A DNA stretch of 64,000 nt from Diacronema lutheri (Eukaryota > Haptophyta > Pavlovophyceae > Pavlovales > Pavlovaceae): assembly GCA_019448385.1 (NCBI GenBank), contig JAGTXO010000009.1:434001-498000 (forward strand). Direction: 5' to 3'. This document shows positions 1 to 64,000 of this stretch, piece by piece (within the stretch, counting starts at the first letter, position 1; each line of letters begins with the position of its first letter). A program made the translations under genes and the position numbers. The notes beneath the pieces were generated by a model. The model was not told where the DNA came from. It saw only the letters and a program-made list of their open reading frames with translations, and did no database searches.

Positions 1-402
1 GTGCACGCGGTAGCCATACGTCAGCCCGTCCTCCTGGCTGCACTCGTGCCGCAGCGCGAACGGCTGCGTGCCACCGCCCGGCGATGGCGTGCCTCCCGGC
101 CGGCCCGCGGGCCACATCATACCCGCAGCGAGCGCGTGCGGGTAGGTGCGCGACTTGACGCCCGCGTAGACGCCGGGTCGGTACGTGCCCCACAGTAGAG
201 CCTCGTGATGCTCTGTCGGCAGCGCGGCGGGCAGCCGCTCAAAGTCGTACGGCGGCGATGCGAGCGGCTGCTCACGCGCCGCAGGCCGCCGCTCGGCCAC
301 GCCGCCCGCCGGCTGCTCGGGAGCGCGCGCGCGCGAGCGCAGGGCGAGAGCGGCTGCAATCGCGACGGCCGCGACCGCGCAGGCGACGGCCACGCCGCGC
401 AT
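1..402 (-). CDS. GCS1: Mannosyl-oligosaccharide glucosidase (glucosidase I, GH63), N-terminal part, cut by the window edge
   Basis: Reading the minus strand from the ATG at 402 gives 134 codons that run off position 1. The start is followed by a hydrophobic segment at residues 4-21, as expected for a type II ER membrane anchor, then a short basic stem. Residues about 70-100 carry the GH63 N-terminal signature: LLWGTYRPGVYAGVKSRT, then AAGMMW, and further on LRHECSQEDG. In this family the enzyme removes the outermost glucose from the N-linked precursor glycan in the ER lumen; the catalytic C-terminal domain lies outside the window. It is divergent from the DnaJ gene at 521 with 118 bases between the starts. 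The frame stays open upstream of the ATG, but the membrane anchor argues for this start. Identity is confident from the motifs. Confidence 0.88.
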   Translation of the reverse strand, partial: MRGVAVACAVAAVAIAAALALRSRARAPEQPAGGVAERRPAAREQPLASPPYDFERLPAALPTEHHEALLWGTYRPGVYAGVKSRTYPHALAAGMMWPAGRPGGTPSPGGGTQPFALRHECSQEDGLTYGYRVH

Positions 403-520
403 CGCGCGCGGCGCTCGGCCACCAGCCTTGGCCGCCGCGGCCTTGCGCGCCAGGTCGCCGGCGTCCTCCCGCGCTGGCCGCGATCGTTCTGTCAACGTTT
501 TGTAGGCGGCACGTCGCACG
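403..520. promoter_or_regulatory. Shared divergent promoter region of GCS1 and DnaJ genes
   Basis: The only DNA between the two divergent starts. It must hold both 5' UTRs and the core promoters, or those lie within the coding parts. I see no TATA-like element; the most AT-rich stretch is around 487-505. Assignment is by position only. Confidence 0.4.
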
Positions 521-1876
521 ATGGCGCGCGGCGGGATGGGTCGAGGGTTGGCCCTCGCCCTGCTCTTTTCAGCGTTGGGCGCGGCGTCGGGCTTCGACTC
601 CTTCTTCGGCAACATCTTTGGCGGTGGCATGCCTGGCGCCGCGGCTGGCGGCGACACGGAGTACTACGAGACGCTCGGCGTCGGCCGCGACGCGACGGAC
701 GCTCAGCTCAAGAAGGCATACCGCAAGCTCGCGCTCGAGCATCACCCGGACAAGGGAGGCTCGCCCGACAAGTTCAAGCAGATTGCCGAGGCCTTCTCGA
801 CCCTCTCCGACCCGCAGAAGCGCCAGATCTACGACCAGTATGGCAAGGAGGGCGTCCGGCGTGCGGACGCGGGCGGCGCGCCCGGCGCGGGCGTGGGCCC
901 GAGCGCGGAGGAGATGTTCGGCATGTTTTTCGGCGGCGGATGGGGCGGCAGGCCCGAGGAGGCGGAGGACATACTCGCACCGCTCGACCTCACGCTCGAG
1001 GACATGTTTGTCGGCCGCAGCCGCAGCGTGCGCGTCGAGCGGACGCGCGTGTGCGGCGAGTGCCGTGGCAAGGGCGGCAAGGGCGGCGCCGAGGGCCGGC
1101 GGTGCGAGACGTGCGACGGGCGCGGGGCGGTGATTCGGATGCGCCAGCTGGGCGCGGGTATGGTTCAGCAGCTGCGCACGGCCTGCCCCGACTGCAAAGG
1201 CGAGGGCAAAGTTCTCAAGCCGTCGGAGCGGTGTGGCGCGTGCGGGGGGCGCAAGGTGACCAGCGAAGCTGCAACCGTCGCCGTGCCCGTGCCGCCGGGC
1301 ATCGAGCAGGGCGAGCGCATCGTGCTGCGCGGAGAGGGCAACGCCGAGCCTGGCCTTCGCCCCGGCGACCTCGTCCTCGTCGTGCGCGAGCTCGCGCACG
1401 CCACCTACCGGCGGCAGGGTCCGCATCTTGTAGCCGAGCTCGATGTGTCGCTGCGCGAGGCGCTTGGCGGCTTCGAGCGGCCGCTGCGCCGGCTCGACGG
1501 CGGCACGCTTCGCGTGCGCGTGTCGCGCGGTCGGCTCACCTCGCCCGGCTCTGTCAAGCGCGTGCGCGGCGAGGGCATGCCTGTGCGCGCCGGGGCGGCG
1601 TCCGGCGCGCGCGGCGATCTCTACGTGCGGCTGCGCGTGCGGCTGCCGTCGCCGCAGGTACTCGGCGAGACGCGGCTGCGCACGCTCGAAAGCCTGCTTG
1701 CCAAGGTCGAGGCGGAGCAGCGTGGCGCGGGCGCGGGCGACGGCGACGGCGCGGCCGCTGCCGGCGGCACGGGCACGAGCAGCGAAGGTGACGATGCTGC
1801 GGCCGCCGAGCCCGACGACGACGACGGCGCATGCAGAGACCTCGAGGACGTAGCACCCGCCGCAAGGATGACTTGA
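521..1876 (+). CDS. Type I (DnaJ/DNAJA-B11-like) Hsp40 co-chaperone with signal peptide
   Basis: Single-exon 451-residue protein. Residues 1-24 form a signal peptide (basic MARGGMGR then a hydrophobic run ending ASG). A J domain lies at about 43-108 with an intact HPD in LEHHPDKGG, then a short Gly/Ala-rich linker. The zinc-binding region at about 178-240 has four CxxC pairs (CGEC, CETC, CPDC, CGAC), followed by the two beta-sandwich substrate-binding domains. The C-terminus is an acidic, low-complexity tail with no KDEL-like retention signal. Type I J-proteins deliver unfolded clients to Hsp70 and stimulate its ATPase. The signal peptide suggests an ER-lumen partner (BiP), but a plastid or complex-plastid destination cannot be excluded in an alga. 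Its neighbour GCS1 is also an ER protein, which may be chance. Confidence 0.9.
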
Positions 1877-1941
1877 CTTGATCACTTTCTAGTTGCGGAA
1901 CGGAGGCGGCCATCCTGCGGACATCCTCTCACGCGCCCGCC

Positions 1942-2730
1942 ATGCATGGCCGGCGCGTGAGCCTCGTGGGCTCCTCGGCGCAGCAGCAGCAGCCAACGCT
2001 CTGCCCAATTTGCCGGGCGGGCAATCACTGGGCGAGGAGCTGCTCGCTCCGCCCCGCACACCTCCTCGTGCGCGAGCCGCAACCGGAACCAAACCCACCG
2101 AACGGCGCCTCGCCGCGGGCGGGCGAAGAGGCCGCGCTCGTGGCGGGCGGGCCGTCGCGCAGCTGTTGTACGCGTGTGCGTGCGCCCGTTTCGGCGGCCG
2201 CGGTGAGGCCGCGAGGAGCGATCAGTTTGGCCGAGCTGCGCTCCCGGCGAGCCGCCGTGCGCGCAGATGCAACGCCGTCGGCGCACGCTGCCGAGTCCAC
2301 GATCGGCAGCCGTCCATCTGATGACAACGGCGGCGACGACATGCTCGAGAGCGCCCAAGCTGGTGGCTCTCGGATGCGTCGACATCACACTCGCAGCCGC
2401 GCACACAACGAGAGCAAGAGCGCCGCGAGCTCGAGCGCGCCCAGCGGCCGTAATGCGCGCTCGCCCAGCCGCGGCGGCAGCTGCAGCGTGAGCCCCAGCC
2501 GCCCACGCAGCCTCGGCCTGAAGCGCAGGCGATGTGCTTCGCCGCGTGGCCAGGAGGCGCGCGTTCGCGCCTCGCTCGACAGCATTCGCAGTCGCCGCAG
2601 CCGCAGCCGCGGCCGCCGCAGCCGCAGCCGCAGCCGCAGCCGCAGCCGCAGCCGCCGCCGCAGCCGCAGCCGCAGCCGCCGCCGCAGCCGCAGCCGTCGC
2701 CGCAGCCGCAGCCGTCGCCGCAGCCGCAGC

Positions 2731-2762
<32 letters not shown>

Positions 2763-3192
2763 CGAGCTCCGCCGCCGCCGCCGCAGCCGCAGCCCAAGCC
2801 GCCGCCGCAGCCCAAGCCGCCGCCGCCGCCGCAGCCGCAGCCGCAGCCGCAGCCGCAGCCGCAGCCGCAACCGCAGCCGCAGCCGCAGCCGCAGCTGCGC
2901 GCGCGTGCGAAGCCGCGCCGCTCATCCCCTGCCCGGTGCGGCAGAGCACCGCCCCATGAACCGCGACGCCACTCGATTGGGCCATTCCTCACCGCTCTGT
3001 GCGAGCGACATGCCGTGCACTACCCCACAGCCGCAGCGGCAGCCGCAGCGGCAGCCGCAGCCGCAGCCGCAGCGGCAGCCGCAGCCGCAGCCGCAGCCGC
3101 AGCCGCAGCCGCAGCCGCGAGCTCCGCAGCCGCAGCCGCAGCCGCGAGCTCCGCAGCCGCCGCCGCCGCCCCCGCCACGTCCGCCGCCACGT

Positions 3193-3259
<67 letters not shown>

Positions 3260-6000
3260 CGTCGTCGCCGCCGCCGCACGGCCATCGATGGCCAGAGCAG
3301 GCGTTTAAATTGGCTCCGCAGCCGCAGCCGCAGCCTCGTCCAACCAGCCATCCTCCGCTCCTGTGCCCGCCGTCACCACCTGCGCCATTGCACTCGCAAG
3401 CAGCGCAGCGCACTGGCACGGTACGACACGCAACATCGCAGCCCAGTTCAGTGCAGCTTGCACGGCGGCAGCCTGCAACTCCACCGCCGCCTCCGCCGCC
3501 TCCGCTGCCGCAAGCGAGCTGCTCCGCGAGGGCGGACACCGCGGAGGACCGTGCGACCGCGCCTCGTTCGCTGCAACAAAAGAGGTGGGCGAGTGTGGGT
3601 GGTGGTGGCGGCAGTGGACCTCGGGATCCACCACCGCCACCATTGCCCATTGCGTCCACGCAAGCACCGCAGCAGCGGCCCGAGCATGCGGGCGAAATGC
3701 TGACCGTGCCGGTGGGAAGCACCGCGAAAAGTGCGCCCATTTGCGCAGGCCTCCCAGCGCAGCCGCCGCGGCCTCTGCCGTTCGCCTCGCCAGCACGGCG
3801 CGCCGACGACGCGCACCCGACGGCGCGACCCGATTGGGCGCGTGCGAGCGTACGGCCTCTCCTCTCGTACGCGCCGTCGCCTACGGCGCCAGCACCCGGC
3901 CCAAGCTGCGTCAACGAATCGTTGGACGCGGGAGGCGACGTGGGCGGGCAAACGCTCACGGTGAGCCCGCCGCTTTTGAAAGCGGAGCCCGCGCTCGCGC
4001 CGAGCGTGCCTGCACATGCGAGCACATCGACGCAGACGGAGCCCGCGCTCGACACGCAGCAAGCGTCTGCGAGCCGCGACAGGCAACGTGCAATGCCCCT
4101 GTCGCCGCAGCTGCCGAGACCGCCCCTGGAGGCGCGATATGCGCCGCCGCTCTGGCGGAAGAGCGGTGCCCTTGAGGCGATTCTGCATGCCGTGCGTGCG
4201 CGCGGCGGCCGCCCACTTGAGCTGCGCGTCGATCGCTCCGCCGTCCTTTCCGCCGCGCTCGACGGCCTCGGCAAGGCGAGCACCCCGGAACTGCTCAAGC
4301 CTTTGCGCGTCACCTTCCGCTCACAAGAAATGGCGGAGATGCGCGGGAGTGCGCGGCGCGCGAAGGAGCCTGGCGTCGATAATGGCGGCCTCACGCACGA
4401 AATGGCTACGCTTGCGGTCAAGGAGCTGCTCCAGCTGCCCGTCGACCGCGCCCTGCTCGCACCAATTCTGCCTGAGTCGGCAGTGCTACACGTCATCCGC
4501 GACGCCGACTTGCTCGGCGCCGACGCCGACGGGCCGGACGGAGACCAGCGGCTCGGTCAACTCGAGGCACTTGGCCGCTTTGCGTTCCGCTGCGTGCTCG
4601 AAAGCCACCCGCTCGGCGCGCCCATCTCTGGCCTGCTGTGGGAGAGCATCGCAAAAGCCGCTGAGATGTTCGCTCCCTCGTCGAGGCTCTTCCACTCGCA
4701 CGATGGCGGCGAGTGCGTGCATGCATGTCTGTGCACGCTGCGCCAGCTCGACCCTTCGCTCGCGGAGGCGTGGGCCGAGCTCTTCAACCTCCCAGCCGAC
4801 GAGTTGGCCGCCGCTGGCGTCAGGTGCGCTCGCCGGGCGCAGCGCCGCAGCCGCCGCAGCAAGGCACGGTTTGCCCCCACCGCACCTCATCCCAACCCTC
4901 CCCCAACCCCCCCCCCCCCCCCCCTCTGGGGGCCTCTCACACGCCGCGCGTGCTTCGGTTGTGCCGCGACCTGGCGTGCGACCGCCGTGTCGCGCGCAGC
5001 CTCAGCGCGTTCACGCTGCTCGACGAGGACGACGCGACTCTCGTCACGCGCGCGAGCCTCGAGCATGCTATCTTCCGCGGCGTGCGCTCTCGCGTCGTCC
5101 GCTCGGTGCGCGAACGTGAGAGGACGACGAATGCATTCCGGACGGGCTTCTGCGCTGCCGCTGTCGACCTCACCTCCCACTTGTGCGCCCGCCTGCGCGG
5201 CGCGCGAGCGCGCGCGCGCGGGTCCGCCTCGCATGGGTATATACGGGTTGTCCGAATCTGATGGGTGTGCCTCGCATGGTGATACGTGCGCGGCGCGCCA
5301 CGTGCCGTCCCCCTGTGGCCCGTTGGGTGTGTGCGTGTTGTGTGCAGGGCTCTCTTCTCGATGACTGAGCTCACTGAGATGCTCAACGGCTCCCTCGTGC
5401 GCGCCTGCCCGTCGCCATCGTGCGAGCTGCGCGCAGCGTGCAGCGGCCACTGCTCCGTGCGGTGGCCGCTGCTGCGCCGTCCGCCGTCCGCCGTCCGCCG
5501 TCCGCCGCTCGCCGTCCGCCGTCCGCCGTCCGCCGTCCGCCGCTCGCCGTCCCCATCCGACGCTGCGTCGCGCCATTGACACACCGGCGCGCGCTGCGAT
5601 GCGCTGCCCGTACGCGGCGTGTGCGCTGCCCTTTCGCACGCAGGAGTTCTCAGGGGCGCAGCTGTGGGAGCAGTTTGCCGTGCCGCCCGGCACGCTCGTG
5701 CCCGTGCTCGAGTGGCTGCGCGTGGTCGTACGCGAGCGGCTGTGCGCGCGCATGCGCCGGCACCTCCTCACGTTCTGCACGGGCGTGTCTGCCATTCCAA
5801 TGGGCGGTCTGGCGCAAAAGATCTCGGTGACGCTCGAGGAGACGCCGCGCGGCCAGCTGCCCGTCGCGCACACGTGCTTTTCTGGGCTGCGCATCTCGCG
5901 CGACTACGAGAGTGTCGAGCACCTCACTGAGCAGCTCGCAAAGTCAATCTTGAGCACCGTCGCGTCGGCCGCGCACGGCGAAGGTTTCCAGATGGCCTGA
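1942..6000 (+). CDS. HECT-type E3 ubiquitin ligase with CCHC knuckle and RS domain
   Basis: Four exons: 1942-4823, 5000-5182, 5348-5396 (49 bases) and 5644-6000, giving 1156 residues. Residues about 21-34 form a CCHC zinc knuckle (CPICRAGNHWARSC). Residues about 185-320 are an Arg/Ser dipeptide-rich RS domain, and 350-480 are Gln/Pro then poly-Pro. From about residue 750 a HECT N-lobe begins (LRVTFRS, GVDNGGLTHEM), continues through ALFSMTELTEMLNGS, and ends in a C-lobe with HLLTFCTGVSAIPMGG and the catalytic cysteine in LPVAHTCFSGL. HECT ligases accept ubiquitin on that Cys and transfer it to substrates. The RS domain, typical of splicing factors, suggests a nuclear or RNA-linked substrate; that is inference. 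Donors are all GTGCGC; intron 1 contains an 18-base C run. The last three exons join in frame and match the HECT order, so the model is firm. The RS/Pro regions are codon-repeat DNA and could be length-variable. Confidence 0.85.
4907..4924 (+). repeat. C18 tract in HECT intron 1
   Basis: Run of 18 C on the sense strand inside the intron 4824-4999, 75 bases before the acceptor AG. Confidence 0.9.
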
Positions 6001-6385
6001 TTGTCTGCGCGCGTGGCGGGACCTGGCACGTCGGCGCCCGGCCTGCACGGAGCTCGCGTGGCGTCGACCGCTGCGCGGCTCGGCCGTGCATTCAACGCCG
6101 GCCGCGCTTCGGACCGTGCGCGCGCTGCTGCCGCCGGCACTGGCGCCGGCAGCTCTGCGGGCGGGAGTGCGGGCGCGGGCGCCACCGCCGCCGGCATGAG
6201 TCGCCGCCGCCGCGCCCGCCGTCGCGCCCGCCGCGCCCGTCGTCGTCGTCGTCGTCACCGACACCGTCGCCGTCGCCGTCGCCGTCGCCCCAGCCGCCGC
6301 CGTCGCCCCAGCCGCCGCCGTCGCCCCAGCCGCCGCCGCCGCCGCCGCCGCCATCGTCGGCGTCGGCGTCGGCGTCGGACCGAAA
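6001..6385. other. Convergent intergenic region with CG-rich triplet repeats
   Basis: Lies between the stop codons of the HECT ligase (+) and the MAPEG protein (-), so it should hold both 3' UTRs. It contains a GTC-type triplet stretch around 6239-6258, a 15-base CCGCCGTCGCCCCAG tandem repeat around 6283-6330, and a TCGGCG repeat around 6354-6378. The plus strand is open but encodes only Ala then Arg-rich low complexity, so I do not call a gene. Confidence 0.6.
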
Positions 6386-9238
<2,853 letters not shown>

Positions 9239-9412
9239 GCGGACCTGATCGTCGCCGCGTCGCCTGCCGTTGGGTGCGAGGCGCGAGGCGCGCGCTCGGA
9301 CGCTGACGGAGCGTCAGCATGGAGGCCACCTCTGAAGACCTGGGAGGACCCCCGGGAGGCGGCCGCTCGTTTTGTCCGCACGGCTTTTGTCAGGACTCAC
9401 TGACCTGCAGTG

Positions 9413-11146
9413 TCACGCACGCGCGATGAGTGTTAGGGTCACCCGACGGCCGCGCGCTCTCGGACCGAGGCGTTGGTCGCTCAGCTGCGGCCAGTTGGCC
9501 ACAGCGTCGGGTCCAGACTCGGACGGGGTGTCGGAATCGGACGCGAATGAGCCGAGCACGAACTGCGCGCCACCGCCCGGCGCGCACCCCGCGCGACCTG
9601 CGAGCGCGCCGCGCAGAACGAGAAGGGAACTAGCCTCGAGGAGCAGGCTGCCCGACCGAACGGCCGGTTCCGCGGTCGGGCCGCCTCGCGAGCGGCCGAA
9701 TGAGGCGGACGCCGGAACGCTGCCAGAGGTGAATGTGCGGAGCGAGGCACCACGAGTCGCGCCGTTGGCATTGCTCAACCGCTTCGAAGCGGAGGGCGCG
9801 GGCGAGGCCGAAGCGATCGCGCGCGCCTCCGAGTCGCCCCCGTGCACGAGCGCGAGCGGCTCGGCCGCGAGCGCGAGCGCAACGTCGCGCGGGCTGTGGG
9901 CGCTGGGCGCATCGCCGCCTCCGCCTCCGCGTCCGCAGCTGTCCGCCCCGACGCCGCAAGCCGGGCTGTCACCCGCTGCGCCGGCGCCGGACTGTGGCAC
10001 GGGGCTGAGATGAACGTGCGTCGAGCCCACGCGCGCGCCGCGCGCATCGTTCGACAGCGGCTCGGCGCCGTTCGTAGCGCCCTGCGCCAGCCGCCGGCGC
10101 TGCACGCCGCGGCTCGGCGTGTCGCCGAGCGCCGCGCCGCGCATTGCCTCAAGGTGCACGACGCACGGCGAGCAGAGCGAGAGCACGGCGCTTGTGACGC
10201 TCGCGCTGTCCGCTGGTAGCCCCGCTGGCGCCCTTTGCCCCTGCGCGCTCAGCGCGCTGCGCTGGGATTGGCGGGTCGAGCGGCGCAGCTCGCGTTGCGT
10301 GCCGCTCGCAGCGCCGCCCAGCGCGACGCCCGGCAGCGTGCTCGCGCCACACGTCGCGGCCGCGGCCGGCTGCAAGTGCCGCGGAGGGGGCACGAGTGAG
10401 CTGGTCCGGGAGTCGTACTCGCAGACAGTCAGCTCGAGCAGGCCCAGTGTGGGATCGGCGGCGTCGGCGGGCGTGGGCAAAGCGCCGGCGGCGATGAGCG
10501 CGCTGACGAGCGCGAGCACAGCCGGAGGCAGCGCCGCGCCGTCGAGCGGGTGCAGCGTGCGGAGCAGCGCGGGCGCGGGCGCGTGAGGGTCATGCCGAAA
10601 GGGTGGCGCGGCACGCACGCCAGCCGCCGACCATTGCTCGCCGACGGTGCCGCGCGCGCCGCGCTCGTCGCGCGCAGGCTCGGGGCGCCGCGAGGTGGAG
10701 GTCGCATGGATGAGCGCGTCCACGAGCGCCTCCGCCGCATCCTCGGGCACGACGGCCGGCATGTAGGCGACCCCGGGGAAGGCCGGGACCACGCACGCGT
10801 CGAACGCAAAGTGGAAGCGGATCGGCGGGCACACGGGGCCAGACGCGGAGCGCGCAGACGTTGCAGCCGTATCGTGCACGCTTGCATCGGCTATGGGCGC
10901 CCCGGGTTGCGCCAGCCCATGTTGCGCGGGTAGCAAGTCGGCGGGCCGTGCGCCGCGTCGTCGACGGGCTGCGGCGGCGCGGATGGCGGCGGCGGCGCTC
11001 ATGTCGGCGCGTTCGTAAGTGCCCATTTCGTGCGAGAGCGCGCGGATGCACGAGATGATGTGATCCACTCGCACATTCGCCTGCGCCGTCTCCGACATGC
11101 CCGCACACACCACCGGTGTGTGCGCACCACCATGACTCTTAACCAT
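9413..11146 (-). CDS. ALKBH6-like protein lacking the iron-binding motif
   Basis: Single open frame of 577 residues from the ATG at 11146; a second ATG at 11098 (MSETAQANV) is equally possible. The fold order resembles AlkB homologue 6: FPGVAYMPAVVPEDAAEALV near residue 120, LPPAVLALVSALIAAGALP near 205, LLELTVCEYDS, SVTSAVLSLCSPCVVHLEA, then SLLLEASSLLVLRGALAG and finally RGRRVTLTLIARA at the C-terminus. The expected HxD iron ligand after the ExYxPGxG-like stretch is not visible; that place reads SRTSSLVPPPRH. Long Gly/Ser/Ala insertions of low complexity separate the blocks. Either it is a pseudoenzyme or the alignable part is split by an unrecognised in-frame intron. Divergent from the ankyrin gene with 68 bases between starts. 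Confidence 0.5.
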   Translation of the reverse strand: MVKSHGGAHTPVVCAGMSETAQANVRVDHIISCIRALSHEMGTYERADMSAAAAIRAAAARRRRGARPADLLPAQHGLAQPGAPIADASVHDTAATSARSASGPVCPPIRFHFAFDACVVPAFPGVAYMPAVVPEDAAEALVDALIHATSTSRRPEPARDERGARGTVGEQWSAAGVRAAPPFRHDPHAPAPALLRTLHPLDGAALPPAVLALVSALIAAGALPTPADAADPTLGLLELTVCEYDSRTSSLVPPPRHLQPAAAATCGASTLPGVALGGAASGTQRELRRSTRQSQRSALSAQGQRAPAGLPADSASVTSAVLSLCSPCVVHLEAMRGAALGDTPSRGVQRRRLAQGATNGAEPLSNDARGARVGSTHVHLSPVPQSGAGAAGDSPACGVGADSCGRGGGGGDAPSAHSPRDVALALAAEPLALVHGGDSEARAIASASPAPSASKRLSNANGATRGASLRTFTSGSVPASASFGRSRGGPTAEPAVRSGSLLLEASSLLVLRGALAGRAGCAPGGGAQFVLGSFASDSDTPSESGPDAVANWPQLSDQRLGPRARGRRVTLTLIARA

Positions 11147-11214
11147 GCGAGTGAACGTTTCCACAGAGGCTGCGCGAAAAGCGCGCAGCAGGGCCCAAAC
11201 TCACAACTTCTGCG
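11147..11214. promoter_or_regulatory. Divergent promoter between ALKBH6-like and ankyrin genes
   Basis: 68 bases between two divergent ATGs; slightly AT-richer than the flanks. No recognisable core element. Confidence 0.35.
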
Positions 11215-12981
11215 ATGCCAACGTCCTACTCGCAGCGCGGCGGCTCCACGCCGCGCTCGGGCACGCCGCGCTCGGCGACGCCCCTCTCGCGCTCGAGCTC
11301 GCGCGCGCGCTCGTCGCCGGCCGCATTCGACAGCGTGCAGCCGCTCGCTGCGCTCGCCGCCGCCGCCAAGGCTGGCGATCGAGGCGCGGTCGACAGCCTG
11401 CTCTCCGAAGCGACGGGCGGCGCGCTATGGCAGGCGGCACGCGGTGGGCACGCTGAGGTGGTGGAGCTCCTGCTCGCGCGCGGCGCGCCCGCCTCCGCAG
11501 CCTCCGCTACCGGCGCGAGCTTGACCGCCATCTACGCCGCCGCCGAAGGCGGGCACGAGCGCATCGTTGCGCTCCTCCTCGCTAGCGGCGCGTCGCCCGA
11601 CTCGCCCGAGCTGGGGCGCGCTGGGCCGCTGCACGCGGCGGCGCAGGCGGGTTCGGTCGCGTGCGTGACCACACTCGTTGCCGCGCGCGCCAATGTCGAG
11701 GCGCGGCGCGAGGACGGTCGCACCGCGCTGCACGTCGCGGCCGAGCTCGGCGAGCGCGACGTGCTCTACCGGCTACTGGACGCGGGCGGCGCCGACGCGT
11801 CAGCCAAGGTGGAGGGTGCGCCAGCGCACGGCGCGAGCGCGCTGCTCTGCGCGTGTGCGCACGGCCGCCTCGAATGCGTCCAGCTCCTCTCCGCGTATGG
11901 CGCCGAACGATCGGTGCACCTGCCGCCGCCCGCAAGGCTTCGCGGCGCTTCGCCGCGAGCGCGCACAAAGTATGGCGGCGTGGGCGCGCTCAGGCAGCCG
12001 GCCGGCGCGGATGCCCTCACGGAGGGCGACCGGCTGGCCGGCTCGCCCGCGCTGCACGCGCCGTTCAACGCGCCGTCGGCGGGCGGCGCTCGCGTGGGCT
12101 CACTCGTGACGGCGGAGCAGGTGGCGCGGGAGGCGGGGCAGCGTGCGGTGGGCACGTGGCTCGTCTCGACGCGCGACTGGTGCAGCGCGCTGCACCACGC
12201 GCCCGTGCTCCCCGAGGCGCGCGTGCGCGCGCTGCTCGCCGCGAAAGCAGACCCACACGTGCGCACCGCGCCCGGCTGTCAGTCAGCCCTCGACGTGGCA
12301 CGCATCCACGTGCACTCGCCCGCAGCGGCGCTCGTCATCGCCGCAGCCGAAGGGCGCCATGCCAACGACAAGGCCAAGGGCGGCGCTGCCTCGCGTCCGC
12401 CCTCGCGACGGCCGTCGCTTGTTCCGGCGGACGCGGCAGCCGCCGCCGCCGCCGCCGCTGTCGCTGCGCCGCGCAGCCAGGACGGCGGCTCGTCGCGACC
12501 GCCATCGAGGCGCGGCAGCGCAGCGCAGCCCACTGGCGCCCACGGCACCGAGCCGCCGCTGCGCGAGAAATCCTCAGCCTCACCGCCACCGCCGCCGCCG
12601 GCCGCGGGCGCGCCGCGCAGCGTTGGCTCCAACGCACCCGCGCGCCGAGCGCCGGGCGGTCGTGGCGGCTCCCCCTCGCTGCGGCAGACCGGCGCTGGCG
12701 TTGGCCCGGCCGTGCGCGCGCGCTCCGTCGAGCGCGCCAGCAAGGGCGGGCGCAGGTCGTCGCCGGGGAAATCGCGGCAAAGCCGGGGCGGCGTCAGCCA
12801 GGACAGCGCCGCACACGCGCACGCGCGCGCCGCGCCGCGCCGCGCGAGTGGCGTGCCTGCGCCGGTGCGCATCTCCGACGACGACGCGGACGACGTTGAA
12901 CACGTCGGCGCGTGGCCGTCGCCCGCGCTCGAGAGTGACCCGATGAACCGGACAATGCGCTGGGATCGCGGCGGACACTGA
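11215..12981 (+). CDS. Ankyrin-repeat protein with basic low-complexity tail
   Basis: Single exon, 588 residues. After a Ser/Arg-rich N-terminus, residues about 45-250 hold five to six ankyrin repeats with typical spacing, for example ALWQAARGGHAEVVELLLAR, and the pattern GRTALHVAAELGERDVL. A second, weaker set is around 320-385 (SALHHAPVLPEARVRALLAA). The C-terminal 200 residues are Ala/Ser/Pro/Arg-rich with repeated SRPPSRR motifs. It ends in an acidic patch, DDDADDVEHVGAW. Ankyrin repeats are protein-binding scaffolds, so no reaction can be assigned. Tail-to-tail with the BSD gene with only 35 bases between stop codons. Confidence 0.82.
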   Translation: MPTSYSQRGGSTPRSGTPRSATPLSRSSSRARSSPAAFDSVQPLAALAAAAKAGDRGAVDSLLSEATGGALWQAARGGHAEVVELLLARGAPASAASATGASLTAIYAAAEGGHERIVALLLASGASPDSPELGRAGPLHAAAQAGSVACVTTLVAARANVEARREDGRTALHVAAELGERDVLYRLLDAGGADASAKVEGAPAHGASALLCACAHGRLECVQLLSAYGAERSVHLPPPARLRGASPRARTKYGGVGALRQPAGADALTEGDRLAGSPALHAPFNAPSAGGARVGSLVTAEQVAREAGQRAVGTWLVSTRDWCSALHHAPVLPEARVRALLAAKADPHVRTAPGCQSALDVARIHVHSPAAALVIAAAEGRHANDKAKGGAASRPPSRRPSLVPADAAAAAAAAAVAAPRSQDGGSSRPPSRRGSAAQPTGAHGTEPPLREKSSASPPPPPPAAGAPRSVGSNAPARRAPGGRGGSPSLRQTGAGVGPAVRARSVERASKGGRRSSPGKSRQSRGGVSQDSAAHAHARAAPRRASGVPAPVRISDDDADDVEHVGAWPSPALESDPMNRTMRWDRGGH

Positions 12982-13016
12982 ACCCGCCCTTTTGATCGCC
13001 GTCCCCTGACACAAAG

Positions 13017-14881
13017 CTAGCTGTTGCCGTCGTCGTCGTCGTCGTCGCCTAGGTCAAGGAGCTTGTCGATGTCATCATCCGAGTCGAGCTCGACTCCGTC
13101 GTCCTCCTCCTCGTCCTCAGTCGCGTCATCGGGCGGCGGCCGGAGCGCTTCGGATGACGCGCGAGGAGGCGGCGCGTCGCCGTCGCGGCCGCTCGACGCG
13201 ATGGGCGCGGACGCGCGCGCTGGCGCACCAGCCGCCGGCACGCTCGCGGCCGGCAGACTAGGCGCGGCCTGCAACGTCGCGGCAGAGACGTCGGCCAACA
13301 ACTCCAGCGGCACCTCCTGCGCGTCGCCAGCTCGAGGCGCGCCCGCCTCCTCCGAGCGCGCCGCTGCATCGCCGGCCGCCTCCCTGTGCCCGCTCGGCTC
13401 GTGCGTGCCGGGCGCGCTTGGCGCGTCAGTTTCAAATTCGAGCTCACTGCCCAGCTCGAGCTCGCGCCTGATGCGCTCCGCCATCGCGTCGGCGCGGGCA
13501 TTGTCCACGGGCGCGAGCGGCGCGACGGCGAGCTGCTCGCCCGAAGCTGCTGCGCCGTGCGGCGCAGCTGCGTCCAAACCTCCGTCCGAACGCGCGCCGG
13601 CGCGTTGCGGCGGCGCGCGCGGCGGCGGATCGGCGCACCCGATCGAGTTGAGGTGGATGGAAGTGGCGAGGATGGCGTCCTTGATCGCGAAGACCTTATC
13701 AAAATAGTTGCGCCAGAACGTCGTCTCGTCCAGCCTGCGCGCGCGCGCGCGCGCACGCACGCGCCGCGCCGGACCGCCCGGACGAGCGAGCGGGCGGGCG
13801 GTCAAAGGCATCGTGCGCCCTCGCGAGGGCCGGATTGCGCCCGGACCGCCCGGACGAGCGAGCCGTGGAAGCGCGGCGCGCACGTGCCGGCGCGCGCCGC
13901 GGGCGGCGTGTCATTCCGACCGCCGTCTTCGCGCGCTGCGCCGCACCTGGCGGGAACCAGCTCAAACCGTCGCTGAGCAAGTTGAGGGTCGTCGCGTAAG
14001 GCAGCCAAACACGTCGGGAGAAGTGTGCGGTGGTCGACGTGCGCGGCCGATCGCGCGGGCGGCTCAAGGAACGTCGAGTGGCTTTTCGAGAGCTCGAGCA
14101 TCTGGCTTCGCAGGTCCTCCTCCAGGATCTGACGGCCCGGGCGCGTGCGGCGCGCGACGCGCGGCCGAGGGCGACGCGACGAGGGCTGCAACCGTGAGGG
14201 GTGCACACTCAGGAGCGCCGGCATGGTCCTGCGCGCGCGCGCGCGCACGCAAGGAGCTGGTGCGCTGGTTGACCGGTGCGCACCTGGTACTGCTCGGAGA
14301 GCACCTTCCATGGCGGCGGCGCGTCGTTGGCCGCGGCGTCGTGCACGGGCTTGAGCCTGCGCGCCTCCTCGAGCACGCGCTCGCGCTCGGCCTGGAGCTG
14401 CAGCAGATTGCCGTCGATCGATTCGGACACGGTCTCCTTCACGCGCAGCGCGGCGCCCCATAGCATCGCTGCGCGCGCGCGCGCGGCAGCGCGAAGCGAC
14501 GGCGCGGGAGACGCGCGTCAACCGCGCGCAAAATGCACGCCGGCAGTGAATGACATCGCAGCGAGCGTAGCGGCGAGAGCAGCGTCGCGCGGCGGCGCGC
14601 GCACATCCAAGCTGCGCGGGGTCAGTGGGCACCGCGGACACCGACGGCGTCCACCAGTACGAGGATGAGCTCGCGCCTGCGCGCGACGGTGCGAGCGCGG
14701 CGCCAAGCGCTCAATCGCGCACCACGCGTGCGGCGCGCGCCTTTGAGCGCGGCGAGCACCGTCTCGAGCGGCGGCGGCGCGCACCATCTGCTTGCGGCTC
14801 CGCGATGGGCCGGGCCGCCTTGCCCGTGAGCCACGAGTCGAACTCCTCGCCGTCCGCGTGCCTGTCGGGCGCGGTCGGCAT
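13017..14881 (-). CDS. BSD-domain protein (BSDC1-like)
   Basis: Four exons on the minus strand: 14881-14785, 14468-14284, 14128-13947 and 13734-13017, giving 393 residues. All junctions are GT-AG with donors GTGCGC, GTGCGC and GTGCGG. Exon 1 starts MPTAPDRHADGEEFDSWL. Exon 2 has the conserved block VKETVSESIDGN with ERERVLEEARRLKP (coiled-coil). Exon 3 gives ILEEDLRSQMLELSKSHSTF and ends VPA. Exon 4 opens with the BSD core LDETTFWRNYFDKVFAIKDA, including the diagnostic F-W and Y-F aromatic pairs. The C-terminal 200 residues are acidic and end DLGDDDDDDGNS. BSD proteins of this class are poorly understood; links to membrane traffic or transcription are family knowledge, not visible here. Intron 3 contains a direct repeat, GGACCGCCCGGACGAGCGAG twice (13771 and 13842 region). 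Confidence 0.8.
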
Positions 14882-14978
14882 TATTTGGCCGGAGGGCGGA
14901 GCCAAACGATGGCCGCCCGGACAACACCATGGGCCAAGAAAAGGTGGTCCGGAGGGCACGAGGTGGCTCTCTAGCGAG

Positions 14979-15549
14979 ATGGTAGGCGCGTGGCTGTGCG
15001 GCGGCGCGTGGGCGCTGCGCCGAGGGGTGCCGAGGGGCGCTGCGCTGAGAGCGCGATGCGCCAAGGGCTGCGCCTGGGCTGTGTCTACATGGCCACCGTG
15101 CGCGGCAGCGGCCTGACGCTCACGATGTGGCCCGCGCCTCGGCCGTTATTGTCCGCCCGTCTCGCGCCTGCGCGCGCCCCCGGCGTTCGTGCACCGCGTG
15201 GCGGCGGGCCGAGCAGCCGAAGCAGATCCTCGAGATCAAGGAGTTCCTCGTGACCGCGCGGCGAAAGGATGCGAAGAGCGTAAAGATCAAGAAGAGCAAG
15301 AACGTCGTCAAGTTCAAGGTGCGCTGCAGCAAGTACCTGTACACCCTCTGCGTGACCGACCTTGAGAAGGCGGATAAGCTCAAGCAGTCGCTCCCGCCCG
15401 GTGCGCGCGCGCACACATTTTGGCACGCGAGGCGCCTCGCGACGTCGCCGTTGCTCGCATGGCTGAGCTTCACGCTTTTCGACATTGACCGCGCGCGCGG
15501 CTCCGCGCCGTGCGTGACGCGCGCAGGCCTTACCGTGAAGGACATCTAG
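14979..15549 (+). CDS. RPL38: 60S ribosomal protein L38 (eL38)
   Basis: Three exons: 14979-14981, 15217-15400 and 15527-15549, giving 69 residues, the normal length. Exon 1 contributes only the ATG, followed directly by a GTAGGC donor; exon 2 starts [20 protein letters not shown] and includes [17 protein letters not shown] and [10 protein letters not shown]; exon 3 adds LTVKDI. Intron placement right after the ATG fits the acceptor GAGCAG and is the only ATG upstream followed by a plausible donor. Intron 2 (126 bases) is a multiple of three and has no stop codon in frame, so retention would insert 42 residues rather than truncate. eL38 is a small surface protein of the large subunit. Divergent from the BSD gene with 97 bases between starts. 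Confidence 0.95.
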
Positions 15550-15985
15550 GCCAAGAGGGGTCGGCCGTGCAGGCAGGCGCTGGGGCGGAGCTTGGCATTT
15601 GTCGCGTCGACTGCTGCTTAGATGCTGCTAGCGCCAGTGTGGGACACTCGCGAGCACGCCTGGCACTGCGATCGGGCAGCTCGCGCCGCCCCCGATACTT
15701 CGGGGCTCGCCGTTGGTCCGCTGTCGGCAGAGATGCCGGTGCCCCCTCGCACTTGCTGCAGTGCGCGGCGCGAGCGAAGTAGGTGCGGCATCATGCGTGC
15801 GGCAATCTGCCTGTCAGGCTTTGTCAGCACTCAGCCTGACGCTTGTCAAAAAGAAAAAGAAAAAGAAAATTAGAAAAAGAAAATTAGAAAAAGAGAAAAA
15901 CGGCTTCGTCAAGCGCTGGGTCCTCACTCCGCATCCTCACTCCTCCAGCCGTAGTCCTGCGATCGATTGTGTCATCAGACACAAC
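15550..15985. other. Convergent intergenic region with A-rich stretch
   Basis: Between the stops of eL38 (+) and pirin (-). At 15848-15900 there is a strikingly A-rich run built of AAAAAG units with two copies of GAAAATTAGAAAAAG, in contrast to the GC-rich surroundings. It could serve as a 3'-end/termination element. A few short open frames (under 90 codons) lack recognisable content. No RNA gene seen. Confidence 0.5.
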
Positions 15986-16867
15986 TCACAACCGACGGTA
16001 GACGCCCTTGTGCTTGATGAACGTGCCGCTCTGGTAGTCAGCGAAGCACTGCTGGATCTCCTGCTGCGTGTTCATCACGAATGGGCCGTGCCAGACGATC
16101 GGCTCGTCGATCGGCTGGCCCGCGAGGCAGAGGAAGCCGGCGCCTGCCGCGCCCGCCTCGAAGACGAGCGAGTCGCCGTCCGCCGAGAGCAGCGCAGCTT
16201 GGCCGGCGCTCACCGCCTTCTTGGCCGGGCTGAGGAGCACGCTGCCTTCGTATACGTGCACCACGCACGTGCGGAAGCCTGCGGGCAGCTGATGAGTGAA
16301 CGTGCCGCCGGGCTCGCACATGAAGTCAATGTACTGGACGGGCACGATCGGCTGCGCGACCGCGCTGAGCGCGCCGACTTTGCCCGCGATCACCTTGGCG
16401 ATCACGCCAGGCGCAACGGTGGCGGTGGGAATCGAGGCCGCGGCGATGTCGCAATACGCCGGCGGGTCCATCTTGCGCGCCTTTGGCAGGTTGATCCAGC
16501 ACTGGAAGCCGTGCATCTCGCCGCCCGGGTGGCCCGTGGCCTCGTTGTGCTCGATGCCGGACGCCGCGGTCATCCACTGGCAATCGCCCTCGCGCAACGT
16601 GCCTTTGTTGCCCATCGAGTCCTCGTGGCTGCCCTCGCCCTTCTTCAAGTACATGACCGTGTCCATACCGCGGTGTGGGTGCCATGGCGCGCCGGGGAAC
16701 TCGCCCGCCCGAAACGTCTTGCGCGGCAGCTCGTCGAGCATGAGGAAGGGGTCCGTTTCCTTGCTGGAGAAGGCTGACGAGCCGATCGACCGGCGGATGG
16801 TGAAGCCGCCACCCTCGCGCTGCTCCCGCAGCGTGGCGACGCGAATGACGCCACGCGGTTCGGCCAT
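15986..16867 (-). CDS. Pirin-family bicupin protein
   Basis: Single exon, 293 residues from the ATG at 16867 (MAEPRGVIRV), matching the usual pirin length. The N-terminal cupin carries the metal site pattern PHRGMDTVMYLKKGEGSHED with H-x-H spacing (WHPHRG), then GDCQWMTAASGIEHNE, which supplies the third His and the Glu ligands. MHGFQCWINLP and the C-terminal cupin follow (VHVYEGSVLL, FVMNTQQEIQQCFADYQSG). Pirins are iron-binding cupins. Members act as transcriptional co-regulators or quercetinases; which applies here is not evident. A longer frame starts further up, at 17110, but overlaps the divergent gene. The A-rich stretch at 15848-15900 lies beyond its 3' end. Confidence 0.92.
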   Translation of the reverse strand: MAEPRGVIRVATLREQREGGGFTIRRSIGSSAFSSKETDPFLMLDELPRKTFRAGEFPGAPWHPHRGMDTVMYLKKGEGSHEDSMGNKGTLREGDCQWMTAASGIEHNEATGHPGGEMHGFQCWINLPKARKMDPPAYCDIAAASIPTATVAPGVIAKVIAGKVGALSAVAQPIVPVQYIDFMCEPGGTFTHQLPAGFRTCVVHVYEGSVLLSPAKKAVSAGQAALLSADGDSLVFEAGAAGAGFLCLAGQPIDEPIVWHGPFVMNTQQEIQQCFADYQSGTFIKHKGVYRRL

Positions 16868-16951
16868 GAGTATCGGCAGCTTTTCCGTTTCTGGGCTTTC
16901 CGTTTTTTCAGCCGGAAGAGCTGCTCGCACTTTTGGCCCGCAGCCGTCGCC
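16868..16951. promoter_or_regulatory. Divergent promoter between pirin and giant coiled-coil gene
   Basis: 84 bases between divergent starts. It contains T-rich repeats TTTTCCGTTTC and TTTCCGTTTTTTC (16880-16911), unusual in this GC-rich DNA; possibly a core promoter or initiator. Inferred from position. Confidence 0.4.
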
Positions 16952-19900
16952 ATGAATACTGCGTGGGCCGACCCTAGCGAGAGGCGGAGGCCGTCGCGGG
17001 GGGTCGCCGCGTTGATGCTGCTCTCGGCGCTCGTCGCGGACGCGACGCGGCGGGAAGACCAGCGCCACGCGCCCGCCGAGCCGCCGTGGCTGCACCTCTT
17101 TGCCGCGCAAGCAGCGGACGACCGCCGCAGGCAGCCGCCGCTGGCCAGGGCCGGCAGCGACGGCAGCGGCGGCGACGGCAGCGGCGGCAGCGGCGGCGAC
17201 GGCAGCGGCTCGCGGGGCAGAGAGGGCGTGTCGGTCAGCAACATCAGCGCGGTGCTCTCGCTCTTTTCCACGAGCGCGGCCATCACCATCTTTGCGCTCG
17301 CGCTCGCGCTCTCACGCGCATGTGCGCGGCTGCGAGACGCGAGCGCGCGCGAGGCCGCGGCAGACGCGCGCGCGGCGCAGGCGCTGGACGGCGCGCGCGC
17401 GGCGGCGGCTCGCGCGGCACTTAGCGTGGCCGTGTCCGCGGTGCAGCGCACCTGGCGCCTGCACCGTCGCCTCGCGCTTCAGCGAGGCGCGCTGCTGCGC
17501 GGCGCAGCGGCGGCCGGCCGACGCGGGCGGCTGCTCGCCGCCGCGCGCGAGGCCGAGCTCGAGGCGGAGTGCGACGAGACCGCGGCGCTCGCGCGCTCGT
17601 CGCGCGCGGCGACGGACGTGCTGTGCGCCAAGCTCGACGCGATGGCCGCCGAGCTCGCGCACCACGAGTCTGACGCGGCGAGCACGAGCGCGCGACTCGA
17701 CGCGATGAGCCAATTAAAGATTGCGCCCACGCCAGCCATTGCTGACGCGGCCGACGTTGCGGCGGTCGAGGCGACGGCGGCGGCGATGGAGACGACGGCG
17801 GCGGAGGCGGCGGCGGCGGAGACGGAGATGGCGCTCAAGCGGCAGCTCGACGATGCGCGCTCGCAGCTCGACGCTGCGCGCGCCGAGTTGGCATGTGCCG
17901 GCGCGTCGCATAAATGCGCGGCGCACGCGGTGCAGGCCACGGCGGACGAAGCAGAGGAGGGCGCGCTGCGCGCGGTGGCGGCTCTGCGCGCAGCGGAGCG
18001 CGTCGCGGGCGACGCGGGCGTCGAGCGCGCAGCGGCGGAGGCGGACGCGCGCGCGCTCGGAGTTTCGCTGCGTGACGAGGAGGGTCGATCGACAGAGCTG
18101 CGCGCAGCAGCGGACGCGCTCGCACGGGTCCTCGGCGCGTCGCTGCGCGAGGCGGAGGGCCACGTGACCGAGCTGCTCGCGCGTGCGCACGGCGCCAGTT
18201 CCGAGCTGGGCGCTGCGTGCGCCCGGCTGCCCGCGACCGACGCGGCCGACGCGGCCACACAACTGCGCGGGCTACGCGCGGCGCTCGCGCGCGAGAAGGC
18301 CGAGCACGCGGTGCTTAAGGCGCAGTGCCGGGCGCCCTCACCAGAGCTCTGCGCGCGCGCGTCGCGCCGCGCGGACGCGTCGACCACGTCCGAACTGCAC
18401 GCGCCGTGCGCGCTGGCCGGGCCGCGCGCGCCGACGGCCGCCGCAGCCGTCGCCGGCGGCGCGGGCGCGGCCGGCATCGTCGGCGTGAACGCGGGCGGCG
18501 GCGGCGACGACGACGACCTGCCCAAGGGGTGGCGCGTCGTGCGGTACGCAGACGGTACTAAGCTGTACGCGCGCGAGGCGGTGAACGGGCTGGACGAGGG
18601 CATGGCGGATGCGGAGGACGATGACGGCGCGTACGGGGACGCGTGGCTCATCGAGGCGAGCGAGTCGACCGACGCTTCGCTCCGCACGCTCTCGAGGCCT
18701 GCCCTCGTGCGCGCACACGCCCCGCGCGAGCCCGTGTGGCTCGCAGGCACAGAGTATTACGAGCTCGTCCACCTCGAGAGCGCGCCTCTGCGCGCGCACG
18801 ACGGCACGCTCGTCCTCGAAGGCGACGTCTTTTACACGTCCCGCCTCACGGGCCACATCTCAGCTACTCCGCCTCCCGACGGGCTCACCGATGCCGCGCA
18901 GCCGGGCCTGCCGCCGCTCGCGCCGCCGCCCGCCGCACGCCACGTGCGCCGTGCGACGTCGGGCGTCGCCGCGGCGGTCGCCATGATGGAATCGAGGCAC
19001 GGATTGCTCGCGCTCGAGCGCGCGCGCGCGGCGCGCGCGCGTGACGGCATTGGCGGCATCGGCTCGGCGCACGGCCTGCCGCCCTCGGTCGTGCTTGCCC
19101 TTGGTAGCGTCCTCGCTGTGCGGGAGAGCGCGCGCGCGCGCGCGCGCGCGGCGCGGCGTGGGCGGTTTGGCTCGGCGCCGCGCGCGCGCTCGTCGATGCC
19201 GACGCGCGCGGCGCGGCGCGCGGCGCGGGTGCGCGCGCGCGGCGCGCGCTGCGCGCGCTGCGCGCGCGCGCGCGCGGCGCGGCGGCGCGCGCGCGCGCGA
19301 GTGCGCACGTGCGCGTCGGTGCCGAGCGGCGGCGGGTCTGCGCGCTCGCGCGCGCGCTCGGCGGCTGGGTGGAGGCCGCAGCCGTGGGCGCCGAGTCGAA
19401 GGCGCTGCGCGCCGAGGGCGCGGCGCGCGCGGCGCGCGCCGACAATTCGCCGGCGGAGATGGGTGGCAACATGCGGGAGGAGTGTGCGCACGCGCGCGCT
19501 CCGGTGGGCCTCGAGTCCGGCGCGGCTCCATTGGGCCTCGAGTCCGGCGCGGCTCCGGTGGGCCTCGAGTCCGGCGCGGCTGCATTGGGCCTCGAGTCGC
19601 TGTTCGCGCTGCGCAGGCGCGCTGTGCGCGCTCTCGCCGAAACGGCGGCGGCGGCGCGGCGCGCGCGGCGCGAGGCGGCGGGTGGCGAGCGCTTGGCGCT
19701 GGAGCGCGCGCACACGCTTCAGCGCCAGCTCTCGCACTCGGAGACGCGGTACGAGAGCGGCGCGCGCGCGGTGCTGCTCGAGCGCGCGCAGATGCGCTCG
19801 CTCCGCGCCGAGCTGCGCGACGCGCGCGACCGCGCGCGCGCGCTCGAGCGCGCGGCCGCGCTGCGCGCGGGCGCGTGGCTGCGCGTCGGCGTGCCCCCGC

Positions 19901-21271
19901 CGCTCGGCGCGGAGCGAAGCGCGGAGCGAGCGCCGGCGGGCCGCACGGCCGCCATCGCTGGCGGTGGCGGGTGGCTGCCATGGCGGCCGTCGGCCTCCGC
20001 CACCGCCGACGCGCTCGCGGCGGCGGGCGTCGCGGCCGCGCCGCTGCGTGCGCGCTGGGTGCAGCTGTCGGCAGATGGCATGTTCCTTCTCCTCGGCCCC
20101 GAGGGCGGCGGCGCGGGCGGCGGCGCGGGCGGCGGCGCGGGCGGCGGCGCGGGCGCGGGCGGCGGCTCGCGCCGGCACGACGCGTCGCGCCCCTCGTCGT
20201 GGGAGCTGTGCGTGCCGCTCGGCGGCGCGGACGTGCACGCGCTGCTCGCGCTGCCCGGACGGCCCGTCTCGTCCTTCGCCGCGACGGCTCTCGCCGCCGC
20301 GACGCGCGCAGACGGCGGCGGCGGCGACGGCGGCGCGCGCGTGCCGCCGCCGCCGCCATGGCTCGGCTGCGCGCTCTCCGTCGGCTCGGCCGGCTGGGCG
20401 CCGCCCGCCGCGCGGCTGGTGGGCCTGCCCGCGACGCGCGCCGCCGCGCCCGTGCCGGCGGTGCACGCGAGCGCGGCGGGCGTGCCGCACGCGTGCGCGG
20501 TGGCCGTATTCTGCGCCGACGAGCGGCAGGCGGTGGCTTGGTGCGTCGGGCTCGACGAGGCGGCGGCAGCCGCGAGGCGCGCGCTCGACGACCAAGCTGC
20601 ACTCTCGCCCCCCGGCAGGGCGCGTCAGCGCGCGCGGCTACGAGAGGGCCCCCTCATCTGCGCGCGCGCGCGCGCGCGCCTCGCGGCCCAGGCGCGCGAG
20701 CTCGGCATGACACGCGTCATGCTGCTCACGTACGCGCGCTCGCGCGCCTTTGAGCGCGCGGCCGCGCTCGACCTGGCCGAGCGCGTCGCGTCCGTCGAGG
20801 CAGCGCTCATCCGCCGATCGCAGCGCGTCGAGCTCCTCACCCTCGCGCTTGACGTGCTCAACTTTAAACTCGTGTCGGGCCCGCCGACGCCCGCGCGTAC
20901 CTTCTGGCGCGGCGCGGTGCCTCTCCTCCGCGCGATGGTTGGCTCCATCGGCGTGCCACCGGAGCTGCGCAACCTCGACCGCTGCATCTTTGAATTTGAG
21001 CGCGCGCACGCGCCGGCCGCCGAATTGCCGTCGCCCGCGCCGCGCGCCGTGATCGACTGGCGTTGGTTGCGCATCGGCGCAGGCGCGGGTGGCGTTGCGG
21101 GCGCTGAGGCCGTGCTTCTTCAGCTGAGCCAGCCGTTGCGCGACGTGCCCCACGCCGTCGCCGTGCGCGACCGGCTGACGCGCGCGCACGGGCGTGTGGG
21201 CGCGGCCAGCCACGCGCCGCGCGCCGCGCGGATCAGCGACGCGTCCGTTGACGGCAGCGTGGACGGCACGA

Positions 21272-21329
<58 letters not shown>

Positions 21330-22312
21330 CGCCGGCGCGTCGGCGGGCGGCATTGTTGGCCTGCCCTCCTCGCCACGCAGCGCGCGCAGCGCATTGCCCA
21401 AAAGCTCGACGGCAAATGGCGCTCCGCCCGCCGCGTATGCGAACAGCGCGCGCGCGGCAATCCACCTGGACGACGCGGCCGCGCTCGCGCGCGCGGGCTC
21501 TGCGCTGTGGCTTGTGCCCACCGCCGCGATGCGCGTAACCGACAGCTGGCTGCGTGCGCAAAGTCGGCAGGCCGGGGGCGCGCCCGCGCTTGCGGCGCGC
21601 GCGGGCGCGGCGTGTGCGCGCACGCAGGGCCTGGCCGAGGCGGACGTCGAGCGGATCAGGGACGGTGCCAACCTTCTCCTCTCGCGGACGGAGTTGCCCC
21701 CCCTCTCGACCGAGGGCTGCGCGGCACTCGCCGCGTGGCGCGCGCAGCTGCAGCCGAGCGTGACGCTCTCGCACGCCGTCGACCTGAGCGCCGAGCTACG
21801 CGAGCAGAGCGTCGGCGCGTTCGGCGTGAGCGAAGGCGGCGCCGACGGCCGGCCCGACCCATCGCTCGTCCGCGCGTGCGCGCCCATGGAGCCACCGTCG
21901 AACGGCGCGCGCGCCGCTCGCTCGTATCACTTCCACGTCGTGCCGACCGGCGCGCGCCTTTTCTTCGCGACGGACGAGCGCGCGGCCGACACGGCGATCG
22001 CGCTCGACGCGCGCTCGTCCGAGCTGGCGGCCGTCGGTGAGCGCGCCGACGCGCTGCCGAACGCCGGCGCCGGTCTTGGGGCCTCGGGGTCAGTGTCGAG
22101 CGTCACCTACGTCCGACTGGCTGCGAGGAGCGCCGTGCCCACATCGAGGGCGGAGATCGAGACGGCCATTGCTGAGACCGATGGTGGACGCGCGCGCACG
22201 CTCCATTTGCGCGCGGGCGCGTACGCGCGCGTGCGTGTTAGCCGGCCGTGCGTGCTGGCATACATTCTCCAAGGCGCAGCTGGGCTCGCGCAGCGGCAGT
22301 CGCAGTCGCAGC

Positions 22313-22352
<40 letters not shown>

Positions 22353-24642
22353 CGCGCCTGCGCAGATGCCGCGCAGCGCGAGCGGGGGCGCGGCGAATGG
22401 CGCGCGCGGCGGCGGCGTGCTCGCGCGCGCGAGCTCGTGGCTGGCGGGCGGCGGCAGCGCCGCCGGCGCGGATGGCGACGGCGGCGCGCGAGGCGGCAGC
22501 GCAGCCGAAAGCGCGAGCGCCTGTCGCAGCGCCGCGGCTTCGCGACGAAACTCCGTCGGAGGCTCGGCGCATGGCGCGCGCGCGCGCGCCTTCGGCATCG
22601 TGCGTGTGATTAATGGCGACGGGCCGCTCACACAGTATGGCCGCTTCGCGCTCGACGACATCGCGCACGCGCTCGTGCACGGCGTGCACGGCGCGGCTCT
22701 GTCCGCGCATGGCGGTGCTTCGCACGCGCGCGGTGGCGGCGGCGGCGGCGGCGGCGGCGGCAGCTCGTGCGAGGGCGCCGACGGGGACGCCGCCGACGAC
22801 GGCGGATCGACGCTGCGCTCGCGCGCCGATTCGCTCGCCGGCGGCTTGGCGACGGGCTCGGCCAGCGCGCAAACGTGGAGCGAGCAGCGGCAGGTGGGCG
22901 CGCAGCACGCGCCCACGTCGGCGTCGGGCGCCGAAGCCGACGGCGTAGCCGACGCCGCGGCGGTCGGGGCGGCGGCCGCGGCGGCCGCCGCGGTGGCCGC
23001 CGCGTCGCTGCTGCCGTGCACGCACGGCGCGCTGCGCGCGGCCACGCAGGCGCTGCGGTTGCGGCAGGCGGGCATGGCGCCGCTGGGCGACCTCGAGCAC
23101 CACTCCAAGCTGCAGAGCGCGGTGCGCGAGCTTGAAGCCGCGCAGGCGATGTCCCTCCGCCATCGCCACCTGCTCACGCAGCTCGCGAATCCGACGACCC
23201 AAGACGCGCCCGTCCACCCTGCGGCGGGCGCTCACGGCGCCGAGCTGGCCGCGCCGTCGAGCTCGGCCGCGAACGCTCGCAGCTCGCCGCGCGAGCCGAG
23301 CGCGGCAGAGCGCCGCGCTGCCGCCGAGCTCGCGGACGCGGACGCGGACGCAATCGACGAGGCCGGCGCGCAGGCGGCGGAGGCGGCGCGTGCAACGCAG
23401 CTCGCGCGCGCGCCGCCGCACGGCAGCGGCGCGGCCGAGCTCGCGCGCTTTGCGACGGGCGAGCCGCTCGCGCGCGGCGCGCGCGCCGACGCAGCCATCC
23501 TCGGCAGCTGCGCGGGTCGGCTGGGCAGCGCATACGCGTGCGGCGGCTGTTACGCCCTCGATGACGGTTACATATCCGACGAGGGCGAGGCCGACGCCGA
23601 GCTCGACGTGGACTGGAGCGGCGGGTACGCGGACGGGCTGGCGCCCGCGCCGCGCGGTGGCCGAGCTGCCGGCGGCGGCGCAAGCTTGGGCGGCGCGCCG
23701 CAGCTCCCGTCCGTCGCCGAAGTCGCCAACTCGTGCTCGGCGTCCGCATGCGCGTCCACGTGCCCGACGCCGCCTCCGCCCGACGCGGAGAGCACCGCGT
23801 ATGAGCCCTTCTCGCCGCACCAGCCGTTCGCTCGCACCGCATCGCCGCTCGGCGTGGGCGCGGGCGGCGAGCAGGCCCGCCATCGCTCGAGGCTGCACGA
23901 CACCAGCTTGCCGCGCCCGCCGCTCGTCGTTGAGCCGCAGGGCGACGACGCGCGCCACCTGGACGACGGCGCCCAAGGCGACGCGGAGCACGAGGACACA
24001 GACGTGACGTTGGACGACAGCGACTGCGCCGCCCCATATGTGCCCTTCACGCCGCCGAGCGCGCGCTCCAACGCCACATGGTCGTCGCCCGCACGTGATG
24101 ATCCGCCAGCAGGCGCGGCGGCGGCGGCGGCGGGCGCGGCCGGCGGCGAGCCGTCGCCGTTGCGACCGCTCACGATGGCTGCCGCCGGGTCGCGCGAGAT
24201 GTCGTGCGCGCGCGTTGCCACTGGCGAGGCGCCGTCGTCGAGGAGCGCGGGCCTCCATAGTAGCGCGGGCTCTGCTCCTTGCCTCTCCGACCACCGCAGC
24301 TTATCGCCGCCGCACTCTCCAAATGCCGCGAGTGACGAGGCGGCGTCGTCCGCTACGGGCCTCTGCGCGCACGCGCTGCCGACCGACGGGCCGCCACCGC
24401 GGGCGAACGCGCACCGCCGCGCGCCGCGCGCATGCGCAGGCGCGGCGAGTCCGGTAATTTCCCCGGCATCCGTGCCGGGTGCGTCGGGCGCTGGCGCGGC
24501 TCGCGCGCCGGCCAGCCCGGGTGACGTGGACGCGAGCAGCGAGGCGCGCATTGACGCGGAGCGGCTGCGGCTGCACGAGCAGCGGGCCGCGCTCAACGAG
24601 CGGCGTGCGCAGCGGCAGGCGCGTACGAACCCGAATCGCTAA
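16952..24642 (+). CDS. Giant membrane-anchored coiled-coil protein with WW-like and PH-like regions (reading frame shifts once)
   Basis: Two long open frames join to about 2,560 codons: frame 16952-about 19150, then a different frame to the stop at 24642. A hydrophobic segment sits at residues about 17-29 and a clear membrane helix at about 98-120 (SLFSTSAAITIFALALALSR). Ala/Glu/Arg coiled coil follows to about 500, then a WW-like motif near 522 (LPKGWRVVRYADGTKLYARE). The second frame continues the coiled coil, then a PH-like region around 20050-20580 (WVQLSADGMFLLLGPEGG, WELCVPLGG), a conserved-looking helical block around 20700-21120, an Asp run (21280-21330), a Gln run (22316-22350) and low-complexity acidic/Ala-rich sequence. 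The C-terminus is a charged helix. No family recognised. The frame changes inside a (CG)11 microsatellite; one extra or missing dinucleotide explains it, so sequencing slippage or a polymorphic allele is more likely than an intron. Also unverified: the exact start. Confidence 0.6.
19128..19150 (+). repeat. (CG)11 dinucleotide microsatellite at the frame switch
   Basis: G followed by eleven CG units. Upstream codons read in one frame as Ala/Leu/Glu-rich helix. Downstream, the matching composition (GAAWAVWLGAARALVDA) is found one frame over, a shift of two bases. Confidence 0.85.
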
Positions 24643-24644
24643 GT

Positions 24645-24666
24645 GGGGGGGGGGGGGGGGGGGGGG
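24645..24666. repeat. G22 tract
   Basis: Begins two bases after the stop codon of the giant gene, in the 96-base gap before the convergent GCPW-repeat gene. Confidence 0.9.
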
Positions 24667-24738
24667 AGGAGGCTGGCGAGCCGGAGAACGTGCTCGTGAA
24701 GTAAAGTCGTCTGTGAAGTCATCAGTGAAGTCATCAGC

Positions 24739-25995
24739 TCAGCTTTCCGCACCCACGAGCTGCGCCTGCACCCATGCAGCCACCTCTGCGCCCGCTGGCT
24801 GCACGGGGCTATTGCGCGCGGCCTCGGAGCACGTGCCCGCATCCCACGGGCAGCCGTTGGCGCACAGCCATTGCAGCACGGCGAGCTGGCCTCCGAAGGC
24901 GGCCTGCGCGCACGTCTGCTCGTCCCACGGGCAGCCGTTGGCGTGCGCCCACTGCAGCACGGCCAAATGGCCCTCGCCGGCCGCCTCCCAGCACGTGACC
25001 TCGTCCCACGGGCAACCGTGCGCGCGCGCCCACTGGAGCAAGGGCAGGTGGCCGCATCGCGCGGCCTCGGAGCACGTCTCCTCATTCCACGGGCAGCCGT
25101 GGGCGCGCGCCCACTGCAGCACGGCAAGGCTCCCGCCACGCGCGGCCTCGGAGCACGTGCCCGCATCCCACGGGCAGCCGTTGGCGCGCGCCCACTGCAG
25201 CACGGATAAGTGTCCGCCACCTGCCGCGCGCCAGCACGTGCGCTCATTCCATGGGCAGCCGTTGGCCCGTAGCCATTGGAGGGTGGAGAGGTGGCCGCCG
25301 CACGCCGCCTTGCCGCACGTCGCCTCGGCCCACGGGCAACCATTGGCGCGCGCCCACTGCAGCACGGACAGGTGGCCATTGCGCGCCGCCTTGGAGCACG
25401 TCGCCTTGTCCCACGGGCAGCCGCGCGCGCGCAGCCAGCTGAGCTGCAGCAGCTGGCCGCGCTCCGCCGCGAGCGCGCACAGCAATGGCGTCAGGGGCAT
25501 GCCGCACGAGACGGACCACGCGAGCCTGGCGTGCGAGCCAAACGCCGACGCAACGTGCGTGTTGCAGCCCGTCCGCTCGTCCGAGCGCCGCCGCTGCGCG
25601 ACGGCGGCGCGCAGCTTGCGGCACGCGAGCGACGCGGGCAGCTCGTCGTCCTCGGGCAGCGCTGAAGCGACGATCGCGAGCAGGTCGGTCGACAGGCCGA
25701 CGAGGCGGAGTGGGCGCGCGGGCGTGCGCACGACGCGTCGCACCCACGCCCCCGCCGTAGGCCCAGAATCCGCGTCGCAGCCGGGCCCGTCTCCTCGGCC
25801 CGTGGAGCGCTCGACCCTCGCGACGCGCTCATCGAGCGCGTCGAGCTTCGTGCCAATGTGCCGACGCAGCTCGAGGATCTCGGCGCGCATCTCCAGCAGC
25901 AAGCTCAGCAGCTGTGGCGGCACCGAGCCCGCTTCCGCGTTGTCCACCCAGGCGTCCTCCGCCCGCGCGCGCTTGCCAGCGGGTGAGCCGAGCAT
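24739..25995 (-). CDS. F-box-like protein with GCPW ankyrin-type repeats (minus copy)
   Basis: Single exon of 418 residues. N-terminal helix (LLSLLLEMRAEILELRRHI), then an F-box-like segment at about 108-140 (STDLLAIVASALPEDDELPA followed by SLACRKLRAAVAQRR), then about ten tandem repeats of 26-27 residues with the pattern GHLSVLQWARANGCPWDxxTCSxAARG. These are divergent ankyrin-type repeats, known in large expansions in protists and in large DNA viruses of protists. F-box plus ankyrin repeats would fit a substrate receptor of an SCF ubiquitin ligase; that is inference. It is a paralogue of the gene at 26168: the region from ALPEDDELPASLACRKL through the first repeats is nearly identical. The two are divergent with a G46 tract between. 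Confidence 0.75.
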   Translation of the reverse strand: MLGSPAGKRARAEDAWVDNAEAGSVPPQLLSLLLEMRAEILELRRHIGTKLDALDERVARVERSTGRGDGPGCDADSGPTAGAWVRRVVRTPARPLRLVGLSTDLLAIVASALPEDDELPASLACRKLRAAVAQRRRSDERTGCNTHVASAFGSHARLAWSVSCGMPLTPLLCALAAERGQLLQLSWLRARGCPWDKATCSKAARNGHLSVLQWARANGCPWAEATCGKAACGGHLSTLQWLRANGCPWNERTCWRAAGGGHLSVLQWARANGCPWDAGTCSEAARGGSLAVLQWARAHGCPWNEETCSEAARCGHLPLLQWARAHGCPWDEVTCWEAAGEGHLAVLQWAHANGCPWDEQTCAQAAFGGQLAVLQWLCANGCPWDAGTCSEAARNSPVQPAGAEVAAWVQAQLVGAES

Positions 25996-26048
25996 GAAGC
26001 AAGGAGGTAAAAAACAAGTTGCACAAGGACAAGACTAGTGCATAAATA

Positions 26049-26049
<1 letters not shown>

Positions 26050-26095
<46 letters not shown>
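26050..26095. repeat. G46 homopolymer tract
   Basis: Longest homopolymer of the window: 46 uninterrupted G, lying between the divergent GCPW-repeat paralogues (starts 25995 and 26168). True length in the genome may differ because such tracts slip in sequencing. Confidence 0.85.
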
Positions 26096-26096
<1 letters not shown>

Positions 26097-26167
26097 GCCA
26101 ACCATACCCCTACCACATTCAGCTTTTCGTGGCCGAACATGATTCCATTGAGCGATCGCGTGAAAAC

Positions 26168-27403
26168 ATGCCTACGCTTGATGACCTGGTGTGCGCGCTC
26201 CTCGAGCTGCGCGCCGAGGTGCTCGCAATGCGAGAGCACATCAGCGTGCGCCTCGATCGCCTCGAGCAGCGTGCTGCACGGGCAGAGGCCACGCGCGCCC
26301 ATGCGGCTCACGCGCGGGCCGGCACCGCGCGCGCGGCGGGCTGCGCCGGCGTGTGCACGTGGAGCGTGGCCGACGCACGTGGGGAGCGCGTGCAGCTGGA
26401 GGACCTCACGGCTGACGTGCTCACGATCGTCGCTTCCGCGCTGTCCGAAGATGACGAGCTGCCCGCGTCGCTTGCGTGCCGCAAGCTGCACGCCGCTGTC
26501 GCGCAGCGGCGGGGCTCAGACGGGCGCGCGGCCGCACGCACGCGATGCGCGTCGGCGCTCGTCTCGCCCGCCAAGCTCGCGTGGTCCGTCTCGTGCGGCA
26601 TGCCTCTGACGCCACGGCTATGCGCGCTCGCGGCGGAGCGCGGCCAGCTGCTGCCGCTCAGCTGGCTGCGCGCGCGCGGCTGCCCGTGGGACAAGGCGAC
26701 GTGCTCCAAGGCGGCGCGCAATGGCCACCTATCCGTGCTGCAGTGGGCGCGCGCGAGCGGCTGCCCGTGGGACGCGACGACGTGCTCGTCCGCCGCCGAG
26801 GGCGGCCACCTATCCCTGCTGCAGTGGGCGCGCGCCAACGGCTGCCCGTGGGATGCGGGCGCGTGCCTCAGTGCGGCGACGTGCGGGCACCTTGCCGTCC
26901 TCCAATGGGCGCGCGCGCACGGCTGCGCGTGGGACGAGGTGACGTGCGCGCGCGCCGCGGAGGGAGGGCATCTGCCCGTGCTCCAGTGGCTGCGCGCCGA
27001 CGGCTGCCCGTGGGACGCGCGCACATGCGCGGCGGCGGCCGGCGGTGGCCATCTTGCTGCGTTGCAGTGGGCGCGCGCGCAGGGCTGCGCGTGGGACGAG
27101 GTGACGTGTGCGCGCGCCGCGGAGGGAGCGCACCTGTCCGTGCTCCAGTGGCTGCGCGCCAACGGCTGCCCGTGGGACGCGCGCACGTGCGCGGCGGCGG
27201 CCGGCGGTGGCCATCTTGCTGCGTTGCAGTGGGCGCGCGCGCAGGGCTGCGCGTGGGACGAGGTGACGTGTGCGCGCGCCGCGGAGGGAGGGCATCTGCC
27301 TGTGCTCCAGTGGCTGCGCGCCAACGGCTGCCCGCGGGACGAGGCAGTGTGGTGGATGGCGGCGTTGAACGGTCACCTCGGCGTGCATGCCGCGCGCACG
27401 TGA
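26168..27403 (+). CDS. F-box-like protein with GCPW ankyrin-type repeats (plus copy)
   Basis: 411 residues from the ATG at 26168 (MPTLDDLVCALLELRAEVL). An in-frame GTG at 26129 is not used here. Same architecture as its divergent paralogue: coiled helix, F-box-like block (DLTADVLTIVASALSEDDEL), conserved LAWSVSCGMPLTP, then about ten repeats of the GHLxVLQWARxNGCPWD type. Alternate repeats read GCAWDEVTCARAAEGGHLPV and GCPWDARTCAAAAGGGHLAA, forming a 54-residue higher-order unit. A 162-base block is duplicated almost exactly (27031 and 27193), so the array has recently expanded. It ends abruptly in HLGVHAART. Probably a protein-interaction scaffold or ubiquitin-ligase adaptor by analogy; not demonstrable. 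Confidence 0.75.
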   Translation: MPTLDDLVCALLELRAEVLAMREHISVRLDRLEQRAARAEATRAHAAHARAGTARAAGCAGVCTWSVADARGERVQLEDLTADVLTIVASALSEDDELPASLACRKLHAAVAQRRGSDGRAAARTRCASALVSPAKLAWSVSCGMPLTPRLCALAAERGQLLPLSWLRARGCPWDKATCSKAARNGHLSVLQWARASGCPWDATTCSSAAEGGHLSLLQWARANGCPWDAGACLSAATCGHLAVLQWARAHGCAWDEVTCARAAEGGHLPVLQWLRADGCPWDARTCAAAAGGGHLAALQWARAQGCAWDEVTCARAAEGAHLSVLQWLRANGCPWDARTCAAAAGGGHLAALQWARAQGCAWDEVTCARAAEGGHLPVLQWLRANGCPRDEAVWWMAALNGHLGVHAART

Positions 27404-27517
27404 CCCCTCGGTGGAATCCGCCAATCAGACGCCGTACTTTTTTATTGTCTATAGAGAAATCAAGCACTCAATTTTAACAGAAATCAGGCTATCAGGCACT
27501 CACACGCGTAGGGGACG

Positions 27518-28954
27518 ATGGGTTCCGCGGGAAGCATGCCGGACCAGGTCGATGTCGTCCACCACCGCCCGTTCGGACGCGGGGAGCAGCGCGAGCATTT
27601 TTTCTGCCACGCCTGCCGGTGAGGCGGACTTGGCGTGTGCGTGTCGTTTTCGCGCGGCCAGCGCCGCCTCGCCGCCCTCACGCGCGCGCGCGCGCCGCTT
27701 GCCTTCCGCAGGCTGGGGTTCGAGCAAAGGGCCGAGGTCGCGGAGCGCGGCCAAGTCGAATGCCCGCGCTGCTTCGGCGACTTTGTTGAGCTCGCCGCGC
27801 CGGCTGAGACTGACGAAGAGTGGCTGCACGTGCTCGCCATGCTCGACCTTGCGATGCTCGCGGGCCAGCCAGCGCGATGGGCGGTCGACCCGGCGGCGAC
27901 GGCGCGTGCGCGCGAAGCTGAGCTGACCGCGCGCAAGCTCGCGACAATCAACGCGCTGCCGGCCGTGCGCGCGCGCCAGCACGACCTCGACGGCGACGGC
28001 GAGTGCGCAATCTGCGCCGAGGAATGGCGGCTTGACGACGAGCTGCTGCAGCTGCCGTGCGGCCACCTCTTCCACGCTGCCTGCATCCGCACGTGGCTGC
28101 TCAAGGCATGCCGCTGCCCGCTCTGCCAGCGCGACCTGCCACTCGCGGCGAGCACGGCGCCCGCACCCGCACGCACACCCGCGCTGCCGGAAGGCGGCGC
28201 GGTGGAGAGCGTGCACGGCCGAGCAGGGCCGATCGACGCGCTTGTGCTGCCCGACGGCGCGCAGCTGCATGAAAGGCCGACCGCAGACATCCGAGGCGAC
28301 GGTCGGGACGACGACGACAATGGTGCCAACCGCGCGCGCACCGAGCGGCGCACCGACCGCCGAGGCGGGCGGAGCGGGCGCGACGACGACATCGGGCAGG
28401 CGCACGTGACGGCGCACGTGACAGCGGCGCTGCCTCACGCGGCGGACAACGGCCGCGTCGATGGCGTCTGCGCGAGCTGCCCGCAGCATGGCCGGACGTG
28501 CGCTCCGGGCGCTGCGCGCAGCGGAGGAGGTGGTGACGCAGTGCTCCGGCCGCTCGCGCGCCCATCGCTGCCCATCCCGTATGCGGCCGAGCGCCGCTTG
28601 GGCAGCTCGGCCGCAGCCGCGACCTCGACGCGAGCCGTTGGCTCGCGCGAAAGCGCTGCGCGTCCGGCGGCAGTCGCGTCCGGCGCCGACAGCACGCGCG
28701 TTGGCGCTCCCCGCGCAGAGCCAAACGCGGCCCGAGCCGCGCGCGGCGCGTTTCACTTCACCGTCGGCGGTGGCGTGCGCCACGCGGTTGAAAGCGTTCG
28801 CAAGGTGCCCAGCCTCCTCAACCGCTCCTCGCAGCGCGGACTCGCGGCGCTCGGCCGCACGGGCGCCACGCGCGCGCAGCCGCAGCACTCGTCGCTGCCC
28901 GGCTCGCCGGCTCGCGCGCGCGTGCGCCCAGCTTTGACTCTGCCGCCCTTGTAA
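27518..28954 (+). CDS. RING-H2 E3 ubiquitin ligase with N-terminal zinc ribbon (RNF115/126-like)
   Basis: Two exons, 27518-27618 and 27712-28954, joined through a GTGAGG...CAG intron of 93 bases; 447 residues. Splicing unites a zinc ribbon: HFFCHACRLGFE with VECPRCFGDFVEL, the pattern of the RNF115/RNF126/BCA2 ubiquitin-binding ribbon. A RING-H2 finger at about residues 137-178 reads ECAICAEEWRLDDELLQLPC, then GHLFHAACIRTWL and CRCPLCQ, with all eight zinc ligands. The remaining C-terminus is Ala/Arg-rich and disordered. The family passes ubiquitin from E2 to substrates in the cytosol, often in protein quality control. An alternative in-frame ATG is at 27536. It is tail-to-tail with the BRF-like gene, 84 bases between stops. 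Confidence 0.88.
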
Positions 28955-29038
28955 TTTAAAACTTCACCAGCCCACGGACTGGCCGCAAATATGCCCGTGC
29001 GTGCGGGACGTGGCGTCTTGCTGCGCGCGCTGCGGCGG

Positions 29039-30937
29039 TCAATCTAACCCGCCGACGCGTGGTGTTGGAACCTCGCCATGCAGCGCGAGGTGAAGCGGGC
29101 GGAGGCCTTCGACCTCACGCACGGAGCGCAGAGCCGCGCGCACCTCGTCGTCGTCCTCCGCCTCGCTCAGCTCCTCGCGCTCTGCGCGCTCGACGTGCGG
29201 CGCAACCCGCGCGCCGTGCTCGCGTTGCGCGGCAGCGTCGGCCGCCGCGGCCGCGTAGATCAGCGCCGCGCCGTCGCGCGCGCCGCGCCTCCCTTTCGCC
29301 GAGATTAAAATCAGCGCCTCGGGCGGCACGCCGGCAAGCAGCAGCCTCTCGACAGCAACGTCGACGGCGTCGAGCCGCGCCGGCGCAGCGCGCTCGTGGC
29401 GCGCGCATCTCGCGACGCTCGCGTCGCCTTCGCGCGCGCACGGCCCTGCGTTGCCGCAGTCGGCAGCCGCCGTGCCGGCACTCGTGGCAGCGAGCGCGAG
29501 CCGCGCCTGCGCTGCGTGCACGCGCGAGTCGCACTTGTCACGCTGGACGCTCGCCGCGAGGAATGCGGGCGGCGGCGCGATGGCGAGCTCCACCGTCGCC
29601 GGCTCCGCACCCGGCCCGGACGAGCGCGCGGCCCCAGTGCCGGCCGCACGGACCGCCGGCGTGTTCTGCGCGAGCGCGCGCAGGAGAAGCGGAGCGTGCT
29701 CGCAGACGAAGGCGAACGAGAAGGGCGTGGCGCAGCCAGGCGGGAGCGCCGCGGCGGCCGCCATTGAGAAGTAGCCGACGTCGCGCGCACGCTTCCGCCC
29801 GCGCGCGCCGCGAGCGGCGCGCGGGTCGGCAGCCCGAAACCCGCGGGCGGGCGCGGCGTCGGCGAGGGCGGCGGACGAGTGCGCGGCCGAAGCGTGCAGC
29901 ACGGCGACGAGGCGGAGCGCGGCGCCGACCAGCTCGCGTATGCGCGCGCGCAGCGCGTTGGCGCCGATTGCGAGCGCCGCGGCCGCGCGCTCGGCGGTCG
30001 GCGCGGCGGCGGCCTCGCTCGCCGACACGAGCACGGCGGCGGCGGCGAGGTGCAATGGGTGACGCCCTTCGACGAGCGAGCTGGCGCGCCCAATGAGGAG
30101 CAGCGTGCGCGCGCGCTCGCAGATGCCGTGCCAATCGCGCGCGTGCGCGGGCGAGCACGCGCCCGCCGCCGCGAGCCGCTGCGCCGTCTGCGCGACGAGC
30201 GATGCGGGATCCACGGACGGGACGCGCAGCGTGCCGACCGGACGGCGCGGCGCCGGCGCGGTGTCGCCACACACATCCGACGACGGCGCGGCAGCGCGCA
30301 TCGCCGGCGACGCCAGCGCGCCGCCGGGCGACTTGGCCGGCGCGCGCACCGCCGGCGCGCGCGCGTCCACGTCAGCGTCGCACCCATCGTCGGACCCCGT
30401 GTCGGACCCCGTGTCGGACGGCGCTCCGCCGGGCGTGCGCGCGAGGCGCGCCATGCGGCGGCCGATGGTAATCGCGCGGCAGCCGCACGCGTGCGCCACC
30501 TCGGCGATGAGCAGCGGCAGGCCCTCCTGCCGTGCGAGCGCGCACGCGAGCGCGCCGATGGTGACGCCAATCGCCGCCTCGCCATACCTGCTCTTTGAGT
30601 TGGCAGCGAGTGCGGCGCTAGCGAGGGCCTCGAGGCGCGGCACGATCTGCGGGGGAAGGCGCACGAGGTCCGCGACGCGGCGCACCATCTCGCGCAGTCG
30701 CGCGCGCAGCGTGCACGCGCGGTCGCCGAGCGAGAGCACGGCTGTGTGCGCGCTCGCCTCGCCGATCAGCACGCGCGAGCCGGTCCGCCGGCCGGTCGTT
30801 GGCCCGCACTCACGCGCTGAAGGGAGCGCGATATATTCCTCCGCGGCGATCAGGCTCACGCGCTCGAGGATCACGCCGCACGCCATGCACATCGTCATCC
30901 CGTCCTCCTCGACGACGTCGTCGTGCCTGCATTCCAT
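29039..30937 (-). CDS. TFIIB/BRF-like general transcription factor
   Basis: Single exon of 632 residues from the ATG at 30937. N-terminal zinc ribbon MECRHDDVVEEDGMTMCMACG fits the TFIIB-type ribbon except that the first pair is C-x-H rather than C-x2-C/H. Two cyclin folds follow: SRYGEAAIGVTIGALACALA with LLIAEVAHACGCRAITIGRR, and after a 70-residue linker LVEGRHPLHLAAAAVLVSAS with ERAAAALAIGANALRARIRE. The extended C-terminal 230 residues have no TFIIB counterpart, which favours a BRF/TFIIIB-type factor for Pol III over TFIIB itself; TFIIB, BRF1 and BRF2 cannot be separated by eye. Its 5' side is 90 bases from the left end of the transposon. Confidence 0.65.
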   Translation of the reverse strand: MECRHDDVVEEDGMTMCMACGVILERVSLIAAEEYIALPSARECGPTTGRRTGSRVLIGEASAHTAVLSLGDRACTLRARLREMVRRVADLVRLPPQIVPRLEALASAALAANSKSRYGEAAIGVTIGALACALARQEGLPLLIAEVAHACGCRAITIGRRMARLARTPGGAPSDTGSDTGSDDGCDADVDARAPAVRAPAKSPGGALASPAMRAAAPSSDVCGDTAPAPRRPVGTLRVPSVDPASLVAQTAQRLAAAGACSPAHARDWHGICERARTLLLIGRASSLVEGRHPLHLAAAAVLVSASEAAAAPTAERAAAALAIGANALRARIRELVGAALRLVAVLHASAAHSSAALADAAPARGFRAADPRAARGARGRKRARDVGYFSMAAAAALPPGCATPFSFAFVCEHAPLLLRALAQNTPAVRAAGTGAARSSGPGAEPATVELAIAPPPAFLAASVQRDKCDSRVHAAQARLALAATSAGTAAADCGNAGPCAREGDASVARCARHERAAPARLDAVDVAVERLLLAGVPPEALILISAKGRRGARDGAALIYAAAAADAAAQREHGARVAPHVERAEREELSEAEDDDEVRAALRSVREVEGLRPLHLALHGEVPTPRVGGLD

Positions 30938-31027
30938 CGATCTCCAAGCTTTGCCTTCTGCCTTCCACACTGCACAGTACTAGTCAGTAATAGTTGTAGT
31001 CACTCACTGTACAACATGTTGACATGT

Positions 31028-31044
31028 GGCCCGTTCCCTGTAAA
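31028..31044 (+). repeat. Left terminal inverted repeat
   Basis: GGCCCGTTCCCTGTAAA, identical over 17 bases to the reverse complement of 33684-33700. Position 18 differs. Confidence 0.9.
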
Positions 31045-31133
31045 ATGTGTGATGATCGCGAATTGGTTTTTGGGGCCCGATTTCTGGGGACCTCCGTTCC
31101 CCGCCAAGCGCGCGGGTTTTTGGGCGCGCGACG

Positions 31134-32480
31134 ATGCGCTGGCCGGACTTCACCGGCCAGCTCGATTGGGCGGACTACGACGACGACGATGTCTCGGCGG
31201 GGGACCGAGAACTTCTTAACGACCTGCATGCGTTGCATTGCCTGCATTACCTGCACATGCTCCGCAAGCGCGCGCGACCCAGCGCCGCCGGCGGCGACGA
31301 CGACGGCTCGGCGACGGCGCCGCGCGCGCGGCCGGATCGCGACGACGTCAAGCGGCGCTTCGACGCGATCCGGCCGCGGCAGTTCAAAACGATGTTCAGG
31401 ATGGACCGCGACGCGTTTGACGACCTCTGCCAGACACTCGCTCCCCAGCTCCCCACGCGACGCAAGACCGCGCTACCGGTGTGGCTCAAGGTGGCCGTCA
31501 CGCTGCGCTACCTCGCGGGCGGCTCGCATCACGAAATAGGATTCGGCTACAGCATCGCGGCGAGCACCTTCTATCGCGTGGTGGACGCCGTGCTCGACGC
31601 CATCCACGCCACACGCCGCCTCGACCTCGACTCGCTCTTCATCGAGCACGAGGACGGCACGTGGGAATGGAACGCGGACAAGCTGCTGGCGCTCGAGCAC
31701 GAGTTTGCCACCAAGAAGGGCCCGTGGATCCGCGGCATCTTCGGCGCGATCGACGGGATCGCGGTCAAGATCCTCTGCCCGCCTGCCTCGCAGACCGACC
31801 GCGTCAAGGAATACTACAATCGCAAGGGCTTCTATGCGCTCGTCTGCCAAGGCGTGTGCGACGCACGGCGGCGCTTCCTCTTCATGGACGCGCGGATGGA
31901 GGGCAGCTGCCCGGACTCGCTCGCCTTCGGTGCGTCGCTCCTCGGCGTGCGCATGAAGATGAACCCGCCGCCGCTCCCTTTCATGCTCGTCGGCGACGCC
32001 GCGTACGAGGCGCAGCCGTGGATGCTCACGCCGTGGCCCGGCGTGACGCTGCCGACGGACAAGGACGCGTTCAATTTTTTCCAGTCGAGTGCGCGCATCG
32101 AGATCGAGTGCGCCTTCGGGCTGCTGTGCCGGCGCTGGGGCATCCTTTGGCGGCCGCTCCCCGCCGACCGTTTGGCCAGGACGACGCGCATCGTCATGGC
32201 GTGCGCCAAGCTGCATAACTGGTGCATCGACCACAACGACGTCGAGGGCCCCGACCAGTTTGACGGCAGGATGCTCGAGCCGCAGGTCGACCTGGACCCG
32301 CAGGACGAGTGCGAGGACCTCGAGCGCTCGCGCCCGCACCGACGAGCGCGCCTTCGCGAGGTCAACATGCTGCGTGCCGAGCTCACACAGAGCATCAAGG
32401 AGCGAAACGGGTGTCGGCCCAAGCTGACGGGCAACCAACCGGAAGCGGCGGATCGCCTTTCGCAAATGAGTGCACAGTAG
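31134..32480 (+). CDS. PIF/Harbinger DDE transposase
   Basis: Single exon, 448 residues. A helix-turn-helix-like block precedes the catalytic core (FKTMFRMDRDAFDDLCQTL, then LKVAVTLRYLAGGSHHEIG and STFYRVVDAVLDAI). The DDE_Tnp_4 core shows all three acidic residues: first Asp in GIFGAIDGIAVKI, second in FMLVGDAAYEAQPW, and Glu in SSARIEIECAFGLLCRRWGI. KEYYNRKGFYAL and KLHNWCIDHND are also typical. It cuts and pastes the element by recognising the inverted repeats, usually with the partner protein. No frameshift or stop, so it is probably functional or only recently silenced. Confidence 0.93.
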   Translation: MRWPDFTGQLDWADYDDDDVSAGDRELLNDLHALHCLHYLHMLRKRARPSAAGGDDDGSATAPRARPDRDDVKRRFDAIRPRQFKTMFRMDRDAFDDLCQTLAPQLPTRRKTALPVWLKVAVTLRYLAGGSHHEIGFGYSIAASTFYRVVDAVLDAIHATRRLDLDSLFIEHEDGTWEWNADKLLALEHEFATKKGPWIRGIFGAIDGIAVKILCPPASQTDRVKEYYNRKGFYALVCQGVCDARRRFLFMDARMEGSCPDSLAFGASLLGVRMKMNPPPLPFMLVGDAAYEAQPWMLTPWPGVTLPTDKDAFNFFQSSARIEIECAFGLLCRRWGILWRPLPADRLARTTRIVMACAKLHNWCIDHNDVEGPDQFDGRMLEPQVDLDPQDECEDLERSRPHRRARLREVNMLRAELTQSIKERNGCRPKLTGNQPEAADRLSQMSAQ

Positions 32481-33614
32481 CATGGCGCAACCCCCTCGCG
32501 GACAGGCTCTCCGACATCCCGCCAGCTTGTCTCCCGGGATGTGCATGTCCTCGCTAACCTCGTTCGGGTCGATGGCCGCCGGGATGGCGAAGCAGGTCGA
32601 CTGGTTGCGCTCCACCCAGTTCGAATTGCCCCAGAACTGGTAGTCCCCCTCGGCGGGGACGAGCTTCGGGGCCGTGAAGACGATGGTCTCGTCGTCGATG
32701 TCCTGGAAGGCCTCGGTGCCCACGCCGCGCACTCGCTCGCCATTGACCACCTTGTCGTACCACGCGCCGATCTTGTGCGCGCGCGCGTCGATCTCCAGAC
32801 GCGTGGCCTTACGGCTCTGATTGACGACATCCGGCGAGCGCGCGACGTGGAGGAGGCGGATGTGCATTGGCGTGCTCCAGTTGATCTTCTTCTTGGCATG
32901 CGGATCGACGTTGGCGGGCTCCTGGGGCTCCTCGTCGTCGCCCTGGCCGTCGTCGAGGAAGGCGCCACCGCCGACCGATGAGGCGCCGCCGCTCGGCCGG
33001 CCGAAGAGGCTGCTCGCGCCCTCGTCCGCGCCCTCGTCTACGAAGCCGAAGCTGCCAAAGCTCATCCGCCGCCCCGCCGCGAGCGGCGGCGCCGCGCCCG
33101 GCGCGGGCGCCGCGCGCTCGCCGCCGGATGGCGCGGCGCCCGCCTGGTTGAGCGGCAGAAGGGCGACCGGAGGCCGCGACAGGCCCCACTTGCACTTGAG
33201 CCGCGTGTAGCGCTGCGCGTACTTTGCGAGGATGGGGATGTCCTGCCGCACGTGCGGCCGGCCGCAGTGCCCCAAGGAGCTGACAGTGACAATGCTCTTG
33301 ACGACGGCGAGGTGCTTGTGCGCCTTGTTCGACTGGACGAGCGCGTTCACGCACGAGCCCACGAGCGTCTGCAGCGCGTCTTTGCCGAGGTCTCTGAGCA
33401 TCACGCGCTGCACCCTCCCGCCGAGCTTGACGACCGCCTCGACGAGGTCGCGCGGCGCGTACGTCATGCTGAGGAAGTCGTCGACGAGCGGGCACTCACC
33501 GCCCGGGGGACGAGGAAGCATTTGCCCGACTAGCGCGTCCTCGAGGTAGGCCTCCGAGGGGCTCTCGACCGACTCGAGGTGGCGCGGGCTCCGCCGCGGG
33601 CCAGGCGACGCCAT
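32481..33614 (-). CDS. Harbinger accessory (predicted DNA-binding) protein
   Basis: Starts at the ATG at 33614 (MASPGPRRSPRHLES), just inside the right inverted repeat. About residues 215-300 hold a tryptophan-rich helical block: INWSTPMHIRLLHVARSPDV, then ATRLEIDARAHKIGAWYDKV, which resembles the trihelix/MADF-like domains of Harbinger second proteins. Downstream come IVFTAPKLVPAEGDYQFWG and IPGDKLAG. The frame remains open antisense through the transposase gene to 31473, so the true 3' end is uncertain; I stop the annotation where the transposase stop is met. A final intron near 32545 is possible. In this family the partner binds subterminal DNA and imports or positions the transposase. Confidence 0.55.
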
Positions 33615-33683
33615 GCCCAAAAATTTCGGCAGACCAAAAAAATCGAGACGCTCTTCGGGCCTGTTCGATTTTGCGCCAAAAAG

Positions 33684-33700
33684 TTTACAGGGAACGGGCC
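33684..33700 (-). repeat. Right terminal inverted repeat
   Basis: Reverse complement of the left 17-base repeat; lies 87 bases before the next gene's ATG. Confidence 0.9.
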
Positions 33701-33786
33701 GCATAATTATGGGGAAATAATATTATGATGTCAATTATTACTGTGGCTCCACGCCCGCTCAAAATCAAAAGTTCAGATCGCAGAAA

Positions 33787-34919
33787 ATGGCGGGACAAGG
33801 CCGCCTCCGCGAATTGGGGCTCGCCCTCACGTCGGTCCTGACCGCGCTCGCTGGCGTCGCCTTCCAGTGGGCGGCGCTTGGCGACGCGTGGGCGGTGCTG
33901 CACGTGCGCCAATCGGCGATGTTTGTGCCGTCGCCGGGCGTCGCGCCGCCGCGCAACGAGTCGGCGGGGGTGGTCGCGCGCGTTGGCCTCGACGGCGTCG
34001 CAATGGGCGATCGTTTCTACCGCTTCGACTCGCCGCTGTGCGCCGACCTGCCCGATTGCGCGCGCGTCCATAACGCGGCGGACAACGCACGTTCGGCGCT
34101 GCGCGGCAGCTCTGTCGCCCTCCTCATCGCGGCGGGCGCGCACGAACTCGCCCGGCACGCGCGCGCGCCGATCGCGGCGCGCGGCGACTGCGGCGTGCGC
34201 ACGCGCCTCGCCGAGCGCGCATGCCTCGTTGCGTTCCTCGTGATCATTGCCACGGCCAGTGCCGTCGGTCTTGGCGCGGCGTGCCGCTTTTGCGCCGAGG
34301 CCAGGGCTGCAGCGCGCGAGCTGCGCGCGGCGCAGGCGCGCGCTGGCGCGTCGCCTCTGGGCACGCTGCGCGAGCTGCTCGCGCACAAGGAGCTGCTCGA
34401 AGACCTGCAGCACGCTGACGCGCAAGCCGTCGCCGCCGCAAAGGCGCGCGCCGCGCCGCCGTCGGCCGCTGTGCTCGTCGCGCGCGCGGCGGCCGAGCGC
34501 GGGCCTGTGCCGCTCCGAGCGCCCAGCGCGGAACCGCGCGATGCCATGCGCACCGCCGCGCGCCCGCCGATGCCAAGGCTGCGCGCGACACCGGCGACCG
34601 TCGGCACCGACGCGTCCGAGAGGGCGTGGGCGCGCCGGATGATGCCGCCCGGCGTGCGCGAGCTGCCTTGGCTCCCGCCAAGCCTTCAACCGCAGCCGAC
34701 CGACGGAGGGGGGAAGGAGGCGGGCGCGGCGACGAACGCGGGTACCGCACAAGGCGCGGCGGATGCGCCGTCGTGGGTGCCCGCCGCGCCCGCGGGCGGC
34801 GCGCCGTCCGGCGCGGGAAACGCAGGTTCAGTCCGGGAAGACGCATGGGGCGCTGGCTCGCTTCCTGAGCTCCCCTGGCTCTTGCCGCCGGCTGCGTCGG
34901 GCGGTGGCGACGGCAGCGG

Positions 34920-34950
<31 letters not shown>

Positions 34951-35235
34951 AAGGCGGGCGCGCCGGCAAGTGCGGATTGGAGCCGGTGGATACCCAAGTG
35001 GGCGCCGGCCACCGAGCCGCCGGCCGTCGCGCCCGCGCCGCCGCGCGTGCGCGCCGGCAAACATGGCGTCGTACTCGGCGTGGGCGCAGTGACCGCGATC
35101 GGCGCGACCATCGGCGCGCTCGTTGAGGTCTGCGCGTCCATGGGCGACTGCGCGTGGCGACGCGTCGCGCACGACGACGGGCCGAGGTGGCGGGTCGACG
35201 CGCGCCGTGGCCTTTTGGTCTCTGAAGCCTTGTGA
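33787..35235 (+). CDS. Multi-pass membrane protein of unknown function
   Basis: Single exon of 482 residues. Hydrophobic segments lie at about residues 9-30 (LGLALTSVLTALAGVAFQWA), 107-119, 142-162 (CLVAFLVIIATASAVGLGAA) and 419-437 (GVVLGVGAVTAIGATIGALV). The loop between the first and second segments (about 31-105) has paired cysteines (LCADLPDC), suggesting a luminal domain. After the third segment comes an Ala-rich coiled coil and then a low-complexity linker. That linker carries three spaced tryptophan motifs, ELPWLPPSL, ELPWLLPPA and SRWIPKWAP, with a poly-Gly run. No family recognised. The transposon end lies 87 bases upstream, so its promoter may have been altered by the insertion. 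Confidence 0.65.
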
Positions 35236-35360
35236 CAGACGGGGGGCCGGGAAAGGGGGGTGGGGGCTGCTGGCGCTCGACGACGGAAGTGAATTCGTGC
35301 GTACCGTGTCAAGTGTTCCAGACCTCTTTTGGCCGAGGACAGCCTCGGAATGCGCCCCTG

Positions 35361-35420
35361 CAGCCCGTGCGGATTCCGAGGTCTGCAGCCCGTGCGGACT
35401 CCGAGGTCTGCAGCCCGTGC
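35361..35420. repeat. 25-base tandem repeat, 2.4 copies
   Basis: Unit CAGCCCGTGCGGACTCCGAG plus GTCTG, with one base difference between the two full copies. Located in the 280-base convergent gap between the membrane protein and the next minus-strand gene. Confidence 0.85.
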
Positions 35421-35515
35421 AGCGTGCAGCGTGCGGAGCGCGCGGCATGCGCCGAGGAGAAATGATGGCCGCCGCACGATCCACCAACGCGCGCGCGGCA
35501 GTCACAACGGTGGAG

Positions 35516-37624
35516 TTACGCAGGCAGAGCATCCTCGACAAGAAGGTGCTCGAAGAGCGCGCCGCTGCCATGTGCGTCTCGCCCCTCGTGCCCTGCGCGC
35601 GACCACGATGGGCGCCATGGCACGGCCTGCTCGCGCGAGCACAGCGTCGCCGCAGCGCGGCTGCACGCGACCGGACGCGGACAGCGGCTCCGTCTGAGCA
35701 TGGCGGCGAGGAGCACCGCGGCGAGCGCGAGGACGAGCACAAGCATGAACGGTAGCGGTGCGTGCATCACGTCGTCGTCGTCGCCGCGCGCGTTCGGAGC
35801 GCTGGCGCGCAACACGGCCTGCGGGGCGGTGGGCTGCTGCGCCACCGACGACGGCACGTCGCCCGTCCACGCCGCCGCGGGCTGCGGACCAACGCTGCGC
35901 GATGGCTGCGTTGAGGCGGCCCAAGGAACCGCCAAGCCGTGGGTCGCGCCGCTCGGCGTCGGCTGCGCGCTCGCCGCCGCCGCGGGTAAGGCGGGCACAG
36001 CCGTCCGCGCCAGCCATGGCGGCTGCGATGGCGCCCGTTGTAATGCTGGCACGGGCATGGGCACCCAGACGTGCCACCATGGCGACCACGCCCACACCCA
36101 GCCGGGCTGCGCCTCGTGCGCCAGCCACGCGCGCGTGGCGGGCGGCAACGTGTCGTTGCGCGGCCTGTCTGCTGGCGAAGCCGCGGGCTGTGTGACGGGT
36201 TGCGGCGCCGCTGGGTGTGGCAGCGAGAGCGTTGGGCTCGGCGCGCTCGTCGCGGCTGCTGGCGGCGCCATTGACGGCGCCACGAAGCGCGTCAGCGGCG
36301 ATGGCGAGCCGAGGGCAGAGGTCGCGCGCGCACGGCTTGCCGGCGGCGATGGTGGCCTCGGCGCGGGCGGCGCGGGCGGCGGCCGCGTGAGGCGGCGCTG
36401 ACGCGACGGCGTGGGTGGTGCGTGCAAGGGCAGCGGCGGCTGCGGCGGGAAGCGGGACCATGGCGATGGCGGCCGCGGCCCTCCCGTCCGCGCAGGCGCG
36501 CCGGGCTGTGCGGGCGGCGCGTCGCTCGCTGCGCCCGGTCCGGACGCGCGTCCGGACGCGAGCGGCGGCGCACGTGGCGGCGCCGTGCCAATAGCCAGCT
36601 CAAAGTGGAATCCGAAGACGAGCGATTCGGGCCCGACGCAGCACTCGGAAAAGCCCGCCTCCCCGCCGCCGCCACCCGTAACCGTCAGCGTGCGCGTCAC
36701 ATCCGCCGCACAGGAGCGGATCGTCGAGTTTAAAAGGGCGCCGTCGCAGCCGGACACGTCGCCGGACACGTTGCGCGCGGCGCGCGCGCCGTCCGCGGTC
36801 GTCTCCAGCCTGTCCAGCGCAGAGCCGCACGTCGGCTCGCGCGCGTCGAGCGCGCGCCCGCAGCCGGAGCCGCCGCCCGCCGCGAGCTCGCACGCGCCTC
36901 CGCCTGGCAGCCGTATGCTCACCTGCACGCCGCCGCCTCCGCCGCCGCCTCCGCTCGCCGCCGACGCGTTCGTCGACGCGTTCGCCGCCGAGCCCGCCGC
37001 CAAGAACGACGCCGCGCTCGCGTTGGCTGCGCTGCCGCCGTCGTCGTCGTCGTTCCCCACCTCCGCGGCGTCGCGCGCAGCGGCGCGAGCGCCCGCGCCT
37101 GCGCCCACGTCGCGAGCGTCCGCGCCGCCTCCGTCGCGAAGCAGCACGTCGAAGCCGCCACCACCGCCTGAGCCGGCTGTGACGAGCATGTCACCGTCGC
37201 AGAGCAGCTGGAAGCCCGCGCCCGAGCCGCCGCCGCCCTGCACGTGCATCTGCCGCTGCGCGCGCGGGCCGAGCGCCGCGAGGCGCTCGAGCTCGCGGTC
37301 GACCGGAGCCCATCCGAACGCGCGCGTCCACGCCACGTCGCGCGCGGCTGTCTCATTGCTCGGGTCGCGGAGGAGCGCGACGAGGTATTCGGCGTACCCC
37401 TTCAGGCTGCCGACGAACGCTTGCTCACCGATGAATTCGCCGCAGTGCAGCAGCTCGCGGCAGCGGTCGTCCGTGCGCTCGCGACCCTGCGGCTCGAAGC
37501 CGAAGCTCGTGACGACGACGCGCTGGCCCGTGACAGCGCGCAGCCAGCCGCTGATCACGCCCACGTACTCGCGCGTCCCCTGCCGCGCACGCTCAAAGGC
37601 CTCGTCCTCGAGGGCCCCGTCCAT
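35516..37624 (-). CDS. Single-pass membrane protein with Gly/Pro-rich ectodomain, unknown function
   Basis: Single exon of 702 residues from the ATG at 37624. Residues 1-140 look globular (YVGVISGWLRAVTGQRVVVT, SFGFEPQGRERTDDRCRELL, FVGSLKGYAEYLVALLRDP). A Gly-rich region with several Asn-x-Ser/Thr sites and cysteines follows, then a long Pro-rich stalk. A Trp-rich patch (GWVWAWSPWWHVWVPMPVPA) follows, and one membrane helix at about 622-642 (LPFMLVLVLALAAVLLAAML) ends in RRSR. The glycosylation sites suggest the N-terminal side is luminal or extracellular, yet no signal peptide is visible, so topology is unclear. Part of the Gly repeats may be expanded triplets. No family recognised. Its ATG is 8 bases from the ATG of the divergent P450 frame. 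Confidence 0.6.
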   Translation of the reverse strand: MDGALEDEAFERARQGTREYVGVISGWLRAVTGQRVVVTSFGFEPQGRERTDDRCRELLHCGEFIGEQAFVGSLKGYAEYLVALLRDPSNETAARDVAWTRAFGWAPVDRELERLAALGPRAQRQMHVQGGGGSGAGFQLLCDGDMLVTAGSGGGGGFDVLLRDGGGADARDVGAGAGARAAARDAAEVGNDDDDGGSAANASAASFLAAGSAANASTNASAASGGGGGGGGVQVSIRLPGGGACELAAGGGSGCGRALDAREPTCGSALDRLETTADGARAARNVSGDVSGCDGALLNSTIRSCAADVTRTLTVTGGGGGEAGFSECCVGPESLVFGFHFELAIGTAPPRAPPLASGRASGPGAASDAPPAQPGAPARTGGPRPPSPWSRFPPQPPLPLHAPPTPSRQRRLTRPPPAPPAPRPPSPPASRARATSALGSPSPLTRFVAPSMAPPAAATSAPSPTLSLPHPAAPQPVTQPAASPADRPRNDTLPPATRAWLAHEAQPGWVWAWSPWWHVWVPMPVPALQRAPSQPPWLARTAVPALPAAAASAQPTPSGATHGLAVPWAASTQPSRSVGPQPAAAWTGDVPSSVAQQPTAPQAVLRASAPNARGDDDDVMHAPLPFMLVLVLALAAVLLAAMLRRSRCPRPVACSRAAATLCSREQAVPWRPSWSRAGHEGRDAHGSGALFEHLLVEDALPA

Positions 37625-37632
37625 GCTCGCTC

Positions 37633-39279
37633 ATGACGTCGTGGCCATTTCCCGCGAGCGTTTCGCCCTCTGGGGCGATGCGCTTGGCCGTCCTCGTCTT
37701 CACGATCGCGCGCGTGGCGACCAGGTCGACGTCTGGCCCCTCCGCCGTGCGCTCGGCGCTCGAGCTGCTGCGGTACGGTGACCTGGTTGCGCTCGCGCGC
37801 GCGCACGCGCAATGGCCCGTCAGCACGCTCCGGCTGAATGGGCGGGACGTGCACCTCGTGTCCACCACCGCGCTCGGGCGGCAGGTGTGCGTCGAGCGTG
37901 CGGCGCTCTTCACGGATCGAAACGACGCTGGCTCGAACGACGCGGGCATCGTCTCAGCCGTTGGCGACGAATGGGCGCGTAACCGCCTCGCGCTGCGCGC
38001 CGCGCTCGCCGGCGGGGACGCGGGCGGCGGGTTTGCCCGACTCGCGGGCCGTGCGTGCGAGGGCGCGGCCTTCCAGGCAGTGAGCGCGCGCGCAGGGCTG
38101 CGCGTCGCGGAGGTGGCGCCGCTCGTGCGTGCCACGACCGCAAACATCATCGCTGAGCTCATCCTCGGCACCCCGCCGCCCTCTCTCGGGCGAGCCGTGT
38201 GGAGGGCGCCGCCAGAGGACAGCTCGGCCAATGGCACAGCCGCTCGCCGCTTGCCCGCCCCGCGCGCCGGCCGAGGCGGCCGCGCACGCCGCGCCGCGGC
38301 CGCGGCGTGGCGCGCGGTCCGCGGTCGTTGTGCGCGCGTCGCCGCGCCGCCCATCGTGCTCGCCTCGCAGGCGTGGCTACTGTTTGCGCAGGCGCCATGG
38401 TTTGTCTTTGCGAAAGGCTTCACCGCGAGCAGAGCGGCGCGCGTGGCGCGCGTGCGCGCCGCGCTGGGCGGCGCCGCTCGGCGGCTCGGCGAGAGCGACG
38501 CCGAGCTCGTGCGCGTGGCGCTCGCCGCCGCCGCAGCACCCGCCGCAGCCGTCCGCGCGCGGGCCGCCGGAGCGGAGCGGCAGGGCGCTGCCGACGGCAG
38601 CGGCGCGGACGAAGCGGATTCGCCTCGCGGCTCTCCCGAGAGCGTGCTTGCGCTCCTGCTCCGCGCCGGCAGGCTGCCGACCGATCCCGGCGTGGCCGCG
38701 CTGCTCGAGGAGCTGCTCGTCGCGGGGAGCGCGACGACCGCCACCGCCGCCCTCTCCGCCCTCGTCGCGCTCAGCGCGCAGCCCGCGCTCGCGCGCGCGG
38801 CGCAGGGCGAGGCGTTCGCCTGCCTCGCCGCGCTCTCCTCCTCCGAGGGCGCGCGCGGCGACGCCCGGCCACTGCCGCCCGCCGCGAGCTGGCCGCTGCT
38901 CTGCGCGTGCGTGCGCGAGGGCATGCGCCTCAATCCGCCCGCGCCGCTCATTTTTAGAATTGCGACCGCGGATGCGCGGCTCGTCGGACCCAGCGGCGAG
39001 ACGCTTGCGATCGCTCGGGCGGGAAGCGCAGTCGTCATGTCCGCGGCCGTGCTCGCCGCGGACGCGGCGGCGTGGGACGGTGCGGGCGACTTTTTGCCCG
39101 AGCGGTGGCTCGCGCAGCCGGACGCGGTGCGCGACAGGCGTCTAGGCAGCATGGCCGCCGCGCTCGCGGAGATGAGCTTTGGCGCGGGCCCGCGCAGCTG
39201 CGCGGGCAGCCAGCTCGCGATGGCCGTCGCGCCCGTCATCGTCGCGTCCGTCCTGCGTGACTGGCCGACGGAGTCCTGA
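37633..39279 (+). CDS. Cytochrome P450
   Basis: Single exon of 548 residues from 37633; an internal ATG at 37678 (MRLAVLVFTIARVAT) gives 533 residues and a conventional hydrophobic anchor. All P450 hallmarks are present: I-helix ELLVAGSATTATAALSAL (AGxxTT), K-helix ExxR in CVREGMRLNPPAP, the PERF-like FLPERWLAQ, and the heme loop MSFGAGPRSCAGSQLAM with the axial cysteine. The family catalyses NADPH- or ferredoxin-dependent mono-oxygenation; substrate unknown. If 37633 is used, the extra 15 residues could be part of an organelle-targeting peptide. Tail-to-tail with the alpha-like gene: only 20 bases separate the stops, with an A-run between. Confidence 0.92.
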   Translation: MTSWPFPASVSPSGAMRLAVLVFTIARVATRSTSGPSAVRSALELLRYGDLVALARAHAQWPVSTLRLNGRDVHLVSTTALGRQVCVERAALFTDRNDAGSNDAGIVSAVGDEWARNRLALRAALAGGDAGGGFARLAGRACEGAAFQAVSARAGLRVAEVAPLVRATTANIIAELILGTPPPSLGRAVWRAPPEDSSANGTAARRLPAPRAGRGGRARRAAAAAWRAVRGRCARVAAPPIVLASQAWLLFAQAPWFVFAKGFTASRAARVARVRAALGGAARRLGESDAELVRVALAAAAAPAAAVRARAAGAERQGAADGSGADEADSPRGSPESVLALLLRAGRLPTDPGVAALLEELLVAGSATTATAALSALVALSAQPALARAAQGEAFACLAALSSSEGARGDARPLPPAASWPLLCACVREGMRLNPPAPLIFRIATADARLVGPSGETLAIARAGSAVVMSAAVLAADAAAWDGAGDFLPERWLAQPDAVRDRRLGSMAAALAEMSFGAGPRSCAGSQLAMAVAPVIVASVLRDWPTES

Positions 39280-39299
39280 TTGAAAAAAAAAAATGGGCT

Positions 39300-41279
39300 T
39301 CATTTTCCCGCCGTTTCACTGCTCGAGCTGCGCCGCGGCGCGCGCGCGCGCAAGAGCTCGCCGAGCGTCGCGTCGGTGCGCCACGCGGCGACAAGAGTGT
39401 CCATCTCGCGCTCGCTGAGCGGCGCGGCGCGACACGCCTCGCCGCCGCTCAGCCGTGCGGCCGCTTCCGGCACGGCGCGGCGCGCAACGGCCTCGAGCCG
39501 GTCGAGCGCGGCACGCGGCACGGCGGCGGGTGGCGCCTGCGGCGCAGCGGCGGCGGACGTGTCGGCCGAATGGGCGTCCAGGATGCCGCGGTCGGCCGCG
39601 CAGAGGAGGAGCACGCTCTGCGCGAGCGAGCGCGGCAGGTCGGCTGCGGGCTGCCGCAGCGCCGCGCGGAACGCGCGCGCGCGCCGCGCGTGCAGCGCGT
39701 CGACGGCCGCGGCGGCGCCGCGCGCCGCGCGGTCGCCGACGCCACCCGCCGCCCACGGCGCGCCGCGCGAGCTCATCGCCTCCGCCGTCGTCGAGTCGGC
39801 GCCGTTGACGAGCTCGAAGCGCACGCCGGCGGCGATCGCGCGGAGCGCGGGCGCGGCGGACGCGACGCCCTCCGTGCCCGCGCCGATCCGCGAGAGCGAC
39901 GCGCTGAGCGCGATCGGCGGCTCCACGCCATGCGCCGTCTCGAGCGCCGGGTCCAGTGTGACGTGACCGTCACTTAGAGAAATGGCGTGCTCGGCAATCC
40001 GCGCGCGCGTGGAGGAAAGCGCAATGCGGCGCGCGCCCCCCGTGTGGGCAGGTGACGCGTGCGCGGCGGGCGTCGCCGCGCGCGTGAAGCGCGGGCGGAT
40101 CCCAATCCGCTCGAGCGTCGCGAGTGTGGGCACGATGCCCCGCGCGCGCAGCGCGTCGACGCGCGCGAGCTCCGCGCGCGTGAGCGCGCCGGGCGGCAGC
40201 GCGTGCTCGTCGAGCGGCGGCTCGGACGCGTCGGGCGCAGCGGGCGTGGCGGGCGCGTGCGCGCCATCGGCCGCGCCGCGCTCGTGCGCCGGCTCGGTGT
40301 CGACGAGGAGCAAGAGGGTGAGTGAACTGCCAGTCAGCAGGGGCGCGCCCTGCTGCACAAAACGAGCAAGGAATCCACGCAGCTGCGCGTCGTCGGCGAT
40401 GGCGGTGGTGCTGCCGGGCGGTGGTGGCGGGAGCAGCTGCGCGAACGCCGTTGACAAGTCGTCCCACACGGGCGCGAGCACGCTCAGGCTGTCGGCGACG
40501 ACGATCGCGTCGCGGCCGGCATCGCGCAGCGCGCACCCTAGCGATATCGACGCTGCGAGCGCAAGCGCACCGGTCGCCGGACTCGCGCTCGCGTCGGCGG
40601 GGCAAACGGTCGTCACGTGCGAGCCGCCGGTGGACCAACTCCCCTGCTCGGCGTGGCTCGAGCGTGCGTGGATGCACACGGCATTCGAGTCCGCGGCGGC
40701 GCGAAGGATGCGCGCGGCGAGCGCGGCCTGTGCGCCCGACGGCGGCGCCTGCAGCACCATGCTCTGGCCGTAGCCGAGAGGGGTGAGCGCGTCGATGGCC
40801 GTAAGCCCTGTGAGCAGCGGACGTGAGATCCGCGCGAGCGCCGCCTGCGGCACGGGATCGGCGAAGAGTCGCGACGACTCGAGCGCGCCGTCGCCGAGCG
40901 GCAGCGGCGCGCCGCCGATCGCCAGCGCGCGCGAGAGCGAGCCAAGCGAGCGGTCGGCAGTCTCGAAGCGGACCACGTCGCCCTGCACACTACACGCGTC
41001 CGCGCTCCGTGCGGCGAACACGAGATGCATGTGCTGCCCGATCACCACGCCCTCCTCGCCGGCCGCCGAGCGCACGGACGAGCCGGGCGGCACGTCGAGC
41101 CCGGCGCGCGTCGTGACGACCATCACGCCTGTGCGGGCAAAGGCGCGAGAGACAACGCCCTCGATGACCCGCGCGGTCACGCCGGGCGCCGCCGCGGCAA
41201 AGCGTCGGCCGAGCCGCTCGCGAGCGGCCAGCGTGGACGGCGCGAGGCTCGCCGCGGCGCGTGACATCACGCGCGGCAT
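39300..41279 (-). CDS. ATP synthase F1 alpha-like protein without Walker A motif
   Basis: Single exon, 659 residues from the ATG at 41279. The start MPRVMSRAAASLAPSTLAAR is a typical basic mitochondrial presequence. The core follows F1 alpha: a beta-barrel segment (GDVVRFETADRSLGSLSRAL), then RISRPLLTGLTAIDALTPLG and YGQSMVLQAPPSGAQAALAA, where the usual GDRQTGKT P-loop is replaced and the Lys and Thr are gone. Then come RDAGRDAIVVADSLSVLAPV (Walker B-like), SDGHVTLDPALE and ALSASLSRIGAGTEG, which keeps the arginine-finger Arg. The C-terminal helical domain is divergent. It is therefore an alpha paralogue unlikely to bind ATP in the normal way; it may be an assembly factor, a replacement subunit or decaying. 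Long Ala/Pro insertions are present. The canonical alpha gene is not in the window. Confidence 0.7.
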   Translation of the reverse strand: MPRVMSRAAASLAPSTLAARERLGRRFAAAAPGVTARVIEGVVSRAFARTGVMVVTTRAGLDVPPGSSVRSAAGEEGVVIGQHMHLVFAARSADACSVQGDVVRFETADRSLGSLSRALAIGGAPLPLGDGALESSRLFADPVPQAALARISRPLLTGLTAIDALTPLGYGQSMVLQAPPSGAQAALAARILRAAADSNAVCIHARSSHAEQGSWSTGGSHVTTVCPADASASPATGALALAASISLGCALRDAGRDAIVVADSLSVLAPVWDDLSTAFAQLLPPPPPGSTTAIADDAQLRGFLARFVQQGAPLLTGSSLTLLLLVDTEPAHERGAADGAHAPATPAAPDASEPPLDEHALPPGALTRAELARVDALRARGIVPTLATLERIGIRPRFTRAATPAAHASPAHTGGARRIALSSTRARIAEHAISLSDGHVTLDPALETAHGVEPPIALSASLSRIGAGTEGVASAAPALRAIAAGVRFELVNGADSTTAEAMSSRGAPWAAGGVGDRAARGAAAAVDALHARRARAFRAALRQPAADLPRSLAQSVLLLCAADRGILDAHSADTSAAAAPQAPPAAVPRAALDRLEAVARRAVPEAAARLSGGEACRAAPLSEREMDTLVAAWRTDATLGELLRARAPRRSSSSETAGK

Positions 41280-41302
41280 ATTTGGGCAAAACAGAAGCCT
41301 CG

Positions 41303-41670
41303 ATGTCGAGCATCCCGTCCGCGAATGCCGACGTTGGCTCCCAAATCTCTTACTTCGCCCTCGACACGGCGGCCCTGCGCGCCGTATCTCTGCCTTCGAG
41401 GCTTCTCTTGGCCCATCCTCGGCCCATCCCTCACGCAGGACGCTCGCCTCGAGGTTCTCGCGTGGGCAGACGCCCACTGCGCGCGCAGTAGCTACATGCC
41501 GACAGTGGGCCTTCCTCGCGCTCGCTTTCGATCAGCTGCGCCCCTTCATGCCCAGCGTGTCCTCCACTGCGGGGTTCGCCAAGCTCGTCCGCCTTTTTTT
41601 CGGCCCCGCCGCTCTACAATGCGCTGGCGGTCGTCCCAGCACGGCCCTCCGAAAGAAACGGCTCGTCTGA
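41303..41670 (+). other. Possible small gene or gene remnant with changing frame
   Basis: In the 430-base gap between two minus-strand genes the plus strand shows coding-like pieces in successive frames: MSSIPSANADVGSQISYFAL (from 41303), then DARLEVLAWADAHCARSS, then QWAFLALAFDQLRPFMPSVS with AKLVRLFFGPAAL, then YNALAVVPARPSERNGSSEG. A 55-base intron with donor GTATCT and acceptor CGCAG (41384-41438) would join the first two pieces in frame. The later frame changes have no clean introns. It could be a short membrane protein with sequence errors, a pseudogene, or chance. No homology recognised. Confidence 0.25.
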
Positions 41671-41709
41671 AGGCACGGCGGTGGGGACGGCTCAGCATTT
41701 TTTCCGACG

Positions 41710-42958
41710 TCATCTCCCGTCCGTGAGCGTGATCTGCGCCTCCGAGTCCGAGCTGCCTCCGCCGTCGTCGTGGACGCACTCGCTGCGCACGAGCGGCTCG
41801 GCATTGCCCTGCTTGTCCCACATCAGGCCCACCTCGACGACGCTCGTGCGGATCTGCATGAGCACCGACACGGGCACTGTGCCGCGCCACTTGAACGAGG
41901 CCGACCAATCGATCCACCGGTACCCGTCCGCCGTCACGTGCCGCGCGACACCCCGGATCCGCGTCGTGATCGGCTCCTCCTCGCCACCACCGTCCCCACC
42001 GCCGACGCTCGCGCTGGCGCCGGCGCTGGCGCTGGCGCCGGCGCTGGCGCTGACACCCGCGTACGGCTGAGCGTTCGACGCGAAGAGCTGAAAGAGCGTC
42101 ATGTCCGGCGTACTCGACGAGGGCGCTAGCCATCGAGCGCGAGGCGGGGTCGGCGACGGCAGCAGCGGCTCGCCCGGCGCATCATTGCCGAGGGGCCTTG
42201 TGGGCGCAACGGGCGGGTTGCTGAAAGCGGATAGGTACTTTCTGCGAAGAGACTCGCAGTCCTGCGGGTGCATGGACTCGCCTGCGCGTCACGATGGCGG
42301 TTCCCGCGGGGGCGGCGCGCGGCGGTGAGCGCGGCGCGAGGCACGCGCAGCGTGTGGGGGGCCGCATGCGGGGTGTATGCAGCACGCGCTGGAGGCGCAC
42401 GCGCGCGTGCGCGGCTGCAGGCGGTCGCAACGGCCCATCCACGCGCGGCGCGCGGCGCGCAACGTCGCGGTCGCAGCGCTGCCGCTCCGCACAGGACGGC
42501 GCGCCGATCAGCTCAAAGGGCTCAAGGCCGAAGAGGCGCACGGACGCGAGCGACACGTAGACCACAAACCCGCGCTCGTCAAAATGCTTGAAGCAATCGA
42601 GCGAATGGTCGCACATGCGCTGGAACGCCGCCTGCCGCTCGGCGCGCACGCTGTCGGCACGCCAGCCGCCGCCAGCGCTGCCGCGCGTACCGGCGGCCGC
42701 GCGATCATCACCAGCGTCCGCAGCGCTGCCATGCATCTCGTCCTCTTGTTGCTCGCCACCCACCGGCGCCTTGGCCAGCAGGCGCAAGTGGACGGACAGC
42801 CGCCTGCCGAGCGTGCAGTAGTAGATCACCGTGTGCGCCTCGCTCGGCCCGCGCTCGCCGCCATCAGCCGCTCGTCGGACGAGGTCTGGCCGCAGCCTGA
42901 GCACGCCGCAATCATATGCGAGGCGTGGATCCGTGGGCAACGGCTGGACGCCGGCGTT

Positions 42959-42994
<36 letters not shown>

Positions 42995-44689
42995 GGCGTC
43001 GGCGTGAGTTGCGGTGGCGTCGCCGGGCGCATTGCGCTCCCCGGCCGCGCCGCGCGCCGCCGGCGCCGCTGCAGCCAAGCTGCTCTCTGCGCGCGCGCAG
43101 CCGCGCGTGCGCCGGGCGGTGGTGATGAGCGCGATCTGCGCGCTCAGCTCGGCGACCCCGTCGACGACGGCGGCGAGCGCGTCGGGCGCCCAGACCGACT
43201 GCGCCGAGAGGAGCGGCGTGCCGACAAGCTGCGCGATCGTGCCGGGCGCGAGCAGCAGCTCTGCACTGCCCGATACCCAGCGCGCGTACAGCGCGACCGC
43301 CTCCTCGCCCGTCGGCTCGGCCGCCGCGGCCGCGAGCCGCTCGCCCGTTGCCTCGAGCACGGTGAGCGTCACGTTGTGCAGCCCGGGCAGACACGCGTAG
43401 TCAGCAATGAAGCGCGGCGGGCGCGATTTCAACCAGAGCAGCTTGCCGCGCACGCGCCGCGCGCGCGCCTCTGGCGCGTGCTGCGGTTCAAGCGACTCGC
43501 GCTCACGTACCGGTGCGTCGACCGCGTTGGCGAGTTGCGGCGCGAGCGCACACGGCTGCGCGTCGCTCGCGGGCGGCGCAAGCAAGACGGGCGGCTCGCC
43601 GTCGTCGCAGCCGTCGAGCAAGTTGGTCCGCTTGCGCTTCGAGAGCACGCGCACGCCCTCGGAGAGCCAGCACTCGCGCAGCTCGGGCTGCGCGTGCGTG
43701 GATGGCTGCGCGCCCACCGATGCGTGCGCACACTTGCCTGCGTCGGACCAGTGCGTGCCGGCTGCGAGCTGGCCGCCCGGCAGCAGCTCGACCTCAACCG
43801 CCAAGTGGAACAGAAGGCCAGCGCACTTGTACGTGGTCGACTCGAACATGACCGATCGGAAGACGACCTCGAGCTGGCCGTCGGCCGAGGCGGCGCACGA
43901 GACGCTCGTCTGCCCGCGCAGCGGCACTGGTGTGAATGTGGGCGGCGAGCCGGCGACGGTGATGGCGAGCAGGCGCAGCTGCGCGCCGGACGGCAGCGCG
44001 GCGCGCAGCGTAACGTGCACGTCCGGTATGCGCCACGTCTTGAACCAGAAGAAATCCTGCTGCGGCTGCGCCTCGCGCAGAAACGGCCGCGCGAGCCGGA
44101 CGGCGCCGACGAAGGGCTCGCGGCCGGGCGGGACGACGCTGAGCACGGAGCGAGCCGTGTCGAGCGCACGAAGCTCCCAGCGAACCTCGCTCGCCTGCGG
44201 GACATGCGACGACGCAGAGCGGCGACGCACAACCGACGCGCGCGCTGGCACCGCCACCTCTGCGCGTCTGGGTGCGGCCGCCCACGCGCCGCCGCCCGGG
44301 GCGCACGCGCAGCTGAAAGCCGGGAACGCGACGGGCGGTGGCGCGGTGAGCGCGGCCACGAGCTGTCCGTGCCACGGCATGGGCGTGGCGAGGCTCGGGT
44401 ACCACGGCGCAGCGGACAAGCTGCGCGCGATCAGCTGCGCGCGGCCCGCGCCAAGCACAGGGTAGGGCGCCAGATCGCGGCTCATCTGGGTCGGATCGTG
44501 CGCGAGCAGCTCGAGCATCTCCGCGCTAAGGTGCTGGTGCGCGCCGGGCGGCAAGGGCTGCGCGCTCCAGGCGGGCAAGAGGTGCGCGTAAAGCTCACGT
44601 TCTGGCTCATTGAGTACGTCGTGCATGAGCGTCTGTATCTCGTGGAAGGAGATGCGCATGTCCTCCTTGCTGTGCAAGCCGTCCGCCAT
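41710..44689 (-). CDS. PAS-domain protein, possibly a regulator
   Basis: Two exons, 44689-42493 and 42281-41710, joined through a 211-base intron (donor GTGCGG); 922 residues. The start MADGLHSKEDMRISFHEI is used; an upstream in-frame ATG at 44773 lies in AT-rich promoter-like sequence. The PAS domain is near residues 690-760: RMCDHSLDCFKHFDERGFVV then LFGLEPFELIG, with the spliced junction giving APSCESMHPQDCESLRRKYL, the normal PAS spacing. Before it lie beta-rich blocks (WFKTWRIPDVHVTLRAALPS, CWLSEGVRVLSKRKRTNLLD, VTLTVLEATGERL) of no recognised family; the SKRKR patch could be a nuclear signal. A short AD repeat is encoded around 42955-43010. After the PAS the C-terminal 190 residues include SASFKWRGTVPVSVLMQIRT. 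A transcriptional regulator is one reading; a sensor scaffold another. Confidence 0.62.
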
Positions 44690-44917
44690 CCTATCGCCCC
44701 TCCACTCGACCTCTCTCACGGCGAGTAGCACGTATTTGCATATTAAAAGAGACCCCACATAGAGACCCCACATGTTTATAGCTATTGGAGGCTGGTCAAC
44801 ATGCTTCTAGCAATTGACGAGGCATTGTCTTGACTCTTGAGTGACGAGTTTCCCGATGCCGGCAAGTGCATCGAAGAGTCCAAAACTGATAACACCATCA
44901 TTGAGTCGCACGTCTCC
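44690..44917. promoter_or_regulatory. AT-rich divergent promoter region
   Basis: 228 bases between the PAS gene (-) and the armadillo gene (+), markedly less GC-rich than its surroundings. It contains ATTTGCATATTAAAAGAG at about 44733-44750 and a direct repeat AGAGACCCCACAT (44749 and 44761). Likely core elements for one or both genes, by position and composition. Confidence 0.45.
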
Positions 44918-47829
44918 ATGGCGGTGGGGTGGATCGCCCCGGAGGCGGCGGCGCCGGCCGCCACCTTGCTGAGCGTCGATATGACCGGCGCCGGCACGCT
45001 CTCCGGCCGCTCGCGCCGCCCCAGCGGCGTGGACCCAACCCCCATGCCCGTGGTGGACGACGCCGACGCGCTCCTCGCGCTCCTCGCGAGGGCCGATCAT
45101 GAGGACGACAGCGAGGCGGCGGGAACGATCTTGCGGCTTGAGCGCGATTCCGCCGCGCGCGCGCGCGTCGTCGCGGCGGGCGCGCTGCCTGCGCTCGTCG
45201 CGCTCCTCACGACCGGCACGGACGGCGCTAAGGCCAACGCGGCTGGCGTGCTCGCCTGCCTCGCCGGCGACAGCGCGCTGCGCGCGCGTGTCTTCGAGGC
45301 GGGCGCACTGGCACCGCTCGTCGCGCTGTTGCCGGCAGGTACGGACGCGGCCACCGCCAGCGCGGCGGCAGTTCTGCTTGGCCTCGCCGGCGAGGCCGCG
45401 CAGCGCGCGCGCATGGCGGAAGCGGGCGTGCTCTCGCCTCTCATCGCACTGCTGCAGACGGGCGCCGAGCAGGTCAAGGCCAACGCGGCGGGCGCGCTCT
45501 CCCGCCTGTCGCGCGACGCGGCGGTGCGCGTGCTCGTCGTCGAGGCCGGCGCGCTCTCGCCGCTCGTCACCCTCCTCGTGTCGGGCAGCGACGAGGCCAA
45601 GGCGAGTGCGGCGGGCGCGGTCGCAGGCATCGCGTTCGACCCGGCGCTGCGCGCGCGCGTGATGCAGGCGGGCGCGCTGCCGCCGCTGATCGCGCTCCTC
45701 GAGGCGGGAACGGACGGCGCAAAGCGCTGCGCGGCGTGGGCGCTCGCCTCGCTCTCGGGCGAGACCGCGATCCGGCTGCGCGTCGTCGAGGCGGGCGCGC
45801 TCCCTCCGCTCGTTGCGTTGCTCGACGCGGGCAACGACCGCGCCAAGGCGAGGCGGGGCTACGCACGATCATTGCCGATGCGGGCGCGCTTGCGCCGCTC
45901 GTCGCGCTCCTGCAGGCCGGCAGCGCCGAGGCCAAGACGGATGCGGCATGGGCCCTTGCGCGCCTTGCGGACGACGTCGGTCTGCGCGCGCGCGTCGTCG
46001 ACGCGCGCGCGCTCCCGCCGCTCGTCGCGGTGCTGCAGAGCGGCACGGACGAGGCGAGGCGGTACGCCGCGGGCGCGATCTCGCGCCTCGCCGGCGAGCC
46101 CGCGCTCCGCGCGCGCGTCGTCGAGGCGGGCGCGCTGCCTGCGCTCGTCGCGCTCCTTGAGACGGGCAACGACGAGGCGAAGCGCAAGGCGGCGGGCGCG
46201 TGCTTCCGACTCGCCGACGACGCCGCGCTGCGCCCGCTCATGGCGCACGCGGGCGCGCTGCCGCCGCTCGTCGCGCTGCTGCGCTCGGGCACGGAAGAGG
46301 CGAAGCGCAACGCGGCGGGCGTCTTCTCGAGGCTCGCGAACGACGCCACGCTGCGCGCGCGCGTCGTCGACGCGGGCGCGCTGCCACCGCTCGTGTCCGT
46401 GCTCGAGAGCGGCAACGACGAGGCGAAGCGGAACGCGGCGGGCGCGCTCTCGCGGCTCGCGGACGAGCCGGCGCTGCGCGCGCGCGTGGCGCAGGCAGGC
46501 GCGCTGCGGCCGCTCATAGAGCTGCTCAGCTCCAACGTGGACTGGGCGAAGGCAAACGCAGCGTGGGCGGTCGCGAGCTTCGCCGGCGACGCCGCGCTGC
46601 GCGCGCGCGTCGTCGAGGCGGGCGCGCTGCCGCCGCTCGTCGCGCTCCTTACGACCGGCACGGACGGCGCCAAGGCCAACGCGGCCGGCGCGCTCGGCTG
46701 CCTCGCCGGCGACGCCACGCTGCGCGCGCGCGTCGTCGACGCGCGCGCGCTGCCGCCGCTCGTCGCGCTGCTGCGGAGCGGCACGGACGAGGCGAAGACG
46801 AACGCGGCCGGCGCGCTCGGCTGCTTCGCCGACGAGGCTGCGCACTGCGCGCGCGTCGTCGACGCGGGCGCGCTGCCGCCGCTCGTCGAGCTGCTGCGGA
46901 GCGGCACGGAGTGGGCCAAGGGCTACGCGGCCCTCGCGCTCCGGCGGATCGCCGAGCGCGGCTCGTACCGCGAGGCGCTTATTGGGAGCGGCGCGGTGCT
47001 GCAGCTCGCGGCGCTTGCCACCGCGCCGGGTGACGCGCGCAGTTTTGTGCCAAAAGCGCGAGCCGCGCTCGACACAATCTGCGGTACCGGTCCTGGCGCG
47101 CTCGAGCGCGCTGTCGGCGACAGCGTGCGCGCGAGTGCCGCGCAGCAGCGCGCGGCGCAGCGTGCGGTCGAGGCGCGCTCTGCGGCGGCCTCAAGGCGCG
47201 CGACGGCGCTGCGCGCGCTCGCCGACGCCGTCGGGCCGCCGAGCGCGTGCCACGATGCCGTCTTCCGGTGCGCGGACGGCGTCGAGCTTGGCGCTTCGCG
47301 CTTCGTGCTGCACCTCGCGAGCCTGTACCACCGCGCGCTGCTCAGCTCGAGCGGCGAGCGCGCGCTTGACGCCGACCCCGCATTCTCGTCCACGACGCAC
47401 GCCGCGCTGCTCCGCCAGTTGCACTCGCTCGGCGAGGCGGCGTTGCCCGACGAGATGGGCGCGCTGCTCGAGCTGCTTGCGCTCGCGGCCAAGTTGCACG
47501 GCCCACACGTCGCGCGCGAGCCCGGTGCGCCCACGGCAGGCTTGTCGGTCCTCGGCCACTTGGTGGCGCGGTGCGAGTTTGCGGCCATCGCGCAGCTGGA
47601 CGCCGCCAATTGTCTCGACGTGCTGCTGCACGTGAAGGCGGCGGGCTGCTCGACGCGCGTCTTCGAGGCGGCCGAGACGCTCGTCAAAGCGCGCGTGCGC
47701 ACGGTCGTCAAGCAGCCGCGTTGGGCGAAGTTCGTCGCCGAGTTTCCGGACGACGCCGTGCAGCTGCTCACTCTCGTGGCGGTCCAGTTGAGCGAGGAGG
47801 CGAACCAGCTCGCTTTTCAAATGAGTTGA
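44918..47829 (+). CDS. Armadillo-repeat protein with C-terminal BTB domain (reading frame interrupted once)
   Basis: From the ATG at 44918 an array of about 15 armadillo repeats of 41 residues runs to about 46980, with the pattern LRARVVEAGALPPLVALL then GTDEAKxNAAGALxxLA. A BTB/POZ-like domain follows at about 47250-47520 (CHDAVFRCADGVELGASRFV, HLASLYHRALLSS), then a helical BACK-like tail to the stop. Armadillo-BTB proteins act as scaffolds, some as cullin-3 adaptors. At 45857-45864 the frame changes: between AKA and LRTIIADAG only 8 bases remain where 42 are expected, so 34 bases are missing. Without them the protein stops early or runs out of frame. The repeats are very similar at DNA level, so replication slippage, unequal exchange or assembly collapse are all plausible. 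The start is uncertain; a further in-frame ATG is at 44981. Confidence 0.75.
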
Positions 47830-47870
47830 ACCTTTTTAGAGGGAAAAGAGAGAGAAAAGAAGAGCTGACT

Positions 47871-50800
47871 TTAGCACACACCGGCGAGTGCACGCACCAG
47901 CGTCGCGCGCTCAGCCGCCGCGAGAAGAGCGAGGGCGGCAGAGGCGTTGAGGTCTCGACGCAGGGCCTCGCGGCATGCCGCTTCATCGTCCAGCTCGTCA
48001 TCGCTCGCGCTCACCCCGCCGTGCGCATCGTCGTGCGCGGCGCGCAGCTCGAGCGCGGCGCGCACCGCGTCGGCGCGCGCGCGCTCCGCCGAGACGCGCA
48101 GGGGCTCGGCGGCGCGCTCGCCGGCGGCACGCGCTGCGCCGCTTTCAAGTTGCGCGACGCCGTCGAGCGCGGCCGCAAAGAGCGCCGCGATCGCGGCCGC
48201 GTAAGCGCACAGGCCGGCCGCGGGGCCGCGCGCGCTCTCGCGCTTGCTGCGGTCAGCGCAGCCCATGGCGGCCGCCGCGCGCAGCACCGCGCCACTCAGG
48301 TCGGCCAGCGCGCGCTCAGCGACGGCGCAGAGCGCGCGGCCAGCGACAGCCGGCGCGAGAGACGGGAGCCACACGGAGCTCAAGTGGGCGAGTTGATGCA
48401 GTGCACGCCGCACGCCACCTTCCGCGTCCGCATGGCCGCGCGGCGTGCGCAGCTCGCCACCCGCGCCGCGCTCGACTGTCGCGTCGTCGATCCAATTGAC
48501 TGCCCCACTGACGCATTCGCCAACGATCGCCCTTTGCCTGTTGATCTGCGCGGCCTCCAGGTCCGCCGCCGTGCCGCTCAGCGCGAGCACGAGCGGCGCG
48601 AACGAGGACTGCGCGCGCAGACCGCGCGGCAGCCGTGGCCCGTATTGTGCGCCAAGCGTGGCGCAGCAGTGCGCGAGGTAGGCACAGTCGTTCGAGACAA
48701 CCATTGCGATGCCCGGCACTTGGCCGAGGCCGCCGCCGAGCGCGTGCGGCACCAGCGCGCGATACAAGTCGATCGCGTCGCGCGCGGTCTGCAGCATGAG
48801 GCGCGCGGCGCCGTCGCCGCACGTTTCGTCGCACGCGGCGGCGAGGAGGGCGTGCACCGTGCGGAGCAGAGGCGCGACGCACGCGGAGACATCGGAGGGT
48901 GCAAAGGCGAGCGCGCGCGCCGCGCTCGACCACGGCGGCATGCGCTCGGTCGACGCGCTGTCCTCGTCGGCCGCGCGTCCGCCGCCATCCGCGCGCGGCT
49001 CGGCCGGTGCAGCAAGGCCCACGGGCCGTGCGTGTCCTGGCTCGCGCTCGGCTGGAGTGGCGGGTCCTGGCCCGACAGGCTTGGCCCCTCCTGGCCCGAC
49101 ATGCCCGGCCCCTCCTTGAGTGTCCGCGCGCGGCTTGGAGGCCGCCGCGCCTGCGCTCGCGCTCAACCCGAACGGTGCGCGCACAGTGCCGCGCCCAGCC
49201 TGAGCGGCGAGCGCGCGCACGTCCTCGAGCGCGCGGCAGCGCCACTCGTCGGCCGCGGCCGTCGGCAGCTTCGCGCACAGCTGGGCGAGCGATGGGTCCG
49301 GCCCGCCGATCGCGACGGCCGCAGTGCGCGTCGCGTGCTCCGCTGTCGGCTCGCCGCCGTTGAGCGTTGCGCGCACTGCCGCGACCGCGGCGCGTCGCTC
49401 GTCGGCGGACGGCGCGACGATGCCGACCTCCGCAGCAGCCGCGTCGAGGCGCATCAGAAGCTCGCGCAGCTCGACGATGGGCGATGCAGTTGGCGGGAGG
49501 CGTACGCGAGCGCTCGCCCCGCCGTCGGCCTCGCCGCCGCGCGCCGCGTGCACGGACGCGCTCGCCGCCCGCACCGCGGCGTCAACGGCGAGGCTCTCGG
49601 CGCCGCGCAGCACGGCGGGCCAGAGGTGCGTCGCGCACAGCGCGCGCATCGGGCGAAGAGGCTCGCCTGCACGCGCCGCCATCGCATGGGGGGGCGCGCG
49701 CGCGCGCGCGGAGTGGGTGCGCGCGCGCGGGCGCCGGGTTGAGCGGCGTGCGCGGCAGCGCGGCATCGGCCAGGGCGCCCGCGCGGCGCGGCGCCGCGTG
49801 CGTGGCGCGCGCGCCGTGGCGCGCACCCGCGCACACGTCCGCGCGGGCTCCGCGCCGCGCTTCGCGCCGGATGCCATCGTCCACGCCGCCGACGGCGCGC
49901 AGCACGGCGAGGAGGCCTTCGATACGGGAGCGCGCGTCAGCGAGGACACAGTCAACGCTCTCGCCTGCGGCGGCGGGCTGATGCTCGCCGCGATCTCGCG
50001 CGGCCGAGCTGTCGGCCGCACCGAGCGCGGGCGAGACGGGGCGAACCTCCAGAAGGACGGTGACGGCATCGGCCCGGCCGCCGTCCAGCGCGGAGGGCGC
50101 GGGCGCGGCGCGGGCGCGCAGCTCGCCCGCAGCGATCGCGTCGAGCGTGGCGGCAAGCTGCGCGCCGAGCGCAGCGAGGGGGCGATCGAGGCAGTGCGCG
50201 GCTGCCATCGCGTCGAGCACCTGCGCGCGTGCGCGCGCGCGCGCGTGCTCGACGGGGATCATTGGGATGGGGGGGGGGGGGAAGGGGGGGTCCTGCTGCG
50301 CGCGTGCTCGACGGGGATCATTGAGATGGGGGGGGGGGGGGGGGGGGGGGGAGGGGGGGTCCTGCTGCGCGCGAGCGTGGCGCGCGCGCCGCCCATCCCG
50401 GCGCGATGGCGGCACGCGATGGCGGCACGCGAAAGGAGGTGTGCCGCCCCTGCCCTGACGCAGCAGCACGCGGCAGCCGCGCGCCACGCACGCCGCGGCG
50501 GCGAAACGGCTGGGCGGCCTCGCACCTCTGTGAGTGAGACAGCGTCCAAAGACCTGCTTGCGCCTGCGCTCACGATGGCGCGCACGACGAGCGCGTCGTC
50601 GGCGAGGTCGATGGCGTCGGCGAGGAGCTCGTCGAGTGTCGCTTCGAGCGCCGCGCGCCGGCTCGCGAGCTGCGCCCCAAGCTCGCGCAGCACGCGCGGC
50701 TCGGCGACGGCGGCGGCGTCGTTGCCCACGGGCGCGGTCGGGCTTGCGGGCGAGCGCGCCGCCTCGAGCGTGGCGACAGCAGCGGCGATGTCGGCGGCGG

Positions 50801-51296
50801 CGCGCTCGCGGAGCGTGCGAATGCATGCCTCCATCTCGACCAGCGCGCGCGCACCCTCGACGTATCGCCCCTCGGCGAGCGCGTCGTCGAGCGTGCCGAT
50901 GCCATCGCTCGTCTGCGCGACCGCTCCGAGCACGTCGAGCAGGCGGCGAGAGGCGTCGATCTCGGCGCGCAGCGCGGCGGCGCGCGTCTCGGACGCGGTT
51001 TGCTCGGCTTCCAGCCCGTCGCGCTCGCCCTCCGCCTCGCGCGCCACCGCGCGCAGCTCATCGGCGAGCTCGCGCACCTGCACGCGCAGGCGCGCCGCGC
51101 GTGCGTACGCAGCGACAAACTCCTTCTTGTGCACGCGGACGGCATCAAAGACCTGTGACTTGAGCTCGTCGATGCGCGCGTCTAGCCGATCAACAGTGGC
51201 GCGCAGCGCGTCCGCGTCCGCGTGGAACGTGTTCGGATCGAGGTTCTCCTCGAAGCACGCGTCGACGATAGGGTCCGCCTCGACGCTCGCTGCCAT
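47871..51296 (-). CDS. ZW10: ZW10 homologue (Dsl1/NRZ tether and RZZ kinetochore complex)
   Basis: Three exons on the minus strand: 51296-50574, 50220-49827 and 49666-47871; 970 residues. Exon 1 (MAASVEADPIVDACFEENLD) is a long coiled coil (RLDARIDELKSQVFDAVRVH). Exon 2 continues VLDAMAAAHCLDRPLAALGA. Exon 3 holds the most conserved part: MLQTARDAIDLYRALVPHAL, then VPGIAMVVSNDCAYLAHCCA, the ZW10 signature. Intron 1 (donor GTGAGC) contains a duplicated 59-base unit with two poly-G runs; intron 2 has donor GTGCGC. In the family, ZW10 links Golgi-to-ER vesicle tethering with mitotic checkpoint function at kinetochores. The length is larger than typical because of an Ala/Pro/Gly-rich insertion (about 49000-49180). 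Divergent from the PRMT gene, 85 bases between starts; 41 bases from the convergent armadillo stop. Confidence 0.85.
50241..50372 (-). repeat. Tandem duplication with poly-G runs in ZW10 intron 1
   Basis: The block beginning CGCGTGCTCGACGGGGATCA occurs at 50242 and 50301, each followed by ATGGG and a G run (13 at 50269-50281; 24 at 50328-50351) and by GGTCCTGCTGCGCGCG. On the sense strand the runs are C and lie 48 and 107 bases before the acceptor. Confidence 0.85.
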
Positions 51297-51381
51297 TTTG
51301 AACGAGGGGCCCTTGCTTGGCGCGCATGTAATATCCGAGCCAACACAGAGAGGGCGCTCTCGAGTCCGCAAGACGCGGGGC
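51297..51381. promoter_or_regulatory. Divergent promoter between ZW10 and PRMT
   Basis: 85 bases between divergent ATGs; contains GCATGTAATATCCGAG, the only AT-rich core. Inferred from position. Confidence 0.35.
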
Positions 51382-53368
51382 ATGGACCTTCGCGCGCGAC
51401 TGGTGGGCGCGACGAGCGTCGGCGCCGCGACGGCCGCAACCCTCGCCGGCCTATCGCCGACCCCTACTGCTGCCGAATGGGCGCGTGCTGGTCGCGCGCT
51501 TGAGCGAGACGTGGCGGATGCGGCGGACGCGGCGGACGACGGCGCCGGCGCGGCCGAACCCGGCGCGTCCGCCAAGCTGCACGCGCTCGCGCTCGAGTGT
51601 TTGCGCGCGGCGGTGGCCGCCTCGCCCGCGCACGATGCGTCGGCGCTCTTTGAGCTGGCCGGCGCTCTCGCGCGCGCGCGCGAGTACGAGGGCGCGTGCG
51701 AGTGCATGGCCGACGTGCTGAGCCGCCAGCCGTGGGCGCACGAGTGGTGGCGAGCGCTCGCGCAGCTCGAGCGCGCGGCGGGGCGCAAGGCGGAGGGCGC
51801 GCATTGCATGCTGATGGCGCTGCGCGCGCACCCCGACTCGGAGGGCGGCCGTCGCTGGGCCTTCCTCCGCAGCAGCTGCCAGCGGTTACTCATGCCCGGA
51901 CGTTTCCGAGCGCTCAACGATACGCGCCGCGCGAGCGCGTGGGCGCGCGCCGTCGAGGCGGCGGTGGCGCGCGCACCGGCCGGCGCGGTCGTCCTTGATG
52001 CGGGCGAGGGGCATGGCGTGCACGCGATGGTCGCGCTCCGCGCGGGCGCGGCGGCCGCCGTTCGGTGCGAGCCGTTACTGCCGGTTGCCGCGCGCCGTCT
52101 CGCAAGACGCAACGCGGCCGCGTGGGCGGCGCGCGCCAGCGGCGCCGACGGCAGCGCCGAGGAGGCGGGCGAGGCGGCACGGCGGCTCGCCATCTTTCCA
52201 GACGGGTGCGCTGCGCTGCACCTCGCGCCGCTCGCCACCGCGCACGTCGCGGCCGAGGTCGCGCACCGCCCGCCGCTCGTGCCGCCCGCTGCCGAGCCGA
52301 CGGCCGCGCCTCGCCTTCTCGCCCGGCCGGCGGCAATGCTCCTCATCGACACGCTCCACGCCGACGCACTCGCGTCAGGCCTGCCGGCCATCGTGGCGGA
52401 CGCGCGCGCACGCGGCCTGATCGAGCCAGGCGCCGCCGTGCTCCCGTGCGGCGCGGCGCTCGTCGGCGTCCTCGTCGAGAGCAGTGCGCTCGCCGCGCTC
52501 GGCGAGGTGCGCGGCACGGTCGCGGGGCTCGACGTGTGCGCATTCAACCGCTTCCGTCCCGCGTACCGCACCGTGAGCGCGCGCCATTTTGCGGCGCGCG
52601 CGCTTTGTGGCCCCGTCGAGCTTGCGCGCTGGGACGCGGGCGTGCCCGAGCTCGACGCCGCGCGGGCGGGCGAGCCGGCGGACGTCGCCGGCGACGCAGG
52701 GCGCGCGGCGCACTTTGCCGCGCGCGCGTCCGAGCGCGAGCGCGGCGCGCGTGCGCAGGCGGTCCGGATCGTTGCGGGTGAGTCCGGACGGATCGACTGC
52801 CATCTCTTCTGGTCGGAGCTGCAGCTGCTGCCACGCCGTCCCGCGGCGGCGGGCGGCGCGGCGGCGGGCGGCGCGGCGGCGGGCGGCGCGGCGGCGGGCG
52901 GCGCGGCGGCGGGCGGCGCGGCGGCGGGCGGCGCGGCGGCGGGCGGCGCGGCGGCGGGCGGCACGCGCACCGCGCCCGCGCCGCGTGAGCACGCGCTGTC
53001 CGCAGAGCCGCCCGGCCTTCTCGCAGGGGGTGGGACTGACGTGGGCGGCGCGTGCGCGTGCGAGAGCGGTGAGCAGATTGCCCTCTTCTTGAGGCCGGCA
53101 TTGACGGTGCGCGCGGGCGATTGCTTGACGCTACGCACGAGCCACGATGGCGTCGAGCTGCGCGCAAGCCTTGAGCTCCATTGCCCGAATGCAAGGTCTG
53201 AGGACGACGAGCACGTGGCCGACGCCATGCTGTGCGCGTCTTCGCACGATGGAGGAAGCGAAGGCACAGCGGGCCGCGATGGCGCCCTCAGAGCCTCCCC
53301 TTCCTCCTCGTTCTCCGTGCCGTCGCCCTTGCACAGCGCGCGCGCTGCGGCGGGCGCGGCAGGCGCGG

Positions 53369-53400
<32 letters not shown>

Positions 53401-55300
53401 CAGGGTTCATCGGACGCGAGCGCAGCCTGCGTGCGCGCAGTGCGAGATGTCAAGGCAGGTGCGGTGGAGGCCGACGTGGCTGCGAACAGCGGCGCAGGCG
53501 AGGAGGGCGCAGGCGGCGGGCCATCCAAATATCATTTCCCAATGTGCGCATGCTCGTCGCCACCTTCGACCGATGCGCCCGCGTGCGCGCGACGAGTCCG
53601 GTTGCTCCGTCCGGGCGGCTGCGCGCGCGCAGCAGCCCGTGTGAGTAGCCCCCCCCCCCCCCCCCCCCCACCACCTCACCCCACCCTCCCCTCCCCCACC
53701 CATTGCCTCCCACCTCACCCTCCCTCCACCTCCCCCTCCCCGCACCTCCCTAGGCTCGCCGATGAGGAGAGGGCGGCCACCCCACCCCACCCTCCCCCAT
53801 CCCACCCATTGCCTCCCACCTCACCCTCCCTCTACCTCCCCCTCCCTCCACCTCCCTAGGCTCGCCGATGTGGAGAGGGCGGCTGCTTACGACACAGCGG
53901 TGCGGCTTGCACTCGCCGATGCCGTCGCCGACACGCAGCGCGACGCCGCCCTCGCAGCCGCCGGCGCCGGCGACGGCACCGTCGGTGGCGCGCGCGATGG
54001 CGGCGTGCAAGGCGGGCGCGGCGGCGCGTGCGTAACGGGCGACGAGCTCCACGCGCTCGACATTGGCACGGGCTCGGGACTCCTAGCGCTCATGCTCGTC
54101 CGCGCGCACGGCGAAGCGGCGGACCGCGCGCGCGGCGGCGTTGACGCGCTCGGGGCGGCTGGCGTCTCGAACGGCGCGGCGGCGCTCCTGGCCACGCGCG
54201 TGCGCGCGGCCCCCGAGGCTGCGCTGCCCAGGCTGCGCGTCCACGCGTGCGAGGCACTCCCCGCCGTCGCGCGGGTCGCACGCGCCGTGCTCGCGCGTGC
54301 CGGCGCCGCTCAGGTCGTGCGTGTGATTGGCCGGCCGAGCAACGCCCTGTGCGTGCGCGGCGAGCCGCCCAGCCGCGCGGCTGCGTTCGACGCGGACGCG
54401 CAGTCGGACGATGACGACGACGACGACGAGGCGGAGGCGGAGGCGGAGGCGGAGGCGGAGGCGGAGGCGGAGGCGGAGGCGGAGGCGGAGGCGGAGGCGG
54501 AGGCGGAGGCGGAGGCGGAGGCGGAGGCGGAGGCGGAGGCGGAGGCGGGCATCGATGAAGTGGGCCCACGCAAGGGGCGCGACGATGCGCGGCCACGTGG
54601 TACGAGCGGACCCGCGCAGCCCGCCGCCGCGCCCACGCCAACCTCGGCTGCGCGCGCGCGCGCTGCCGAGCCACGGACGCTGCCCGCGCGGTGCAGCCTC
54701 TGCGTCTCCGAGGTGCTTGGCACAGACCCGCTGTGCGAGGGCGTGCTGCCCGCGCTCGCGCACGCGCACCGCACGCTCCTCGCGCCCGGCGCGCGCGTTG
54801 TCCCGCGCGCGCTGCGCCTCTTTGCCGTCGTCGTCGAAAGTGCCGCGCTCGCCGCGACGAACCGGGCGCCAGCCGTCGGCTCGGACTGCGCGCACGGCTT
54901 TGATCTCACGGCACTCGACTGCGCACGCCACGCGCGGCGCGGGATCCGGCTTAACGAGCTCGCGCCCTTTGCGCTGCTTGCCGGCCCCGTCGAGCTGTTT
55001 GAAATTGGGCTGTCGACGCCGCCGCTAACCGCGAGGGCGGAGCGCTCGACGGAGCTCACGGTCGCACGGGCGGGCACGGCACACGCAGTCGTCGTCTACT
55101 TTGAGGCTGAGCTCTACGAAGGCGTGTCGCCGCTCTCGACGCACTGGTCGACCGGCCAGGCGCGCGGCTACAGCTGGGGGCAGATGGCGCACTTCTTCGC
55201 GCCGCGCGAGCTCGAGCTGGCGGCCGGCAGCCGGCTCACACTGCGCGCGAGCTACACGCCGCGCGGCGTCTTCGTCGAGCCCGTCTGGCCAGCTGCCTAA
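51382..55300 (+). CDS. TPR-containing protein arginine methyltransferase with two methyltransferase domains (PRMT7/9-like)
   Basis: N-terminal half from the ATG at 51382: TPR-like helices at about residues 60-155 (LFELAGALARAREYEGACEC, AHEWWRALAQLERAAGRKAE), then a first Rossmann domain (RFRALNDTRRASAWARAVEA, VVLDAGEGHGVHAMVALRAG). In it the usual double-Glu loop is lost (LLIDTLHADALASGLPAIVA). The C-terminal half (53860-55300) has the active-type motifs: VLADVERAAAYDTAVRLALA, LDIGTGSGLLALML, double-E loop SEVLGTDPLCEGVLPALAHA, and the THW loop STHWSTGQARGYSW. An (EA)20 stretch splits this domain. An intron with donor GTGAGT at 53641 and acceptor at 53859 joins the second half in frame with AQQPV just upstream. 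How that piece connects to the first half (around 53440-53520) is not resolved; one more small intron or a frame error is needed. Family members methylate arginine using S-adenosylmethionine. Confidence 0.72.
52842..52962 (+). repeat. 15-base coding minisatellite, about 8 copies
   Basis: Unit GCGGCGGCGGGCGGC, in frame, encoding AAAGG repeats within the PRMT gene. Copies are identical, indicating recent expansion. Confidence 0.9.
53649..53669 (+). repeat. C21 tract in PRMT intron
   Basis: Starts eight bases after the GTGAGT donor, unlike the other intronic C runs, which sit nearer the acceptor. Confidence 0.9.
53665..53876 (+). repeat. 106-base tandem duplication spanning the 3' splice site of the PRMT intron
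   Basis: Two similar copies of a pyrimidine-rich block ending in CACCTCCCTAG then GCTCGCCGATG(A/T)GGAGAGGGCGGC. Acceptor AGs are at 53752-53753 and 53858-53859. Only the second copy continues into the conserved methyltransferase frame. Use of the first acceptor leads to an in-frame TAG formed by the second acceptor itself. Confidence 0.85.
54428..54546 (+). repeat. (GAGGCG)20 coding hexamer repeat
   Basis: About 20 copies encoding an alternating Glu-Ala helix inside the second PRMT methyltransferase domain, preceded by an Asp run. Confidence 0.9.
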
Positions 55301-55460
55301 GCGCCGGCACCTCGCTCTTGCGGCTCTGGCTGGCGGCGGGCGGCAGGAGCAGCCACTCACGCCTTTCAGTCGCACCGCCACACGCCACTCGATGCTCACG
55401 GACCGACGCTACGTGCGCTCTTTCGCTCGCTCCATTCGTCACGCCTCGGCCCCGTGCACG

Positions 55461-55477
55461 CCCCCCCCCCCCCCCCC
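55461..55477 (+). repeat. C17 tract upstream of the PPR gene
   Basis: Lies in the 212-base gap between the PRMT stop and the PPR fusion ATG, 36 bases before the ATG. It resembles the C runs of introns; a 5' UTR intron cannot be excluded (an AG-like acceptor is not obvious). Confidence 0.8.
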
Positions 55478-55512
55478 TGCCGACCTGTCCGTAAGCATCG
55501 TTACTTGTAAGT

Positions 55513-57801
55513 ATGGACGGCACGCGCTCGCACGAGCTTATACGCGCCATCTCGGCGCACGCGCAGCGCAAGCAGCTCGCCTCCGCCGTCGCGGCCTTTG
55601 AGCAGTTGCTGACCGAGGGCCACGCACCGAGCATCTTCGCCTTCTGCTCGCTCATCAACGCGCACTGCGCGTGCGCCGACATGCCCGGCGCGCTGTGCGC
55701 GTGCGAGCGCATGCTCGCCGCGGGCGTGCAGCCCAACGCGGTGGTGCTCACGACACTGATCAAGGGCTACGTGAATGCGGGCGAGACGGAGCGCGCACAC
55801 GCGCTTCTTGACGAGATGACGCGCGAACGCGCCGCGCCGTCGGCGGTCGACGGCGCGCGCCGCTCGATCTGGGCTGCGTGCGAGCGCGTGCGGCCCGACA
55901 CGCGCGCGGTCAACGCGCTGCTGCGCGGCTGCGCGCGCACGGGGCACGCGGCGCTGGCGGCCGCGCTATTCGAGCGCATGACGTCCGAGTGGCACCTCGA
56001 GCCCGACGTGACAACGTACAAGCTCGTGGCCAAGCTGTTGGCGATGGCGCTCGACACGCGCTCGCTGCGCGGGATCGTGCGCAGTCTCGCGCCAGGCGGG
56101 CCCGAGGCGGAGGCGGAGGCGGAGGGCGGCGGAGCGGAGGAGGACGACGACAGCGGTGCCGCCGCGCTCGGCGGACCGGTGTGCATGTTCTGGCGCGAAG
56201 GCGCCAACAGCTGCCCGCGCGGCCGGCTCTGCCGGTTCCGCCATCCTGCGTCAATCCTTCAGCTCGGCGGAGCGGCCGCGCGGCCGTCGCGCGGCGCGCA
56301 GCGCGCGGCGCGCGGCGGCGGCGGCGGCGGCAGTGACGGCGGCGGTGGCGGCGCGCGGCGTACAGAGCCGTCCGCGCCTCCCGACGCAGCCGAGCGGCCC
56401 GAGCTCGACGATGCCGCCGCTGCCTTCTCCGGCCGATGCGCGTTCATCGCGGAACTCAGGCTGCTCTGCGCGCACGCGCACGCGCTGAGCGCCGAGTGGG
56501 CCGAAGCGATGGGGGAGCTCGCGCTCGCCGAGCGGTGGCATGCGCGCGCGGTGCAGGACGCGAAGGCGCGCGAGGCCCTCGCCGTCGGCGCCGACGAGAG
56601 CTGGTATGCACAGCTCGCGCTCGCAGAATTAAAACGCGAGCTTAATCGAGTGGGTGCGTACGCGAGGTCAGGCCTCGCGCGAGCGGCGCGCGGCGCGGGC
56701 GCGGACGGCGACGGCGGCGGCGGTGGCGAGGCCGGCGGGGCGAGCGGCGGCGCGCGCACGCGGCAGCATGGCGGCGTCGCATTCGACGCTGACGTGCGCA
56801 CCGTCCTCGCGCGCACGTTCTTGTTCGACGCGCCGCTGCGCACGCACGCGCCGCGCGCGCGCGCCGCGCGCGCGGGCGACGCGGTCGCGCAGGCGCTCTT
56901 CGACGCGTTGCGCCGCGCCTTTGGGCTCGACCGCGCGTGCCTCCGCGCTGCTGCCGCGCCCGACCGCGCCGCCGCGCGCGCGCAGCAGCGCGCTGAGCTG
57001 CGCTGCTTCGCGGCGCGGTACGCGCGGTGCATCGGCCGGCGGTCGGGCGCGCTGCGGCTGGACGCCGTCTTCGGTCGCGAGGGCGGCGGCGCGGCGAGCG
57101 CGCGGCTGCCGTTCTACGTGGAGGTATGCGCGGGCAACGGCGACTGGGCCGTCGCGCAGGCCGTCGCGACGCGCGGTCGCGCGCTCTGGCTTGCGGCGGA
57201 GTTGCGATTGGACCGCGTCTGGTTGATCGCGTCGAGGGCGCTCACCGCGCGCGCGGCCAATCTCGCGTGCGCGGGCGGCGACTCGCGCGCGCTGCTGGCC
57301 GAGCGCCTGGCGCGCGGCAGCGTCGATCACCTTTTCGTCAACTTCCCGGAACCGCCGCACCACTCAGGCGACGCGGCCGCTGAGTCGGTGGTCGAGTTGC
57401 TCGGTGCGGCCTTCTTTGCGCACGCGCACGCCGCGCTCGCGCCGCCGCCCGCCGCGGGCGTCGCGGGCGCGCGGCCGGCAGGGCGGATCACGATCCTCTC
57501 CGACTCGCGTCCTTACATCCACACGCTCGCACGCACGCTCGGCGCACTCGTCGCGTCGTCCGGCGGCGGCGGCCGGCTCTTCCGCTCGACGCACGAGCTG
57601 CTGCCCGCCGGCGTCGACGGCGCGGGCGAATGGGGTGGCGCGCGCGAGGAGTGCGGCGGCATAACCGTGCACCACGGCGTGCCCGGCCGCGCGCAAGGGC
57701 ACCACGTGCGCGCCGCCTCCTATTTTGATCGCTTCTGGGAGCACGGCCACCACACCGAGCGCTATTTCCTGGACGTGACGCGCGTCGGACCTGAGGCCTG
57801 A
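55513..57801 (+). CDS. PPR / CCCH zinc finger / TrmB-type methyltransferase fusion
   Basis: Single exon, 762 residues. Residues 1-190 contain four to five pentatricopeptide repeats (SIFAFCSLINAHCACADMPG, AVVLTTLIKGYVNAGETERA, DTRAVNALLRGCARTGHAAL, DVTTYKLVAKLLAMALDTRS). Residues 223-243 form a CCCH finger, C-x9-C-x5-C-x3-H (CMFWREGANSC, then PRGRLCRFRH). After a Gly-rich linker and helical segment, residues about 530-760 match the tRNA guanine-N7 methyltransferase fold. Motif I is FYVEVCAGNGDWAVAQAVA, then WLAAELRLDRVWL, and the family signature appears as DHLFVNFPEPPHH (family FPDPWxKxxH). The acidic residue is Glu rather than Asp. Reasonable role: sequence-specific RNA recognition by the PPRs directing methylation in an organelle. 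No clear transit peptide is seen at this ATG, so an upstream exon might exist. Function is inference; the domain order is directly visible. Confidence 0.85.
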   Translation: MDGTRSHELIRAISAHAQRKQLASAVAAFEQLLTEGHAPSIFAFCSLINAHCACADMPGALCACERMLAAGVQPNAVVLTTLIKGYVNAGETERAHALLDEMTRERAAPSAVDGARRSIWAACERVRPDTRAVNALLRGCARTGHAALAAALFERMTSEWHLEPDVTTYKLVAKLLAMALDTRSLRGIVRSLAPGGPEAEAEAEGGGAEEDDDSGAAALGGPVCMFWREGANSCPRGRLCRFRHPASILQLGGAAARPSRGAQRAARGGGGGGSDGGGGGARRTEPSAPPDAAERPELDDAAAAFSGRCAFIAELRLLCAHAHALSAEWAEAMGELALAERWHARAVQDAKAREALAVGADESWYAQLALAELKRELNRVGAYARSGLARAARGAGADGDGGGGGEAGGASGGARTRQHGGVAFDADVRTVLARTFLFDAPLRTHAPRARAARAGDAVAQALFDALRRAFGLDRACLRAAAAPDRAAARAQQRAELRCFAARYARCIGRRSGALRLDAVFGREGGGAASARLPFYVEVCAGNGDWAVAQAVATRGRALWLAAELRLDRVWLIASRALTARAANLACAGGDSRALLAERLARGSVDHLFVNFPEPPHHSGDAAAESVVELLGAAFFAHAHAALAPPPAAGVAGARPAGRITILSDSRPYIHTLARTLGALVASSGGGGRLFRSTHELLPAGVDGAGEWGGAREECGGITVHHGVPGRAQGHHVRAASYFDRFWEHGHHTERYFLDVTRVGPEA

Positions 57802-57813
57802 CGTCTCAGATCG

Positions 57814-58287
57814 TCAGAAGGCTGCGGTTGCGGCGCGGCCTCTGCCGGGCGAGCCGCTTGATGCGGCAGCATGCACGCGCACCGCATCGTCGTCCACCTG
57901 CGCCACCGCTTGACGTCGCACGTCGAGCGCGCCAATCTGCTCCGCCAGCAGGCCGACACCCTCGCAGCTGCGCGGGACACCCTGCGATGCGCGCGCTGCT
58001 TGACCGCCGTCGTCCGAGCTCGCGTCCTCCTCGTCCACCGAGCTGGCACCGTCCGCGTCTGGCGGCCCAAAGGCCTGCGCTGCGGCCGCAGCGCGAGCGA
58101 CGGCGGCACGATCGTCGGCCGCCTCCGCGGCGGCCGCGCTCGCGTGGCCGTGCGCGCGCACGACCGCCAGCGCCGCCGCCTTGGCAAGCGCAAGCGACCT
58201 CGTCGCTGCAACGCTCATCGTCGATGCGCGCCGCCCCGTCCTCGCCCTTGCGCGATTCGCAACCGTCGCCATCGTGCGTGGCGCCAT
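57814..58287 (-). CDS. Hypothetical small protein
   Basis: 157 residues from the ATG at 58287 (MAPRTMATVANRARARTGRR). The N-terminus is basic and Ala-rich, followed by a helical Ala-rich stretch, an acidic middle (SSVDEEDASSDDGG) and a helical end (VGLLAEQIGALDVRRQAVAQ). No family recognised. It fits the pattern of compact convergent genes: its stop is 13 bases from the PPR fusion stop. However, other frames here are equally open, so it may be a chance frame. The 155 bases between its start and the alternative oxidase stop hold nothing recognised. Confidence 0.35.
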   Translation of the reverse strand: MAPRTMATVANRARARTGRRASTMSVAATRSLALAKAAALAVVRAHGHASAAAAEAADDRAAVARAAAAAQAFGPPDADGASSVDEEDASSDDGGQAARASQGVPRSCEGVGLLAEQIGALDVRRQAVAQVDDDAVRVHAAASSGSPGRGRAATAAF

Positions 58288-58442
58288 CGTGCGCGCACCA
58301 TATGCAGTTACTCGTCAAGAAAAGATTGGAAAAAGTAGTCTCACTTCAGCCACAGCCGGAAGCCTGGCGCAGCGGACGATCGGACAGAACACTCCAGAAG
58401 CCTGAGGATGGAAGGGGCCCGTCGGCATGGCCCGAGCGTGCG

Positions 58443-59716
58443 TCACTGCGCCACCTCCTTGGCCTTCTCCGGGTGCTTGCGCATGTGCTCCTCCTCGAAG
58501 ATCTTCCACGCCTTGACCGCGTCCTCGCGGTGCTTGTGCAGGTACGGGTTGGGGTCGTCCGCCTCCATGCTCGCAAACGTGTGGTTCACGTCGCTGTCGC
58601 GACGGGGGCCACCGGGATGGGCGCGAGGGGTGAGGGGTGCGCTGCCGGGCATGCGCGCGCGCGACGCGACGCCACGGGCTACGCGACGGCGCGGAGCGCG
58701 TCAAGCGTTGCGCACCGGTGGTTGGCCTCGTCGGCGTACATGCACTTGAGCGCGTCGACCCACTTCGCGTCGGGCGCGAGGTGCCAGTAGCCCTTCGCAA
58801 TGGCGGGCGCGTCGAGGTGCGCCCACGCGGCGTGCAGCTCGGTGCCCGGGGTCTCGACGTGCGTGATGATGTTGTGGTACGTCTTGCACGCGGTCTGCTC
58901 GAGGTAGCCGACGAAGCGGTGCAGCGCCTTTGGCTTGATCATGTAGACGGCCATGAGGAACGGCGTGAGCCCGACCTGCGCGCCGAGCGCGAGCGTGCGC
59001 GTGAGCCACGACGCCTTGAACATCTTCATGCAGACGAGCAGATGCATCCGCTCGTTCTCCGCCTCCTCGAGCAGCGTGCCGATCCAGCCGTAGTCCTTCT
59101 GCAGCAGGCGGAGCGAGCGGAAGTGGCGGAAGCCGGCCGCGACAAAGCCGGGCACGCCCGCGAACGACTCGAGGATGATCAGCCGCCACTCGATCGAGCG
59201 CGGCGACGGGTTGATCTCCTTGTAGCCCGTGATGAAGTTGAACGGATGGTACAGGCCGTAGTACATGATCGCGTGCATCACGTGATCGGAGAATTCGACC
59301 GGCGTGTGCACGTCCTTGTAGGTCTCGAGCTTGTCCTGCAGCTCCTCGCGCGACCAAATGTGGTTCTGCTGCCGGCCCATCTTGTTCGACACGTCGCCCT
59401 CGGACGTCTCGTACGCGGCCTTGGTGAGGCGCTCGGGCTTTGCGTTGAGCGGGTGCGCGTGCGGCGACAAGCGGAAGTGCTGCGTGCTGACGGTCTCGGG
59501 CGAGTCGGTCTCGCCCTGGCCGGCCGGCGCGCTCGCGAGGGCGCGCGAGCCGCGCGCGAGCGCGCCGAGCATACCGCGCGCACCACGCACGCGCGCCGAC
59601 TGCAGCGCCGGCTGCAGGCGAACGGCGGGCGTCAGCGAGTGCATCCGGACGGCGCACTTGAGCGGCTGCTGCAGCTGGACGGCGGACTTCATGTTGAACG
59701 ACGACCCGAGCATCAT
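58443..59716 (-). CDS. AOX: Mitochondrial alternative oxidase
   Basis: Two exons, 59716-58716 and 58593-58443, joined by a 122-base intron (donor GTGCGC); 383 residues. The start MMLGSSFNMKSAVQLQQP gives a basic presequence; a longer frame from 59797 exists but overlaps upstream repeats. Diiron ligands: Glu in IILESFAGVPGFVAAGFRHF, the ExxH in LLEEAENERMHLLV, Glu of TPGTELHAAW-type helix region, and the last ExxH in MYADEANHRDVNHTF, which spans the splice junction. The C-terminus reads DDPNPYLHKHREDA and then a Lys/Glu helix. The enzyme oxidises ubiquinol and reduces oxygen to water at the inner mitochondrial membrane without pumping protons. The conserved N-terminal regulatory cysteine of plant enzymes is not evident. 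SMC6 ends 302 bases upstream on the same strand. Confidence 0.95.
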
Positions 59717-60018
59717 GGCGGACGCCTGCGGCGAAAACACCGGAGTTGTCCAGTGGACTCGGAGTCCACGACAAGACCGCGAAACTCCGAGGCTCATCAG
59801 CTCATCTCTTCATCAGTCAGAGCCTTTGGAAGCTCTTCAGTCAGAGCCCGCAGAGGAAGCTGCTCGGAGTCTGATGAGCTGACGAACGCACGAGCCGATG
59901 CGACGGGCCCTCGCAGGCCACAAACTCAGCGTTTCCAGTCCCACCGCTTCAGCCCGCAGCGGCCACATGCTGCGCGCGCGCGCCCAGACCGCGCGCCGCG
60001 CCGGGGCCCGGGGCGCGC
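59717..60018. promoter_or_regulatory. AOX upstream region with inverted and direct repeats
   Basis: Between the SMC6 stop and AOX start, both minus strand. It contains a perfect odd palindrome GTGGACTCGGAGTCCAC at 59753-59769, two CAGTCAGAGCC copies (59813 and 59838), and GCTCATCAG (59792) with its complement CTGATGAGC (59871). These are candidate regulatory or hairpin elements; no function is shown. Confidence 0.4.
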
Positions 60019-60629
60019 TCAGTCGGTGCGTGGGTCTGGCATGCGGAAGATGTGGCGCGGCTTCGTGTCCATGTCGAGCATGCTCGACATGTCCTGCGGC
60101 GTGAGGAAGAGGAACTGGCCCGACGGCTGCCGGTCGCACGCGGCAAGGAGGCACTTGATCGCCTGCCGGCGGAACGCGTCGTCCATGAAGACCTGTTTTT
60201 GGCCAACAGTGCGCCCGTCACCCGTCCCGCGCGCAGGTCGCGGGCGCGGCGCGCGGCGCGCGTGAGGGGTGGTGGCGAGCGAGCTCGCGCGCGCGCGGCG
60301 CGGCGCGGCGCGGCGCGGCGAGCTCACGTCAAACTCGTCCATGCAGCGGAAAGGCACGTTGATGAAGTTCCAGAGTGCGATCTGGAAGGCCATAGTCGTG
60401 AACGAGCGCTCGCCGCCGGAGAGCGTCGAGACATTCTGCGTTGTGTTGGCCGCCGCGTCCTGCGCGCTCGTGCGCACCTCGATGGTGAGCATCGAGCGCG
60501 CATCGTCGATTTGGTGGTCGAACTTCAATACGCCGCCCAGGCTGCGCAAGCTCAGCTCGTGGTTGAACGCGGCGGACGTCTCTTCGCCTGCGCGCGCGCG
60601 ACGCGGAGGTATGTGTGTGTGTTTAAGTT

Positions 60630-60660
<31 letters not shown>

Positions 60661-63600
60661 TGGGTGGGGTGGGGGGGAGGGAAGGAAGGGGGGGGGGGGG
60701 GGGGGGGGAAGGGCTTTGCGCGTCAGCGGCAGAAGATCGGCGCGACGCTCGCGGCGCTTGCGCTTGGCGTCGCGCGCACCCATCTTCTCGCGGTCGGCCG
60801 CCCATTGCTTGGCGCGCAGCCTTCGCGCCTTGTGCAGAGCTTCCATGTCGACCGTGACGTTCTCCTTGAGCGTCACCTGCGATGCCAGCCGCTCCTCCGC
60901 CTCGCGGTACGCCGCCTCAAGCTGCGCGATCTGCGCCGCGCTCGGCAGCATGGCCGCGCCGTCGCCGCCCGACGCGCGCGAGCCGCGCCGCCGGCCGGCG
61001 CCGGCGCCGGCGCCGGCCGTGCTGGCGCGAGCGGCGAGAATCTCGCTCCGCCGGGCTTCACGGCGCGTCACCATCTGCTCCAGTTTGCCTGCGCGGTCCG
61101 AACGACGCGCGGCGGCGCGCGCGGCGGTTGGGCGCACGTCGCGCGCGCGCCGCCGCCGCCGCCGCAGCGCGCGCGCGCCGGCGCGGCGCGCGTCGCTGGC
61201 GCGGCGCGCTGCGGTCGTTGCGCCCAACCGCCGCGTGCGCCCAACCGCCGCGGCGCGCTGCGGTCGTTGCACGCACCGACGGTGCAATTTGAAATGTCGG
61301 GCGGCTCGGCGCCCGCGGCGAGCGTGGTGTTGGCCTGGGCGCGCAGCGCGAGGGCCGTGCGTTGCAGCGCGTCAATCTTGGACTGCGAGTCGCCGCGCTG
61401 CCGCTCGAGCTCGGCGAGGAACTTGACATGCGCGTCAAGCGCCTTCCTCCGCTTGGCGAGCAGCTGGTGCGCCGCGTGCGCCATGTCGTTGTCCTCGGCC
61501 GCGCGCGCGACGAGCGTCTCCGACTCGGCGCGCACGTCGTTGAGCTTCGCGGCGAGCGGGCCGATGCGCTGCTCGGCGTCGCGCACCGCCGCCTTGAGCT
61601 GCTCGGCCTGGTCCATCAGCCGCGCGCCCTCCGCTTCCTTCCGCTCCGCCTCGTCGAGCGCGAGCTGCGCCGACTGCTCGTCGAAGCCGCCCTCCTGATT
61701 GACCTCGTCGAGCTCCGACTTTGCACGCGCCTGCTCGGCACGCGCCGCCTTGATCGCGCGCGCGTTCGCCTCCTCGCGCGCGCGGAAGCCGAGGTCGCCC
61801 TCGACGAGCGCGCGCGCGCGCGCACGCTGGTGCTCGAGCTGCGCTGACCGCTCGGCGATCTCGGCGCTGAGGCGCGCGATCTGTTCCGAAGGGTCGACGC
61901 CCGTCTTGCGCTTGTCGCTGCCGGGCGCGGGCGGCGCGGTGACCTCAGTCGCGCCCTTCGCGAAGGCGGAATGACCGCTTTCAACGTAGGCGCGCGCAAC
62001 ATTCGCGCCAGCGCTGCCGTGCTGTGCGGACGTGCACGCCTGCGCCTCGGCGAGCGTGGCGCAGAGCACGAAGCGCTCGACGCCCGCGCGGTCGACGGCG
62101 ACCTGCTGCGCCATCGCGTGCGAGAAGGAGAGCACGTCGAGCATCAGCTTGAAGCGCGAGCGGTCGGGCAGCTTGCTCGGCGGCAGGTCGTACGGCTTCT
62201 CGTTCGAGTCGAACTTCATCACGACGATCGGCGGCGTCCACCCCGCATCCAGCTTGAGTGAGCGGCAGAGCCCGTCGAGCACCGCGCGGTCCTGGTGCGT
62301 CGAGACGACGAAATTGTTGAGCAGCGGCTGCAGTGCGCTCTCCGCAGCTTTGGCCCAACGGTCGTCTGTAACGGTAATGTACAGGCCAAGCGGCCCGGCC
62401 GGCGGCTGCGAGAAGCGGCGCGCGTTCTGCTCGATCGCGTGCAGCAGCCTGGGCATGTCGCGGCCGAAGAGCGCCGCGCGCTGCGCGACGCCCGAGCTCG
62501 ACGCGAGCGTCGCGTGCTGCGCCTTAAGCGCGTGCAGCGCGCGGCTGAGCTCCTCCTCCTCGCGGCGCGCGGCGGCGGCGCGCGCGCCCGATGTGCCCAT
62601 CTCGGTGTCGATCGACTCGGCATCGGCACGCAGCTGCGCAAGGCGCGCGTCCGACGCGTCGAGCCGCGCGCGCAGCTCGGCGCGCCGCGCGTCGCGCCGG
62701 CGCGCCTCGGCCTGCTGCCGCGCGGCGCGGCCCGCCTCATCGCGCGCGGCGCGCTCGCGGATCTCGCGCGCGTCCTGCCGCGCCTTGAGCGCGCGCGCCT
62801 CCGCGCCCTCCGCCTTCTGCTTGGCCTGCTGCCGCTCGCGCTCGGCGCGCGCCTTGTCGCCCGCGAGGGCTTGAATGCGCGCGTCGTACACGCCGACCTG
62901 CCCCTCGAACGCGTTCGTCTTCGCGCGCGCCGCCTCGGCCGCGGCGGCGGCGTCGGCGAGCGCGTCGCGCAGCGCCTGCTGCTTGGTCGCGGCCGCGTCG
63001 AGCGCGCTTGCATGGCCCTCCATGCTCGCGCGCGCGTCGTCGGCGACGCGCTCCGCGTCGGCCGCGCGCTTGCACGCCGCCATGCAGCGCAGCGAGACGA
63101 TCTCGTCGTCGATCTTCTGTAGCTCGGTCGCGGCATCCCATGCGGCCTTCTTGGTCTGCATGTCCTTCTCGAGCGCAGGCAGGCTCGCTTCGAACCGCGC
63201 GATCTCGTCCTCCATCCTGCCCACGTCCGAGTCGACCTGCCGCTCAGCGCGGTGGCGCGGCGGCGCGGCGGCGCGCAACGGACGCGCGCGTGCGCGGCTT
63301 GCGGTGAGGCGGCTGCTTGCGCGCGGCGCGCGCGCGCGTGCGGCGGCTCGGCGCGCGGCCGCGCCCGGCGGATGCGCGCGCGCGCGGCGCGCGCCTGCAG
63401 AAGATAGCGCTTGGTCGCGTTGAGGCCCGTCGCCTCCATAAAGAATTCGTAGCGAACGCGGTCGTCGGTCGACGCGAGGAAGCGGCGCGCCTTCTCCTGC
63501 GTGAGCACGACGCACGGGTTGGAGACCTGGATGTTGAAGTGGTCGCACAGCTCGCCCATCTGCGACGTGCGCTCGATCACCACCGTGCCGTCCGCCGCGC

Positions 63601-64000
63601 GCGCGACGTGCCGGCCGCCGCCCGTCCTCGAGTCGATCATGCGCTCGATGATCACCTGCGGCCCGTAGACGTCGGGCTGGTAGCTGTCGGTGCCGCCGTT
63701 ATACAGCCAGATCTTGACCGTGCACGACTGCTTGCCTGACTGGATGTAGCTCTGCAGCTTGGTGCCCGACTTGACCGAGACCGCCTTGCTGCCGAGGCCG
63801 ACCATGCAGCCCGAGAGCAGCGCCGACTTGCCTGATCCGTTCTTGCCGAAGACAAAGTTGACGCCGGGCTTGAGGTCGACGACGAGGTGCGCGTGGTTCA
63901 TAAAGTTGATCAGCTCGATCTTCATGAGCGTGCCTGACGACGCGTCCGCCGCCGCGAACTCCGCGTGCAGCGCGTCGAGGTCGGACGACCTCACGCCCGC
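60019..64000 (-). CDS. SMC6: SMC6 (SMC5/6 complex ATPase), 5' end beyond the window
   Basis: Five exons in view on the minus strand: 64000-63395, 63236-61277, 61088-60720, 60587-60328 and 60192-60019; at least 1,122 residues. The N-terminal ATPase half shows LMKIELINFMNHAHLVVDLK, Walker A FVFGKNGSGKSALLSG, the Q-loop region SYIQSGKQSCTVKIWLYNGG, and NPCVVLTQEKARRFL. Long coiled coils flank a hinge (LYITVTDDRWAKAAESALQP, CRSLKLDAGWTPPIVVMKFD). The C-terminal half has GGVLKFDHQIDDARSMLTIE, the signature motif NVSTLSGGERSFTTMAFQIA, and Walker B CMDEFDVFMDDA. The protein ends HIFRMPDPRTD. Two introns appear to use GC donors (CAG|GCGCGC at 63394 and C|GCAAAG at 60719). The frame is open at 64000, and the SMC6 N-terminal extension is missing from view. 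It works in replication-fork repair and sister chromatid resolution with SMC5 and the NSE proteins. Confidence 0.95.
60632..60708 (-). repeat. G29 and G21 tracts in SMC6 intron 3
   Basis: Two long G runs (60632-60660 and 60688-60708) with a G-rich spacer; C on the sense strand, the nearer one ending 44 bases before the acceptor of the intron 60588-60719. Adjacent is a short GTGTGT stretch (60612-60621). Confidence 0.9.

Follow-up and report, generated by a model that had tools for sequence, protein, structure and literature searches.

An uninterrupted reading frame of the haptophyte Diacronema lutheri joins PPR repeats, a CCCH finger and a TrmB-like methyltransferase domain, which raises the question of what such a protein acts on and whether it still acts as an enzyme. 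The gene occupies positions 55513..57801 of the window (the whole analysed stretch of 64,000 nucleotides) and codes for 762 amino acids in a single open frame; all its parts located below lie on the plus strand. The PPR tract (residues 5-192, 55525..56088) consists of about five repeats and matches PPR_2 with an E value of 2.3e-19. The finger, C224-x9-C234-x5-C240-x3-H244 (56182..56244), was located by its pattern. A mainly helical middle region (residues 307-521, 56431..57075) without the GGKRxW motif separates it from the TrmB-like domain (TGM, Methyltransf_4; residues 531-757, 57103..57783). PF02390 matches this domain with 35.1 bits at a cut-off of 24, and the top match of its fold is E. 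coli TrmB.

When the complete protein was used as the query, only two relatives were found, the search words being drawn from the first 500 residues with the methyltransferase part unused. They are P0001 (749 aa), from Pavlovales sp. CCMP2436, and P0002 (761 aa), whose JGI record stands on a contig of 7,725 bases; both carry all three parts and show 53-54% identity over 99-100% of the length. Identical columns across the three proteins make up 59 of 110 in PPR repeats 1-3 and 66 of 114 in the methyltransferase core. Since the whole domain order is present in both relatives, we consider the locus to be one conserved gene, and the three-part fusion proposed in the original prediction is confirmed. 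Separate PPR and methyltransferase genes could share a frame by chance and be merged by the gene model, given that the window has 67-79% GC and many long chance frames. However, the order shared by two relatives along practically their entire length and the presence of both a PPR domain and PF02390 in the records of 70 out of 79 proteins retrieved with another family member, P0004, make such an artefact extremely improbable and already close to refuted. The intronless structure is normal for this organism, as 45% of D. lutheri coding sequences are single-exon (PMC8379373).

Three other frames surround the gene. A plus-strand frame at 53762-55297 matches PRMT_C weakly, with 24.3 bits at a cut-off of 27, and contains a long Glu-Ala dipeptide repeat; it may code for a protein arginine methyltransferase. 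Directly downstream, on the opposite strand, lies an alternative oxidase gene (58682-59797, AOX, 194.5 bits). It is followed by a minus-strand piece of an SMC-family gene (60022-61287; SMC_N, E 1.6e-4, 21.6 bits, below the cut-off of 40).

The D. lutheri protein is a member of the PPR-TGM subfamily and lies in a branch that bears a finger. The subfamily was defined from 22 proteins, including Emiliania huxleyi EOD30717 (Manna and Barth, 2013; PMC4029402). Its type member, PtcE of Dictyostelium, has the same layout as the 762-aa protein: a PPR tract followed by a C-terminal TrmB-like domain, probably of chlamydial type. The five or so repeats fall within the range of approximately 3-7 motifs described for the subfamily, and the TGM domain stands at the C-terminus of the same protein. 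Manna and Barth proposed a chlamydial origin of the TGM domain and predicted tRNA m7G46 activity for the whole subfamily (PMC4029402). They also marked a CCCH finger in four of the 22 proteins, all of them chlorophyte, so the three-part fusion had already been published. The Ostreococcus, Bathycoccus and Micromonas proteins combine PPR, CCCH and TGM just as the 762-aa protein does, and most chlorophyte species with a fingered protein hold a finger-free copy as well, like D. lutheri (PMC4029402). Several copies per alga are common to the subfamily and D. lutheri.

The architecture is thus known, while the finger, marked only in chlorophytes in PMC4029402, is now found in a haptophyte as well. 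Both PPR-TGM classes are named in a 2026 review (PMC12787238); among the papers listed on PPR and TrmB from 2014 onwards, no other treats the family, judging by titles and abstract openings. The main text of PMC4029402 contains no use of “catalytic”, “active site” or “aspart-”. What is new here is the replacement of the TrmB loop throughout the sampled family, the near-frozen PPR code and a clade with a TD code that holds the 762-aa protein.

These features were counted in 88 aligned rows. Searching with the methyltransferase part of P0004 brought in 79 proteins (P0004 included), to which we added P0001-P0003, P0005-P0007, the 762-aa protein and its paralogues L009 and L010; a search with the methyltransferase region of L010 had given five relatives. 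Among the 85 database proteins, 10 list PF02390 only, without a PPR domain. The rows were picked up by shared words in a region that takes in motif IV, and relatives retaining an intact loop could be missing or too few in this sample. Column counts of SAM motif I, E563, Asp664 and the C-terminal motif took 84 of the 88 rows, leaving out P0044, P0055, P0073 and P0080, which have no motif I match. For L010, every count used a translation that starts at the preceding stop rather than at its ATG. Viral contigs were scanned too and held no relative.

The main departure from TrmB concerns the loop FPDPW..RHxxxR, characteristic of bacterial TrmB and eukaryotic Trm8 (METTL1). In the 762-aa protein, which adds PPR and CCCH modules to the enzyme, this loop is replaced by FVNFPEPPHHSG (residues 608-619, 57334..57369), where Glu613 takes the position of TrmB Asp144 and the RHxxxR patch is missing. 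The same replacement, [NM]-x-P-[EQ]-P-[PA], is found in all 88 rows. The residue at the Asp144 place is Glu in 86 of them and Gln in two, and RHxxxR is present in none. The stretch of 13 residues past motif IV contains on average 1.8 Lys, Arg or His residues, as compared to 6-8 in six TrmB/Trm8 stretches. The original prediction had pointed at the Asp-to-Glu change as a reason to doubt activity. The residue is indeed Glu; the idea of a private defect had to be dropped, since Glu occupies this place almost family-wide and also in two bacterial TrmB proteins (L015 and L016, titled Bacteroidetes and Chlorobiota), where the remaining loop is intact (FPEPLPKKKHEKRR). A stronger warning sign than this substitution, and one that the original prediction did not mention, is the loss of the whole RHxxxR tRNA-binding loop.

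The rest of the pocket is well preserved. SAM motif I, VEVCAGNGDW (residues 536-545, 57118..57147), is of the chlamydial TrmB ELCSGNGDW type. Its residues E537, G541, G543 and W545 are kept in 84 of 84 aligned rows and E563 in 83. Asp664 (57502..57504), taken as the equivalent of E. coli TrmB Asp180 by means of a T/S-D motif, is likewise invariant (84/84). In the C-terminal motif SYFDRFW (residues 736-742, 57718..57738) Ser736 and Asp739 stand at the places of TrmB Thr217 and Glu220; Ser and Asp are each found there in 80 of 84 rows. Alanine substitution of R26, D144, H151, R154, R155, D180, T217 or E220 reduces E. coli TrmB activity to less than 10%, and R155 matters in tRNA binding (PMC10130221).

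A scan with PPR-TGM motifs returned 96 stretches, including six bacterial loci, which were thus picked by the family's own motifs. Four of the bacterial loci are of chlamydial type (three are titled chlamydiae and the fourth groups with one of these). They have ELCSGNGDW or E[LI]CSGNGEW together with S[YW]F.[RK]LW, as in PPR-TGM proteins, and retain [IV]NFPDPWPKxRHAK[HN]R. The motifs in common lend some support to a TGM domain closest to those of chlamydiae. If the domain came from chlamydiae, the loop was therefore lost after the transfer.

The TrmB equivalog model TIGR00091 (cut-off 112.65 bits) gives the 762-aa protein 12.5 bits, P0001 25.7 and P0004 62.2. Taken alone this cut-off is a weak test, because a chlamydial TrmB with an intact loop (L011, 98.7 bits) and the Trm8-type protein L002 also fall short of it.

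L002 (112.6 bits, just below the cut-off, with FPDPHFKKRNVRRR) is one of two D. lutheri proteins of the ordinary kind found in the genome, for which 43,492,796 bases in 103 contigs were searched (43,502,671 bp, 103 contigs and 73.25% GC according to PMC8379373). The other, L001, scores 140 bits as a canonical TrmB and has an N-terminus that looks hydrophobic by eye. PPR-TGM proteins are therefore not needed to explain tRNA m7G46 in D. lutheri, and since the genome retains both a canonical TrmB and a Trm8, the target of the 762-aa protein is probably not tRNA G46. Two finger-free PPR-TGM paralogues were located: L003/L009 (C74:94188-97595), whose motif IV reads NHPQPP, with Gln, and which sits on a very long branch, and L004/L010 (C79:135182-138565), which keeps the usual PPR code. 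In a further protein, L005 (C80:157742-161188; Methyltransf_4, 41.8 bits), the frame reads FPNPYPKPAHLPRRW, a third kind of TrmB-like motif. The 37 PPR_2 matches in the genome form about 12 gene-sized clusters. PPR-TGM genes account for three of them, which is much for a single subfamily.

Code residues at PPR positions 5 and 35 set the base, ND reading U, NS reading C, SN reading A and TD reading G, with TN modelled as reading A (PMC4837458). In the 762-aa protein repeats 1-4 have IS, CN, TD and ND, and repeat 5 has Lys at position 5. Gapped pairs were omitted from the code counts (10 of the 88 rows in repeat 3, nine in repeat 4 and 14 each in repeats 1 and 2). TN is the pair of repeat 3 in 71 of 78 rows, and ND that of repeat 4 in 74 of 79. 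Their four columns rank 4, 6, 15 and 17 for low entropy among the 120 columns of the repeat region; those of repeat 2 rank 44 and 57. T, N and D are common residues at PPR code positions in general, and a tract with only four to five repeats could not specify a target by itself.

Thr80, position 5 of repeat 3 (55750..55752), follows the family rule (T in 78 of the 81 rows that have a residue there). Asp129 at position 35 (55897..55899) departs from it: Asn occupies this place in 73 of the 79 rows without a gap here, and Asp belongs exclusively to the clade of the 762-aa protein. TD in repeat 3 is found in four rows, the 762-aa protein, P0001, P0002 and P0073, which make up exactly one clade. 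A variable insertion is present within repeat 3 (residues 106-124, 55828..55884; 6 of 27 columns identical across the three fingered proteins). As P0073 has no insertion there, the Asp at position 35 does not stem from misalignment caused by the insertion. At position 5 of repeat 5, 71 of 81 rows have Glu; Lys is confined to the three fingered proteins, and P0073 has Arg. Presumably, repeat 3 changed from an A-type (TN) to a G-type (TD) code within this branch, which seems to have altered its predicted RNA target.

The clade was recovered using methyltransferase columns only, with an SH-aLRT support of 98 in a quick tree and 99/100 in a careful tree limited to 45 of the quick tree's 94 rows; these values come with warnings: the letter make-up of the 762-aa protein is unusual, P0073 has a long branch, and the bootstrap had not converged. 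Three of its four members are the only rows out of 88 with a CCCH pattern, and no other fingered protein was retrieved among these rows. A six-frame genome search with the finger and the methyltransferase joined in one query matched the finger part in the 762-aa gene alone. The expectation of a CCCH finger was borne out as regards the pattern; the Pfam score remains under the cut-off in the 762-aa protein and exceeds it in P0001 and P0002. The finger folds with low confidence when modelled alone (pLDDT 66), and in the full model it sits in a low-confidence stretch. Across the three proteins 28 of 38 columns of the finger block are identical, as compared to 2 of 33 and 8 of 56 in the flanking linkers. 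Being conserved between drifting linkers, the finger is under selection.

The fourth member, P0073 (eukprot g1408.t1), lacks a finger and has foreign repeats (DIGYLPDGTPMNRAGN...) seemingly inside its methyltransferase domain. Because the gene model of P0073 seems to be broken, its lack of a finger suggests only weakly that the code change preceded the gain of the finger. GGKRxW or its near forms occur in 56 of the 88 rows, in 55 of these not more than 400 residues upstream of motif IV, and in 0.9% of shuffled sequences. The motif is absent from 32 rows, namely all four clade members and 28 others, which weakens its loss as a mark of the branch. That the finger took the place of GGKRxW is only a thought.

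An organelle location, which the original prediction had also suggested, finds no support in the 762-aa protein. This protein and its two closest relatives have just 7, 12 and 9 residues, respectively, ahead of the conserved Glu-Leu in the first repeat. A targeting peptide would apparently hardly fit there, and the protein may be presumed to be nuclear or cytosolic. The 2026 review assigns most PPR-TGM proteins to mitochondria (PMC12787238), while Manna and Barth found a mitochondrial prediction for only a few of them (PMC4029402). C-terminal tails of at least 15 aa follow the C-terminal motif in 52 of the 80 rows where it was found, and 14 of these tails contain at least 30% Lys and Arg. We made no use of them as a nuclear signal, the 762-aa protein having no tail.

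What, then, could the protein do? The fusion with its conserved order, the fold, the loss of the loop, the code counts and the clade together point to a SAM-dependent RNA methyltransferase aimed by its PPR and CCCH modules at an RNA other than tRNA G46. This proposal, which retains the guided methyltransferase of the original prediction, is the likeliest of those considered, and we put it at about even. The PPR repeats, aided by the finger, would grip a short stretch of single-stranded RNA so that one of its bases reaches a TrmB-type pocket with an intact SAM side, where it would be methylated, probably at guanine N7. The tRNA-specific loop would no longer be needed. Since the H151/R154/R155 loop is gone in all rows, it is most likely the PPR/CCCH modules, and no longer the shape of a tRNA, that decide on the substrate. 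We infer SAM binding, activity, RNA binding and the target from sequence.

The main rival of such guided methylation is a pseudo-enzyme whose TrmB-like domain binds SAM, or just RNA, without methyl transfer, the protein serving as an RNA-binding or ribosome-assembly factor. By analogy with E. coli TrmB, in which Ala at D144, R154 or R155 abolishes multiple turnover (PMC10130221), the universal replacement of D144 by Glu or Gln and the universal loss of RHxxxR could mean a dead enzyme. The D144A mutant still sustains slow methylation in single turnover (PMC10130221). However, near-invariance of motif I, E563, the D180 equivalent, Ser/Thr at 217 and Asp/Glu at 220 is beyond the needs of a dead pocket, and two bacterial TrmB proteins have Glu in an otherwise intact loop; we therefore find a pseudo-enzyme rather unlikely. 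We see still less reason to expect an ordinary tRNA m7G46 methyltransferase whose PPR and CCCH modules merely help to grip tRNA. It would agree with the motifs shared with chlamydial-type TrmB and with the subfamily-wide prediction in PMC4029402, but that prediction meets a family without the RHxxxR loop in any row and, in the branch studied here, a different PPR code. L001 and L002 are moreover available in the genome for that job.

For the family as a whole we tentatively picture PPR-TGM proteins as widespread protist PPR-guided methyltransferases which have lost the loop and kept a near-frozen code, although this broader scenario is somewhat doubtful. One branch would have switched its code from A to G in repeat 3 and gained a finger, resulting in a second, retargeted enzyme beside the finger-free paralogues. 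The question of the target is directly testable, since this small algal genome holds three PPR-TGM paralogues and a switched code in one of the three. If active, these proteins would constitute a natural base methylase aimed by an RNA reader with a known code, the near-frozen code predicting a part of the target, and the standing prediction of tRNA m7G46 activity for PPR-TGM proteins would be corrected.
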